A stretch of 41,235 nucleotides of DNA, taken from NCBI GenBank assembly GCA_017453245.1, contig JAFTKM010000013.1, positions 1 through 41,235 on the forward strand, given 5' to 3'. Positions 1 to 41,235 of the stretch are shown here, piece after piece. The stretch's first letter is position 1, and the number at the start of each line of letters is the position of its first letter. Below the pieces are notes generated by a model, which saw only the letters and a program-made list of their open reading frames with translations, made no database searches and had not been told where the DNA came from. This stretch comes from Clostridia bacterium (GTDB lineage: Bacteria > Bacillota > Clostridia > Oscillospirales > CAG-272). A program made the position numbers and the translations under genes.

Positions 1-179
1 AGAACACTCAACATCTTCTTAGAGCTTTTTACTAGCTATCTTTTTTACTTTTGAGTTTCTTTTTTCAAAGTGTATTAACGAGATCTCTGCACTTTTCAGT
101 GCTCGAAATTTCATGTTGTTCAATTTTCAATGAGCAATTTTTCGCGCTCCGAGGTGTCCCTCGTTTTACGCGCTTGTCT
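1..179 (-). promoter_or_regulatory. Putative stable-RNA (rRNA operon) leader, running off the left edge
   Basis: This is non-coding DNA downstream of the strong leftward promoter at 180-208. Read on the minus strand, the transcript begins with a hairpin (CGAGG 150-154 pairing with CCTCG 159-163, flanked by CGCG at 143-146 and 169-172). A boxA-like stretch follows at 115-136 (TGCTCATTGAAAATTGAAC), resembling the antitermination sequence of Firmicutes rRNA leaders. No protein frame with a plausible start fits. The mature RNA gene would lie outside the window, so the rRNA assignment is an inference from promoter strength and the boxA-like element. Confidence 0.5.
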
Positions 180-245
180 ATTATACCGCAAAGATTCAGA
201 AAAGTCAAGCAGTTTTTTTAATTTTTTTCGAAGTTTTTTTAAAAA
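180..245 (-). promoter_or_regulatory. Strong leftward promoter with A-tract UP-like element
   Basis: On the minus strand the -35 is TTGACT (208-203) and the -10 is TATAAT (185-180), with a 17-bp spacer. Immediately upstream, 211-245 contains three long A-tracts on the minus strand, which resembles an UP element contacted by the RNA polymerase alpha C-terminal domain. This architecture is typical of rRNA promoters. Confidence 0.65.
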
Positions 246-252
246 GAGCATT

Positions 253-292
253 TTGCACAAATACACAAGAATGTTTTTGGATATTTGTGCAA
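253..292. repeat. 11-bp perfect inverted repeat between divergent promoters
   Basis: TTGCACAAATA (253-263) and TATTTGTGCAA (282-292) form a perfect inverted repeat with an 18-nt spacer. It lies between the leftward stable-RNA-like promoter and the htpG promoter. It could be an operator or a transcribed hairpin. There is no strong T-tract on either side, which argues against a terminator. The rest of 209-400 is AT-rich with no recognisable gene. Confidence 0.5.
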
Positions 293-403
293 CTTTCATA
301 TAAATCAGATGCGGCATATACATAAACCGAGGCAGATAAAGTCGCATTTGCTTGAATAATAGCGCAGTTAATTATTTTAGTCATTATTATTAACAATTTG
401 TTC

Positions 404-432
404 TTGACTTCCCGAATATACAGTGATATAAT
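404..432 (+). promoter_or_regulatory. Sigma-A promoter of htpG
   Basis: TTGACT (404-409), a 17-bp spacer, and TATAAT (427-432) preceded by TG at 424-425 (extended -10). Transcription should start about 438-440, inside the CIRCE element. Confidence 0.85.
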
Positions 433-435
433 AAA

Positions 436-462
436 TTAGCACTCAAGGTTTGCGAGTGCTAA
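436..462. promoter_or_regulatory. CIRCE operator (HrcA binding site)
   Basis: A perfect CIRCE inverted repeat, TTAGCACTC-N9-GAGTGCTAA (436-444 and 454-462), overlaps the expected transcription start of htpG. HrcA, the Firmicutes heat-shock repressor, binds this exact sequence, so htpG should be derepressed on heat or misfolding stress together with groE and dnaK. Confidence 0.95.
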
Positions 463-494
463 AAATAGCGAATACTGCAGAAAAGAGGCAAATA

Positions 495-2381
495 ATGAGA
501 AAGAAGCAATTCAAAACGGAGTCCAAGAAGCTCCTTGATATGATGATAAACTCCATATACACTCACAAGGAGATATTTTTAAGAGAGCTTATATCCAACG
601 CGAGTGACGCTATCGACAAGCTCTACTTCAGATCCCTGACCGATGACTCGGTGAGTCTCGGACACTCGGATTATTCTATCTTTATTAATATTAATAAGGA
701 AGAAAAAACGCTGAAGATCAGCGACAACGGCTGCGGAATGACGGCGGAGGAGCTCGAGAACAATCTCGGCACTATCGCAAAGAGCGGCTCGTTTGATTTC
801 AAGCGCGAGGGCGACAAGGGTGATGACGTAGATATTATCGGTCAGTTTGGCGTAGGCTTCTACTCCGCATTCATGGTAGCGGACAAGATCGAGGTAGTAT
901 CCCGTCCGTTTGGCGCGGAGGTAGCAAACAAATGGACGTCTGAGGGTGTCGACGGCTACACTATCGAGGAGTGCGGGAAGGAGAGCTTCGGCACGGAGAT
1001 CACACTCTATATCAAGGAGGACGGTGAAGACGAGAAATACTCCGAATTCCTCGAGGAATACAGAATCCGCGGCCTTATCAGAAAATACTCCGACTACATC
1101 AGATACCCCATCAAGATGCCCGTGACAAGACGCGAGAAGGTCGAGGGTACCGAAAACGAGTACAAGAACGTGACCACCGTCGAAACGCTCAACAGTATGG
1201 TTCCCATCTGGAAGAAGGCGCAGAGCGAGGTAACGGACGAGGAATACAAGTCGTTCTACGGAGAGAAGTTCTACGACTTTGAAGGTCCTCTTAAGGTCAT
1301 CACTCAGAAGAGCGAGGGCACGGCAACCTACACCGCCCTGCTCTTTATCCCGAAGAGAGCGCCCTACAACTACTACACCAAGGAGTATGAAAAGGGACTT
1401 GAGCTCTACTCGTCGGGTGTTATGATAATGGAAAAGTGCGCAGACCTGTTGCCCGACTACTTCGGCTTCGTGCGCGGAATCGTTGACTCGTCGGATCTGT
1501 CGCTCAACATCTCGCGTGAGATACTCCAGCACGACAGACAGCTGAAGGTGATGGCGAAGGCTATCGAGAAAAAGATCAAGAGCGAGCTAGAAAAGATGAT
1601 GAGGACCGACCGTGAGGAGTACGATAAGTTCTTCGACGCATTTGGCATTCAGCTCAAGTACGGTGTATACGCCGACTACGGAATGAACGCGGACAACCTC
1701 AAAGACCTCCTGCTCTTCCACTCATCGGGCGAAGGTAACAAGTACGTGTCACTCAAGGAATACGTGGACGGAATGAAGGACGAGCAGAAGGCCATCTACT
1801 ACGCCGCAGGCGAGAGTATCGATAAGATCGAGATTCTTCCGCAGGTGGCAACCGTCAAGGCAAAGGGCTACGAGGTGCTCTATCTCACAGACGACGTGGA
1901 TGAGTTCGCATTGAAGCTCCTCGGCAAGTATCAGGACAAGGAATTCAAGAACGTGACCGCAGAGGCTCTCGACCTGCTCACCGAGGACGAGAAGGAGGCT
2001 GAGAAGTCGAAGAATGAGAGCTCGGAGGAGATGCTCACCTTTATGAAGGAGGCAATCGGCAAGGTTAGCGCGGTCAAGTGGAATGGCGCACTTGCAGAGC
2101 ACGCGGTATGTCTGTCAAGCGAGGGCGACCTCTCGCTCGAGATGGCGAAGATACTCAAGAAGATGCCCGGCGCCGAGATGGGTGTTCCGAGCGCGAGTGT
2201 TGTGCTCGAGATCAATATGAATCACCCGATCGCAGAAAAGCTCGCCGCCCTTTACGAGAGCGACAAGGACAGACTCGCAAAGTACGCGAAGGTGCTCTTC
2301 GGCGAGGCTTGTCTTATCGGCGGCGTTGCGCTCGATGATCCCAAGGAATTCACAAGCCTTGTGAGCGAATTGATGATATAA
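495..2381 (+). CDS. htpG: Chaperone HtpG (Hsp90 family)
   Basis: A cytosolic ATP-dependent chaperone that acts as a homodimer in protein folding and quality control. The product is 628 aa from the ATG at 495, a normal HtpG length. A good Shine-Dalgarno (AGAGG, 484-488) sits 6 nt upstream. A TTG at 450 is in frame, but it lies within the CIRCE operator and has no ribosome-binding site. GHKL ATPase motifs are visible near the N-terminus: ELISNASDAIDKL (the Asn-containing ATP-binding helix), DNGCGM, and the GQFGVGFYSAFMVA glycine-rich lid. The middle domain contains the family's GVVDSSDLSLNISRE-like stretch (here GIVDSSDLSLNISRE). The gene is monocistronic, between the CIRCE promoter and a terminator at 2392. 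Confidence 0.96.
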   Translation: MRKKQFKTESKKLLDMMINSIYTHKEIFLRELISNASDAIDKLYFRSLTDDSVSLGHSDYSIFININKEEKTLKISDNGCGMTAEELENNLGTIAKSGSFDFKREGDKGDDVDIIGQFGVGFYSAFMVADKIEVVSRPFGAEVANKWTSEGVDGYTIEECGKESFGTEITLYIKEDGEDEKYSEFLEEYRIRGLIRKYSDYIRYPIKMPVTRREKVEGTENEYKNVTTVETLNSMVPIWKKAQSEVTDEEYKSFYGEKFYDFEGPLKVITQKSEGTATYTALLFIPKRAPYNYYTKEYEKGLELYSSGVMIMEKCADLLPDYFGFVRGIVDSSDLSLNISREILQHDRQLKVMAKAIEKKIKSELEKMMRTDREEYDKFFDAFGIQLKYGVYADYGMNADNLKDLLLFHSSGEGNKYVSLKEYVDGMKDEQKAIYYAAGESIDKIEILPQVATVKAKGYEVLYLTDDVDEFALKLLGKYQDKEFKNVTAEALDLLTEDEKEAEKSKNESSEEMLTFMKEAIGKVSAVKWNGALAEHAVCLSSEGDLSLEMAKILKKMPGAEMGVPSASVVLEINMNHPIAEKLAALYESDKDRLAKYAKVLFGEACLIGGVALDDPKEFTSLVSELMI

Positions 2382-2391
2382 TTTTGACAGT

Positions 2392-2424
2392 AAAAAAGGT
2401 GTACCTTCGCGGCACACCTTTTTT
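2392..2424. terminator. Bidirectional terminator between htpG and the XRE regulator
   Basis: An 11-bp perfect stem (AAAAAAGGTGT 2392-2402 with ACACCTTTTTT 2414-2424) and an 11-nt loop. The flanking A and T runs make it usable from both strands, and the genes on each side converge on it. Confidence 0.9.
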
Positions 2425-2666
2425 CACTTTATTTCTTGCTCTATGTTATCAAAAATCGGAGAATCAAAAAATTCTCTAAGAGTTATATCAAGTCCGTCAC
2501 ACAGCTTCTTTATAGATACTACACCGGGATTCTGACTTTTTTCATTCAGCATACTATATACGGTTGATGGTGAAACGCCCGAAATATTAGCAAGTGCGTT
2601 AGTCGCCATATTTCTCTCAGAGCAAAGTTCAATTATTCTTTTCGCAACCGCTTCTTTGGTATTCAT
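2424..2666 (-). CDS. XRE-family HTH transcriptional regulator
   Basis: An 80-aa protein consisting almost entirely of a Cro/CI-type helix-turn-helix domain. The recognition region is around residues 20-45 (NALANISGVSPSTVYSMLNE), followed by the family's typical GVVSIKKLCDGLDITLREFF stretch. The ATG at 2666 has a Shine-Dalgarno (AGGAG) a few bases upstream. It is transcribed divergently from the SLOG-like gene at 2795. The shared upstream DNA carries inverted repeats over both promoters, which suggests autoregulation and control of the neighbour. There is no effector or dimerisation domain, so it probably acts as a small DNA-bound dimer. Confidence 0.88.
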   Translation of the reverse strand: MNTKEAVAKRIIELCSERNMATNALANISGVSPSTVYSMLNEKSQNPGVVSIKKLCDGLDITLREFFDSPIFDNIEQEIK

Positions 2667-2684
2667 ACAAGCTCCTAATATATC

Positions 2685-2776
2685 ATTATACCATTATTTT
2701 AATTAAATTTGCGATATATCGTGTGGGATATATCGCATTTTTGTTTTATTTGTGGTATAATTACGATATATCCCAC
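2685..2776. promoter_or_regulatory. Symmetric divergent promoter/operator for XRE and SLOG-like genes
   Basis: Two extended -10 boxes of identical form, TGGTATAAT, face away from each other. The minus -10 is at 2690-2685 and the plus -10 at 2756-2761, symmetric about position 2723. The centre holds a 10-bp inverted repeat, GCGATATATC (2711-2720) and GATATATCGC (2727-2736), covering the expected -35 regions. A longer inverted repeat pairs GTGGGATATATCG (2723-2735) with CGATATATCCCAC (2764-2776), bracketing the plus -10. The placement fits operators for the adjacent XRE protein. Confidence 0.7.
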
Positions 2777-2794
2777 ATTCAGGAGAGATTTCGT

Positions 2795-3220
2795 ATGTAT
2801 TGTACGTTTTTCGGCCACAGAGATGCGCCGCTAAATTTATTTAATGAAGTTAAAAAGAAAATAATTTATTTATCTGAAAATCATAGAATAAAAGAATATC
2901 TGGTCGGTAATAACGGAAATTTTGATTATATCGTCCAAGCAGTCCTGCAAGCGCTTGTAGAGGAAGGCACCGAAATAAGCTATTCTATTTATCTGTCGCG
3001 AATTGATGAAAAAGCTTTAAACGAACATCAGGAAAACACGGTTTTCTCAGAAGAATTAGAGGGCGTGCCTCCGCGCTTCAGAATATCAAAAAGAAATGAT
3101 CTTCTGATTAAAAAATCCGATTTTGTTATATGCTACGCAAGGCACATCGCCTCAAACACCAAAAAGCTAATATGCAAAGCGTCAAAAAGCGGATTAACCA
3201 TTTTAAGCGTAGATTTGTAA
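2795..3220 (+). CDS. SLOG/DUF1273-like nucleotide-binding protein
   Basis: A 141-aa protein from the ATG at 2795, with Shine-Dalgarno AGGAGAG at 2781-2787. A longer frame from 2723 would run through the operator and lacks a ribosome site. The protein begins with CTFFGHRDAP, contains NNGNFD around residues 38-43 where relatives have a G-G-x-G-x-F-D loop, and has KRNDLLIKKSDFVICYA followed by a SNTKKLICKASKSG helix. These match the Rossmann-like SLOG superfamily (YpsA/DUF1273 type), which binds nucleotides or nucleotide-derived ligands. The exact ligand is unknown. It is divergent from, and probably controlled by, the XRE regulator. Confidence 0.75.
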   Translation: MYCTFFGHRDAPLNLFNEVKKKIIYLSENHRIKEYLVGNNGNFDYIVQAVLQALVEEGTEISYSIYLSRIDEKALNEHQENTVFSEELEGVPPRFRISKRNDLLIKKSDFVICYARHIASNTKKLICKASKSGLTILSVDL

Positions 3221-3288
3221 TGTTTACTTTCCAATTATAGGTAAAATATATGCCGAGCGTTTATTTTCCTTTTCTTAAGACAAAATAG

Positions 3289-3297
3289 TGTTATAAC
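3289..3297 (+). promoter_or_regulatory. Possible extended -10 promoter for the GPH transporter
   Basis: TG-T-TATAAC (-10 at 3292-3297) has no good -35 hexamer at the correct distance. An imperfect hairpin (TCCCGAGGCGG near 3310 with CCGCGAGGGGA near 3335) lies in the leader before the Shine-Dalgarno. The evidence is weak. Confidence 0.35.
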
Positions 3298-3359
3298 GCA
3301 AAAAACGTCTTCCCGAGGCGGATATCACATCTTGCCGCGAGGGGATAAAGGAGATAAAT

Positions 3360-4754
3360 ATGAGCATCTCAAGGATAAATGAGAGCCGACCGTTCGGCTT
3401 ACGCGACAAGCTCGGATACCTGTTTGGAGATTTTGGAAACGATTTTACCTTTATACTTTCGTCGAGCTTTCTCTTGAAATTTTACACCGACGTTATGGGG
3501 ATCGCGCCGTGGATAGTCGGACTTGTTATAACCTTTGCAAGATTTGTCGACGGCTTTACCGACGTAACGATGGGCCGTATCGCGGATAGATCGCGGGTGA
3601 CCGAGGTGGGCAAGTTCAAGCCCTGGATAAGACGAATGGCGGCGCCGGTGGCAATAGCCTCCTTCCTTATATACCAAAGCGCGTTTGCGGGAGCGGCTAT
3701 GTGGTTTAAGATCACCTGGCTTGTGGTGACGTATATACTCTGGGGCTCGATCTTCTACACCTCGATCAACATCCCCTACGGCTCTATGGCATCATCGATC
3801 TCTCCGGAGCCGGGCGACAGACAGTCGCTCTCTACCTTCAGAACAATGGGCAGCACCCTCGCGGGAGTTATCGTAGGCGCGGGCATTCCCCTATTCGCAT
3901 ACGACAAGGTCGGAGAGAATACCGTCTTGAACGGTCCGAGGTTTACCCTTATCGCGGGAATCTTCTCAATTCTCTCGATAATTTGCTATCTGCTCTGCTA
4001 TACCCTGACGACCGAGCGTGTGGTAAGCGATACCGCTCCGAGAGAACAACCGAGTGTGGGCAGGATGCTTGGGGATGCCATAAAAAACAGAGCTCTCATC
4101 TCAATCATCGTAGGCTCGATCGTGATGCTGCTAGCTCAGCTGACAATGCAATCAATGTCGAACTATATATACCCTAACTACTACGGTAACGTGAGGGCTC
4201 AATCGGTCTCAACGCTGGCTATGATGGGCGGTATGATGATCGCGGCGGCGGTGGCAAAGCCGCTTGCCAAACGATTCGGCAAAGCAGAGATAAGCGCGGC
4301 GTCAAACCTGCTTGCGGCGGCTGTATGCATACTTTTATTTGCAATCAGGCCTGAAAACGTGTGGATTTACGTTTTGGTCAATCTCGTGAGCTGGCTCGGA
4401 CTTGGCATATTTGCGATGGTGTCCTGGGCGCTTATAACAGACGTTATAGACGATGCAGAATTAAGAAACGGACGGCGTGAGGACGGCTCGATATATGCGC
4501 TCTACTCCTTCGCGAGAAAGCTCGGTCAGGCGGCGTCTGCAGGTCTGACGGGAGCTCTGTTATCCGCGATAGGATACAGTGATAAGACAGCCTTTGACGA
4601 GGGAGTGCTGAGGGGTGTGTACGACATCTCAACTCTCGTCCCCGCCCTCGGCTTCGGTGCTTTGGCCTTGATACTGTGGTTTTGGTATCCCTTGCACAAG
4701 CGAAAGGTGGAGGAAAACGTCAGGCTGCTCGAGTTGAAGCATAAAAGTAGATAA
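3360..4754 (+). CDS. GPH-family sugar:cation symporter (MFS, MelB/UidB type)
   Basis: A 464-aa polytopic membrane protein, the usual size for the glycoside-pentoside-hexuronide:cation symporters. The N-terminus carries the family pattern: LGYLFGDFGNDF, then FYTDVMGIAPWIVGL, then a DGFTDVTMGRIADRSR segment and GKFKPWIRR, corresponding to the conserved cation-site Asp residues and the cytoplasmic loop 2-3 motif. About 12 hydrophobic segments follow, with a second conserved region at MVSWALITDVIDDAELRNG. It should take up a glycoside, hexuronide or pentoside with H+ or Na+. No glycosidase is adjacent, so the substrate cannot be assigned. It appears to be a single-gene unit ending at the 4761 terminator. 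Confidence 0.88.
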   Translation: MSISRINESRPFGLRDKLGYLFGDFGNDFTFILSSSFLLKFYTDVMGIAPWIVGLVITFARFVDGFTDVTMGRIADRSRVTEVGKFKPWIRRMAAPVAIASFLIYQSAFAGAAMWFKITWLVVTYILWGSIFYTSINIPYGSMASSISPEPGDRQSLSTFRTMGSTLAGVIVGAGIPLFAYDKVGENTVLNGPRFTLIAGIFSILSIICYLLCYTLTTERVVSDTAPREQPSVGRMLGDAIKNRALISIIVGSIVMLLAQLTMQSMSNYIYPNYYGNVRAQSVSTLAMMGGMMIAAAVAKPLAKRFGKAEISAASNLLAAAVCILLFAIRPENVWIYVLVNLVSWLGLGIFAMVSWALITDVIDDAELRNGRREDGSIYALYSFARKLGQAASAGLTGALLSAIGYSDKTAFDEGVLRGVYDISTLVPALGFGALALILWFWYPLHKRKVEENVRLLELKHKSR

Positions 4755-4760
4755 AAGATA

Positions 4761-4799
4761 GGCCATCTCCGGAGCAAATCGCCCTGAGATGGTCTTTTT
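4761..4799 (+). terminator. Terminator after the GPH symporter
   Basis: A 9-bp stem (GGCCATCTC 4761-4769 with GAGATGGTC 4786-4794, one G-T pair) followed by a T5 run. Confidence 0.75.
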
Positions 4800-4856
4800 C
4801 ATTGCTCGTTTAGGAATATTTCACAATTTGTTTTATAAAAAATACACAATGATCAT

Positions 4857-4885
4857 TTGACATTTTTGTAAATATGTGATACAAT
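4857..4885 (+). promoter_or_regulatory. Strong sigma-A promoter of the DUF1538-PII operon
   Basis: Consensus TTGACA (4857-4862), a 17-bp spacer, and TACAAT (4880-4885) with an extended TG at 4877-4878. It drives the three-gene operon 4925-7228. Confidence 0.85.
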
Positions 4886-4924
4886 AATAGTAGAATAAAT
4901 AATTAATGGGAGGTATGACAAAAA

Positions 4925-6451
4925 TTGCATTCGGTTTTAGTCAAAAAGCTTAAGGAATCACTCATATCGGTGCTTCCGATAGTGGCCATCGTTTTCGTAC
5001 TTAATTTCACACCACTTATCAACTTTACTACGCCTGAAATAGTCGTATTTCTCATTTCGGCAGTATTTCTTATACTCGGTATAGCGCTGTTCAATCTCGG
5101 CGCTGACCTTGCGATGACGCCTATGGGTGAGCATATCGGCTCGGGACTTACAAAGCTCAGGAGCCTTCCCCTGCTCCTCGGCGTATGCTTCGCAATGGGA
5201 ATACTTATTACGGTTGCTGAGCCCGACCTTACGGTGCTTGCAAACCAGGTATCGATGATAATGAACCCGAAGCTCCTTATCTTTACGGTAGGCGCGGGCG
5301 TTGGTCTGTTGCTTGTTATCTCGATAATCAAGATAGTAACGAGAACCTCGCTCTCGAAGCTGCTTATGTTCTTCTATATGCTGCTCTTCGCGGTAACGTC
5401 TATACTTATCGCAAGCGGAAACAGCGATCTTATCCCCATGGGATTTGACTCCGGCGGAGTTACCACAGGTCCTATCACAGTTCCCTTCATCATGGCGCTG
5501 GGCGTGGGTATCGCGGCAACGATCGGCGGTAAGGACGCGAGTGAAAACTCCTTCGGTCTTATCGCGCTCTGCTCCGTAGGTCCTATTCTCGCGGTGCTTG
5601 TACTCGGTTGTACCGTTTCGGGAGAGATGGAGCCCTATGACCTCTCTCAGTACATTCTCAACTACGGTTTCTCGCACATTATCGAGGCGATCCTCGAGAC
5701 TGCGAAGGAGGTGCTCATAGCCCTCGGACTTATCGTGCTGTTCTTTGTTGCGCTCCAGATCGCGGTGCTTAAGCTCCCCAAAAAGAGACTTATCCAGATC
5801 GCGGTCGGTATCGGCTACACCTTCCTCGGTCTTGTTATCTTCCTCTCTGCGGTTAAGATCGGCTTTATGCCTATCGGCTACAAGCTCGGCACGGAGATCG
5901 CGGGCAATAAGGTCGTGGCAATCATCTTCAGCCTTGTTATCGGTATGGTCGTCGTGCTCGCGGAGCCCGCGGTACACGTGCTTAACAAGCAGGTTGAGGA
6001 GATCACCGAGGGTACAGTCAGCAGAAAATCGATGATGATAGCGTTGTCTATTGGTGTCGGTCTGTCTATCTGTCTGTCCATCGTAAGAATTATCTTCGAC
6101 TTCAGTATACTGTTCTATCTTATCCCCGGATATATGATATCCTTAGGGTTGTCCTTCTTCGTCCCAGGTCTTTACACCGCAATCGCGTTTGACTCGGGCG
6201 GAGTTGCATCCGGTCCTCTCACCTCGAGCTTCATCCTTCCCTTCGCGGTAGGCGTATGCGCAGGTGTTACGGGCGGTGTTGACAGCATTCTCTCCAACGC
6301 ATTCGGAATCGTAGCGATGGTTGCTATGGCTCCTCTTATCACAATTCAGCTGCTCGGCTTCAGATCGATCATCTCCAAGAAGATCAGCGACGGCATCGCG
6401 ATGAAGAAGATACTCAGCGCGGACGACGAGCAGATCATAGACTTTATGTAA
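4925..6451 (+). CDS. DUF1538 family integral membrane protein (two repeats)
   Basis: A 508-aa polytopic protein with an internal duplication. AEPDLTVLANQV (98-109) recurs as AEPAVHVLNKQV (346-357), and FDSGGVTTGPIT (174-185) recurs as FDSGGVASGPLT (422-433), each followed by a glycine-rich membrane segment. Two-fold repeats with conserved Gly/Asp loops are typical of transporters, but no substrate is established for DUF1538. An in-frame TGA at 4916-4918 bounds the frame. The only plausible start is TTG at 4925, 11 nt after Shine-Dalgarno GGGAGG (4908-4913). An out-of-frame ATG at 4915 opens a 12-codon peptide overlapping this start. Two PII-like genes follow in the same operon, so its activity is probably controlled by PII-type sensors. 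Confidence 0.85.
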   Translation: MHSVLVKKLKESLISVLPIVAIVFVLNFTPLINFTTPEIVVFLISAVFLILGIALFNLGADLAMTPMGEHIGSGLTKLRSLPLLLGVCFAMGILITVAEPDLTVLANQVSMIMNPKLLIFTVGAGVGLLLVISIIKIVTRTSLSKLLMFFYMLLFAVTSILIASGNSDLIPMGFDSGGVTTGPITVPFIMALGVGIAATIGGKDASENSFGLIALCSVGPILAVLVLGCTVSGEMEPYDLSQYILNYGFSHIIEAILETAKEVLIALGLIVLFFVALQIAVLKLPKKRLIQIAVGIGYTFLGLVIFLSAVKIGFMPIGYKLGTEIAGNKVVAIIFSLVIGMVVVLAEPAVHVLNKQVEEITEGTVSRKSMMIALSIGVGLSICLSIVRIIFDFSILFYLIPGYMISLGLSFFVPGLYTAIAFDSGGVASGPLTSSFILPFAVGVCAGVTGGVDSILSNAFGIVAMVAMAPLITIQLLGFRSIISKKISDGIAMKKILSADDEQIIDFM

Positions 6452-6464
6452 GGAGGCTGAGGAT

Positions 6465-6887
6465 ATGGCAAGAGCTTACAGAATTAAAAAAGGCGCAAAG
6501 CCCACTACAAGCGAGACCGCGCGCTCTACGGGAATGACAGCCCCAAAGAAGCTGATGCTTCTCTTTACAATCGTAAACCGTAACAAAGCGGAATTCTACG
6601 TTGACGTGCTCCAGAAATTCGAGATCAATATGCAGCTCGTGCTCGCTGCAAACGGAACGGCAGACACAAGCATCCAGAGCCTTCTCGGTCTTACGGACTC
6701 CGAAAAGTCGGTGATCATCAGCGTGGTAAGACGCGACAAGAGCCGCGCGGCGCTTAGCGAGCTCGAGGAAAAGTTCAAGACGGTAAAGGGCGGTAAGGGT
6801 ATCGCCTACACCGTGCCCATGACGAGCACTATCGGTGTCGCAATCTATCAGTTCCTTAGCAATACAACAAGTGGAGGTTTAATATGA
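6465..6887 (+). CDS. PII-like protein, first of a tandem pair
   Basis: A 140-aa protein with a basic N-terminal extension of about 27 residues, then a ferredoxin-like PII core: KLMLLFTIVNRNKAEFYVDVL (beta1-alpha1), a short T-loop region near AANGTADTSIQSLLGL (61-76), and a C-terminal KGGKGIAYTVPM (108-119) where PII proteins have the GDGKIFVLPV-type B-loop. The T-loop is short and lacks the uridylylated Tyr motif of GlnB/GlnK. It follows DUF1538 by 13 nt with a good Shine-Dalgarno and overlaps the next gene by 4 nt. It is probably a small-molecule-binding trimer that regulates the membrane protein. The ligand is unknown. Confidence 0.75.
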   Translation: MARAYRIKKGAKPTTSETARSTGMTAPKKLMLLFTIVNRNKAEFYVDVLQKFEINMQLVLAANGTADTSIQSLLGLTDSEKSVIISVVRRDKSRAALSELEEKFKTVKGGKGIAYTVPMTSTIGVAIYQFLSNTTSGGLI

Positions 6888-7228
6888 AAAGCTACAAGCA
6901 CGAAGTAATAATGTGTATAGTTAACTCCGGCTTCTCAGAGGCGGTTATGGATGCGGCAAGAGAGCTTGGCGCAAGAGGCGGTACGGTTATAAGAGGACGC
7001 GGAACGGCAAACCTCGAGGCTGAGAAGCTCTACGGAATCGCTATCCAGCCCGAGAAGGAGATCGTAATGATCCTTGTTGAATCCTCCCTTAAGAACGATA
7101 TTCTCCACGCGCTCTACAAGGCAGTCGGACTTAACACTCCCGGCCAGGGTATCGCATTTGCTATGCCCGTTGAGGACGCAGTCGGACTTAATGCCACTCC
7201 CATCGAGGAGTTCAAAAACGAGGAATAA
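6884..7228 (+). CDS. PII-like nitrogen-regulatory-family protein, second of the pair
   Basis: A 114-aa protein, close to the canonical PII length of 112. The order matches PII: HEVIMCIVNSGFSEAVMDAA (beta1-alpha1), GARGGTVIRGRGTANLEAE (residues 29-47, the beta2 to T-loop position of GVxGMTV...RGxG), EIVMILVESSLKNDILHAL (beta3-alpha2), then TPGQGIAFAMPVEDAVGL (85-102, the B-loop and beta4). The start overlaps the preceding stop as ATGA, so translation is coupled. The T-loop differs from GlnB/GlnK. It may form homotrimers or mixed complexes with the upstream paralogue, acting on the DUF1538 protein. Confidence 0.82.
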   Translation: MKSYKHEVIMCIVNSGFSEAVMDAARELGARGGTVIRGRGTANLEAEKLYGIAIQPEKEIVMILVESSLKNDILHALYKAVGLNTPGQGIAFAMPVEDAVGLNATPIEEFKNEE

Positions 7229-7267
7229 GTCAAAAATTGACTACTATAAGTTAGCAAATCCGGCGCA

Positions 7268-7299
7268 ATGGCGTTGTGTTCCTAAGAGCACAACGCCAT
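7268..7299 (+). other. Strong hairpin after the PII operon
   Basis: An 11-bp perfect stem, ATGGCGTTGTG (7268-7278) and CACAACGCCAT (7289-7299), with a 10-nt loop. The following bases (CTCTATTGTG) are a poor T-tract, so it may be a weak terminator or an RNA-stabilising 3' hairpin ahead of the terminator at 7320. Confidence 0.6.
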
Positions 7300-7319
7300 C
7301 TCTATTGTGTCAACAAAAG

Positions 7320-7350
7320 AAAGCCTACCGATTTCTCGGTAGGCTTTTAA
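7320..7350. terminator. Bidirectional terminator between the PII operon and the rpsJ-rplQ superoperon
   Basis: A 12-bp perfect stem, AAAGCCTACCGA (7320-7331) and TCGGTAGGCTTT (7336-7347), with a 4-nt loop. T-rich sequence lies on both strands. It ends the long leftward ribosomal operon and the rightward PII operon. Confidence 0.9.
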
Positions 7351-7366
7351 TATTTAAAGTAACTAA

Positions 7367-7735
7367 TTACTTCTCAGAAGTCTCTTCTGCGGGTGCGTCA
7401 ACAGCTACGAGTCTTACGATAGCAGTCTCTGCGCCGTCGCCACGACGGGGACCCATCTTGTAGATCTGGGTGTAACCGCCCTCTACCTCAGCGTACTGAG
7501 GAGCGATCGTGGAGAATAGTTTCTTAGCAACGTCTTCCTTGGTGATGTACTCAAGAGCTGCTCTGTAGTTTGCGAGACCGCCCTTCTTACCGAGGGTGAT
7601 CATCTCGTCCGCCTTAGCGGAAACCTCCTGAGCTCTTGTGTAAGTGGTCTCGATCTTGCCACATTCAAGAAGAAGAGTTACCATACCTCTGAGCATAGCT
7701 TTACGCTGTGCAGTAGTTCTGCCAAGCTTTCTCAT
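7367..7735 (-). CDS. rplQ: 50S ribosomal protein L17
   Basis: A 122-aa large-subunit protein, the last gene of the leftward superoperon, 21 nt after rpoA. The N-terminus has the L17 signature [18 protein letters not shown], and the C-terminal half carries [18 protein letters not shown]. In the ribosome L17 sits near the peptide exit on 23S rRNA. The C-terminus ends in an Ala/Glu-rich tail (APAEETSEK). Transcription stops at the 7320 terminator. Confidence 0.96.
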
Positions 7736-7756
7736 TTGTTATGTCCTCCTAATATC

Positions 7757-8731
7757 TTATTCTTCGTCTTTCTTCAGGCTAAGGCCCAAAGAGCTAAGCT
7801 TTTGGATAACTTCCTCGAGGGACTTACGGCCAAGGTTACGAACCTTGATCATATCCTCTTCGGTGCGGTTAATCAAATCTTCAACCGTGTCAATGCCGGC
7901 ACGCTTCAAGCAATTGAAGCTTCTGACAGACAAGAAAAGCTCCTCAATGGTCATCTCGAGTACCTTATCCCTCTTAACCTCCGGTCGATCTACGAGCGTC
8001 TCGGCAGTCTTTGCCTCGTCGGACATATCGATGAAGAGTTTGAGGTGATCATTGAGAACCTTAGCAGCGAGCGAAACCGCTTCCTTAGCTGTAATAGTTC
8101 CGTTTGTAAGAACCTTTATAGTGAGTTTGTCATAATCCGTGATATTTCCTACACGGGTGTTTTCTACATTGAACTCAACCTTGTATACGGGTGTGAAAAT
8201 AGAATCAATGAAGATAAGACCGATAGGAGCACCAACGTTTACACCTACGGTTGCGAGGTAGTTCTGCTTGTTTGCCTCGGAGAGGTGGTAACCACGTCCC
8301 TTATCAAAGGTGATCTCCATATAGAAACGAGCGTTCTCGCTAACGGTGCAGATGTGATGTTCGGGGTTGAGAATTTCAACCTCAGCATCGGGTGTAATGT
8401 CGCCGGCGGTAACATTGCAGGGACCGGTAACGTCGATAACGACAGTCTTAGGCTCCTGAGTGTGAAGCTTAGCGATGATGCCCTTCACGTTAAGAACGAT
8501 CTCGGGAACATCTTCCTTTACACCATTGCAAGCAGAGATCTCGTGCAATACGCCGTCGATTCTGATGCTGGTAGCCGCATAACCGGGAATTGTAGAGAGA
8601 AGAACTCTACGAAGCGAGTTTCCGATAGTGATGCCGTAGCCCGAAACGAGGGGCTCGACTACGAAGATCGCTTCCTTACCGTCTTCGGTAAGCTCGGTAA
8701 CGGTTATATTAAACTTCTCCATTTCTTTCAT
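7757..8731 (-). CDS. rpoA: DNA-directed RNA polymerase subunit alpha
   Basis: A 324-aa alpha subunit. The N-terminal domain dimerises and nucleates assembly of beta and beta'; it includes [21 protein letters not shown] near residues 26-46. The C-terminal domain after about residue 250 has [18 protein letters not shown] and [13 protein letters not shown], the helices that contact UP-element DNA and activators. The ATG at 8731 follows a Shine-Dalgarno (AGGAGG) by about 11 nt; an internal ATG three codons later is less likely. It lies between rpsD and rplQ as in other Firmicutes. A 120-nt gap with a hairpin separates it from rpsD. Confidence 0.97.
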
Positions 8732-8792
8732 CTTAACAATAGCCTCCTGTTTTTATTTGATTTTTAACTTCTAATAAAACCTGTAACCGTAT

Positions 8793-8837
8793 TGCGAAAA
8801 TATGAAAACAATAGTTGTCTTCATATTTATTTTCGCA
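8793..8837 (-). other. Hairpin in the rpsD-rpoA gap
   Basis: TGCGAA (8793-8798) pairs with TTCGCA (8832-8837), AATATGAA (8799-8806) with TTCATATT (8820-8827), and ACAA (808-811 of this kb) with TTGT (815-818), leaving a 4-nt bulge and a 3-nt loop. No T-tract follows on the transcribed strand. It is a likely RNA structure for processing or translational control. Confidence 0.6.
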
Positions 8838-8851
8838 CGGCACCGGAGGGA

Positions 8852-9478
8852 TTACTTGGAATAGAGCTCGACGATGAGCTGCTCCTCGAACTCGAAGTCG
8901 ATATCCTCTCTTGCGGGAAGAGATACAACCTTGGTGAGGTGATTTGCTGCATCGTTCTCAAGCCACTTGGGGGTCACTGCAGTTGCAAGACCGTCGCAGA
9001 GTGCCTTGATCTTTACGCTTTCCTTGCTGGTTTCCTTAACAGCGATAACGTCGCCTGCCTTAACAAGGAGAGAAGGAATAGTAACCTTCTTGCCGTTAAG
9101 AGTGAAGTGAGCGTGAAGAACAAGCTGACGAGCTTCCTTTCTGGATGCTGCCATACCCATTCTGTATACTACGTTGTCAAGTCTTCTCTCAAGAAGGATA
9201 AGAAGGTTTGCACCTGTGATACCTTCCTGCTTCTCAGCAAGCTCATAGTAGTGCTTGAACTGACCCTCAAGAACGCCGTAGTAACGTCTAGCCTTCTGCT
9301 TCTCGCGAAGCTGCTTGCCGTATTCGCCTACCTTCTTGCGAGCTGCGCCGTGCTGACCGGGAGCTGTGCTTCTGTGATCGAATGCGCACTTGCCGTTGGT
9401 ACATCTCTCACCCTTGAGGTAGAGCTTGCAACCCTCGCGGCGGCACATTTTACAGTTAGGACCTGTATATCTAGCCAT
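8852..9478 (-). CDS. rpsD: 30S ribosomal protein S4
   Basis: A 208-aa primary 16S-binding protein of the small subunit. This is the zinc-binding C+ form, with Cys at 9, 12, 17, 26 and 31 ([18 protein letters not shown]). An S4 RNA-binding domain follows around residues 98-160 ([20 protein letters not shown]). In many bacteria S4 autoregulates its own mRNA; here it sits in the alpha block between rpsK and rpoA, and a hairpin follows it at 8793-8837. Confidence 0.96.
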
Positions 9479-9500
9479 TTTTCATTTACCTCCCTTTTGA

Positions 9501-9890
9501 TTAAACGCGTCTGCGCTTAGGAGGACGACAACCATTGTGAGGAATAGGTGTAACGTCCTTGATCATTGTGATTTCGAGACCTGCGGTAGCGAGAGCGCGG
9601 ATTGCGGACTCTCTGCCTGCTCCGGGACCTCTAACGAGAACCTCAACGGTCTTCATACCGTTGTCAACAGCGATTCTTGCAGCGTGCTCTGCTGCAGTCT
9701 GAGCTGCGTAAGGAGTAGACTTCTTGGAACCCTTGAAGCCCATCTCACCGGAAGTTCCCCATGCGATTGCATTACCCTGTACGTCGGTAATGGTAACGAT
9801 TGTATTGTTGAAAGTAGAACGGATATGAGCTACGCCCTTCTCGACGTTCTTGCGCTCGCGGCGCTTCTTAACAACCTTCTTTACAGCCAT
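9501..9890 (-). CDS. rpsK: 30S ribosomal protein S11
   Basis: A 129-aa platform protein of the 30S subunit near the mRNA exit. It has a basic N-terminus ([12 protein letters not shown]), the core [20 protein letters not shown], and the invariant C-terminal [15 protein letters not shown]. Full length. It lies 14 nt after rpsM and 22 nt before rpsD. Confidence 0.97.
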
Positions 9891-9904
9891 CTTAGGTCAC
9901 TCCT

Positions 9905-10273
9905 TTACTTTTTCTTGTTAGCAATGGTCTTTGCGGGACCTTTTCTTGTTCTTGCGTTAGTCTTGGTACGCTGACCTCTTACAGGGAGACCCTTTCTGTG
10001 TCTGATACCGCGATAGCAATTAATTTCAACCAAGCTCTTGATGTTAAGAGCTACTTCACGTCTGAGGTCACCCTCTACGTTGTAGTTTGCTTCGATCTCA
10101 TCTCTGAGAGATGCAACCTCAGCCTCGGTAAGGTCCTTAGCACGAGTGTCAGGATTAACGCCGGTTTTAGCGAGAATGTCCTGAGAGCTCTTGAGACCGA
10201 TACCGTAAATGTATGTGAGCGCGATTTCTATGCGCTTGTTATTGGGAATATCAACACCAGCTATACGAGCCAT
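9905..10273 (-). CDS. rpsM: 30S ribosomal protein S13
   Basis: A 122-aa head protein of the 30S subunit that forms intersubunit bridges and touches P-site tRNA with its basic tail. The N-terminus [20 protein letters not shown] and the C-terminal [18 protein letters not shown] are diagnostic. Full length. A 66-nt AT-rich gap without obvious structure separates it from rpmJ. Confidence 0.97.
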
Positions 10274-10339
10274 TTTCGATATATACTCCTTTTTTAATTT
10301 AATGTCGTCTGAATTGCGTTATATGAATTCCTAAACAAA

Positions 10340-10453
10340 TCAGCCCTGACGCTGCTTGTGCTTGGGATTCTCGCAGATGACCATTATTTTTCCGTGTCTC
10401 TTAATGATCTTGCACTTTTCGCAAATTCTTTTGACGGAAGGCTTAACTTTCAT
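10340..10453 (-). CDS. rpmJ: 50S ribosomal protein L36
   Basis: A 37-aa large-subunit protein starting at the ATG at 10453 ([17 protein letters not shown]). A longer in-frame reading upstream has no support. It has zinc ligands Cys11, Cys14, Cys27 and His32, the C+ form. It sits between infA and rpsM as in most bacteria. Confidence 0.96.
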
Positions 10454-10487
10454 TTCTAATACCTTTCCTTTCAGATTTCGGAAATTA

Positions 10488-10709
10488 TTACTTCTTTCTC
10501 CAGGTGATACGTCCGCGGGAGATATCATAGGGAGATACCTCAACGGTAACCGTGTCGCCAACGAGAATCTTGATATAATTCATACGAAGCTTACCCGAGA
10601 TGGTCGCCGTAACGATCATACCGTTCGGGAGCTTTACCTTAAAGACCGTGTTGGGAAGTGCTTCCACAACGACGCAATCTTCAAATTCAATCAAATCGTT
10701 CTTAGACAA
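10488..10709 (-). CDS. infA: Translation initiation factor IF-1
   Basis: A 73-aa S1/OB-fold factor that binds the 30S A site during initiation. The reading frame opens upstream at a TTG at 10715, but that codon is only 2 nt from Shine-Dalgarno AGGAGG (10723-10718). The TTG at 10709 is 8 nt away and gives the family-standard start [15 protein letters not shown]-like (here [20 protein letters not shown]). Conserved [15 protein letters not shown] and [13 protein letters not shown] follow. The use of TTG for an essential gene is notable. Confidence 0.94.
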
Positions 10710-10747
10710 GAACAAATCCTCCTATTCAACCGTTTAACCGGTACAGT

Positions 10748-11503
10748 TTAGTTTTCTGCATCAGTAAGCACAATCGGTTCGCCGTCTGTGATAGCGATCG
10801 TGTTCTCGTAATGGGCAGACAGGCTGCCATCACTCGTTACGACCGTCCAGCCGTCTCTTTTTGTGGTCACTCTGAAATCGCCTGCGTTTACCATAGGCTC
10901 TATGGCAACGGTCATACCCGTGTAGAGTCTTGCGCCCCTGCCGGCGGAGCCGTAGTTAGGTATCTGCGGATCCTCGTGGAGCTCCGTGCCGATTCCGTGA
11001 CCGACGTAATCCTTAACTACCGAGAAGCCATTTGAAATGACGAAACTTTCAACCGCGTGTCCAATGTCTCCGATTCGATTTCCGGCCTTTGCGACCTTCA
11101 TCGCCTCATAGAAGCTCTGTTCTGTGACCGAAATTAGCCTCAACGCCTCATCGCTTACCTTGCCGACAGGGAACGTTCTCGCACTGTCGCCATTATAGCC
11201 GCGGAAGCGAGCGCCGACATCGACCTTCACGATATCTCCCTCTTTTATGATCACTCGATCGGAGGGTATTCCGTGTATGACCTGGTCGTTAATTGAGATA
11301 CAAGCGCTTCCGGGGAAGCCGTTGTAACCGAGGAACGAGGGGTGAGCGCCGCACTTCTCAATGAAGCGGCGGATCTTCATATCCACCTCTTTGGTCGATA
11401 CACCGGGCTTGATAGCGTCGCGCGCTACGAGGAGCGCCTCGGCGGTTATCTTACCTGCTTTTTTCATCAGCATGATTTGGTCGGGTTTCTTGATTATAAT
11501 CAT
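10748..11503 (-). CDS. map: Type I methionine aminopeptidase
   Basis: A 251-aa cytosolic enzyme that removes the initiator Met from nascent proteins. All five metal ligands are visible: Asp95 (DVGARF), Asp106 (NGDSAR), His169 (VGHGIG), Glu202 (AIEPMV) and Glu233 (YENTIAIT). His79 lies in the HGIP motif. There is no N-terminal SH3 or zinc extension (type Ia). It lies between secY and infA. adk, usually between secY and map in Firmicutes, is absent and is replaced by a 151-nt gap. Confidence 0.96.
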   Translation of the reverse strand: MIIIKKPDQIMLMKKAGKITAEALLVARDAIKPGVSTKEVDMKIRRFIEKCGAHPSFLGYNGFPGSACISINDQVIHGIPSDRVIIKEGDIVKVDVGARFRGYNGDSARTFPVGKVSDEALRLISVTEQSFYEAMKVAKAGNRIGDIGHAVESFVISNGFSVVKDYVGHGIGTELHEDPQIPNYGSAGRGARLYTGMTVAIEPMVNAGDFRVTTKRDGWTVVTSDGSLSAHYENTIAITDGEPIVLTDAEN

Positions 11504-11654
11504 ACAGAATTCTCTCTTTATTACGCTGTGTCCGATTTGGTGTATGGGTCGAACTGACCCGCCCTTTTCTTAAAGTCAGCCCTTTGTCCACTCAGCGCGC
11601 GGCCAAGTGAACAAACGGTAACTTTAAACGTGAATCTACGCGTGGCTTACTTTA
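11504..11654 (-). other. secY-map intergenic gap with two hairpins, at the usual place of adk
   Basis: No coding frame is visible. GGGTC (11546-11550) pairs with GACCC (11556-11560). TTTGTCCACT (11583-11592) pairs with AGTGAACAAA (11606-11615), ten base pairs with one G-T. No T-tract follows on the transcribed strand, so these are more likely processing or stability elements than terminators. Confidence 0.55.
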
Positions 11655-13046
11655 TTAAAGGAAGCCCTTGTAGTTACGCATCGTAAGCTGTGCTTCGAGC
11701 TCTCTGAAGGTCTCAAGCGCAACGCCGACTACGATGATAAGCGAAGTACCACCGAAGGTGAAGACGCTGGAATAAGACTTAGCCGCAGTCGCAACAGTCT
11801 CAGCGCTGTAATAGGTGTTTCCGGAAAGGATCCACTCTACAATGTGCTGAACGATGTGAGGACCTGCGATAACGGGAAGAACCGCTACGATACTGAGGAA
11901 CAAGGCACCTGCAAGGGTGATCTTGTTAAGAATCTTCTTGATATAGTCAGAGGTGGGTCTGCCCTGTCTGATACCGGGGATAGCGCCACCCTGCTTCTTA
12001 AGATTGTTTGCAACCTCAACGGGATCGAAGGTGATCTGAGTGTAGAAGTAAGCAAAGCCAATGATAAGAATGAAGAATACGATCGGGTAAACAATGCCGT
12101 CAGAGCCAAGGAATCTTGCAAGCCAGTTCCAGAAGTCCTCGCCCTCACCTGTTACGCCGCAAAGCATAAGAATGGTGGGAACAAGAGATACGATGGAAGA
12201 AGCGAAGATTACGGGCATAACGCCGGTCATGTTGAGCTTAATGGGAAGATTAGAGCTCTGACCGCCGTACATCTTACGGCCGACAACTCTCTTTGCATAC
12301 TGAACGGGAATTCTTCTCTCGGATCCGGTAATGAAGATTACGAATACGGTCATCGCAAGGATGGTTGCGAGAAGAAGAAGCACGAAGAATATAGCGAGAA
12401 TTACGTATCCAACAGGCTTCTCGTATGCGAAGGTACCTCTTACAAGGTCGTACATAGCGATGCACTGCTGGGGCAAGGAAGTAACGATGTTCGCAAAGAG
12501 AATCATGGATACACCGTTACCGATACCGTGCTCGTTGATTCTGTCTGCGAGCCACATAACAAGAGATGCGCCTGCAACGTAGCAAACAACGATTACGATA
12601 CCGTAGAACCAGAATGCGGAGCCCTGACCCTTGGTTGCTGCAGGAGCGAGTGCCGAGTCAGCAAGAAGGAAGTAGTAACCTACTGCAGTGATTACTGCAA
12701 GAACTACGGTAGTGATTCTGGTGATAAAGCCCATCTTCTTTTTGTCGGTCTTGGAAAGCTCGCCGAGCTTAGGGAACACGACAGCAAGAAGCTGAATGAT
12801 AATAGATGAGTTAATGTAGGGTGATACGCCAAGCGCGAAGAGCGTCGCCTGTCCGAGAGAACCACCGGAAAGAAGGTTGAGGTAATCAAGGATAGTTCCG
12901 GAGAAGGAACCTGCGAAATCATGCGCATCGACAAAAGGAACGGGGATTACGGTACCGATACGGTACAGCAAAAGTATGAGTAATGTAAACAGAAGTTTAC
13001 TTCTAATGTCTTTTGTTCTCCAAGCGTTCTTAAGTGTCTGAAGCAT
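11655..13046 (-). CDS. secY: Preprotein translocase subunit SecY
   Basis: A 463-aa, ten-helix core channel of the Sec translocon. The first segment includes KLLFTLLILLLYRIGTVIPVP. The plug/TM2 region has GALSQ-like SGGSLGQATLFALGVSPYINSSI. The conserved cytoplasmic loop FVIFITGSERRIPVQYAKR precedes TM6, and the end of the protein reads ELEAQLTMRNYKGFL. It is slightly longer than the common 420-440 aa because of loop insertions, for example after ADSALAPAATKGQGS. Its start codon overlaps the rplO stop by 1 nt (TAATG), so translation is coupled. Confidence 0.96.
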   Translation of the reverse strand: MLQTLKNAWRTKDIRSKLLFTLLILLLYRIGTVIPVPFVDAHDFAGSFSGTILDYLNLLSGGSLGQATLFALGVSPYINSSIIIQLLAVVFPKLGELSKTDKKKMGFITRITTVVLAVITAVGYYFLLADSALAPAATKGQGSAFWFYGIVIVVCYVAGASLVMWLADRINEHGIGNGVSMILFANIVTSLPQQCIAMYDLVRGTFAYEKPVGYVILAIFFVLLLLATILAMTVFVIFITGSERRIPVQYAKRVVGRKMYGGQSSNLPIKLNMTGVMPVIFASSIVSLVPTILMLCGVTGEGEDFWNWLARFLGSDGIVYPIVFFILIIGFAYFYTQITFDPVEVANNLKKQGGAIPGIRQGRPTSDYIKKILNKITLAGALFLSIVAVLPVIAGPHIVQHIVEWILSGNTYYSAETVATAAKSYSSVFTFGGTSLIIVVGVALETFRELEAQLTMRNYKGFL

Positions 13047-13492
13047 TATACCACCTCAGTCTTTCCACCTACTGCCTCAATCTTCTCCTTAGCAGAGCCG
13101 GAGAAAACTGCAGCCTTAACGGTGAGGTTCTTCTTGAGTTCGCCCTCGCCAAGTACCTTTACGCCGTTCTTTGCAACGTCGGAAATGATACCCTTAGCGA
13201 GAAGAGCTGCTGCGTCAACTACCTCGCCGTCGTTGAACTTGTTGAGCGACTCAACGTTTACTACCGTGTACTGCTTACCGAAGAGGTAGTTCTTGAAACC
13301 TCTCTTGGGGAGCTTACGGTAAAGAGGAAGCTGACCTCCCTCAAAGCCGGGTCTTACGCCACCGCCCGAACGAGCGTTCTGGCCCTTGTGACCCTTACCA
13401 GCTGTTTTTCCGTTTCCGGAACCTGCGCCTCTGCCCTTACGGTATCTCTCCTTAACGGAGCCTTCCGCGGGTGAAAGTTCATGGAGCTTCAT
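13046..13492 (-). CDS. rplO: 50S ribosomal protein L15
   Basis: A 148-aa large-subunit assembly protein. The glycine/arginine-rich N-terminal arm ([38 protein letters not shown]) penetrates 23S rRNA, and the globular C-terminus reads [19 protein letters not shown]. The stop codon overlaps the secY start by 1 nt. Confidence 0.96.
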
Positions 13493-13516
13493 TTTTTATC
13501 CTCCTTTCAATTCCGA

Positions 13517-13696
13517 TTAAACGGTTTCAACCTTAACAAGGTGAGAAATTACTTTAATTTTGCCCTGAAGAACTGCATCGTTGGGAAGAACGATGGACTT
13601 GCCGGGCTTAGTAAGACCGAGAGTCTTAGCAGTAGCGATCTGGTTAGCCTTGCAGCCAACAGTGCTCTTTACGAGAGTAACCTTAACGTTTTCCAT
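13517..13696 (-). CDS. rpmD: 50S ribosomal protein L30
   Basis: A 59-aa large-subunit protein read directly from the minus strand: MENVKVTLVKSTVGCKANQ at the start and VISHLVKVETV at the end. The internal TAKTLGLTK-PGKSIVLPND matches the bacterial L30 pattern of a short alpha/beta protein. It lies between rpsE (13 nt) and rplO (24 nt), with a Shine-Dalgarno (AGGAGG) just upstream. Confidence 0.95.
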   Translation of the reverse strand: MENVKVTLVKSTVGCKANQIATAKTLGLTKPGKSIVLPNDAVLQGKIKVISHLVKVETV

Positions 13697-13709
13697 TATT
13701 GCTACCTCC

Positions 13710-14210
13710 TTACTTTACATCTTCGGGGTTGATACCACGAAGAGCTGCTACTTCCTCTACGGTTCTGAGAGCCTTAAGACCCTCAAAAGTAGCCTTAACT
13801 ACATTGGTGGGGTTGCTGGAGCGAAGGCACTTAGCACGAATGTTCTTGATACCTGCAAGAGCAAGGATCGTACGAACAGTACCACCCGCGATGATACCGG
13901 TACCGGGGCCGGCGGGCTTAAGAAGCACCTTACCTGCACCGTACTCACCGATGATCTCGTGAGGAATAGTGGAACCGTTAAGGGAAACCTTAATCATGTT
14001 CTTCTTCGCATCTTCAATTCCCTTGCGGATAGCATCGGGAACTTCAGCTGCCTTACCAAGGCCGAAGCCTACGTGACCATTTCCGTCGCCTACTACCATG
14101 ATAGCTGCAAAACGAGCGATTCTACCGCCCTTTACGGTCTTGGATACACGGTTTAATACTACGAGCTGCTCCTGAAGATCAAGCTCAGCTGCATTAATCT
14201 TATTTGCCAT
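13710..14210 (-). CDS. rpsE: 30S ribosomal protein S5
   Basis: A 166-aa protein at the mRNA entry channel, involved in decoding accuracy. The dsRBD-like N-terminal domain has [18 protein letters not shown] and [19 protein letters not shown]. The C-terminal domain has [19 protein letters not shown]. Full length, located between rplR and rpmD. Confidence 0.97.
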
Positions 14211-14261
14211 GTTAATCTCCTTATAGAATGTTTCTTGTCGAAACAGTGTACAAACCAGCGA

Positions 14262-14621
14262 TTAGAACTTAAGGCCGCCTTCTCTAGCGCCTTCAGCTAA
14301 TTCTGATACACGTCCGTGATAAATGTAGCCACCGCGGTCGAATACTACTGCGGAAATGCCCTTTTCGAGTGCTCTCTTAGCGAGAGTATTACCAACCTTG
14401 CGAGCTGCCTCCTTGTTGGAGCCAAGGCCCTCAAAGTCCTTTTCATAAGTGTTAGCGCTAACGAGTGTTACGCCGTTAACGTCGTCGATGATCTGAGCGG
14501 AGATGTGCGCGTTAGAGCGGTAAACTGCAAGACGAGGTCTCTCAGGAGTACCGGAAATCTTGCCACGAACTCTCTTATGTCTCTTAAGACGCTGTGCGTT
14601 ACTGTCGATTCTCTTAACCAT
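14262..14621 (-). CDS. rplR: 50S ribosomal protein L18
   Basis: A 119-aa 5S-rRNA-binding protein of the central protuberance. It has the basic start [20 protein letters not shown], the core [20 protein letters not shown], and the C-terminal [26 protein letters not shown]. Full length. A 51-nt gap separates it from rpsE. Confidence 0.97.
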
Positions 14622-14639
14622 TTTCTAAATCTCCTTTCA

Positions 14640-15179
14640 TTATTTACCGGTCTTTCCGGCCTTGCGGCGGATTCTCTCACCGGAATACTTGATACCCTTA
14701 CCGAGGTAGGGCTCAGGAGGTCTCTTAGATCTGATTACCGCAGCAACCTGACCAACAGCCTGCTTGTCAATACCCTTAACAAGGATAGTGGTGTTGTCGG
14801 GACAAGCGAAGGTAACGCCGTCCTTCTCCTCGAAGACTACGGGATGAGAGTAGCCGAGACCAAGAACGATCTTGCCTGCCTGCTTCTCAACTCTGTAACC
14901 TACACCGACGATCTCGAGCTTCTTTTCATAGCCCTTGGTTACGCCTACAACCATGTTGTTGATAAGAGTTCTGGTAAGACCGTGAAGAGCTCTCATCTCC
15001 TTCTCGTCGTTAGGTCTGGTAACCGTAAGAGTTGCGCCTTCCTGCGCGATAGTGAGTTCCTTTGCGAACTGATCCTTAAGCTCGCCAAGGGGGCCCTTAA
15101 CAGTAACGTAGTTACTATCGGAAATTGTGATTGTAACGCCTGCGGGAACCGCAATAGGCTCTCTACCAATTCTAGACAT
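14640..15179 (-). CDS. rplF: 50S ribosomal protein L6
   Basis: A 179-aa protein built of two tandem L6 folds near the factor-binding site. It starts MSRIGREPIAVPAGVTI. The C-terminal signature reads RPPEPYLGKGIKYSGERI followed by RRKAGKTGK. Full length. It lies 15 nt after rpsH and 18 nt before rplR. Confidence 0.97.
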   Translation of the reverse strand: MSRIGREPIAVPAGVTITISDSNYVTVKGPLGELKDQFAKELTIAQEGATLTVTRPNDEKEMRALHGLTRTLINNMVVGVTKGYEKKLEIVGVGYRVEKQAGKIVLGLGYSHPVVFEEKDGVTFACPDNTTILVKGIDKQAVGQVAAVIRSKRPPEPYLGKGIKYSGERIRRKAGKTGK

Positions 15180-15194
15180 TTGTTCTACCTCCTA

Positions 15195-15593
15195 TTACCA
15201 TACGAAGGCGAGAACTTCGCCACCTACGTTATTCTGTCTTGCCTTCTTATCAGTCATAACACCCTTAGAAGTGGAAACGATAGCGATACCGAGACCGTTC
15301 ATAACTCTGGGCATATCCTCACAGTTGGAGTAGATACGAAGACCGGGCTTGGAAACTCTGCGAAGACCGTTGATTACCTTCTGCTTGCCTGCAGCATACT
15401 TGAGGGTTACTCTGATGATGCCCTGCTTGCCGTCCTCTACGATCTGGAAGTTCTTGATATAACCTTCCTCAAGAAGAATCTGAGCGATGGACTTCTTAAG
15501 GTTGGATGCGGGAATGTCAACAGTATCATGCTTCGCATCATTTGCGTTTCTGATTCTGGTGAGCATATCTGCGATTACGTCTGAAATTTGCAT
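15195..15593 (-). CDS. rpsH: 30S ribosomal protein S8
   Basis: A 132-aa primary 16S-binding protein. It starts [19 protein letters not shown], and the C-terminal signature is [21 protein letters not shown]8 represses the spc operon in E. coli by binding its mRNA. Here a 162-nt gap with a long hairpin (15664-15709) immediately precedes rpsH on the transcript, a possible control site. Confidence 0.97.
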
Positions 15594-15663
15594 TTTATTA
15601 TCCTCCTATATGCAAGTTATCATTTTCTTGCTGCCGCCCGTGGGCGGCGGCGTATCGGCGGTT

Positions 15664-15709
15664 AAAACTCAAAGTAATACCTGAAAATTCGGTATCCTTT
15701 TTGAGTTTT
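15664..15709 (-). other. Long nested hairpin in the rpsN-rpsH gap
   Basis: AAAACTCAAA (15664-15673) pairs with TTTGAGTTTT (15700-15709), ten perfect pairs. Inside, ATACC (15677-15681) pairs with GGTAT (15691-15695) around GAAAATTC. A separate GC-rich hairpin (GCCGCCC/GGGCGGC) lies near 15634-15650. No gene is present in 15594-15755. It may be a translational control or processing element for rpsH. Confidence 0.65.
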
Positions 15710-15755
15710 CCTTCCGGTAGTTTAGAGAGAATTTAAGTTCGATAACGAAATTAAA

Positions 15756-15941
15756 TTACCAGGATGCCTTTCTTACACCGGGAATCTCGCCTCTGTATGC
15801 GAGCTCACGGAAGCAGATACGGCAAATTCCGTACTTACGGAGGTAGGCGTGAGGTCTACCGCAGATCTTGCATCTGTTGTAAGCGCGAGTAGAAAACTTA
15901 GGGGTCTTCTGCTGCTTAAGTATCATTGACTTCTTAGCCAT
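15756..15941 (-). CDS. rpsN: 30S ribosomal protein S14, zinc-binding type
   Basis: A 61-aa short S14 (type Z) with the zinc ribbon at Cys24, Cys27, Cys40 and Cys43 ([20 protein letters not shown]) and the conserved end [12 protein letters not shown]. It lies 11 nt after rplE. The short C+ form is typical of Firmicutes. Confidence 0.97.
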
Positions 15942-15952
15942 TTTAATCCTCC

Positions 15953-16492
15953 TTATCTAGCAAAGGGAGCGCCCATAAGGGTGAGCATCTCTTTTGCCTC
16001 TTCATCGGTATTAGCGGTCGTTACGAAAACGATGTCCATACCGCGAATCTTGTCAACCTTGTCATACTCGATCTCAGGGAAGATGAGCTGCTCCTTAAGG
16101 CCGAGAGCGTAGTTGCCTCTGCCGTCGAAGCCGTTGGGGTTGATACCCTTGAAGTCACGAACTCTGGGGAGAGCGAAGCTGAAGAGTCTATCCATAAACT
16201 CGTACATTCTCTCGCCTCTGAGGGTAACCTTAACACCAATCTTCATGCCCTCACGGAGCTTGAAGTTAGCGATAGACTTGTGTGCATAGGTGGGAACTGC
16301 CTGCTGGCCGGAGATAAGAGTGATCTCTTCGATAACCTTATCGATAACCTTGGAGTTCTCCTTAGCGTCGCCGCATCCAACGTTGATAACGATCTTGTTG
16401 AACTTGGGGATCTGCATTACGGACTTGTAGCCGAATTTAGCCATGAGAGCAGGTGCTACTTCGGACTTGTACTTTTCAGAAAATCTAGACAT
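15953..16492 (-). CDS. rplE: 50S ribosomal protein L5
   Basis: A 179-aa 5S-rRNA-binding protein of the central protuberance that contacts P-site tRNA. Visible patterns are [42 protein letters not shown] and [20 protein letters not shown]. Full length. It lies 17 nt after rplX. Confidence 0.97.
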
Positions 16493-16509
16493 TATTCACA
16501 CCCTCCTCA

Positions 16510-16824
16510 TTATATTTCCGCGCCGCACTTAGCGCAAACGCGAACCTTCTTGCCGTCTACTACCTGTACCTTGGAGCGAACGCCCTTGTCGCACTTGGGG
16601 CAGTAGAGCTGAACCTTAGATGCATAGATAGCACCCTCGGTCTTGAGTATCTGAGCAACCTCACCCTGTCTGCGAGCCTTGGTGTGCTTGCTTACAACGT
16701 GAACGCCGGATACGATAACCTTTCCCTCTTCGGGAGATACTGCGATAACAGTACCCTTAGTACCCTTGTCTACACCGGAGAGAACGACAACGGTATCATC
16801 CTTCTTAATATGAAGCTTAGCCAT
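16510..16824 (-). CDS. rplX: 50S ribosomal protein L24
   Basis: A 104-aa assembly-initiator protein with an N-terminal KOW domain (HIKKDDTVVVLSGVDKGTKG). The C-terminal half carries a four-cysteine knuckle at Cys75, Cys78, Cys97 and Cys100 (LYCPKCDKG, RVCAKCGAEI), which probably binds zinc. Full length, located between rplN and rplE. Confidence 0.96.
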   Translation of the reverse strand: MAKLHIKKDDTVVVLSGVDKGTKGTVIAVSPEEGKVIVSGVHVVSKHTKARRQGEVAQILKTEGAIYASKVQLYCPKCDKGVRSKVQVVDGKKVRVCAKCGAEI

Positions 16825-16843
16825 TATTCAGTTTCCTCCTTTA

Positions 16844-17212
16844 TTAGAGTACCTCGGGAGCAAGGGACATGATCTTGGTGAAGTCGTGCTCACGAAGCTC
16901 TCTTGCTACCGGGCCAAAGATACGAGTACCCTTGGGGGTCTTGTCTTCCTTAATAATAACTGCAGCGTTCTCATCAAATCTGATGTAAGAACCGTCTGCA
17001 CGGCGAGTCTCCTTAACAGTTCTAACTACAACTGCCTTAACAACGTCGCCCTTCTTTACAACACCGCCGGGTGCTGCCTTCTTAACCGCGCATACAACGA
17101 TATCACCGATACCTGCATAGCGGCGTCCGGTACCACCGAGAACACGGATGCACATAAGTTCCTTAGCACCGGTGTTATCGGCAACCTTCATTAACGATTG
17201 CTGCTGAATCAC
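16844..17212 (-). CDS. rplN: 50S ribosomal protein L14
   Basis: A 122-aa protein that bridges 23S and 16S rRNA. The start is GTG at 17212, giving [20 protein letters not shown] as in the family. A Shine-Dalgarno (AAGGAGG, 17227-17221) lies 8 nt upstream. A longer ATG frame at 17236 would place the ribosome site inside the gene. The C-terminus reads [20 protein letters not shown]. Confidence 0.96.
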
Positions 17213-17266
17213 TGTTTTTTCCTCCTTATTCGGCAAGCTTTTGACCTGCGTACTGGTTTAGTGATA

Positions 17267-17533
17267 TTATTTTGCCTTTTCGATGATTTCAACAAGTCTC
17301 CATCTCTTGGTGTTGGAGAGGGGTCTTGTTTCCATTACTGCTACCTTATCGCCGATGCCGCATACGTTGTTCTCATCATGAGCGTGAATCTTTACGGTTC
17401 TCTTGATGATCTTGCCGTACTTGGGGTGACGAACGTTGTCCTCGATAGCAACGACGATGGTCTTGTCCATCTTGTCGCTTACTACCTTACCAACTCTAAC
17501 TTTTCTAAGATCACGAGTTTCAGTCATTTTCAT
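17267..17533 (-). CDS. rpsQ: 30S ribosomal protein S17
   Basis: An 88-aa OB-fold primary 16S-binding protein. It has [20 protein letters not shown] at the start, then [17 protein letters not shown] and [20 protein letters not shown]. Full length. It follows rpmC by 9 nt and is separated from rplN by 54 nt. Confidence 0.97.
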
Positions 17534-17542
17534 TTCCTCCCA

Positions 17543-17731
17543 TTATGCATTCTTCTCGCGAAGAACAGTCATTACGCGAGCGATGTCATGCTTTACATCG
17601 GTAATCTTGTGAGGATTTTCAAGCTGCTTAATTTCAAGCTGGAAACGGAGATTGAAAAGTTCTTCCTTGAGCTCGCCGAGCTTAGCAGTAAGCTGCTCAG
17701 CAGTCAATTCTCTAAGTTCTGATGCCTTCAT
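17543..17731 (-). CDS. rpmC: 50S ribosomal protein L29
   Basis: A 62-aa two-helix protein near the peptide exit tunnel, part of the docking platform for trigger factor and SRP. It has [20 protein letters not shown] and [19 protein letters not shown], with the end [10 protein letters not shown]. Full length. It lies 15 nt after rplP. Confidence 0.97.
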
Positions 17732-17746
17732 TCTTAAGCCTCCTCA

Positions 17747-18166
17747 TTATACTTCAAGGTCTTCCTTGCGCGCAAACTTACACTTGATGGGAAGTTTGTG
17801 CGAAGCAAGACGCATAGCTTCTCTAGCCTGCTCCTCGGTAACGCCGTCCATTTCGAACATTACGCGGCCGGGCTTAACTACTGCTACCCAGTACTCAGGA
17901 GAACCCTTACCGGAACCCATTCGAGTTTCCGCAGGCTTCTCGGTGATGGGCTTGTCAGGGAAGATCTTGATCCATACCTGACCGCCACGCTTGATGTATC
18001 TGGTCATTGCGATACGGGCAGCCTCAATCTGATTGGATGTAATCCAAGCGGGTTCGGTTGCAACAAGACCGTAGGTACCGTTGGTAATCTTGTTACCTCT
18101 GAGCGCCTTACCGGTAAGTCTGCCGCGGTGAACACGTCTGAACTTAACTCTCTTCGGCATTAACAT
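17747..18166 (-). CDS. rplP: 50S ribosomal protein L16
   Basis: A 139-aa protein near the A-site tRNA elbow and peptidyl-transferase centre. It starts [20 protein letters not shown] and contains the [19 protein letters not shown] loop that reaches toward tRNA. The start overlaps the rpsC stop by 1 nt (TAATG), so translation is coupled. Confidence 0.97.
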
Positions 18167-18918
18167 TACTTATTGCCCTCCCCGTTATTTCTTCTAGGAC
18201 CACGATTGCCGTCTCTGTTGTTACGACGGTTGTCGTTGTTTCTTCTCGGACGTCTGTCCTGACGGTCAGATCTCTCGCGAGCTGCGTTCTCATTGAAAAC
18301 TTCGCCCTTGTAGATCCAAACCTTAACGCCGATCTTACCGTAGGTAGTATTTGCCTCCCAGAAACCGTAGTCGATATCTGCTCTAAGAGTCTGAAGCGGA
18401 ATAGTACCTTCGTGATAGTGCTCGGAACGAGCGATTTCCGCGCCGCCAAGACGGCCGGAGCATGCAACCTTGATACCCTTAACGCCGAGTCTCATGGTTC
18501 TGCCGATAGCAAGCTTCATTGCACGGCGGAAGGAAACTCTCTTCTCAAGCTGTGCGCAGATGGACTCTGCAACGAGCTGAGCGTTTACGTCGGGGTTCTT
18601 GATCTCGATTACGTTTACTACTACGGGGCGGCCAACCATTGCCTCGAGCTCTGCTCTGAGCTTCTCGATCTCAGCGCCGTGGAAGCCGATAACAACACCG
18701 GGCTTTGCGCACTGGATGAAGACTCTGACGCGGGATGCGTCACGCTCGATCTCAATTCTGGGAACACCTGCGCCCTGAAGCTTGGTCTTTACATACTCTC
18801 TGATCTTGTAGTCAGAAACGATAGTATCACCAAACTCTTTGTCGGATACGAACCATCTGGAATCCCAGTTCTTGATTACGCCGACTCTAAGACCATGAGG
18901 ATTTACCTTCTGTCCCAT
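18166..18918 (-). CDS. rpsC: 30S ribosomal protein S3 with Arg/Asn-rich tail
   Basis: A 250-aa small-subunit head protein lining the mRNA entry (helicase) site. It has the KH domain motif [20 protein letters not shown] and the C-terminal [15 protein letters not shown], where most S3 proteins end soon after. Here about 38 further residues of low complexity, rich in Arg, Asn, Asp and Gly ([19 protein letters not shown]), extend the protein. It is separated from rplV by 2 nt and overlaps rplP by 1 nt. Confidence 0.96.
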
Positions 18919-18920
18919 GA

Positions 18921-19262
18921 TTAGCCTACCTCCTTCTCTTTTACTGTTAATGTTACGTGGCTAGTTCTCTTAAGGATCTGGAATGCTCTGCCCTGTGCTC
19001 TAGGCTGTACTCTCTTGAGTGTAGGTCCGGGGCATACGAAGCATTCAGAAACGTAGAGGTTGCTAGCATCCATATTGAAGTTGTGCTCTGCGTTTGCAAC
19101 TGCGCTCTTAAGAAGCTTGATAAGATGCTCGCAAGCGATCTTGTTGGTGTTCTTAAGGATTGCCATTGCAGTGTCAGTATCCTTGCCTCTGATAAGGTCA
19201 AGAACGATCTGAACCTTACGCGGAGATATTCTCACATATTTAAGATGTGCTCTTGCTTCCAT
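18921..19262 (-). CDS. rplV: 50S ribosomal protein L22
   Basis: A 113-aa protein that contacts all 23S rRNA domains and lines the exit tunnel with its beta-hairpin. It starts [20 protein letters not shown]. The hairpin region [20 protein letters not shown] and the end [13 protein letters not shown] are typical. Full length. Confidence 0.97.
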
Positions 19263-19283
19263 TTGGAAATTACCTCCTGCTTC

Positions 19284-19559
19284 TTACTTATTCGATGTTT
19301 TGGAACCCGCATGACCCTTGAAGGTACGGGTAAGAGCGAATTCACCAAGCTTGTGACCAACCATATCCTCGGTAACGTATACCGGAACGTGCTTTCTGCC
19401 ATCGTGAACTGCGATGGTGTGACCAACGAACTCGGGGAATATTGTAGAAGAACGGGACCAGGTCTTAAGAACCTTCTTCTCATTCTTTTCATTCATAGCT
19501 ACTACGCGATTGAAGAGCTTCTCTTCAACGTAGGGTGCTTTCTTCAAACTTCTACTCAT
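19284..19559 (-). CDS. rpsS: 30S ribosomal protein S19
   Basis: A 91-aa head protein that pairs with S13 in intersubunit bridge B1. It has [39 protein letters not shown] and [17 protein letters not shown]. Full length, located between rplB and rplV. Confidence 0.97.
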
Positions 19560-19579
19560 TGTTACTCTCCTTGCTCAAA

Positions 19580-20410
19580 TTACTTCGCATTTCTGCGCTT
19601 GATGATGAACTTATTGGTTCTTGCCTTCTTGTTTCTGGTCTTGTAACCGAGAGCAGGCTTGCCCCAAGGAGTAACAGGTCCGGGTCTACCGATGGGAGAC
19701 TTACCTTCACCACCACCGTGAGGGTGATCGCAGGGGTTCATTACGGAACCGCGAACAGTAGGACGGATACCTCTGTGACGAGTCTTACCTGCCTTACCAA
19801 GCTTGATGGTCTCGTGCTCGAGGTTACCTACCTGACCGATAGTAGCCTTGCACTCAAGACGAACGATACGAACTTCGCCGGAGGGAAGTCTTACCTGAGC
19901 GGTACCGTTCTCCTTTGCCATAAGCTGTGCGAACGCGCCCGCAGAACGAACAAGCTGTGCGCCCTTACCGGGATAAAGTTCAATGTTGTGAATAACAGTA
20001 CCTACGGGAATTGCGGAGAGAGGAAGCACGTTACCGGGCTTGATATCGGAATCAGCGCCGGAGGAGAGTACGTCGCCGTTGGTAACACCAAGGGGAGCGA
20101 TGATGTAGCTCTTCTTGCCTGCCTCGTTCTCAACGAGTGCAATGTAGGAGGTTCTGTTGGGGTCGTACTCGATACCGATTACGGTAGACTTCTCATCTAC
20201 GTTTCTCTTGAAATCGATAAGTCTGTACTTCTGCTTGTTACCGCCGCCGTGATGACGTACGGTGATCTTGCCGTAGCTGTTTCTGCCGGCATGCTTCTTT
20301 TTCTTTACAATCAAGCTCTTTTCGGGAGAGAACTTAGTGATCTCCTCGAAGGAAGGGCTGGTCATATTTCTACGCGACGGAGTTGTCGGTTTGTATCTCA
20401 TTATAGCCAT
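19580..20410 (-). CDS. rplB: 50S ribosomal protein L2
   Basis: A 276-aa protein, one of the most conserved of the large subunit, required for subunit joining and peptidyl-transferase-centre assembly. It has [12 protein letters not shown] at the start, [19 protein letters not shown], and the C-terminal [19 protein letters not shown] loop with the conserved His. The end is [12 protein letters not shown]. Full length. Confidence 0.97.
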
Positions 20411-20430
20411 TTGTCATCTTCCTCCTTATC

Positions 20431-20727
20431 TTAGTTCATACTCTCGAAGAAAGCAATGGGAGTGGAGTCCTCGGAAAGAGTAACGACTGCCTTCTTCCAC
20501 TCGCTGGTGTAACCGAAGTGTACGCCGTATCTCTTGGGCTTCTTCTTCATATTGATTATATTGACCTTTACAACCTTGGTCTTCTTGAACATGGTCTCAA
20601 CTGCAAGAGCAACGTCTGCCTTGGTCGCGTCCTTCTGAACCTCGAAGGTGTAAACCTTGCTTGCGATACCGTCCATGCTCTTTTCGGTGATAAGAGGTCT
20701 TACAATGATATCTGCAACGGATTTCAT
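20431..20727 (-). CDS. rplW: 50S ribosomal protein L23
   Basis: A 98-aa exit-tunnel protein, the main docking site for trigger factor and SRP. It has DIIVRPLITEKSMDGIASKV and VNIINMKKKPKRYGVHFGYT. The start overlaps the rplD stop by 4 nt, so translation is coupled. Confidence 0.96.
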   Translation of the reverse strand: MKSVADIIVRPLITEKSMDGIASKVYTFEVQKDATKADVALAVETMFKKTKVVKVNIINMKKKPKRYGVHFGYTSEWKKAVVTLSEDSTPIAFFESMN

Positions 20728-21350
20728 CTTGCATATACCTCCTCGATCTTAGCTACTGCATTCTGTGCAACTACGAGAGTGTCGCAGTTAAGAATGTCGT
20801 AAACGTTGATAGTATTCCACTGAGTGGTCTTAACACCCTCAATGTTTGCGCAGCTCTTGATTACGAACTCATTTACTTCGGGAAGTACGATGAGTGCCTT
20901 CTTAGCAGCGCCTACTGCACTGAGCATCTCAACCATAGCCTTGGTCTTGTACTCGGTAGCAGTGATGTTGTCGATAACAACCATCTCACTTGCAGCAACC
21001 TTAGAGGAAAGAGCGCTGAAGAGCGCGGTTCTCTTTACTGCCTTATTGAGATTGATGCGATAGCTGCGGGGCTTGGGGCCGAGCGCAATACCGCCGTGTA
21101 CCCACTGAGGAGAACGGGTGGAACCCTGTCTCGCGTGGCCGGTACCCTTCTGCTTCCAGGGCTTTCTGCCGCCGCCGGAAACCTCGGAACGGGTGAGAGT
21201 GGACTGAGTGCCCTGTCTCTGGTTAAGGAGATAAGCTCTTACTGCGGTGTGAAGTACTGCTTCGTTAACAGCTGCGCCAAAAACCTTCTTAGAAAGCTCG
21301 AGTGCGCCAACTTCCTGACCCGCCATATTAACAACTTTAATGTTCGGCAT
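20724..21350 (-). CDS. rplD: 50S ribosomal protein L4
   Basis: A 208-aa protein whose long loop lines the exit tunnel. The loop is visible as RQGTQSTLTRSEVSGGGRKP followed by WKQKGTGHARQGSTRSPQW. In E. coli L4 also represses the S10 operon through its leader; whether that applies to the structured leader here is unknown. It overlaps rplW by 4 nt and follows rplC by 18 nt. Confidence 0.96.
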   Translation of the reverse strand: MPNIKVVNMAGQEVGALELSKKVFGAAVNEAVLHTAVRAYLLNQRQGTQSTLTRSEVSGGGRKPWKQKGTGHARQGSTRSPQWVHGGIALGPKPRSYRINLNKAVKRTALFSALSSKVAASEMVVIDNITATEYKTKAMVEMLSAVGAAKKALIVLPEVNEFVIKSCANIEGVKTTQWNTINVYDILNCDTLVVAQNAVAKIEEVYAR

Positions 21351-21368
21351 TTCTACTTCTCCTTTCCA

Positions 21369-21998
21369 TTATGCTTTAACCGAATCACGAATGAATACGA
21401 TGCCGCCCTTTGCGCCGGGAACTGCACCCTTCACTGCGATAAGATTCTTTTCTGCGTCAATCTTAACTGCAACGAGGTTAAGAATAGTGACCTGTTCGTT
21501 ACCGTACTGACCGGGCATCTTCTTGTTCTTGAAGATTCTAGCGGGGTCGATAACACCCATCGAACCGGGCTGACGGTGGATAGGACCTGTACCGTGAGTC
21601 GCTCTGAGAACGTGGTGGTTCCATCTCTTAACGCAACCGGTGTATCCGCGACCCTTTGTGATACCTGTGATGTCGACCTTCTCACCAGCGGTGAAGGTAT
21701 CGACGGTTACCACGGATCCTGCCTCAAGTCCGGTGCAATCCTCAAGTCTGAATTCCTTGAGATGTCTCTTGGGAGTGATACCAGCCTTCTCGAAGTGACC
21801 AAGCTGCGCCTTATTAACGTGCTTCTTGGTAGTGTCCTCGTATGCAAGCTGTACTGCTTCATAGCCATCGTTTTCGATGGTCTTCTTCTGTGCTACCACG
21901 CAAGGACCTGCTTCAATCAGGGTTACGGGAATCACATTGCCTTTTTCGTCGAAGATCTGAGTCATACCCAGCTTCTTACCGATAATGCCTTTTTTCAT
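21369..21998 (-). CDS. rplC: 50S ribosomal protein L3
   Basis: A 209-aa early-assembly protein reaching the peptidyl-transferase centre. The start is ATG at 21998 (MKKGIIGKKLGMTQIFDEKG), with Shine-Dalgarno AGGAGG 5-6 nt upstream. A longer in-frame reading through the hairpin-rich gap (to 22067) is not conserved L3. It contains HGTGPIHRQPGSMGVIDPAR and KKMPGQYGNEQVTILNL. Confidence 0.96.
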   Translation of the reverse strand: MKKGIIGKKLGMTQIFDEKGNVIPVTLIEAGPCVVAQKKTIENDGYEAVQLAYEDTTKKHVNKAQLGHFEKAGITPKRHLKEFRLEDCTGLEAGSVVTVDTFTAGEKVDITGITKGRGYTGCVKRWNHHVLRATHGTGPIHRQPGSMGVIDPARIFKNKKMPGQYGNEQVTILNLVAVKIDAEKNLIAVKGAVPGAKGGIVFIRDSVKA

Positions 21999-22152
21999 TT
22001 TTCCTCCTATTAGGTTATTGGTTGACGGCTTTGAATTTCCGCCTGAGCGAACCGCCAACGTGACCACGAGGTCGTGGTATGTTCGGAACTTTCGTTCCAG
22101 GGATTTGAAGCTCCCTTTGGGTTAACTTGTTTGGTGGCTTAACGATTAAGCC
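21999..22152 (-). other. rpsJ-rplC gap with a chain of hairpins
   Basis: Four hairpins lie in about 90 nt. GGCTTAA/TTAAGCC (22136-22152) spans the rpsJ stop codon. AGGGA/TCCCT is at 22099-22116, GGAAC/GTTCC at 22085-22098, and ACCACGA/TCGTGGT at 22063-22078. No gene is present. The last hairpin is about 65 nt before the rplC start. This is a structured internal leader, possibly for differential expression of rpsJ and the rest of the operon. Confidence 0.6.
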
Positions 22153-22454
22153 TTGATCTCGATCTCAACGCCTGCGGGAAGCTCGAGGTTCATAAGAGCC
22201 TCAACGGTCTTCTGCTGGGGTTCAAGAATGTCGATCAATCTCTTGTGAGTGCGCATTTCGAACTGCTCACGGCTGTCCTTGTACTTGTGAACCGCTCTGA
22301 GGATGGTTACGATCTCTCTGTCGGTAGGAAGCGGAATAGGACCACTTACCTTGCTTCCGTTTCTCTTTGCTGTCTCTACAACCTTCTGTGCTGCGGCGTC
22401 AATGATGGTTGCATCGTAGCTCTTGAGTCTCACTCTGATCTTGTTCTGTGCCAT
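22146..22454 (-). CDS. rpsJ: 30S ribosomal protein S10
   Basis: A 102-aa head protein of the 30S subunit, also the NusE transcription elongation/antitermination factor that binds boxA with NusB. It has [40 protein letters not shown] and the end [13 protein letters not shown]. First gene of the superoperon. The ATG at 22454 has AGGAGG at 22470-22465, about 10 nt away. Confidence 0.97.
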
Positions 22455-22713
22455 TGTTCTTTGTCCTCCTTGTTAGTATTGCTTAATACCGTTTTAAGAA
22501 GGGCGATAAGTTTCACACTGCGCCGGGCGTATCATTTTCGCCCTAACAAAATCAGTTCGTCAAATCCTACCGCAAAGGACCACGAACCGAAAAAAACGCA
22601 GAATACCCCTAATGAGGGTAAACTATAGCTTCGCCCGGTTAAATATCGGACATACTCCACGGAAATTCCCTACCTCGATGGGTAGCCACCTCCCGCTTCA
22701 TCGCATATCAAGC
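22455..22713 (-). promoter_or_regulatory. Structured 5' leader of the ribosomal superoperon with attenuator-like hairpin
   Basis: About 255 nt of untranslated leader. In transcript order the stems are CTACC/GGTAG (22670-22685), TACCC/GGGTA (22604-22620) followed 7 nt later by a T7 run (22596-22590) like a weak terminator, GTTCGT/ACGAAC (22555-22587), AGGGCGA/TCGCCCT (22500-22544), and a small GTATT/AATAC stem near 22477. This arrangement suggests transcription attenuation or ribosomal-protein feedback. No known leader family was recognised. Confidence 0.5.
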
Positions 22714-22719
22714 TTAATA

Positions 22720-22748
22720 ATTATACATTATAAGTCGAGAAAAATCAA
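22720..22748 (-). promoter_or_regulatory. Promoter of the rpsJ-rplQ superoperon
   Basis: On the minus strand, TTGATT (22748-22743), a 17-bp spacer, and TATAAT (22725-22720). The predicted start is near 22713. The DNA between this promoter and the divergent one at 22918 (22749-22917) is AT-rich with no visible gene. Confidence 0.8.
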
Positions 22749-22917
22749 TAGTTTTTGGAAAAAAGTTCGACCGTTTTAAGAAAATATTTCACGAACTTTT
22801 CGACAAGTTTTTGTGCAAGGTGCACAGTTTTTGGCCATTTTAGCGCAAATCGGGGCTTTCAGAGCCTTCCACAGCGTCCTTTTTCAGGTCTTTTTTCCTC
22901 ATTTTTGACTAATTCGC

Positions 22918-22946
22918 TTGATTTAATCTCTTTTTTGGTGTAAAAT
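22918..22946 (+). promoter_or_regulatory. Promoter of the membrane protein-polA operon
   Basis: TTGATT (22918-22923), a 17-bp spacer, and TAAAAT (22941-22946). A leader of about 100 nt follows. It contains a small CGGG/CCCG hairpin near 22990 and then the Shine-Dalgarno GAAGGA upstream of 23057. Confidence 0.7.
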
Positions 22947-23056
22947 ATACTCAATCGGTTTGTAATAAACGGACGAGAGTGCGTTATCGGGGCCTACCCG
23001 AGCAAAAAATCTCCGCTTATTATTTCTTATATTAATTCAAATGAAGGAAAATTTCG

Positions 23057-24313
23057 ATGAACAAGAATTCAAAACGTCTTGGAATATACCTGTTTATAAT
23101 GCTGCTGGCAACGTCGGTTGCAACCGCGCTGAGGACGGTCGCTTGCGTAAAGTATCTCAATTACTCGAGCGGACTTTTCACCGATAATTCGCTGATAGCG
23201 GTGTCGGACGCCATCATCATTGCGCTCGCTCTGGGTATGCTCAGCTATGTGTTTGTAGCCTCGAGAATTAATTTGCGCGCGAGCTTCTCCACATCGGCAA
23301 CCTACGTCCCTACGGGAATACTCGGCGTGGCTACCGCCTTTCTCGGAGTCAAGGTCTTCTACCACGCTCTGGCGAGCTGTAACTACCGCTTCTTCTCAAA
23401 GGAAGTGTTCACCCTTAAATCACCCGCGGCGCTTGTCGGAATGATAGCTGTGATACTCGCCTTTCTGTCGATCGCCCATCACTTCTTCAACGCCTTCACC
23501 ACCGAAAGCAAGGATACTGTCCGCGCGTATTTTGCAACGGCTACGATCGCCTTTCTCGCCTTCTATGCGATAGAGGTATATATAGACAGCTCTCTGGCGG
23601 TAAACGACCCCTCTAAGGTGTTAAGACAAATTACCTTTATGACAGCGGCGGCGTTCTTCGTCTTTGAGGCGAGAATCTCCCTCGGACGCGAGAAGTGGCG
23701 CATATATTCCGCATTCGGTCTTGTAGCCGCCTCGCTTACCGCGTACGCGTCGATCCCCGCTCTTGTCACGTACTATATAAACGGAGAGATAATCAACTCT
23801 CTCGGCGCAAAGTCGCTTGCCTCTCTTGAGGAATACGTGCTTCTCTTCGCCTTGTTCATCTTCATATTGGCAAGACTGTGTCTGACCGTCTTCCTTAAGG
23901 AAGAGACGGAAAACGAGCTTATAAAAGTGCTCGGCGAGTATGCTAAGGACCGCGAGGAGCGTGTCAACGAATCCTACGGAAGATTCCAGGAGATCTTCGC
24001 CTCAAAGCAGCTCTCCATCTTCGATCTTTACGGAGGTGACGAGGAGATTTCCGAGGCGGAGGATGGCGCGGATAACACTCCCGAGGCCGAGCCCGAGGAG
24101 GAGAAAAAGGAGATCACCATCTCCGATGACGCTATATACGAGGCTATTTTCGGAAAAATGCCCGAGCGTCCCGAGGAAAACGAGGACGAGGAGGCAGAAT
24201 CCGAGCCCGAGGACGAGCGCGCACCCGAGGAAATTGCCGAGGATATCCTTAATGCGGTAGACGAGGCGTTGAAGGATGCCGCAAACAATGACGAAAAAGA
24301 GATTGAAGAATGA
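23057..24313 (+). CDS. Uncharacterised polytopic membrane protein with acidic cytosolic tail
   Basis: A 418-aa protein not assigned to any family. Residues 1-280 hold seven to eight hydrophobic segments (for example 8-29, 48-69, 86-104, 123-143, 159-176, 216-239, 258-280). Residues 281-315 are a charged, helix-prone linker. A peptide KQLSIFDLY (317-325) follows, and from 327 the protein is strongly acidic and Glu-rich with a helical DDAIYEAIFGKMPE stretch. The peptide QLSIF (24008-24022) resembles the beta-sliding-clamp-binding consensus QL(S/D)LF. Its stop overlaps the polA start as ATGA, so the two are co-translated. Its function is unknown; a membrane link to DNA replication or repair is speculative. 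Confidence 0.8.
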   Translation: MNKNSKRLGIYLFIMLLATSVATALRTVACVKYLNYSSGLFTDNSLIAVSDAIIIALALGMLSYVFVASRINLRASFSTSATYVPTGILGVATAFLGVKVFYHALASCNYRFFSKEVFTLKSPAALVGMIAVILAFLSIAHHFFNAFTTESKDTVRAYFATATIAFLAFYAIEVYIDSSLAVNDPSKVLRQITFMTAAAFFVFEARISLGREKWRIYSAFGLVAASLTAYASIPALVTYYINGEIINSLGAKSLASLEEYVLLFALFIFILARLCLTVFLKEETENELIKVLGEYAKDREERVNESYGRFQEIFASKQLSIFDLYGGDEEISEAEDGADNTPEAEPEEEKKEITISDDAIYEAIFGKMPERPEENEDEEAESEPEDERAPEEIAEDILNAVDEALKDAANNDEKEIEE

Positions 24314-26841
24314 AAAAAATACTTGTAATTGACGGAAACAGTATTATTAACCGCGCCTTTTACGGCATAAGAATACTTACCACAAAGAGCGGAAAATTCA
24401 CCAACGCGATATACGGTATGGTCAATATGATAACGCGTCAGCTTGACGCCATAAAGCCCGACTACTGCGCGGTCGCGTTTGATATAAAGCACCCCACCTT
24501 CAGGCACGAGATGTACGATGGCTATAAGGCGGGAAGACATCCCACGCCCCCCGAGCTTCTGGCTCAGTTCCCCGACGCGAAGGAGTGCCTTTCCCTTATG
24601 GGAATAAAGGTGCTTGAGCTCCCCGGCTGGGAGGCTGACGACATCCAGGGAACGATAGCGAAAATGGCTCACGGAGAAAAGGATACGGAGAGCTACGTGC
24701 TCTCGGGTGACCGCGACCTTCTGCAGCTTATAGACGACAAGGTAACGGTGCTCTTAGCCACCAATAACGATACCGTGACGATGAAGCGCGACGAGTTCTT
24801 CGCAAAGTACGCGATAGAGCCCGAGCTCTTTGTGGATATGAAGGCTCTTATGGGCGACTCGTCGGATAATATCCCGGGTGTTGCGGGAGTAGGCGAGAAA
24901 ACAGCGGCGGGACTTATACAGAACTTCGGAACGCTCGAACAGATATACGAGAATATCGATGATAAGCGCATCACAAAGGGTGTGCGTGAAAAGCTGCTCC
25001 GCGACGAGAAAAACGCGTATTTATCCCGTGATTTGGCCCGAATAGATATACACGCCCCCGTCGGTATCACTCTTGAGGACATAGAATACAAGGGCTTTGA
25101 CAAGGGCGGACTTTACAGAAAATTCTCCGAGCTTGAGCTCAATTCCTTTATCACAAAATTCAAGCTCGAGCCCGAGATGGAGGAGCTCTTCTCCGATGCT
25201 GAGCTTATGGAAATGCCTCAGTTTAAGGCGGCAAGCGCCGAGGATTTCGGCAAAATAGATGCAGAAAGAATAGCCGTCGAGATAAAGGACGGTAAAATCT
25301 ACGCCTCCGCGGGCGGAGAGAATCTCGTTTTTGACGGCGAGCTCAGAGAAGTAGCAAAATATCTTGAGGGCAAGGAGCTTCTCTGCTATGACGGAAAAGC
25401 GCTATGGCACGCCCTTGACAAAGCGGGAGCGAGCTGTGAGAAAATCTCGTTCCTCGACATAATGATGTACGAGTACGTACTCAATCCCGGTAGCGGAAAC
25501 GCGGGAATAAGCTCACTTTTGTCAATGTTTGTTGGCAAAACGGTGGCTAAAGACGCTCCTACCACGCCTTTCATGTCAGAGCTCGAGGAAAAGCTCAGAG
25601 CGAAAATTGCCGAGGACGGACTTGAGAAAATACTCTTCGATATTGAGCTCCCTTTGATAGGAGTGCTCGCAAAAATCGAGAAGTCGGGCTTCAGGATAAA
25701 CAGAGAGGCTATACTCGAATTCGGCGAGGCTCTCGGCGAGCTGGCGGAAAGTCTTGCGAACAGAATATACATTCAGGCAGGAGAGGTCTTCAACATCAAT
25801 TCCCCGAAGCAGCTCGGAGTCGTTCTTTATGAAAAAATGGGGCTTGTCGGAAGCAAAAAAAAGGGCAAGACAGGCTACTCAACCGACGCTCAGACTCTCG
25901 AGGAGATGAGGGGTGAATCGCCCATAATCGACGATATTCTCGAGTACAGACACGTCACAAAATTAAAGGGCACGTACACCACCGCACTCGCCGAGGCGGC
26001 AGATGAAAATGCAAGGCTCCACACCGATTTCAAGCAGGCTCTGACGGCAACCGGCAGGCTCTCAAGCGCCGAACCAAACCTACAGAATATTCCGATAAGA
26101 ACAAAACTCGGACGCGAGATGAGAAGATTCTTTATCGCCGAGGAGGGATATACCCTTGTCGATGCGGATTACTCACAGATAGAGCTTAGGCTCCTCGCGC
26201 ATATCTCGGACGATTATACCATGAAGGAAGCCTTCCTTTCGGGCGAGGATATCCACAGAAAAACCGCCGCGGCGGTCTTTGGTGTTCCCGAGGAGTACGT
26301 CAACGATGAGATGAGAAAGCGCGCAAAGGCGGTGAATTTCGGCATCGTGTACGGCATCAGCGGCTTCTCGCTCTCCAAGGACATAGGCACGACCGTCTCC
26401 GAGGCAACAAAATACATCAAAAACTACCTGATGAACTACCCTTCCATCGACAGATACCTTGAGGAAGTAGTTAAGGACGCCGAAAAGGACGGATACACAA
26501 CAACGATAATGGGCAGAAAGAGGTATATCCCCGAGCTCAAATCCTCAAAAGCGCCCCTCAGAGCCTTCGGTAAGCGTGTCGCAATGAACGCGCCGATACA
26601 GGGATCAGCGGCAGACATTATGAAGGTCGCGATGATAAACGTTGACAAAGCGCTGAGGAAATCCGGTCTTGACGCGCGTATCGTTATGCAGGTGCACGAC
26701 GAGCTTATCCTTGAGGTTAAGGACTCCGAGGTAGAGGCGTGCAAGGCCCTACTCAAGGAGCAAATGGAGAAGGCGGCAGACGTTTCCATACCGCTTACCG
26801 TTGACGTTACCTCGGGTAAAAACTGGCTCGAGCAAGAGTAA
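24310..26841 (+). CDS. polA: DNA polymerase I
   Basis: An 843-aa repair and Okazaki-fragment-processing polymerase. It has an N-terminal 5'-3' exonuclease/FEN domain (VIDGNSIINRAFYG near 6-19; GDSSDNIPGVAGVGEKTA). The middle domain has the 3'-5' exonuclease fold position but lacks the catalytic FDTET motif (the region reads ERIAVEIKDGKIYA), so proofreading should be absent, as in other Gram-positive Pol I. The C-terminal polymerase domain has motif A DADYSQIELRLLAHIS (from 618), motif B RKRAKAVNFGIVYG (669-682) and motif C VHDE (795-798). The start overlaps the upstream gene by 4 nt. A terminator follows at 26891. Confidence 0.97.
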   Translation: MKKILVIDGNSIINRAFYGIRILTTKSGKFTNAIYGMVNMITRQLDAIKPDYCAVAFDIKHPTFRHEMYDGYKAGRHPTPPELLAQFPDAKECLSLMGIKVLELPGWEADDIQGTIAKMAHGEKDTESYVLSGDRDLLQLIDDKVTVLLATNNDTVTMKRDEFFAKYAIEPELFVDMKALMGDSSDNIPGVAGVGEKTAAGLIQNFGTLEQIYENIDDKRITKGVREKLLRDEKNAYLSRDLARIDIHAPVGITLEDIEYKGFDKGGLYRKFSELELNSFITKFKLEPEMEELFSDAELMEMPQFKAASAEDFGKIDAERIAVEIKDGKIYASAGGENLVFDGELREVAKYLEGKELLCYDGKALWHALDKAGASCEKISFLDIMMYEYVLNPGSGNAGISSLLSMFVGKTVAKDAPTTPFMSELEEKLRAKIAEDGLEKILFDIELPLIGVLAKIEKSGFRINREAILEFGEALGELAESLANRIYIQAGEVFNINSPKQLGVVLYEKMGLVGSKKKGKTGYSTDAQTLEEMRGESPIIDDILEYRHVTKLKGTYTTALAEAADENARLHTDFKQALTATGRLSSAEPNLQNIPIRTKLGREMRRFFIAEEGYTLVDADYSQIELRLLAHISDDYTMKEAFLSGEDIHRKTAAAVFGVPEEYVNDEMRKRAKAVNFGIVYGISGFSLSKDIGTTVSEATKYIKNYLMNYPSIDRYLEEVVKDAEKDGYTTTIMGRKRYIPELKSSKAPLRAFGKRVAMNAPIQGSAADIMKVAMINVDKALRKSGLDARIVMQVHDELILEVKDSEVEACKALLKEQMEKAADVSIPLTVDVTSGKNWLEQE

Positions 26842-26884
26842 TTCCTCCCCCCAAAAAAACAGTCACAAAAAATTTATAAGCAAC

Positions 26885-26936
26885 AAAAAGAGGCAAGAAT
26901 TTGCGACGGAAATTATCGCAGATGCTTGCCTTTTTT
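26885..26936. terminator. Bidirectional terminator between polA and the SPOCS/LysM gene
   Basis: AGGCAAG (26891-26897) pairs with CTTGCCT (26925-26931) and an inner TGCGA (26902-26906) with TCGCA (26916-26920). An A-run precedes and a T6 run follows, so it can serve the converging genes on both sides. Confidence 0.8.
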
Positions 26937-26964
26937 ATTTGCGTTTCAGATATCTTTTATGCGT

Positions 26965-28515
26965 TTACTTAATGATAAGCTTCCCTACTCCGAGGGCGGA
27001 AAGAGGCTCCGAGGAGAAAGCAAAAACGCTCTCTGTCAGCTTGTTAGCCTTTGCAATAGACACCACCGAGGTATGGAATCTTTTCGCTATGCCGAAGAGG
27101 GATTCAGACGCGTCGGGATAGTAAACCGTGACAACCGAATCATCGCGTGCAAACTCCTCATCGGTGGCGTACGATGCGCCAAGACAGCGCTGTCTGCGCT
27201 CCGAGGTAAGGTTGACAAACGCCGAAAGCTCACACGATGCGTAAACGTTATTTTCGTCAAATTCTATTTTTGCATCTGTCGCGTTCACGGCGCAGTTTGC
27301 ACGCATATTTTCGTGTATTTGACAACTAGTGTTTACATATTGTTCAAACGGAACATTGAACTTGATTGGGAAACAAATACTGCCGTTTTCCTCCGAAACT
27401 TGACACGCTATGGCACTAAATCTGATTTCGCCGCTGATTTTCACCCTGTTTTCCTCGATTTCGCAGCTTTCAGCTCTCGCGAGCGCTTCTGCCCAGATAA
27501 TTTTGCTGATACTCTCGACACCGAGCTCCTCCAAGGACACCTTGGCACTGAAGGTCTCCTCGCCTCTTTCCATACATATGTGCTCACTGTAACCAAACTC
27601 GGAGTGTTCATTTTCGACCCCGCGCTCCTTAAGATATGAGTCTAAAACCACCTCAAGCTCACTGTTTCCAACGGCGTATATTCTAGGTAAAGCGGTAAAG
27701 GATACAATGAGAGAGGTGCCGTCATCCGTCGGCTCTACTCTCGCCTTAAGAGATGTGATCTCCACTCTTGCGTCAACGTCCTTAAAGCTCATTACCCCAT
27801 CAATATCTACGTCCTCATCAAAGGGAAATTCCTTGGTAACACTCTCGGGCAAGGAGTCGCCGTTTTTATATAGCAAGGTTACTATCACCCTGCCCTTTAT
27901 ATCAACCTCGTCATCCGACCTCTCAAGCGAGTCAAGGACAAAGGAGGCGTCGGTAAGAAGTATCTCCACCTCGTCGGCAATAGAGCCCTCAAGGCTTAAT
28001 ATCTCCTCCGTGTATTCCTTGCCTTCTCCCGAGGCGAAGGCGGGAGCGAGCACGCTGACTGTTTTAGTCATCATTTCGGGCTCATAGCCGACAAAGGCGT
28101 CACCCTCAACCTCATATCTCCTTCTCTCGCACAGCCTGACAGTGCTCTCAAGCGAGCACTTTGCCGAAAGCTTGCGAGGGCCGACAAGCCTTATATTACA
28201 GCTTGAAATCGTAGTAACAACGTCCGAGTCCACGTAATTCTCGGAATTTATCCTGAGCGCGGCATCATAATCCGTGGAAAACTCCGCGTGAGTGACGTCA
28301 TTATCAGCATCGAGGTAAACAACCTCGTATCCTACGGAGCCCGAAAACTCAAGCGAGTCGTCTGAGGCGAATTTACCCGAGGGGAAAACCTTGGTTTTTA
28401 CCGCAAGTATCTTTTTTACGTCCGTGTTATAGTCGGGGAGTGAGTAATCACCCGTGCTCTCGCACCTCAAGGCAACGATCTCTCTGCCCGTTAAGTATTC
28501 CTTTTCAGTCTGCAT
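26965..28515 (-). CDS. SPOCS (DUF3794) and LysM domain spore-coat-type protein
   Basis: A 516-aa protein from the ATG at 28515 (MQTEKEYLTGREIVAL), with Shine-Dalgarno GGAGG 5 nt upstream. An upstream in-frame ATG at 28545 lacks a site and overlaps a candidate promoter. The beta-rich sequence has repeated SPOCS-like segments (for example GREIVALRCESTGDYSLPDY; FSGSVGYEVVYLDAD; VEVTSL-type strands). The C-terminus is a LysM module (VVTVYYPDASESLFGIAKRF with SIAKANKLTE). The architecture resembles SpoVID-like proteins, which recruit coat proteins to the forespore and bind via LysM. The direct match is at family level. Expression in the mother cell is suggested by a sigma-E-like promoter. Confidence 0.82.
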   Translation of the reverse strand: MQTEKEYLTGREIVALRCESTGDYSLPDYNTDVKKILAVKTKVFPSGKFASDDSLEFSGSVGYEVVYLDADNDVTHAEFSTDYDAALRINSENYVDSDVVTTISSCNIRLVGPRKLSAKCSLESTVRLCERRRYEVEGDAFVGYEPEMMTKTVSVLAPAFASGEGKEYTEEILSLEGSIADEVEILLTDASFVLDSLERSDDEVDIKGRVIVTLLYKNGDSLPESVTKEFPFDEDVDIDGVMSFKDVDARVEITSLKARVEPTDDGTSLIVSFTALPRIYAVGNSELEVVLDSYLKERGVENEHSEFGYSEHICMERGEETFSAKVSLEELGVESISKIIWAEALARAESCEIEENRVKISGEIRFSAIACQVSEENGSICFPIKFNVPFEQYVNTSCQIHENMRANCAVNATDAKIEFDENNVYASCELSAFVNLTSERRQRCLGASYATDEEFARDDSVVTVYYPDASESLFGIAKRFHTSVVSIAKANKLTESVFAFSSEPLSALGVGKLIIK

Positions 28516-28543
28516 ATGCACCTCCAAATAAATTCTACGGTAC

Positions 28544-28572
28544 AATCTATGCGAGGACTCCCGGGTTTATGC
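28544..28572 (-). promoter_or_regulatory. Candidate sigma-E promoter of the SPOCS/LysM gene
   Basis: On the minus strand, GCATAAA (28572-28566) is followed by 14 nt and CATAGATT (28551-28544). This fits the sporulation sigma-E pattern of an ATA -35 and a CATAnnnT -10. The predicted start is about 15-20 nt before the Shine-Dalgarno. It is supported by the spore-related product but is a short degenerate match. Confidence 0.4.
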
Positions 28573-28600
28573 AAAAAGAAAAGAGCTCAAAGCGAGCTCT
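28573..28600 (-). terminator. Terminator after hprK
   Basis: On the minus strand a 7-bp stem, AGAGCTC/GAGCTCT (28600-28594 and 28588-28582), is followed by a T-rich run (28581-28573). It ends hprK about 120 nt downstream of its stop and just before the promoter of the next minus gene. Nothing else is visible in 28601-28723. Confidence 0.75.
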
Positions 28601-28723
28601 CTTCCCTTATTATATACCGATATACGTTATAAATTTGTACATTCGAGAAGGTTTTTTGTTATATTTTTCACCTGCACATCATTGCACAAATCTTTGTTTT
28701 TTACCATTTTACGGGCGTTTTGC

Positions 28724-29656
28724 TTAATCCATACCCATGGATTCCATAAGTCTCTTATTAAATTCCTTGGCGGTGTTGTAGCCCATACGCTTCTGTCTGT
28801 TATTCATAGCAGCAACCTCGATAACAACCGAGAGATTACGACCCGAGGACACGGGGAGCGTGATGCTGGGCACGTCAATGCCGAGAATATTGGTGGTCTG
28901 CTCATCAAGGCCGAGTCTGTCATACATCTTATTGTTGTCCCACTCCTCGAGATTGATGACGAGGTCGAGCTTTTCGCTCTCCTTTACCGCACCCATACCA
29001 AAGAGACGTCTTACGTCAACGATACCGATACCGCGAAGCTCAACGTAGTGGCGGATTATCTCGGGCGCGCGTCCGACAAGCGTGGTGGCGGAGACTCTCT
29101 TGATCTCAACGGCATCGTCCGCTATAAGTCTGTGGCCGCGTTTAAGAAGCTCTATCGCGGTCTCGCTCTTACCGACGCCGGAGTCACCGAGGAGGAGTAT
29201 ACCCTCGCCGTAGACCTCAACGAGAACGCCGTGACGGGTGATTCTCGGGCCGAGCGCTACGTTAAGGTAAGCGATGAGAGCCGCCATAAACTCGGAGGTC
29301 CTCAGGCTGGTGCGCAGAAGCGGTACACGGTACTTCTCCGCAAACTCATAAAACTCGGGGATAGGCTCCATTGAGGTGGTATAGATCACGCCTGCAGGAC
29401 AGGATCTGAAGAAATCCTCAACTCTCCTTCTGCGCTCGGCGGGATCCATCTCACTCATAAAGAGATTCTCAACCTTACCGATGATCTGAAGTCTCGCCTG
29501 CTCATAGTGATCGTAGAATCCCACAAGCTGGAGTCCCGGTCTGTTCACTCTCGCGCAGTTAATGAGAATATTCTCGGGAAGGTCGGGTAAATATAAGGTT
29601 TCGAGACTGAACTCGTCTATTATCTTTGAAAGCTTTACGGTATAAACTTCTTCCAT
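28724..29656 (-). CDS. hprK: HPr kinase/phosphorylase
   Basis: A 310-aa bifunctional enzyme that phosphorylates HPr on Ser46 and removes the phosphate, the sensor of carbon catabolite repression in Firmicutes. The Walker A motif GDSGVGKS is at 157-164 and the catalytic His142 is in RHGVLVEVYGEG. The family signature follows: LIADDAVEIKRVSATTLVG and LRGIGIVDVRRLFGMGAV. The C-terminal helices (NRQKRMGYNTAKEFNKRL) match. The start at 29656 has GAGAGG 8 nt upstream. It is divergent from the lipoprotein gene at 29860. Confidence 0.96.
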   Translation of the reverse strand: MEEVYTVKLSKIIDEFSLETLYLPDLPENILINCARVNRPGLQLVGFYDHYEQARLQIIGKVENLFMSEMDPAERRRRVEDFFRSCPAGVIYTTSMEPIPEFYEFAEKYRVPLLRTSLRTSEFMAALIAYLNVALGPRITRHGVLVEVYGEGILLLGDSGVGKSETAIELLKRGHRLIADDAVEIKRVSATTLVGRAPEIIRHYVELRGIGIVDVRRLFGMGAVKESEKLDLVINLEEWDNNKMYDRLGLDEQTTNILGIDVPSITLPVSSGRNLSVVIEVAAMNNRQKRMGYNTAKEFNKRLMESMGMD

Positions 29657-29689
29657 TTCATAAGCCTCTCATAAAGTATTTTTACGTAT

Positions 29690-29718
29690 ATTTTAGCACA
29701 CTTTTTCCTTAAATGCAA
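29690..29718 (-). promoter_or_regulatory. Promoter of hprK
   Basis: On the minus strand, TTGCAT (29718-29713), a 17-bp spacer, and TAAAAT (29695-29690) with an extended TG two bases upstream. Confidence 0.7.
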
Positions 29719-29797
29719 TATTTATCGGGAAAATCGGTATTCGTTTCGGGCAATTCGCACTTTTTGGCAAAATCCAGACACATTTTCGCCGCGATAC

Positions 29798-29826
29798 TTG
29801 ATTTATTAATATTATTTTGTTAAAAT
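29798..29826 (+). promoter_or_regulatory. Promoter of the PrsA-like lipoprotein operon
   Basis: TTGATT (29798-29803), a 17-bp spacer, and TAAAAT (29821-29826) with an extended TG at 29818-29819. A Shine-Dalgarno (AAGGAG) follows before the ATG at 29860. Confidence 0.75.
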
Positions 29827-29859
29827 AAAGAGAGAATAATTCTCCCAAGGAGACAAAAT

Positions 29860-30996
29860 ATGAAAAAAATCATTGCAATTCTTCTCTTGCTTGCGTCGAT
29901 CTTTGCGCTCGCATCGTGCAACAAGGATAAAGAATATCCTCCCGTGGAGTCCACCGAGGAGGAGGCGCGCACGGTAATGACGCTGTCGATAGACGGCAAG
30001 ACGTACGACGTCAGATACGAGCTGTACAGAGCCTTTTTCCTCACCTACAAGGCCGAGGTTGACGGTGGTGACGAGAGCGTATGGACGGGCCAAAAAAAGG
30101 ATGAATACGTCGCTAAGATCGATGAGTTGATACTCGAGAGAGTTGCTGAAATCTACGCCGCCTTTGCGATATGCGAGAGGATAGGCTTTGACCTATACTC
30201 AGACGACGTCGAGGACAAGATCAAGGAGAATATCCGCATCAGCGTCGAGGGCGGAAGCTACGGCAGCGCGGTTATCGAGGGCTTTGAGAGCTACGATGAC
30301 TATCTCGCATCTCTTAAGGCTATCAACCTCAACTATTCGGTGCAGACTCTCCTCTTCAGATATGCTATCGCGGTTGATGCAATCGACACCTACTACATAG
30401 GCACCGCAAGCTCTGATGACGTGGATATAAATCTCACGGTCGGCAAGATAGAATACACCAAGGAGGACGTGAAGGAGTTCTACGACTCGGACGAGTGCGT
30501 AAGAGTCCTCAGAGCGAGCTTCCAGAAGAAAATATCTTACACGCCCCTCGAGAAAGCCGAAAATTTGAAGGCAGCGCTCGAGAGCGCGGCGCAGTCAAAG
30601 GACACGCTCGAGGAGATGGAGGCGGCGGTCGTAACCGCTATAATGGGCAACGGTCTCTACTCGAATGCGGCGGAGATACGCGACGGATACGTTATCGGAA
30701 GATACAATCTCGAGAGGTCCTATTACGGCGAAATGACAGACGCGGCATTTGCCCTGAATATGGGAGAGGTGAGCGCGCCCATCGAGGTAGTCACGGACGT
30801 TGAGGACTCCTATTACGTGCTTTACAGAAGCTATAAAAGTGACGAGCATTTTGAAGAAAACTACGACAGCATAAGATACGTATACTTAATGAATTACGTT
30901 GGAGAAATCTCACACGGGGTAGCTGAGGAGCTCAAAAGCAGCGTAACCTACACCGATTATCTCAAGGGTATCGATCACTCCGGAATAGGAATGTAA
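29860..30996 (+). CDS. Lipoprotein, probable PrsA/SurA-like foldase (divergent)
   Basis: A 378-aa protein with a lipoprotein signal peptide: KK, a hydrophobic core IIAILLLLASIFA, then lipobox LASC with the modified Cys at 20. It should be anchored on the outer face of the membrane. The middle is helix-rich (residues 50-170), as in SurA/PrsA N-domains. The segment GRYNLERSYYGEMTDAAFAL-NMGEVSAPIEV resembles the parvulin (PpiC) F-A-L-x-x-G-E-x-S-x-P core. Catalytic residues are not clear, so it may be a chaperone rather than an active isomerase. It is followed 5 nt later by an unknown gene. Confidence 0.65.
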   Translation: MKKIIAILLLLASIFALASCNKDKEYPPVESTEEEARTVMTLSIDGKTYDVRYELYRAFFLTYKAEVDGGDESVWTGQKKDEYVAKIDELILERVAEIYAAFAICERIGFDLYSDDVEDKIKENIRISVEGGSYGSAVIEGFESYDDYLASLKAINLNYSVQTLLFRYAIAVDAIDTYYIGTASSDDVDINLTVGKIEYTKEDVKEFYDSDECVRVLRASFQKKISYTPLEKAENLKAALESAAQSKDTLEEMEAAVVTAIMGNGLYSNAAEIRDGYVIGRYNLERSYYGEMTDAAFALNMGEVSAPIEVVTDVEDSYYVLYRSYKSDEHFEENYDSIRYVYLMNYVGEISHGVAEELKSSVTYTDYLKGIDHSGIGM

Positions 30997-31001
30997 GGCG
31001 A

Positions 31002-31478
31002 GTGAAGAAAAGAAAAATCAACCCCGATTATTTAAGACATATCACCTCCTCAGACGTAAGAAACGAGGCGATAGATTCTCTTGACCTTGCCCTGTCGGTA
31101 AAGCGCTTTGCAGAGGGATATCTTGACGGCATCGTCAGCGTCAGGGTGACGGGGCAAGGCGAGGGCACGCTCAGCCTCAAGCTCCCTGTAGTATCCTATC
31201 TTATCAGGCTGATTGCGGAATGTCCTCCCGAGGGCACGGTAGCTATCGAAATAACCCTCGGCGAAAAATTCCGTCTTGACGCAAGCTTTGACTGTATGCC
31301 GAGTCTTGACGACACTGTGCATATGATAAACGTAGCGAAGCTTGCGGGATTTGACGTTGCAAGAGACGGCGATACTCTCTCATTCACCACAGACGCGAAG
31401 ATCAGTCACGCACTCAAGATCTATGCTGTATCAGGAAACGATTTTACGGATCTGCTCGTTTTAACCTATAAAATGTAA
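31002..31478 (+). CDS. Uncharacterised protein, second gene of the lipoprotein operon
   Basis: A 158-aa soluble protein with a GTG start at 31002, 5 nt after the lipoprotein stop and with only a weak ribosome site (AAGGCGA), so it probably relies on translational coupling. The N-terminal part is helical and basic (INPDYLRHITSSDVRNEAID). A middle LSLKLPVVSYLIRLIAECPP is followed by a beta-strand-rich half (TVAIEITLGEKFRLDASFD, GFDVARDGDTLSFTTD). The arrangement is faintly reminiscent of a small GHKL-ATPase-like alpha/beta sandwich, but no nucleotide motif is visible and I do not recognise it. The terminator at 31506 ends the operon. Confidence 0.65.
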   Translation: MKKRKINPDYLRHITSSDVRNEAIDSLDLALSVKRFAEGYLDGIVSVRVTGQGEGTLSLKLPVVSYLIRLIAECPPEGTVAIEITLGEKFRLDASFDCMPSLDDTVHMINVAKLAGFDVARDGDTLSFTTDAKISHALKIYAVSGNDFTDLLVLTYKM

Positions 31479-31505
31479 ATTATTTTTGTCATATTTAATG
31501 ATTTG

Positions 31506-31534
31506 CGCACCCGATGATTTTCGGGTGCGTTTTA
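31506..31534 (+). terminator. Terminator after the lipoprotein operon
   Basis: A 9-bp perfect stem, CGCACCCGA (31506-31514) and TCGGGTGCG (31521-31529), with a 6-nt loop and a TTTTATTTAT tail. Confidence 0.9.
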
Positions 31535-31587
31535 TTTATAAAAAACTGCGAGAGCAAAAAAACAACTACCCTTCCTTAAATTTCAAC

Positions 31588-31617
31588 TCATATGAAAGCG
31601 AGCCTCGGAGCAAATTA
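31588..31617 (+). promoter_or_regulatory. Possible forespore (sigma-G/F-type) promoter of spoIVB
   Basis: TCATA (31588-31592), an 18-nt spacer, and CAAATTA (31611-31617) resemble the sigma-G pattern GNATR and CATNNTA. B. subtilis spoIVB is forespore-expressed. The match is short and imperfect. Confidence 0.3.
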
Positions 31618-31682
31618 TTATCGTAGGATTTTTTGTCGGATGGCAGATGGTCCAACGAACGAAGGAAAGGTAAATTAATCAA

Positions 31683-32804
31683 ATGAAGTTGATAGCAAAA
31701 AAATATATAGTTTGGCTCCTGGTGGCATCTCTTTCGTTTTTCGTTTTTCTCCCACCCGGGCAAAACGAAAAGCTCACAGGCTCGGGGGACGTGGATACGG
31801 CAAAGACCGTCCTCTGCTCGCAAAAGGCCGATGAAGGTGAAATAAAGATAAGCTCGAGATTCTACGAGCTCTTATTTGGTAAAGAGGAAGAAAGCAAGCG
31901 TCTCCTGCTCATTCCGGGCGGCGGAATCTTCGGCGCAAAGATCAAGCAAAGCTTTGTCAGCGTGCAAAATCCGGGGGACGTAAAGGAGCTTAAGGTCGGG
32001 GATAAGATCAAGTCGATAAACGGCTGTAAGATATGCTCGGTCAAGGAGATAAAGGAGCTCACAAAGGGGCTCGGCGGTGAGAATATAACTCTTGTATGCG
32101 AACGCGGAGGCAAGGAAATTTCGGTTAAGGTAACACCGAAGGAGGTCGACGGCGAGTATAGGCTCGGCATCGTCTTGAAGGACGGTGCGGCGGGTATAGG
32201 AACAATAACCTATATCGACCCCAAGACGGGTGCTTTCGGCGGTCTTGGACACGGAATATGTGACACGGATACGGGGGAAGTGATAAATTTCACCGAGGGC
32301 GCGGTCACGGGAGTGATACTCTCGGGAGTTAAAAAGGGCGAGGAAGGAAAGCCCGGCGAGCTCTCAGGTCTGCTCACAGATAAGGTAAAAGGCGAGCTGT
32401 ACGCAAACACCGAGTGCGGTGTCTTTGGCAGGCTGGAAACTGTCCCCGAGAGCCTTGTGGCATCGGCCGTTGAGGTGGCGCACAGAGACGAGGTGCATAC
32501 GGGTGAAGCGACTATCCTCTCCACAGTAAAGGTCGGGTCGGTGAAGGAATATAAGATAGAGATTTCGGATATAAACAAGAACTCCACAGGTACGAAGTCG
32601 TTTAAGATAAAGGTAACCGACCCTGCCCTTATCGCCATAACCGGCGGCGTCGTAAGAGGTATGTCTGGAAGCCCGATCCTCCAGGACGGCAAGCTGGTTG
32701 GAGCTGTGACGCACGTCATGGTCGCTAACCCAACCGAGGGGTATGGCATATTTATTGAGAATATGTTATCCGCGGCAGAAAGTCAGATACAAAAGGCGGC
32801 GTGA
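31683..32804 (+). CDS. spoIVB: SpoIVB peptidase (stage IV sporulation serine protease)
   Basis: A 373-aa membrane-anchored secreted protease of the forespore that signals pro-sigma-K activation in the mother cell. It has an N-terminal hydrophobic anchor (residues 8-24). A PDZ domain lies at about 85-150 (VQNPGDVKELKVGDKIKSIN) and an S55 catalytic domain follows. The triad is His190 (GGLGHG), Asp313 (VTDPAL) and Ser328 (RGMSGSP), with the same 15-residue Asp-Ser spacing as B. subtilis. The end GYGIFIENML is conserved. spo0A, often immediately downstream in spore-formers, is not present here; a palindrome array follows. Confidence 0.95.
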   Translation: MKLIAKKYIVWLLVASLSFFVFLPPGQNEKLTGSGDVDTAKTVLCSQKADEGEIKISSRFYELLFGKEEESKRLLLIPGGGIFGAKIKQSFVSVQNPGDVKELKVGDKIKSINGCKICSVKEIKELTKGLGGENITLVCERGGKEISVKVTPKEVDGEYRLGIVLKDGAAGIGTITYIDPKTGAFGGLGHGICDTDTGEVINFTEGAVTGVILSGVKKGEEGKPGELSGLLTDKVKGELYANTECGVFGRLETVPESLVASAVEVAHRDEVHTGEATILSTVKVGSVKEYKIEISDINKNSTGTKSFKIKVTDPALIAITGGVVRGMSGSPILQDGKLVGAVTHVMVANPTEGYGIFIENMLSAAESQIQKAA

Positions 32805-32847
32805 TAATCAAGAGCATTCGTGTCGAGAAGCTTGCTTATCAGGACGA

Positions 32848-32951
32848 ATGCCGCAGATTGCTCCGCGGCGGTTTGCTACAAGGCAAACAAAGCACGAAGT
32901 GCCAAGGGCGCATAGCGCGCTTGCGCCGATGGGAGCAATTGCCTGCGGCAT
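32848..32951. repeat. Multibranched inverted-repeat structure downstream of spoIVB
   Basis: A long-range stem joins ATGCCGCAG (from 32848/9) with CTGCGGCAT (32943-32951), and continues with ATTGCTCC (32857-32864) pairing with GGAGCAAT (32932-32939). Inside are three local hairpins: GTTTGC/GCAAAC (32871-32888), GCAC/GTGC (32892-32902) and GGCGCA/TGCGCC (32907-32927). As RNA this is a closed stem with a three-arm junction. No supported gene overlaps it. Confidence 0.65.
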
Positions 32952-33090
32952 GATTTGAGCATAGCTCATGAATTGTCCTACAGACATGATTTGCACTTCG
33001 GTGCATAAAGTTTTTAGGCAATTCAATTCATGGAGTGCACTGCACGAGAAATCATGATGCGACAGCATCAATTCATGACACGGAGTGTCA
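32950..33090. repeat. Tandem array of short hairpins with alternating linkers
   Basis: Six hairpins in 140 nt: GAGC/GCTC (32957-32967), TGTC/GACA (32974-32986), GCAC-TTCG-GTGC (32993-33004), GTGC/GCAC (33035-33045), GATGC/GCATC (33056-33069) and GACAC/GTGTC (33077-33089). They are joined by related linkers such as ATGATTT and AATTCATG. Stem sequences differ while linkers repeat, as in REP/BIME-type intergenic palindromes. Open frames across it are artefacts of the repeats. Confidence 0.7.
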
Positions 33091-33152
33091 AATCATTATT
33101 TCAACGCCGCGTAAATGCCGATGGCAAAAGCGTCTTGAATGCAAATTTGAAT

Positions 33153-33206
33153 AAAAAGTTGTCCCTTACGGAACAAGCACCACTAGTGTGTTCGATAAGG
33201 GACAAC
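33153..33206 (-). terminator. Large leftward terminator with overlapping alternative hairpin
   Basis: On the minus strand GTTGTCCCTTA (33206-33196) pairs with TAAGGGACAAC (33168-33158), with an inner GAACA/TGTTC stem, followed by T5ATT (33157-33151). It lies about 90 nt beyond the minus gene ending at 33293. GGACAA/TTGTCC (33218-33213 and 33205-33200) can form an earlier hairpin that uses the same 5' arm. Confidence 0.75.
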
Positions 33207-33256
33207 AGTCTTTTGTCCAATCTCTATTCAGTTTTCATTAAAAGCGTGTTGTGCTT

Positions 33257-33266
33257 ATTATAACAC
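33257..33266 (-). promoter_or_regulatory. Possible extended -10 promoter upstream of the terminator
   Basis: On the minus strand TGTTATAAT gives a -10 at 33262-33257 with TG upstream but no recognisable -35. If active it would produce an RNA of about 95 nt ending at the 33153 terminator. It is also part of a GTGTT/AACAC inverted repeat (33246-33266). Confidence 0.3.
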
Positions 33267-33292
33267 ACTACTCTTTCTCGGGCGATGTCACT

Positions 33293-33937
33293 CTATGAGT
33301 GATACTCCGTTCCCTCGTATTTACCACCGATATTTTTAGCAAATTCAAAGAAGATTGAGCGCATGAATTCAACATTATCATCATCTGCAGAGAATTGAAT
33401 GTACGAGTGCTTTTCGCTACCGTAATTTGAACGCCCATACGATATGTAATTACCAACAGGGGAATCGAAACCGTTAGAAGAGGATCTTATTTTACATATT
33501 TGATCTGTGCTTGCATCAAATCGAATTCCATTGAATATTATCTCTAAATCATTTACAGCGTATGGTCTCGGTATTTTTTCTGCGATTGCCTTAATAAGCG
33601 GATATTCTATCTTACCGCATAGCAAATTGCTCTGTTCATTAAAGTTTTTGATAGTCAACGTTTCTCTTGCTAAACCATCTTCATCAATATATTTTTTTCG
33701 TTCAAAAAAGTCATTGAGCTCTGGGTAATACTTCAATATCGTAAGAATAGTATTTTTATTTCTGTTTGAATGCAGCTTGCCCTCGTGTTCAAATTCAACT
33801 ATTGAAACCGCTAATTTAATGAAGCATTCCAAGTAACTTACATTATTCTTCTGCATTAAACACTCAATCTCTTGCAAAACATCTATTGGCTTTACATTCT
33901 TATTTAGTCTATAATTTATGATATTGTATTTTTTCAT
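33293..33937 (-). CDS. Uncharacterised AT-rich accessory protein
   Basis: A 214-aa protein from the ATG at 33937 (MKKYNIINYRL), with Shine-Dalgarno GAGG 5 nt upstream. An upstream in-frame start at 34036 has no such site. It is soluble, with a helical N-terminal half (PIDVLQEIECLMQKNNVSYL) and a C-terminal half rich in Ser, Asn and aromatic residues (GNYISYGRSNYGSEKHSYIQ). No family was recognised. Codon use is AT-richer than the ribosomal and polA genes, a sign of recent acquisition. It lies downstream of phd-doc on the same strand, possibly in the same transcript. Confidence 0.65.
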   Translation of the reverse strand: MKKYNIINYRLNKNVKPIDVLQEIECLMQKNNVSYLECFIKLAVSIVEFEHEGKLHSNRNKNTILTILKYYPELNDFFERKKYIDEDGLARETLTIKNFNEQSNLLCGKIEYPLIKAIAEKIPRPYAVNDLEIIFNGIRFDASTDQICKIRSSSNGFDSPVGNYISYGRSNYGSEKHSYIQFSADDDNVEFMRSIFFEFAKNIGGKYEGTEYHS

Positions 33938-34088
33938 ATTATCCTCAATACACTTAGGACTTAGCAAAAAGGCATAAGTGTTGACCGTAATATTTCCACA
34001 AAATCTTCTATAATAAATTTTTGCAGCCTTTTGCAATTTTATGCTTTATTGAAAACTTACTGCACAACTGAAGAATTTTTTCAGCAGC

Positions 34089-34466
34089 TCACGCCTCGTT
34101 CTCCACAATCCAATCAAGCAACTCTTCGTATTTCATTTCTCCTGCGGCAACGGTAAGACCAACACGCGCGACCTCGGCGTTGGTAGGTCGGATCTTTATT
34201 CCGTTTACCTCAAGGAAGGTCAGCATAACGTACATTCCGATACGCTTATTGCCATCAACAAAGGCGTGATTCGATATCAAGGCATAGCCAAGCCTCGCGC
34301 CCTTCTGCTGCTTTGATGGGTAAAGCTCCTTGCCGTCAAAGGTTGCAAATGCCGACTCGAGTGCGCTCTCAAGCAGGGCTCTGTCGCGCAAATTAGGATC
34401 CCCGCCCGTTTCTTCTGTAATTAATTTATGCAAAAGCAAAACTTTTTCTTCGCTGAATTTAATCAT
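34089..34466 (-). CDS. Doc-type (Fic fold) toxin of a type II toxin-antitoxin pair
   Basis: A 125-aa protein of the death-on-curing family. The Fic-fold active motif HAFVDGNKRIG (67-77) keeps the His and the Lys-Arg of the Doc version, which phosphorylates EF-Tu rather than AMPylating. It begins MIKFSEEKVLLLHKLITEET and has the upstream LRDRALLESALESAF helix typical of the family. It lies 48 nt after the antitoxin gene. The residues needed for activity look intact. Confidence 0.9.
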   Translation of the reverse strand: MIKFSEEKVLLLHKLITEETGGDPNLRDRALLESALESAFATFDGKELYPSKQQKGARLGYALISNHAFVDGNKRIGMYVMLTFLEVNGIKIRPTNAEVARVGLTVAAGEMKYEELLDWIVENEA

Positions 34467-34514
34467 AAAAATCGACCTAATTGTAAATTGTTCTTAACAT
34501 TATCATTTCTTAAC

Positions 34515-34757
34515 TTACTTTGCAAGTTCTTCAAACGCATGACGGTATTCCTTTAAAATGCGTGCCGCCACAAAGTCAATCTTTTCGTCATCCGTCATCT
34601 CGATAGTGGTGTCCTTCTCAATATCAACCAGCTTATACTTAGGCTTGTTATTCTTAAAGATATATAGCTCACCGTGCTTATCTGCCATTCGCGCTACGCG
34701 GGAGAAATTCTGATTTGCCTCGGATATAGAAACTATTTTATTGATATTAAGGTTCAT
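34515..34757 (-). CDS. Phd/YefM-type antitoxin
   Basis: An 80-aa antitoxin. The N-terminal DNA-binding fold is ISEANQNFSRVARMADKHGE followed by YIFKNNKPKYKLVDIE, the Phd/YefM pattern. The C-terminal part (DDEKIDFVAARILKEYRHAF) should be the disordered, toxin-binding tail. Antitoxin-first order, a strong promoter and an inverted repeat over the -35 are consistent with conditional autorepression by the Phd-Doc complex. Confidence 0.9.
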   Translation of the reverse strand: MNLNINKIVSISEANQNFSRVARMADKHGELYIFKNNKPKYKLVDIEKDTTIEMTDDEKIDFVAARILKEYRHAFEELAK

Positions 34758-34789
34758 TTCGATACCTCCTTTGTTCCTTATCTATCAAT

Positions 34790-34825
34790 AGTATACATAA
34801 ATTTTAGGATATTGTCAACCTAAAA
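34790..34825 (-). promoter_or_regulatory. Promoter and operator of phd-doc
   Basis: On the minus strand, consensus TTGACA (34818-34813), a 17-bp spacer, and TATACT (34795-34790). A 7-bp inverted repeat, TTTTAGG (34802-34808) and CCTAAAA (34819-34825) on the plus strand, brackets the -35 and is the likely Phd binding site. Confidence 0.8.
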
Positions 34826-34854
34826 TCGAATATTTTTGTGAACGAAGCGTAAAA

Positions 34855-34887
34855 AGTAAGAGAGGGTTGCCATATGGCTTCCCTCTC
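34855..34887 (-). terminator. Terminator after the truncated gene
   Basis: GAGAGGG (34860-34866) pairs with CCCTCTC (34881-34887) and encloses the palindrome GCCATATGGC (34869-34878). On the minus strand it is followed by TTACTTTTTACG. Confidence 0.65.
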
Positions 34888-34916
34888 GTTTGTTATTTAT
34901 TCTGTTTTAGTTATTG

Positions 34917-35375
34917 TTATGCCAAAGGCCTTGCTCTTTCAAGCAAGGCAAAAAAGCGCTCCTCGTTACGTACAGAGTCCAGCCAATCCCACCCTATGGG
35001 CGACTCCATCCTTTTTGCAATATTTGGCGAAAGCTCGGAAATACCTGATAAATGAGATATTTCTTTGCCATTAGGCAATACGAGGTATTCTTTTCCTTTA
35101 ACCGCTCTCGTATCTGCGTAAAACATTTCGTTTCCGAGCTCGAGCAAAGCTCCGTCGGGAATACCGTCAAAGCGCTCAGCGAAAGTAATTGCCATCTCAA
35201 GAAACTCGTAGCCCTTGTCTTTACTGCCGCTACCAAAATGAGCTGCTGACAGTCTTAGGTAAGCCTGTGCATATTCGGATAACCAACCATCGGGGACGTT
35301 ATCATCGATCCTTCCACAAGCGGCATCCAGAAGTCTGATATATTTCTCGTTCCAAGAAACCGAATTTTTGGAGTC
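34917..35375 (-). pseudogene. 5'-truncated gene remnant of unknown family
   Basis: An open minus-strand frame of about 153 codons runs from a TGA at 35378-35376 to the stop at 34917. The first ATG is at codon 61 (35195), and protein-like sequence continues upstream of it: SWNEKYIRLLDAACGRIDD, GWLSEYAQAYLRLSAAHFG. Then come MAITFAERFDGIPDGALLEL, GKEYLVLPNGKEISHLSG and the end GWDWLDSVRNEERFFALLER. The coding-like stretch before the only ATG indicates a lost 5' end rather than a short gene. The upstream DNA (35379-35560) has frame fragments but no continuation I can join. A terminator remains at its 3' side. Confidence 0.6.
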
Positions 35376-35572
35376 TCATACATAATCTTACTAAAAATTT
35401 AGAGAGGCCATTCGATGCCTGCAGAAAGGCACATAAAGACCTATACATCAAGCACTGCTCAGTATCTCCATCTAAAGCATATCGCTGCTCGTATAGAAAA
35501 GCACATACATTTTTTGTGAATAATCAACATTTTTGTTTTTACCTTTAATTCAATATTTGGAAGCAGACTATA
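35376..35572. other. Non-coding or decayed interval before the barnase gene
   Basis: No intact gene is visible. A short minus-strand open stretch (roughly 35370-35520) has protein-like composition but is in a different frame from the remnant at 34917-35375 and lacks a start. It may be decayed coding DNA. The rest is AT-rich. Confidence 0.35.
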
Positions 35573-35601
35573 CTTACAAATAGCATAAATAATGTTATAA
35601 T
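35573..35601 (+). promoter_or_regulatory. Upstream promoter of the barnase-barstar operon
   Basis: CTTACA (35573-35578), a 17-bp spacer, and TATAAT (35596-35601) with an extended TG at 35593-35594. It would give a leader of about 50 nt. Confidence 0.55.
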
Positions 35602-35617
35602 TATCTTGCAAATCGAT

Positions 35618-35646
35618 TTGACAAACAAAACAAATATGATTATAAT
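35618..35646 (+). promoter_or_regulatory. Consensus promoter overlapping the barnase ribosome site
   Basis: Perfect TTGACA (35618-35623), a 17-bp spacer, and TATAAT (35641-35646). The expected start (about 35653) falls at the end of the Shine-Dalgarno AAGGAG (35648-35653), 8 nt before the ATG, so this transcript would be nearly leaderless. Confidence 0.6.
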
Positions 35647-35660
35647 TAAGGAGATATTAA

Positions 35661-36197
35661 ATGATTATTTTACAAGACAAGGATCTTGAAGGAAATAGTT
35701 CAACTTGGAAAAACTGGATGTCAGCACTTACCCCAACAACTTGCACTGACTGTGCTAAAAAACATGGAACGATTTTCTCGTTTTACATAGACGAACGGAT
35801 GTACGTTCCCGCCCATATCAACGGGCAGTGCAAAATTGTTCCAATGAGAACTAAAGTGGTAGGCACAGCAACCATCGATGGTGCGTTAGGCGCAGATGCA
35901 TTTCTTATCTACACCAAACGCCTTCCCAAAAATTATATAACTTTTAGTGATGCTAAATTGCTAGGATGGATTTCAACGGAAGGCAATCTTGATGTAGTTG
36001 CGCCGGGGAAGATGGTGTACGGCGAACATTTGAATAAGGAAAGAAAGCTCCCATCAGCCCCCGGGCGAAAGTGGTATGAAGCAGATATAAACTACTCTGG
36101 CGGCTACCGTGGTAGCGATCGATTGTTATTTTCAAGCGATGGACTAATATTTGTTTCATACGATCATTACAAAACATACTATGAGGTAATAAGATAA
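35661..36197 (+). CDS. Barnase-family ribonuclease with N-terminal Cys/His domain
   Basis: A 178-aa protein. Residues 88-178 match barnase closely: LPKNYITFSDAKLLGW, GNLDVVAPGK, WYEADINYSGGYRGSDRLLF and SYDHYKTYYEV. The catalytic set is intact: Glu140, Arg150, Arg154 and His169 (barnase Glu73, Arg83, Arg87, His102). Residues 1-87 are not a signal peptide; they hold TTCTDCAKKHGTIF (Cys28, Cys31) and VPAHINGQCKIVPM (His52, Cys57), a cluster like the C-terminal part of phage minor-head (Mu F/SPP1 gp7) proteins and probably metal-binding. It should cleave single-stranded RNA. Barstar follows 13 nt later, which neutralises self-toxicity. Without a visible export signal, its role could be a polymorphic-toxin module or an intracellular toxin. 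Confidence 0.9.
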   Translation: MIILQDKDLEGNSSTWKNWMSALTPTTCTDCAKKHGTIFSFYIDERMYVPAHINGQCKIVPMRTKVVGTATIDGALGADAFLIYTKRLPKNYITFSDAKLLGWISTEGNLDVVAPGKMVYGEHLNKERKLPSAPGRKWYEADINYSGGYRGSDRLLFSSDGLIFVSYDHYKTYYEVIR

Positions 36198-36210
36198 GGA
36201 GAACAAACAA

Positions 36211-36546
36211 ATGAAAACAAAATTTAAAAAGTATACTATAGATTTCTCAAACGTAAACTATTATCTCGAGATGCACGCCGTGATAAGAGACTCACTCGGT
36301 TTCCCTGCTTTTTATGGATGTAATTGGGATGCTTTTTGGGATTGTTTACGCGAGATTTCAGGCGAACCCGTGCATATATTAATCAGAGGCCTTGAGATAA
36401 TTCAAGATAAAAAATTTGGAAACGAAGCAGATATTTTTATTGATATTCTCAAGGAGTTTAAGCATTACGAAAACGATAAGTTCGCGAACATTACGATCAT
36501 CGAAGTTGAAGATACAGATACCGGAAAAATAACCTCAATTCTTTAA
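36211..36546 (+). CDS. Barstar-family ribonuclease inhibitor
   Basis: A 111-aa cytosolic inhibitor of the preceding RNase. The barstar interface loop is clear: FYGCNWDAFWDCLREI, with Asp40 and Asp44 at the 4-residue spacing of barstar Asp35 and Asp39, which plug the barnase active site. The start has a good Shine-Dalgarno (AAGGAGA). It is encoded immediately after its target, as toxin-immunity pairs are. Its stop codon lies at the base of the 36545 terminator stem. Confidence 0.92.
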   Translation: MKTKFKKYTIDFSNVNYYLEMHAVIRDSLGFPAFYGCNWDAFWDCLREISGEPVHILIRGLEIIQDKKFGNEADIFIDILKEFKHYENDKFANITIIEVEDTDTGKITSIL

Positions 36547-36588
36547 TCAAAAAAGGAGCACGCAACTCAGCGTGCTCCTTTTTTGATT
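36545..36588. terminator. Bidirectional terminator between barstar and the GH95 gene
   Basis: A 19-bp perfect stem (36545-36563 and 36570-36588) with a 6-nt loop and A6/T6 runs within it. Both convergent genes have their stop codons at the stem edges. Confidence 0.95.
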
Positions 36589-38876
36589 TATCTCTCGGCG
36601 ATAAGGACTTTTCTCTCGCCGGGTTTTAAAGTTATAATGCTTTGCTCGGGGTTATCAAGGGTGTTGCCCTCGGGGAGACGGAGCTCGAAGGTGACGTCCG
36701 CTTTAGCGCGAGCTGCGAGGTAGGTCACCCTGCCATCCTGCCAACGGCAGTCAAATTCGACGCCGCCGCGGGCTACAAGGCCCGAAAACTCACCACGCCC
36801 CCACTCCTTGGGCAGTGCGGGGAGCACGCGGATGATACCGTCCGAGCCGCCGAGAAGCATCTCGCCAACGCCTGCGGTATAGCCGAAGTTGCCGTCTATC
36901 TGGAAGGGTGGGTGCCTATCCCAGAGGTTATCCATAACGTTGTTTTGTATAAGCGAGCGCATAAGATCCATAGTTCTGTCGCCCCTACCACACCTTGCCC
37001 AAAGGAGCATACGGTGTGCCGCCGCCCAGCAATGAGTTCTGTCTCCGCGGCGGTCAAGAGTAACCTGCGCTGCCTTAATCCATTCGGGATGGCGCTCGTT
37101 GATAACCGTGCCGGGATACAGACCGACGAGGTGGGATATATGGCGGTGGTGAGGCTCGCCTATCGAGGCGTAATGAGTCTCCTCACGGAACTCCTTGACC
37201 TGGCCGTCGTCACCGATAAGCACAGGATCAAGATATGGGAGCATAGCCTCAAGCTCATCGACGAAGGGATCGCTTATTTCAAGCACCCTTGCCGAGTCTA
37301 TAACACGTCTGAAGCACTCGTAGACCATCTGCTGATCAAAGGCGCAACCGACGGTGTGATAGTAGCTGCCGTTGTGCTCGATCTCGGGAGATGCGGAGTG
37401 CTCGACGAGATATGCGCCGTCCCTCTTGATAAGCACCTTCTTGTAGAGAGTTGCCATCGAGCGGAGCGCTGGGTAACCGAAATCTCTTAAGAAAGCGGTA
37501 TCCCGTGTGAAATCATAGTAGTCCCAGAAGAGGAGCGCAGTGAATGCGCCCGTGCCGGGGCCGGAGTGACTTCTTGAGCTGAAGCCGTCTATCTTGTAGG
37601 GCCAACCGCCCGTGCCGATTATCCAGCCGTTTTTGCCGGGCTCGGAGAGCTTGTCGGGATATGACTCGGCTACATACGCATCGGCATTCTGCTCTGCCAG
37701 AGGCATATACGCCTTGGCGTAGTTTATGTAAGGAATAAAGAGTTCGGAGAGATTGGCAGAGCCAACCGACCAATAATTCATCTGCAGATTGATGTTATGC
37801 CAATATCCGCACGACCAAGGCGAGTCTGCAAATGCATTCCATATGCCCTGCAGATGCGCGGGGAGGAGCGTGCGCGAGGCAGATATCATAAGGTATCTGC
37901 CAAAGTGGTAGAGGAGTATCTCGAAGTAAGGAGAGCGCTCCCCCTTCTTGTACTTTTCAAGAAGCACGTCGGTGGTGTCGGCGGGAACGTCCTCGTAAAG
38001 ACTGAATTTTACCCTACCGAAAAGCGCGTGATAATCTCGAAGGTGGGATTCAAGCAGAGCATCATAGCCCTTAGCCTCGGCAGAGTTGATCAAGCCGTCG
38101 ACAAGCTCGGTAGGAGCGGGACTAAAGCCGAGCTTCTTCTCATGCTCGGGCTCGGTGAATACACGCTGAGAAAGCTCGTAATTGGTGGCGCAAGTGAAGA
38201 GAATAAGCGCGGAATCCGCCCCTTCAACGGTCAAGGAATCGCTGTTTATGCTTACACGCCCACCGTTGTTTATCACACGAAGGCGATTCTCAAAGAGGAT
38301 GCCGTAATACTCCATTCTACCGCTTGCGGAGAGTGTGTTACCGCTTGCCTTCACTTCCCCGCTCTTGCCCATTCCGTCACCGGGCTCGACGTTGTACTCG
38401 CCAAGAAAAGGTATGACGTTTCTGACAGAAAAGCTGAGCGCACCGGGCTTATCCGCAGATACTCGCATAACGAAGACTCTGTCGGGGTGAGAGGTGAAGC
38501 ACTCACGGGTGTAGGTAACGCCCTCATGGGTGTATCTGACGGTATGTACAGCATCGTCAAGAGATAAAGACATCTCATAATTCTCTGCGCCCTCGTGACC
38601 AAAGTCAAAAAGGAGCTCCGCCATACTGTTGACACCCGAGGCGCAGCTGCGACGGCGCGGAATAGTCTTGGGAGTATAGTATGGGTTAGTGAGAGTGGGG
38701 TCGCTTATCTGCACTCTCTCGGTGCCGAGTCTGCCGAAAACGTTGGCTCCGAAGAAGCCGTTGCCGAGCGGCAAGGAGTATTTCTCCCACGCGCACTCGG
38801 GAGTGGAACAAGAAAGAAAGTCATCTATCACCGGCGCGGGTCGGTTATATGTCAGTCTCATAGAACTCTGCTTCAT
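36588..38876 (-). CDS. Glycoside hydrolase family 95 (alpha-L-fucosidase type)
   Basis: A 762-aa enzyme. The N-terminal domain has the family start WEKYSLPLGNGFFGANVFG. The catalytic (alpha/alpha)6 barrel has LLPAHLQGIWNAF, HNINLQMNYW (360-369, with the two Asn of the active site), ASPEIEH with Glu498 as candidate general acid, and QIDGNFGYTAG with Asp661. These match GH95 1,2-alpha-L-fucosidases acting on host or plant fucosylated glycans; some members act on other L-sugars. There is no signal peptide, so it should act in the cytoplasm on imported oligosaccharides. It is a single gene with its own promoter about 140 nt upstream. Confidence 0.92.
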   Translation of the reverse strand: MKQSSMRLTYNRPAPVIDDFLSCSTPECAWEKYSLPLGNGFFGANVFGRLGTERVQISDPTLTNPYYTPKTIPRRRSCASGVNSMAELLFDFGHEGAENYEMSLSLDDAVHTVRYTHEGVTYTRECFTSHPDRVFVMRVSADKPGALSFSVRNVIPFLGEYNVEPGDGMGKSGEVKASGNTLSASGRMEYYGILFENRLRVINNGGRVSINSDSLTVEGADSALILFTCATNYELSQRVFTEPEHEKKLGFSPAPTELVDGLINSAEAKGYDALLESHLRDYHALFGRVKFSLYEDVPADTTDVLLEKYKKGERSPYFEILLYHFGRYLMISASRTLLPAHLQGIWNAFADSPWSCGYWHNINLQMNYWSVGSANLSELFIPYINYAKAYMPLAEQNADAYVAESYPDKLSEPGKNGWIIGTGGWPYKIDGFSSRSHSGPGTGAFTALLFWDYYDFTRDTAFLRDFGYPALRSMATLYKKVLIKRDGAYLVEHSASPEIEHNGSYYHTVGCAFDQQMVYECFRRVIDSARVLEISDPFVDELEAMLPYLDPVLIGDDGQVKEFREETHYASIGEPHHRHISHLVGLYPGTVINERHPEWIKAAQVTLDRRGDRTHCWAAAHRMLLWARCGRGDRTMDLMRSLIQNNVMDNLWDRHPPFQIDGNFGYTAGVGEMLLGGSDGIIRVLPALPKEWGRGEFSGLVARGGVEFDCRWQDGRVTYLAARAKADVTFELRLPEGNTLDNPEQSIITLKPGERKVLIAER

Positions 38877-39013
38877 ACAGTAATTCCTCTCTTAGAATAG
38901 GTATTTTGACAATATTATTTTACAATTTACACCGTTTCCCTAAAGTGCAGAAAAAGGCCTTAAAGCTTTATGCTATTTCTTTTTGATTTATATTTTCGCT
39001 TGCTTCTAAACCA

Positions 39014-39042
39014 ATTATACATAAAACGAGGGCGTAAGTCAA
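39014..39042 (-). promoter_or_regulatory. Promoter of the GH95 gene
   Basis: On the minus strand, TTGACT (39042-39037), a 17-bp spacer, and TATAAT (39019-39014). It gives a 5' leader of about 130 nt with no clear structure. Confidence 0.75.
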
Positions 39043-39093
39043 CCTCATTTTCTCTTTTTGGATTCGCTTTTCTTTCCTCCCGGAACGAGATTA

Positions 39094-39122
39094 TTGACTT
39101 TATTTTTTCTGTGTGATACAAT
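39094..39122 (+). promoter_or_regulatory. Promoter of the leucine-rich-repeat lipoprotein
   Basis: TTGACT (39094-39099), a 17-bp spacer, and TACAAT (39117-39122) with an extended TG at 39114-39115. A leader of about 100 nt follows. Confidence 0.8.
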
Positions 39123-39227
39123 TTACGTATAAAATACTTTTTTAAAATATTTCATTTTACTGTAACCTTTTCCCTTTTTTTCTTGTCATATAGGATAAAG
39201 GGACCAAATTATTCCGAGGAGGTAAAA

Positions 39228-40865
39228 ATGAAAAAGGCATTATCACTTCTTTATCTTACGGCATTAATGCTCGCACTGATTACCTTGATGACATCCTGCT
39301 CCGTGTTTAAAAAATCCACAGACAAAGCAGAATGCAATCATCGCGATAAAAACGATGACCAAATATGCGACCGCTGCGCCGAGGGGTATGACGACGGCGA
39401 GGAGCCGAAGAACAGAACGGTAACTGATATATTCGGCTTTGTCTATCTTATTCCCGCAGACAATCAGGCAAATGCTTACCTCACCGGATATAAGGGAAAC
39501 GAACTGAACGTTGTAATCCCCTCAACGTGTGAAGGCCTCCCGGTATCCAGTATAAGCACAAATGCTTTTGCCAATAAATCTATTACGTCCGTGCATATCC
39601 CCGCGAGTGTAAAGTTCGTTGCCGGCGATGCGTTCAGCGGATGCTATAATCTCAAATCCATAACGGTTGCACAGACAAGCAAAAGCTTTGTTTCCATAGA
39701 CGGAAATCTGTATTCCAAGGACGGAAGGAGACTCATTGCTTACGCGCTCGGAAAGGAGGACACAGTCTTCAATATTCCCGAGGGCGTTACGTCGGTTGGC
39801 TATTCTACATTCGAGGGCGCCAGGAATCTGAAGGAAATAACCTTCCCCTACGGTGTGGATATTATTCATCCCAAGATGTTTAAGGGCTCGTCAATTGAAA
39901 GCGTAAGCATCCCCGGAAGTGTAACAGAAATAGGCGAAAGCGCATTTGAGGACTGCGTAAATCTGGTCAGCGTAACTATCGGAAACGGCGTCTCATTAAT
40001 TGATTACCACGCGTTTAAGAACTGCTCGAGTCTTGAGAGCATTGTCATTCCTAACAGTGTAATGACGTTTGGAGAAATGGTATTCGAAGGATGCACGTCA
40101 CTCAAAAGCGCAGTTATTGGCAGCGGTATATCAAACGGTCCGTATGGAATGTTTGAAGGATGTACTGCTCTTGAAAGTGTAATAATTAACGAGGGCGCAT
40201 ACGCCATCTTTCCTTTCGCGTTTCGCGGTTGTGTGAGTCTAAGAAGCGTAACTATTCCCGAAACTGTAAAAACAATCTATGGTTATGCATTTCAGGGCTG
40301 CGCAAGTCTGGATGAAATCGTCATACCGGATAGAGTTAACACAATCCAAGGATACACCTTCAGTGGCTGTACATCTCTTATCAGCATTCGCATTCCAAAA
40401 AACGTAACGGAAATCACAGTTGAAACCTTTAGTGGCTGTACATCTCTTGTCAGCATTGAGTTTTCAAATAACCTGACAAAGATTAGAAATAAGGCATTTT
40501 ACGATTGTAAATCTCTTGTCGATATCAACATCCCAAACACCGTCACAGATATTTCCGTTTCTGCATTTGAAGGATGCACAAGCTTAACTCAGATAACACT
40601 CCCCGATGGACTGTCAATCATACAAAGCCGACTGTTTTACGGTTGTTCTTCACTCGTAAGCATTAACATACCAAAAAACGTAACGTATATCCAATCATAC
40701 GCCTTTGCAGGCTGTGATAATCTTAATGAAGTCGTTTTTGATAATCCTGATAACTGGAGCACAACAAATGCGCCCCTCATATTTAACGAAAGAATAAAGA
40801 ATCCCAAAGCTGCTGCGAAATATCTTAAAGACGATTATAGCGCTCAAAGTTGGCATCGCCGCTAA
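39228..40865 (+). CDS. BspA-like leucine-rich-repeat surface lipoprotein
   Basis: A 545-aa protein from the ATG at 39228 (Shine-Dalgarno AGGAGG, 5 nt spacing). The in-frame start at 39183 lacks a site and would bury the signal peptide. The signal peptide is KKALSLLYLTALMLALITL with a lipobox ending at Cys24 (MTSC). A short Cys/Asp-rich motif follows, CNHRDKNDDQICDRC, likely to bind a metal ion. From about residue 75 to the C-terminus there are roughly 15-17 LRR_5-type repeats of about 23 residues, with pattern I-x-I-P-x-x-V-x-x-I-x-x-x-A-F-x-G-C-x-S-L. Such TpLRR/BspA repeats mediate adhesion or protein binding at the cell surface. No enzymatic domain is visible. Confidence 0.92.
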   Translation: MKKALSLLYLTALMLALITLMTSCSVFKKSTDKAECNHRDKNDDQICDRCAEGYDDGEEPKNRTVTDIFGFVYLIPADNQANAYLTGYKGNELNVVIPSTCEGLPVSSISTNAFANKSITSVHIPASVKFVAGDAFSGCYNLKSITVAQTSKSFVSIDGNLYSKDGRRLIAYALGKEDTVFNIPEGVTSVGYSTFEGARNLKEITFPYGVDIIHPKMFKGSSIESVSIPGSVTEIGESAFEDCVNLVSVTIGNGVSLIDYHAFKNCSSLESIVIPNSVMTFGEMVFEGCTSLKSAVIGSGISNGPYGMFEGCTALESVIINEGAYAIFPFAFRGCVSLRSVTIPETVKTIYGYAFQGCASLDEIVIPDRVNTIQGYTFSGCTSLISIRIPKNVTEITVETFSGCTSLVSIEFSNNLTKIRNKAFYDCKSLVDINIPNTVTDISVSAFEGCTSLTQITLPDGLSIIQSRLFYGCSSLVSINIPKNVTYIQSYAFAGCDNLNEVVFDNPDNWSTTNAPLIFNERIKNPKAAAKYLKDDYSAQSWHRR

Positions 40866-40901
40866 CGAAATCTCTCCTTATATGTCACGCTACTCTATTC
40901 A

Positions 40902-40970
40902 CCTGTGGCGAGTGATATACGCTTTGGGCGTACTCTGTCCTTTGGACGTGATATATGCTATATGCGTTTA
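40902..40970. repeat. Short hairpin cluster with GTGATATA linkers
   Basis: TACGC/GCGTA (40918-40932) and GTCC-TTT-GGAC (40937-40947) are separated and flanked by GTGATATA (40912-40919 and 40948-40955). The organisation is the same as the array at 32950-33090 but with a different linker. No gene is present. Confidence 0.5.
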
Positions 40971-41096
40971 AAAGACGATGGAATATCGCTGCAAGGTAAA
41001 ACCCTTCAATGCCGCTTTCCGCTAGGAAATATTACTCTTTAAGTCAACAAAGGGTATCGCATTATTCTAACAGAAAAAGAGAGAACATTACTGCAA

Positions 41097-41125
41097 TAAT
41101 GTGCCCCCTGTCAAGTAGACAGACT
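41097..41125. mobile_element. Possible IS3-family-like element end
   Basis: GTGCCCCCTGTCAAGTAGAC (41101-41120) resembles the terminal inverted repeat of IS3/IS150-type elements and contains a CTGTC/GACAG hairpin (41108-41122). Only one end would be in the window and no transposase frame is visible before the right edge. It could equally be a solo remnant. Confidence 0.3.
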
Positions 41126-41165
41126 AAAAAACAAAAAGAATTTGTTAATTGAATAAGATTCTTTC

Positions 41166-41195
41166 ATTTCCCCCTGCTGCGCAGCAGGGGGAAAT
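41166..41195. repeat. 30-bp perfect palindrome near the right edge
   Basis: ATTTCCCCCTGCTGC (41166-41180) is followed directly by its reverse complement (41181-41195), then TTTTC. It can act as a rightward terminator, although no gene ends close by. An imperfect TTCGTCAC/GTGGCGAA hairpin follows at about 41198-41219. The remainder of 40866-41235 holds no gene that I can support. Confidence 0.7.
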
Positions 41196-41235
41196 TTTTC
41201 GTCACGCGGCAGTGGCGAAGAAATACTCGCAAGGC

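Follow-up and report, generated by a model that had tools for sequence, protein, structure and literature searches.

In a 41,235-nt stretch of DNA from a Clostridia bacterium (the window), a gene for a two-domain DUF1538 membrane protein was found directly ahead of two genes for PII-type proteins, PII-a and PII-b, at positions 4857-7228 of the plus strand. Our analysis indicates that this unit probably encodes a monovalent cation/proton antiporter gated by a PII pair of its own. The proposal draws on the linkage, co-occurrence and fusion of DUF1538 with PII, the relationship of the two PII proteins, an antiparallel charge pattern in the transporter and the loss of canonical PII residues, all observed here, and on antiport by a family member known from the literature. 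The linkage of DUF1538 with PII was close to obligate in the sampled genomes, and the functional link between the two comes close to the strongest that comparative genomics can offer.

The unit opens with a sigma-70-type promoter, TTGACA-17-TACAAT with a TG before the second hexamer (4857-4885), which was assigned by consensus match only. This site matched 11/12 consensus positions with a 17-nt spacer, in keeping with the promoter proposed in the initial annotation, and ranked top of the six promoter-like sites in 4740-7400. Shuffled sequences gave a mean of 3.2 sites (sd 2.0), so the number of sites was ordinary; the 4857-4885 site itself was unusual. A Shine-Dalgarno-like GGGAGG (4908-4913, read from the sequence) lies 11 nt before the TTG start, at 4925, of the DUF1538 gene, which ends with a stop at 6451 and encodes a protein of 508 aa with a predicted 14-helix inverted repeat (Pfam, AlphaFold). 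After a 13-nt gap follow the PII-a gene (6465-6887, 140 aa), preceded by the Shine-Dalgarno sequence AAGGAGG (6450-6456), and the PII-b gene (6884-7228, 114 aa), preceded by GGAGG (6873-6877), both signals being read from the sequence. The two PII-type genes overlap by 4 nt (6884-6887), as had been noted at the outset. A 14-pair, terminator-like hairpin with a weak T-tail was located by hairpin scan 3' of the unit (7268-7299); four terminator-like sites were found near the unit compared to a mean of 2.4 in shuffles. A GPH sugar symporter gene lies upstream of the unit, and convergent genes, read by eye as ribosomal, lie downstream. The source genome (64% complete, 1.59 Mb) contained a single DUF1538 protein and no further Pfam P-II match.

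Riboswitch control of the unit was rejected, because no match above the Rfam gathering score was present at the window unit and none that fitted was present in relatives. No cation riboswitch reached the gathering score at 20 + 20 relative loci, where the matches were to tRNA and RNase P and to two aptamers, one for FMN and one for c-di-AMP, the c-di-AMP aptamer preceding a different gene.

DUF1538 and PII were scored as linked when PII, as a gene or as a fused domain, lay within 300 bp of DUF1538. Loci were the best-scoring matches listed, with some genomes contributing more than one locus, and the counts leave out 19 loci found by their PII. A conserved neighborhood had been set beforehand as a check on the initial annotation, and among the matches listed, PII was adjacent at 256/260 DUF1538-found loci. 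The class sample (L004-L093) gave 88/90 among the matches listed, and at the two misses (L040, L073) the contig stops 27 and 87 bp past the DUF1538 gene. The two phylum samples gave 29/30 (L177-L206; the miss, L187, is a contig end) and 59/60 (L244-L303), again among the matches listed, and for the miss in the latter (L268, in G498) the tandem PII sits elsewhere in the genome, on a different contig. Three of the four misses were therefore at a contig end, and one had its PII on another contig. The GTDB contigs (L097-L176) gave 80/80 among the matches listed, all of them close relatives, so that these counts are not independent. When 12 weak or single-match genomes were re-examined (17 loci), 11 loci were PII-adjacent, three were contig ends, two came from a single broken DUF1538 gene that was read twice, in G343, a genome that is also without PII, and one was a DUF1538 fragment below the ORF cut-off with a tandem PII beside it. 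As a flanking control, the nearest genes on each side at the class loci were called by longest ORF (129 found, 116 scanned), and no flanking Pfam family (E up to 1e-6) recurred in more than four of the 116 scanned neighbors. PII was the only conserved DUF1538 neighbor seen at the class loci.

The two genes were also nearly always inherited together. With the PII subtype delimited at E <1e-15, a line chosen once the matches had shown a gap from E 6e-18 to 1e-9, both genes were present in 97 of 291 genomes of the window's class, DUF1538 only in five, PII only in two and neither in 187 (Fisher p 3e-68). The PII subtype thus accompanied DUF1538 in 97/102 genomes, and DUF1538 accompanied the PII subtype in 97/99. 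None of the 16 class genomes with PII matches weaker than 1e-15 carried DUF1538. Three of the five DUF1538-only genomes (G071, G157, G196) represent contig ends, G111 has its PII cut by a contig end, and in G276 each gene is present as short fragments. In both PII-only genomes (G176, G281) the PIIs are in tandem and no DUF1538 lies nearby, which counts against the dedicated-antiporter reading. Chance gene order was rejected by this table together with the flanking-gene control. DUF1538 itself was present in about one third of the sampled genomes (102/291 in the class, 138/398 in the phylum). Among plasmids, tblastn with the window DUF1538, a Methylocystis DUF1538 and a Methylocystis PII returned the identical nine of 72,556 records each; one of the nine, at 2.6 Mb, is possibly a chromosome. 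Three of the nine records were examined, and an annotated P-II gene lay next to DUF1538 in 3/3; two of these three are from Alphaproteobacteria with the order DUF1538-DUF1538-PII, the first DUF1538 being short in Chelativorans.

The window protein matched DUF1538 (PF07556) with 403 bits (gathering score 22.6) in two domains (E 2.3e-121), which bears out the two-fold repeated membrane protein described at first. Domain 1 (4979-5611) is UmpA-like with a predicted N-terminus inside, and domain 2 (5732-6361) is UmpB-like with a predicted N-terminus outside and a cytosolic C-terminal tail (Pfam, charge, tree). The protein scored 146.6 bits against the UmpA equivalog NF041627 (cut-off 490) and 127 bits against the UmpB equivalog NF041628 (cut-off 500); being far under both cut-offs, it is described as working like UmpAB rather than filed as UmpAB, and its substrate is proposed by that likeness. 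The AlphaFold model (79 rows; pLDDT 93.4, pTM 0.92) has seven predicted helix positions per half; helices are broken at 98/100 and 346/348, in the AEP motif, and at 181/185 and 428/431, in the SGG..GP motif. In the DUF1538 alignment, E99, P100, E347, P348 and D423 were invariant, and D101 and D175 were at least 90% conserved. A 7+7 arrangement of the UraA/SLC26 kind may be considered.

The K+R bias of odd versus even loops, set by hand from the AlphaFold model, was positive in 174/174 first domains and negative in 174/174 second domains. The separate proteins gave the same pattern (A positive in 25/25, B negative in 27/27), while nine single-domain proteins ranged from -2 to +5, seven of them positive. 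The inner loops alone kept the sign in 174/174 first domains, 159/174 second domains, 24/25 A and 23/27 B proteins, and with identical loops the loci fetched afterwards gave 34/34, 34/34, 21/21 and 19/21, respectively, with five single-domain proteins at -2 to +3. In the D+E control, first domains of fused proteins were >0 in 36 and <0 in 105 and second domains >0 in 99 and <0 in 44; among separate proteins, A was >0 in 18 and <0 in two, and B was >0 in none and <0 in 23. The D+E bias was weaker than the K+R bias; it ran against K+R in fused domains and with it in separate proteins, which makes the charge signal less than fully clean. The two halves carried the opposite positive-inside bias by which an antiparallel inverted repeat is recognized, and judging from charge they look antiparallel; the two-fold repeat originally reported, made up of two DUF1538 domains, looks inverted. 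A tree of 121 domains (30 per fused half without close GTDB relatives, plus all separate and single domains) resolved A-type, B-type and single domains as three clades, none misplaced. The single-domain proteins are likely dual-topology homodimers. EmrE/SMR and DUF606 are dual-topology/antiparallel families. DUF1538 resembles them in that it occurs in single forms, where charge bias is weak, and in paired and fused forms, where the bias is opposite; it differs in its 7-helix halves and its PII partners.

One DUF1538 pair, UmpAB from Halomonas zhaodongensis, has been assayed in E. coli and works there as a heterodimeric Na+(Li+,K+)/H+ antiporter that depends on pH (PMC5484666). The family is thus not uncharacterised, contrary to the initial annotation, and since this antiport is published, a substrate class can be proposed for the window DUF1538. 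Both systems have two homologous halves that act together, in UmpAB as a heterodimer; UmpAB is encoded by separate genes, whereas the window protein is a single fused chain. The 4.2-kb UmpAB insert contained ORF1 to ORF4, with ORF3-4 as umpAB and no PII gene described, and the terms PII and P-II are absent from the main text of PMC5484666. Activity in E. coli from this insert indicates that PII is not needed for transport, a point against the PII-gated reading. PII was not found in two other papers naming DUF1538 (PMC5996927, PMC6055358), and the sole "PII" in a third (PMC7221264) was part of a residue motif; DUF1538 is also mentioned in the available part of PMC13255231. No literature joining DUF1538 or UmpAB with PII was found, with subscription papers and preprints outside the scope of the search.

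Against Pfam P-II (PF00543, cut-off 25 bits), PII-b scored above the cut-off (26.7 bits) and PII-a below (17.2 bits), and NCBIfam gave weak F1-delta and TraG matches only for PII-a. A PII-a profile (21 rows) nevertheless matched a PII-b profile (25 rows) with 99.6% probability (E 4e-25). A non-PII identity of PII-a was rejected by this match. The two proteins share 23% identity over 98 columns, in line with the divergence described at the outset; the basic N-terminal extension of PII-a and the RGRG stretch of PII-b are likewise in the sequence. The short T-loop attributed to PII-a was upheld by alignment reading relative to canonical PII but not as a feature specific to PII-a, because that of PII-b is shorter too. 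PII-b is the conserved protein, with the motifs GGT..RG.G...EKE and PG.GI.F, and PII-a is the faster-changing copy. A tree did not separate PII-a cleanly from PII-b, with 38/45 sampled PII-a in one long-branch clade and seven elsewhere. The AlphaFold model of a natural tandem PII relative (L029, 57 rows; pLDDT 86, pTM 0.81) contains two domains, each in beta-alpha-beta-beta-alpha-beta order, and this predicted order, in the relative rather than the window proteins, is that of the ferredoxin-like double beta-alpha-beta PII fold. The nearest solved sequences to the tandem PII profile were PII proteins, the best being PDB 9p1x (E 2.7e-7). Like the window unit, the 9p1x entry pairs two distinct P-II chains, possibly NifI1/NifI2; unlike the NifI type, the window pair has a sugar symporter and ribosomal genes (read by eye) as neighbors, not nif genes.

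GlnK reads ATP and 2-oxoglutarate, and in canonical GlnB/GlnK the B-loop Lys90 contacts the ATP phosphates and the T-loop Gln39 contacts 2-oxoglutarate. Numbered against the stretch of GlnZ (3mhy), Gly35, Lys58 and Gly89 were mostly kept in PII-a and PII-b relatives (Lys58 in 170/197 PII-a rows and 186/196 PII-b rows). Lys90 was replaced by I, V or L in 194/197 PII-a and 186/196 PII-b rows, with I in both window proteins. Gln39 was also replaced, most commonly by S/N/H in PII-a and by H/K/E in PII-b, and glycine was commonest at the place of Arg101 (122/137 PII-b and 79/112 PII-a sequences with a placeable motif). With the lysine for the ATP phosphates and the glutamine for 2-oxoglutarate both absent, the pair probably does not read its ligand in the GlnB/GlnK manner. 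The ligand would probably be a nucleotide; for the control of cations in Firmicutes, adenine nucleotides, c-di-AMP among them, would be sensible starting candidates.

Nine complete DUF1538x2-PII proteins carried PII at the C-terminus (L061, L067, L075, L077, L078, L080, L086, L093, L223). A tandem-PII gene lies directly upstream in 7/9 of these loci, and the other two begin within 145 bp of the contig start. At L218, one PII is fused to DUF1538x2 and the other is separate, and in relatives the PII pair is often one fused gene. Of the transporter-plus-sensor module first suggested, the conserved transporter/PII unit stood, fusions included, while two separate PII genes proved not to be the general rule. 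Copy number was counted in the four DUF1538-found sets at loci without an ORF cut by an end. One PII domain was present at 8/8 loci with one DUF1538 domain; loci with two DUF1538 domains had two PII domains in 198 cases, one in 19, three in six and none in three, some of the 19 and the three being touched by contig ends, so that PII number follows DUF1538 number loosely, not strictly. Eight loci had three or four DUF1538 domains.

This tendency, the near-obligate co-inheritance, the direct fusions and the loss of canonical ligand residues would also suit PIIs that serve as a structural or assembly subunit for the folding or stability of an asymmetric transporter, with no sensing. We consider this unlikely, since UmpAB alone was active in E. 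coli (PMC5484666), and PII-b relatives keep a conserved loop region and the B-loop glycines, as a ligand binder would. A second alternative, which we judge quite unlikely, is that the substrate is different (e.g., carboxylate, bicarbonate or ammonium) and that the PIIs gate uptake as in SbtA-SbtB or AmtB-GlnK. To our knowledge, the only assayed DUF1538 member is a cation/H+ antiporter, and the invariant acidic residues at broken helices also argue against another substrate. The low scores against UmpA and UmpB and the lack of a cation riboswitch at the gathering score in the 20 + 20 loci favor it, as does the fact that the PII-controlled transporters listed in a review (PMC10710835) are nutrient uptake systems.

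In the preferred reading of a PII-gated antiporter, DUF1538 would form an inverted repeat of 7-helix halves (UmpA-like N-in, UmpB-like N-out) that swaps Na+, K+ or Li+ for H+, and the conserved acidic residues E99, D101, D175, E347 and D423, at or near the broken helices, would be the likely ion sites. PII-a and PII-b would act as cytosolic partners, most likely assembling together, because they are one chain in many relatives. We infer that the pair would dock on the cytosolic face of the antiporter and, when ligand-bound, switch it, with shutting off likelier than turning on. Mean-field DCA was applied to look for coevolution between DUF1538 and PII, using 243 pairs with the last PII (193 effective) and 222 with the first (179 effective), and no inter-protein signal was found. 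The cytosolic-loop share in the top 50 was 0.14 (last PII) and 0.24 (first) compared to a baseline of 0.22, showing no enrichment, and the top 300 contained 54 and 59 inter-protein pairs, respectively, below the expected 88.6. The outcome was negative or too shallow. The available part of PMC10710835 describes PII control only for transporters able to act as trimers, which counts against gating; a trimeric DUF1538 would be hypothetical. It is very improbable that the PIIs serve as general regulators in the cytosol, acting on transcription or an enzyme, with their main target elsewhere and with DUF1538 sequestering them at the membrane: GlnK-AmtB membrane sequestration is a precedent (a title in the references of PMC10710835) and orphan tandem PIIs occur in two genomes (L207, L208), but 97/99 PII-bearing genomes also carry DUF1538, and covalent fusions would tether PII for good.

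A PII gene paired with a transporter gene, as in SbtA-SbtB, was found in the window unit and its relatives. SbtA is likewise a transporter, for bicarbonate, with its own non-canonical PII partner; it belongs to another family, and trimeric SbtB sits on trimeric SbtA (PMC10710835), whereas the window unit encodes a PII pair and a predicted inverted-repeat protein. AmtB-GlnK is also a conserved transporter-PII gene pair, in which GlnK plugs AmtB; it differs in that Amt is another family and GlnK is uridylylated (PMC10710835).

A broader reading, held tentatively because we rate its parts taken jointly as possible but short of probable, is that DUF1538 is an obligately PII-partnered cation/proton antiporter class with an evolutionary series, a ligand other than ATP/2-oxoglutarate and metabolic coupling. 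The series would start with a dual-topology single-domain DUF1538 and a lone PII, pass to a UmpA/UmpB pair in antiparallel arrangement and end in the fused inverted repeat of 14 helices, partnered by an asymmetric pair of PIIs. The PIIs would link the exchange of cations and pH across the membrane to metabolism. If so, PII control would not be confined to trimeric transporters. New here are the antiparallel-looking halves, the three DUF1538 clades and the loss of the canonical PII residues K90 and Q39, and the series of single, paired, fused and PII-fused forms would be a tractable system for following how asymmetry arises jointly in inverted-repeat transporters and in their regulators. A PII partner of its own would, if true, provide a metabolic input for a common antiporter family and extend PII control beyond nutrient uptake. 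The near-constant joint inheritance in the sampled genomes and some fusions suggest that a dedicated metabolic sensor lets cells gate their salt and pH exchange.

In genome G498, no PII adjoined the DUF1538 gene (locus L268, 3137-4636), and a tandem PII, with two PII domains in one gene, was found on a different contig. In genome G343, several stops interrupted the DUF1538 gene (locus L236), and the genome also lacked a PII of the DUF1538-linked subtype; the two seem to have been lost jointly. At another locus (L166, 725-5515), the open frame at DUF1538 extended over 1596 codons, which may reflect either a start-codon artefact or a fusion with an upstream gene.

A c-di-AMP riboswitch (2913-3085) was located directly past the DUF1538-PII unit of locus L184. 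It stands upstream not of that unit but of an ORF that, by eye, resembled asparagine synthase. Within the window, an S10-Clostridia ribosomal protein leader (22631-22710, minus strand) scored above its family's gathering score. A 165-aa ORF (2723-3220, plus strand), containing an FGHRDAP stretch, yielded no noteworthy family in Pfam or NCBIfam; it is reminiscent of a SLOG-type nucleotide-binding protein.

Tandem PIIs were also observed as orphans in genomes without DUF1538, namely G176 and G281 (loci L207, 4230-4943, and L208, 3821-4474). At a single locus (L211, 3566-4444), a PII of the DUF1538-linked subtype was adjoined by a DUF1622 small membrane protein in place of DUF1538, and this protein is possibly, from one case, a second membrane partner of the subtype.
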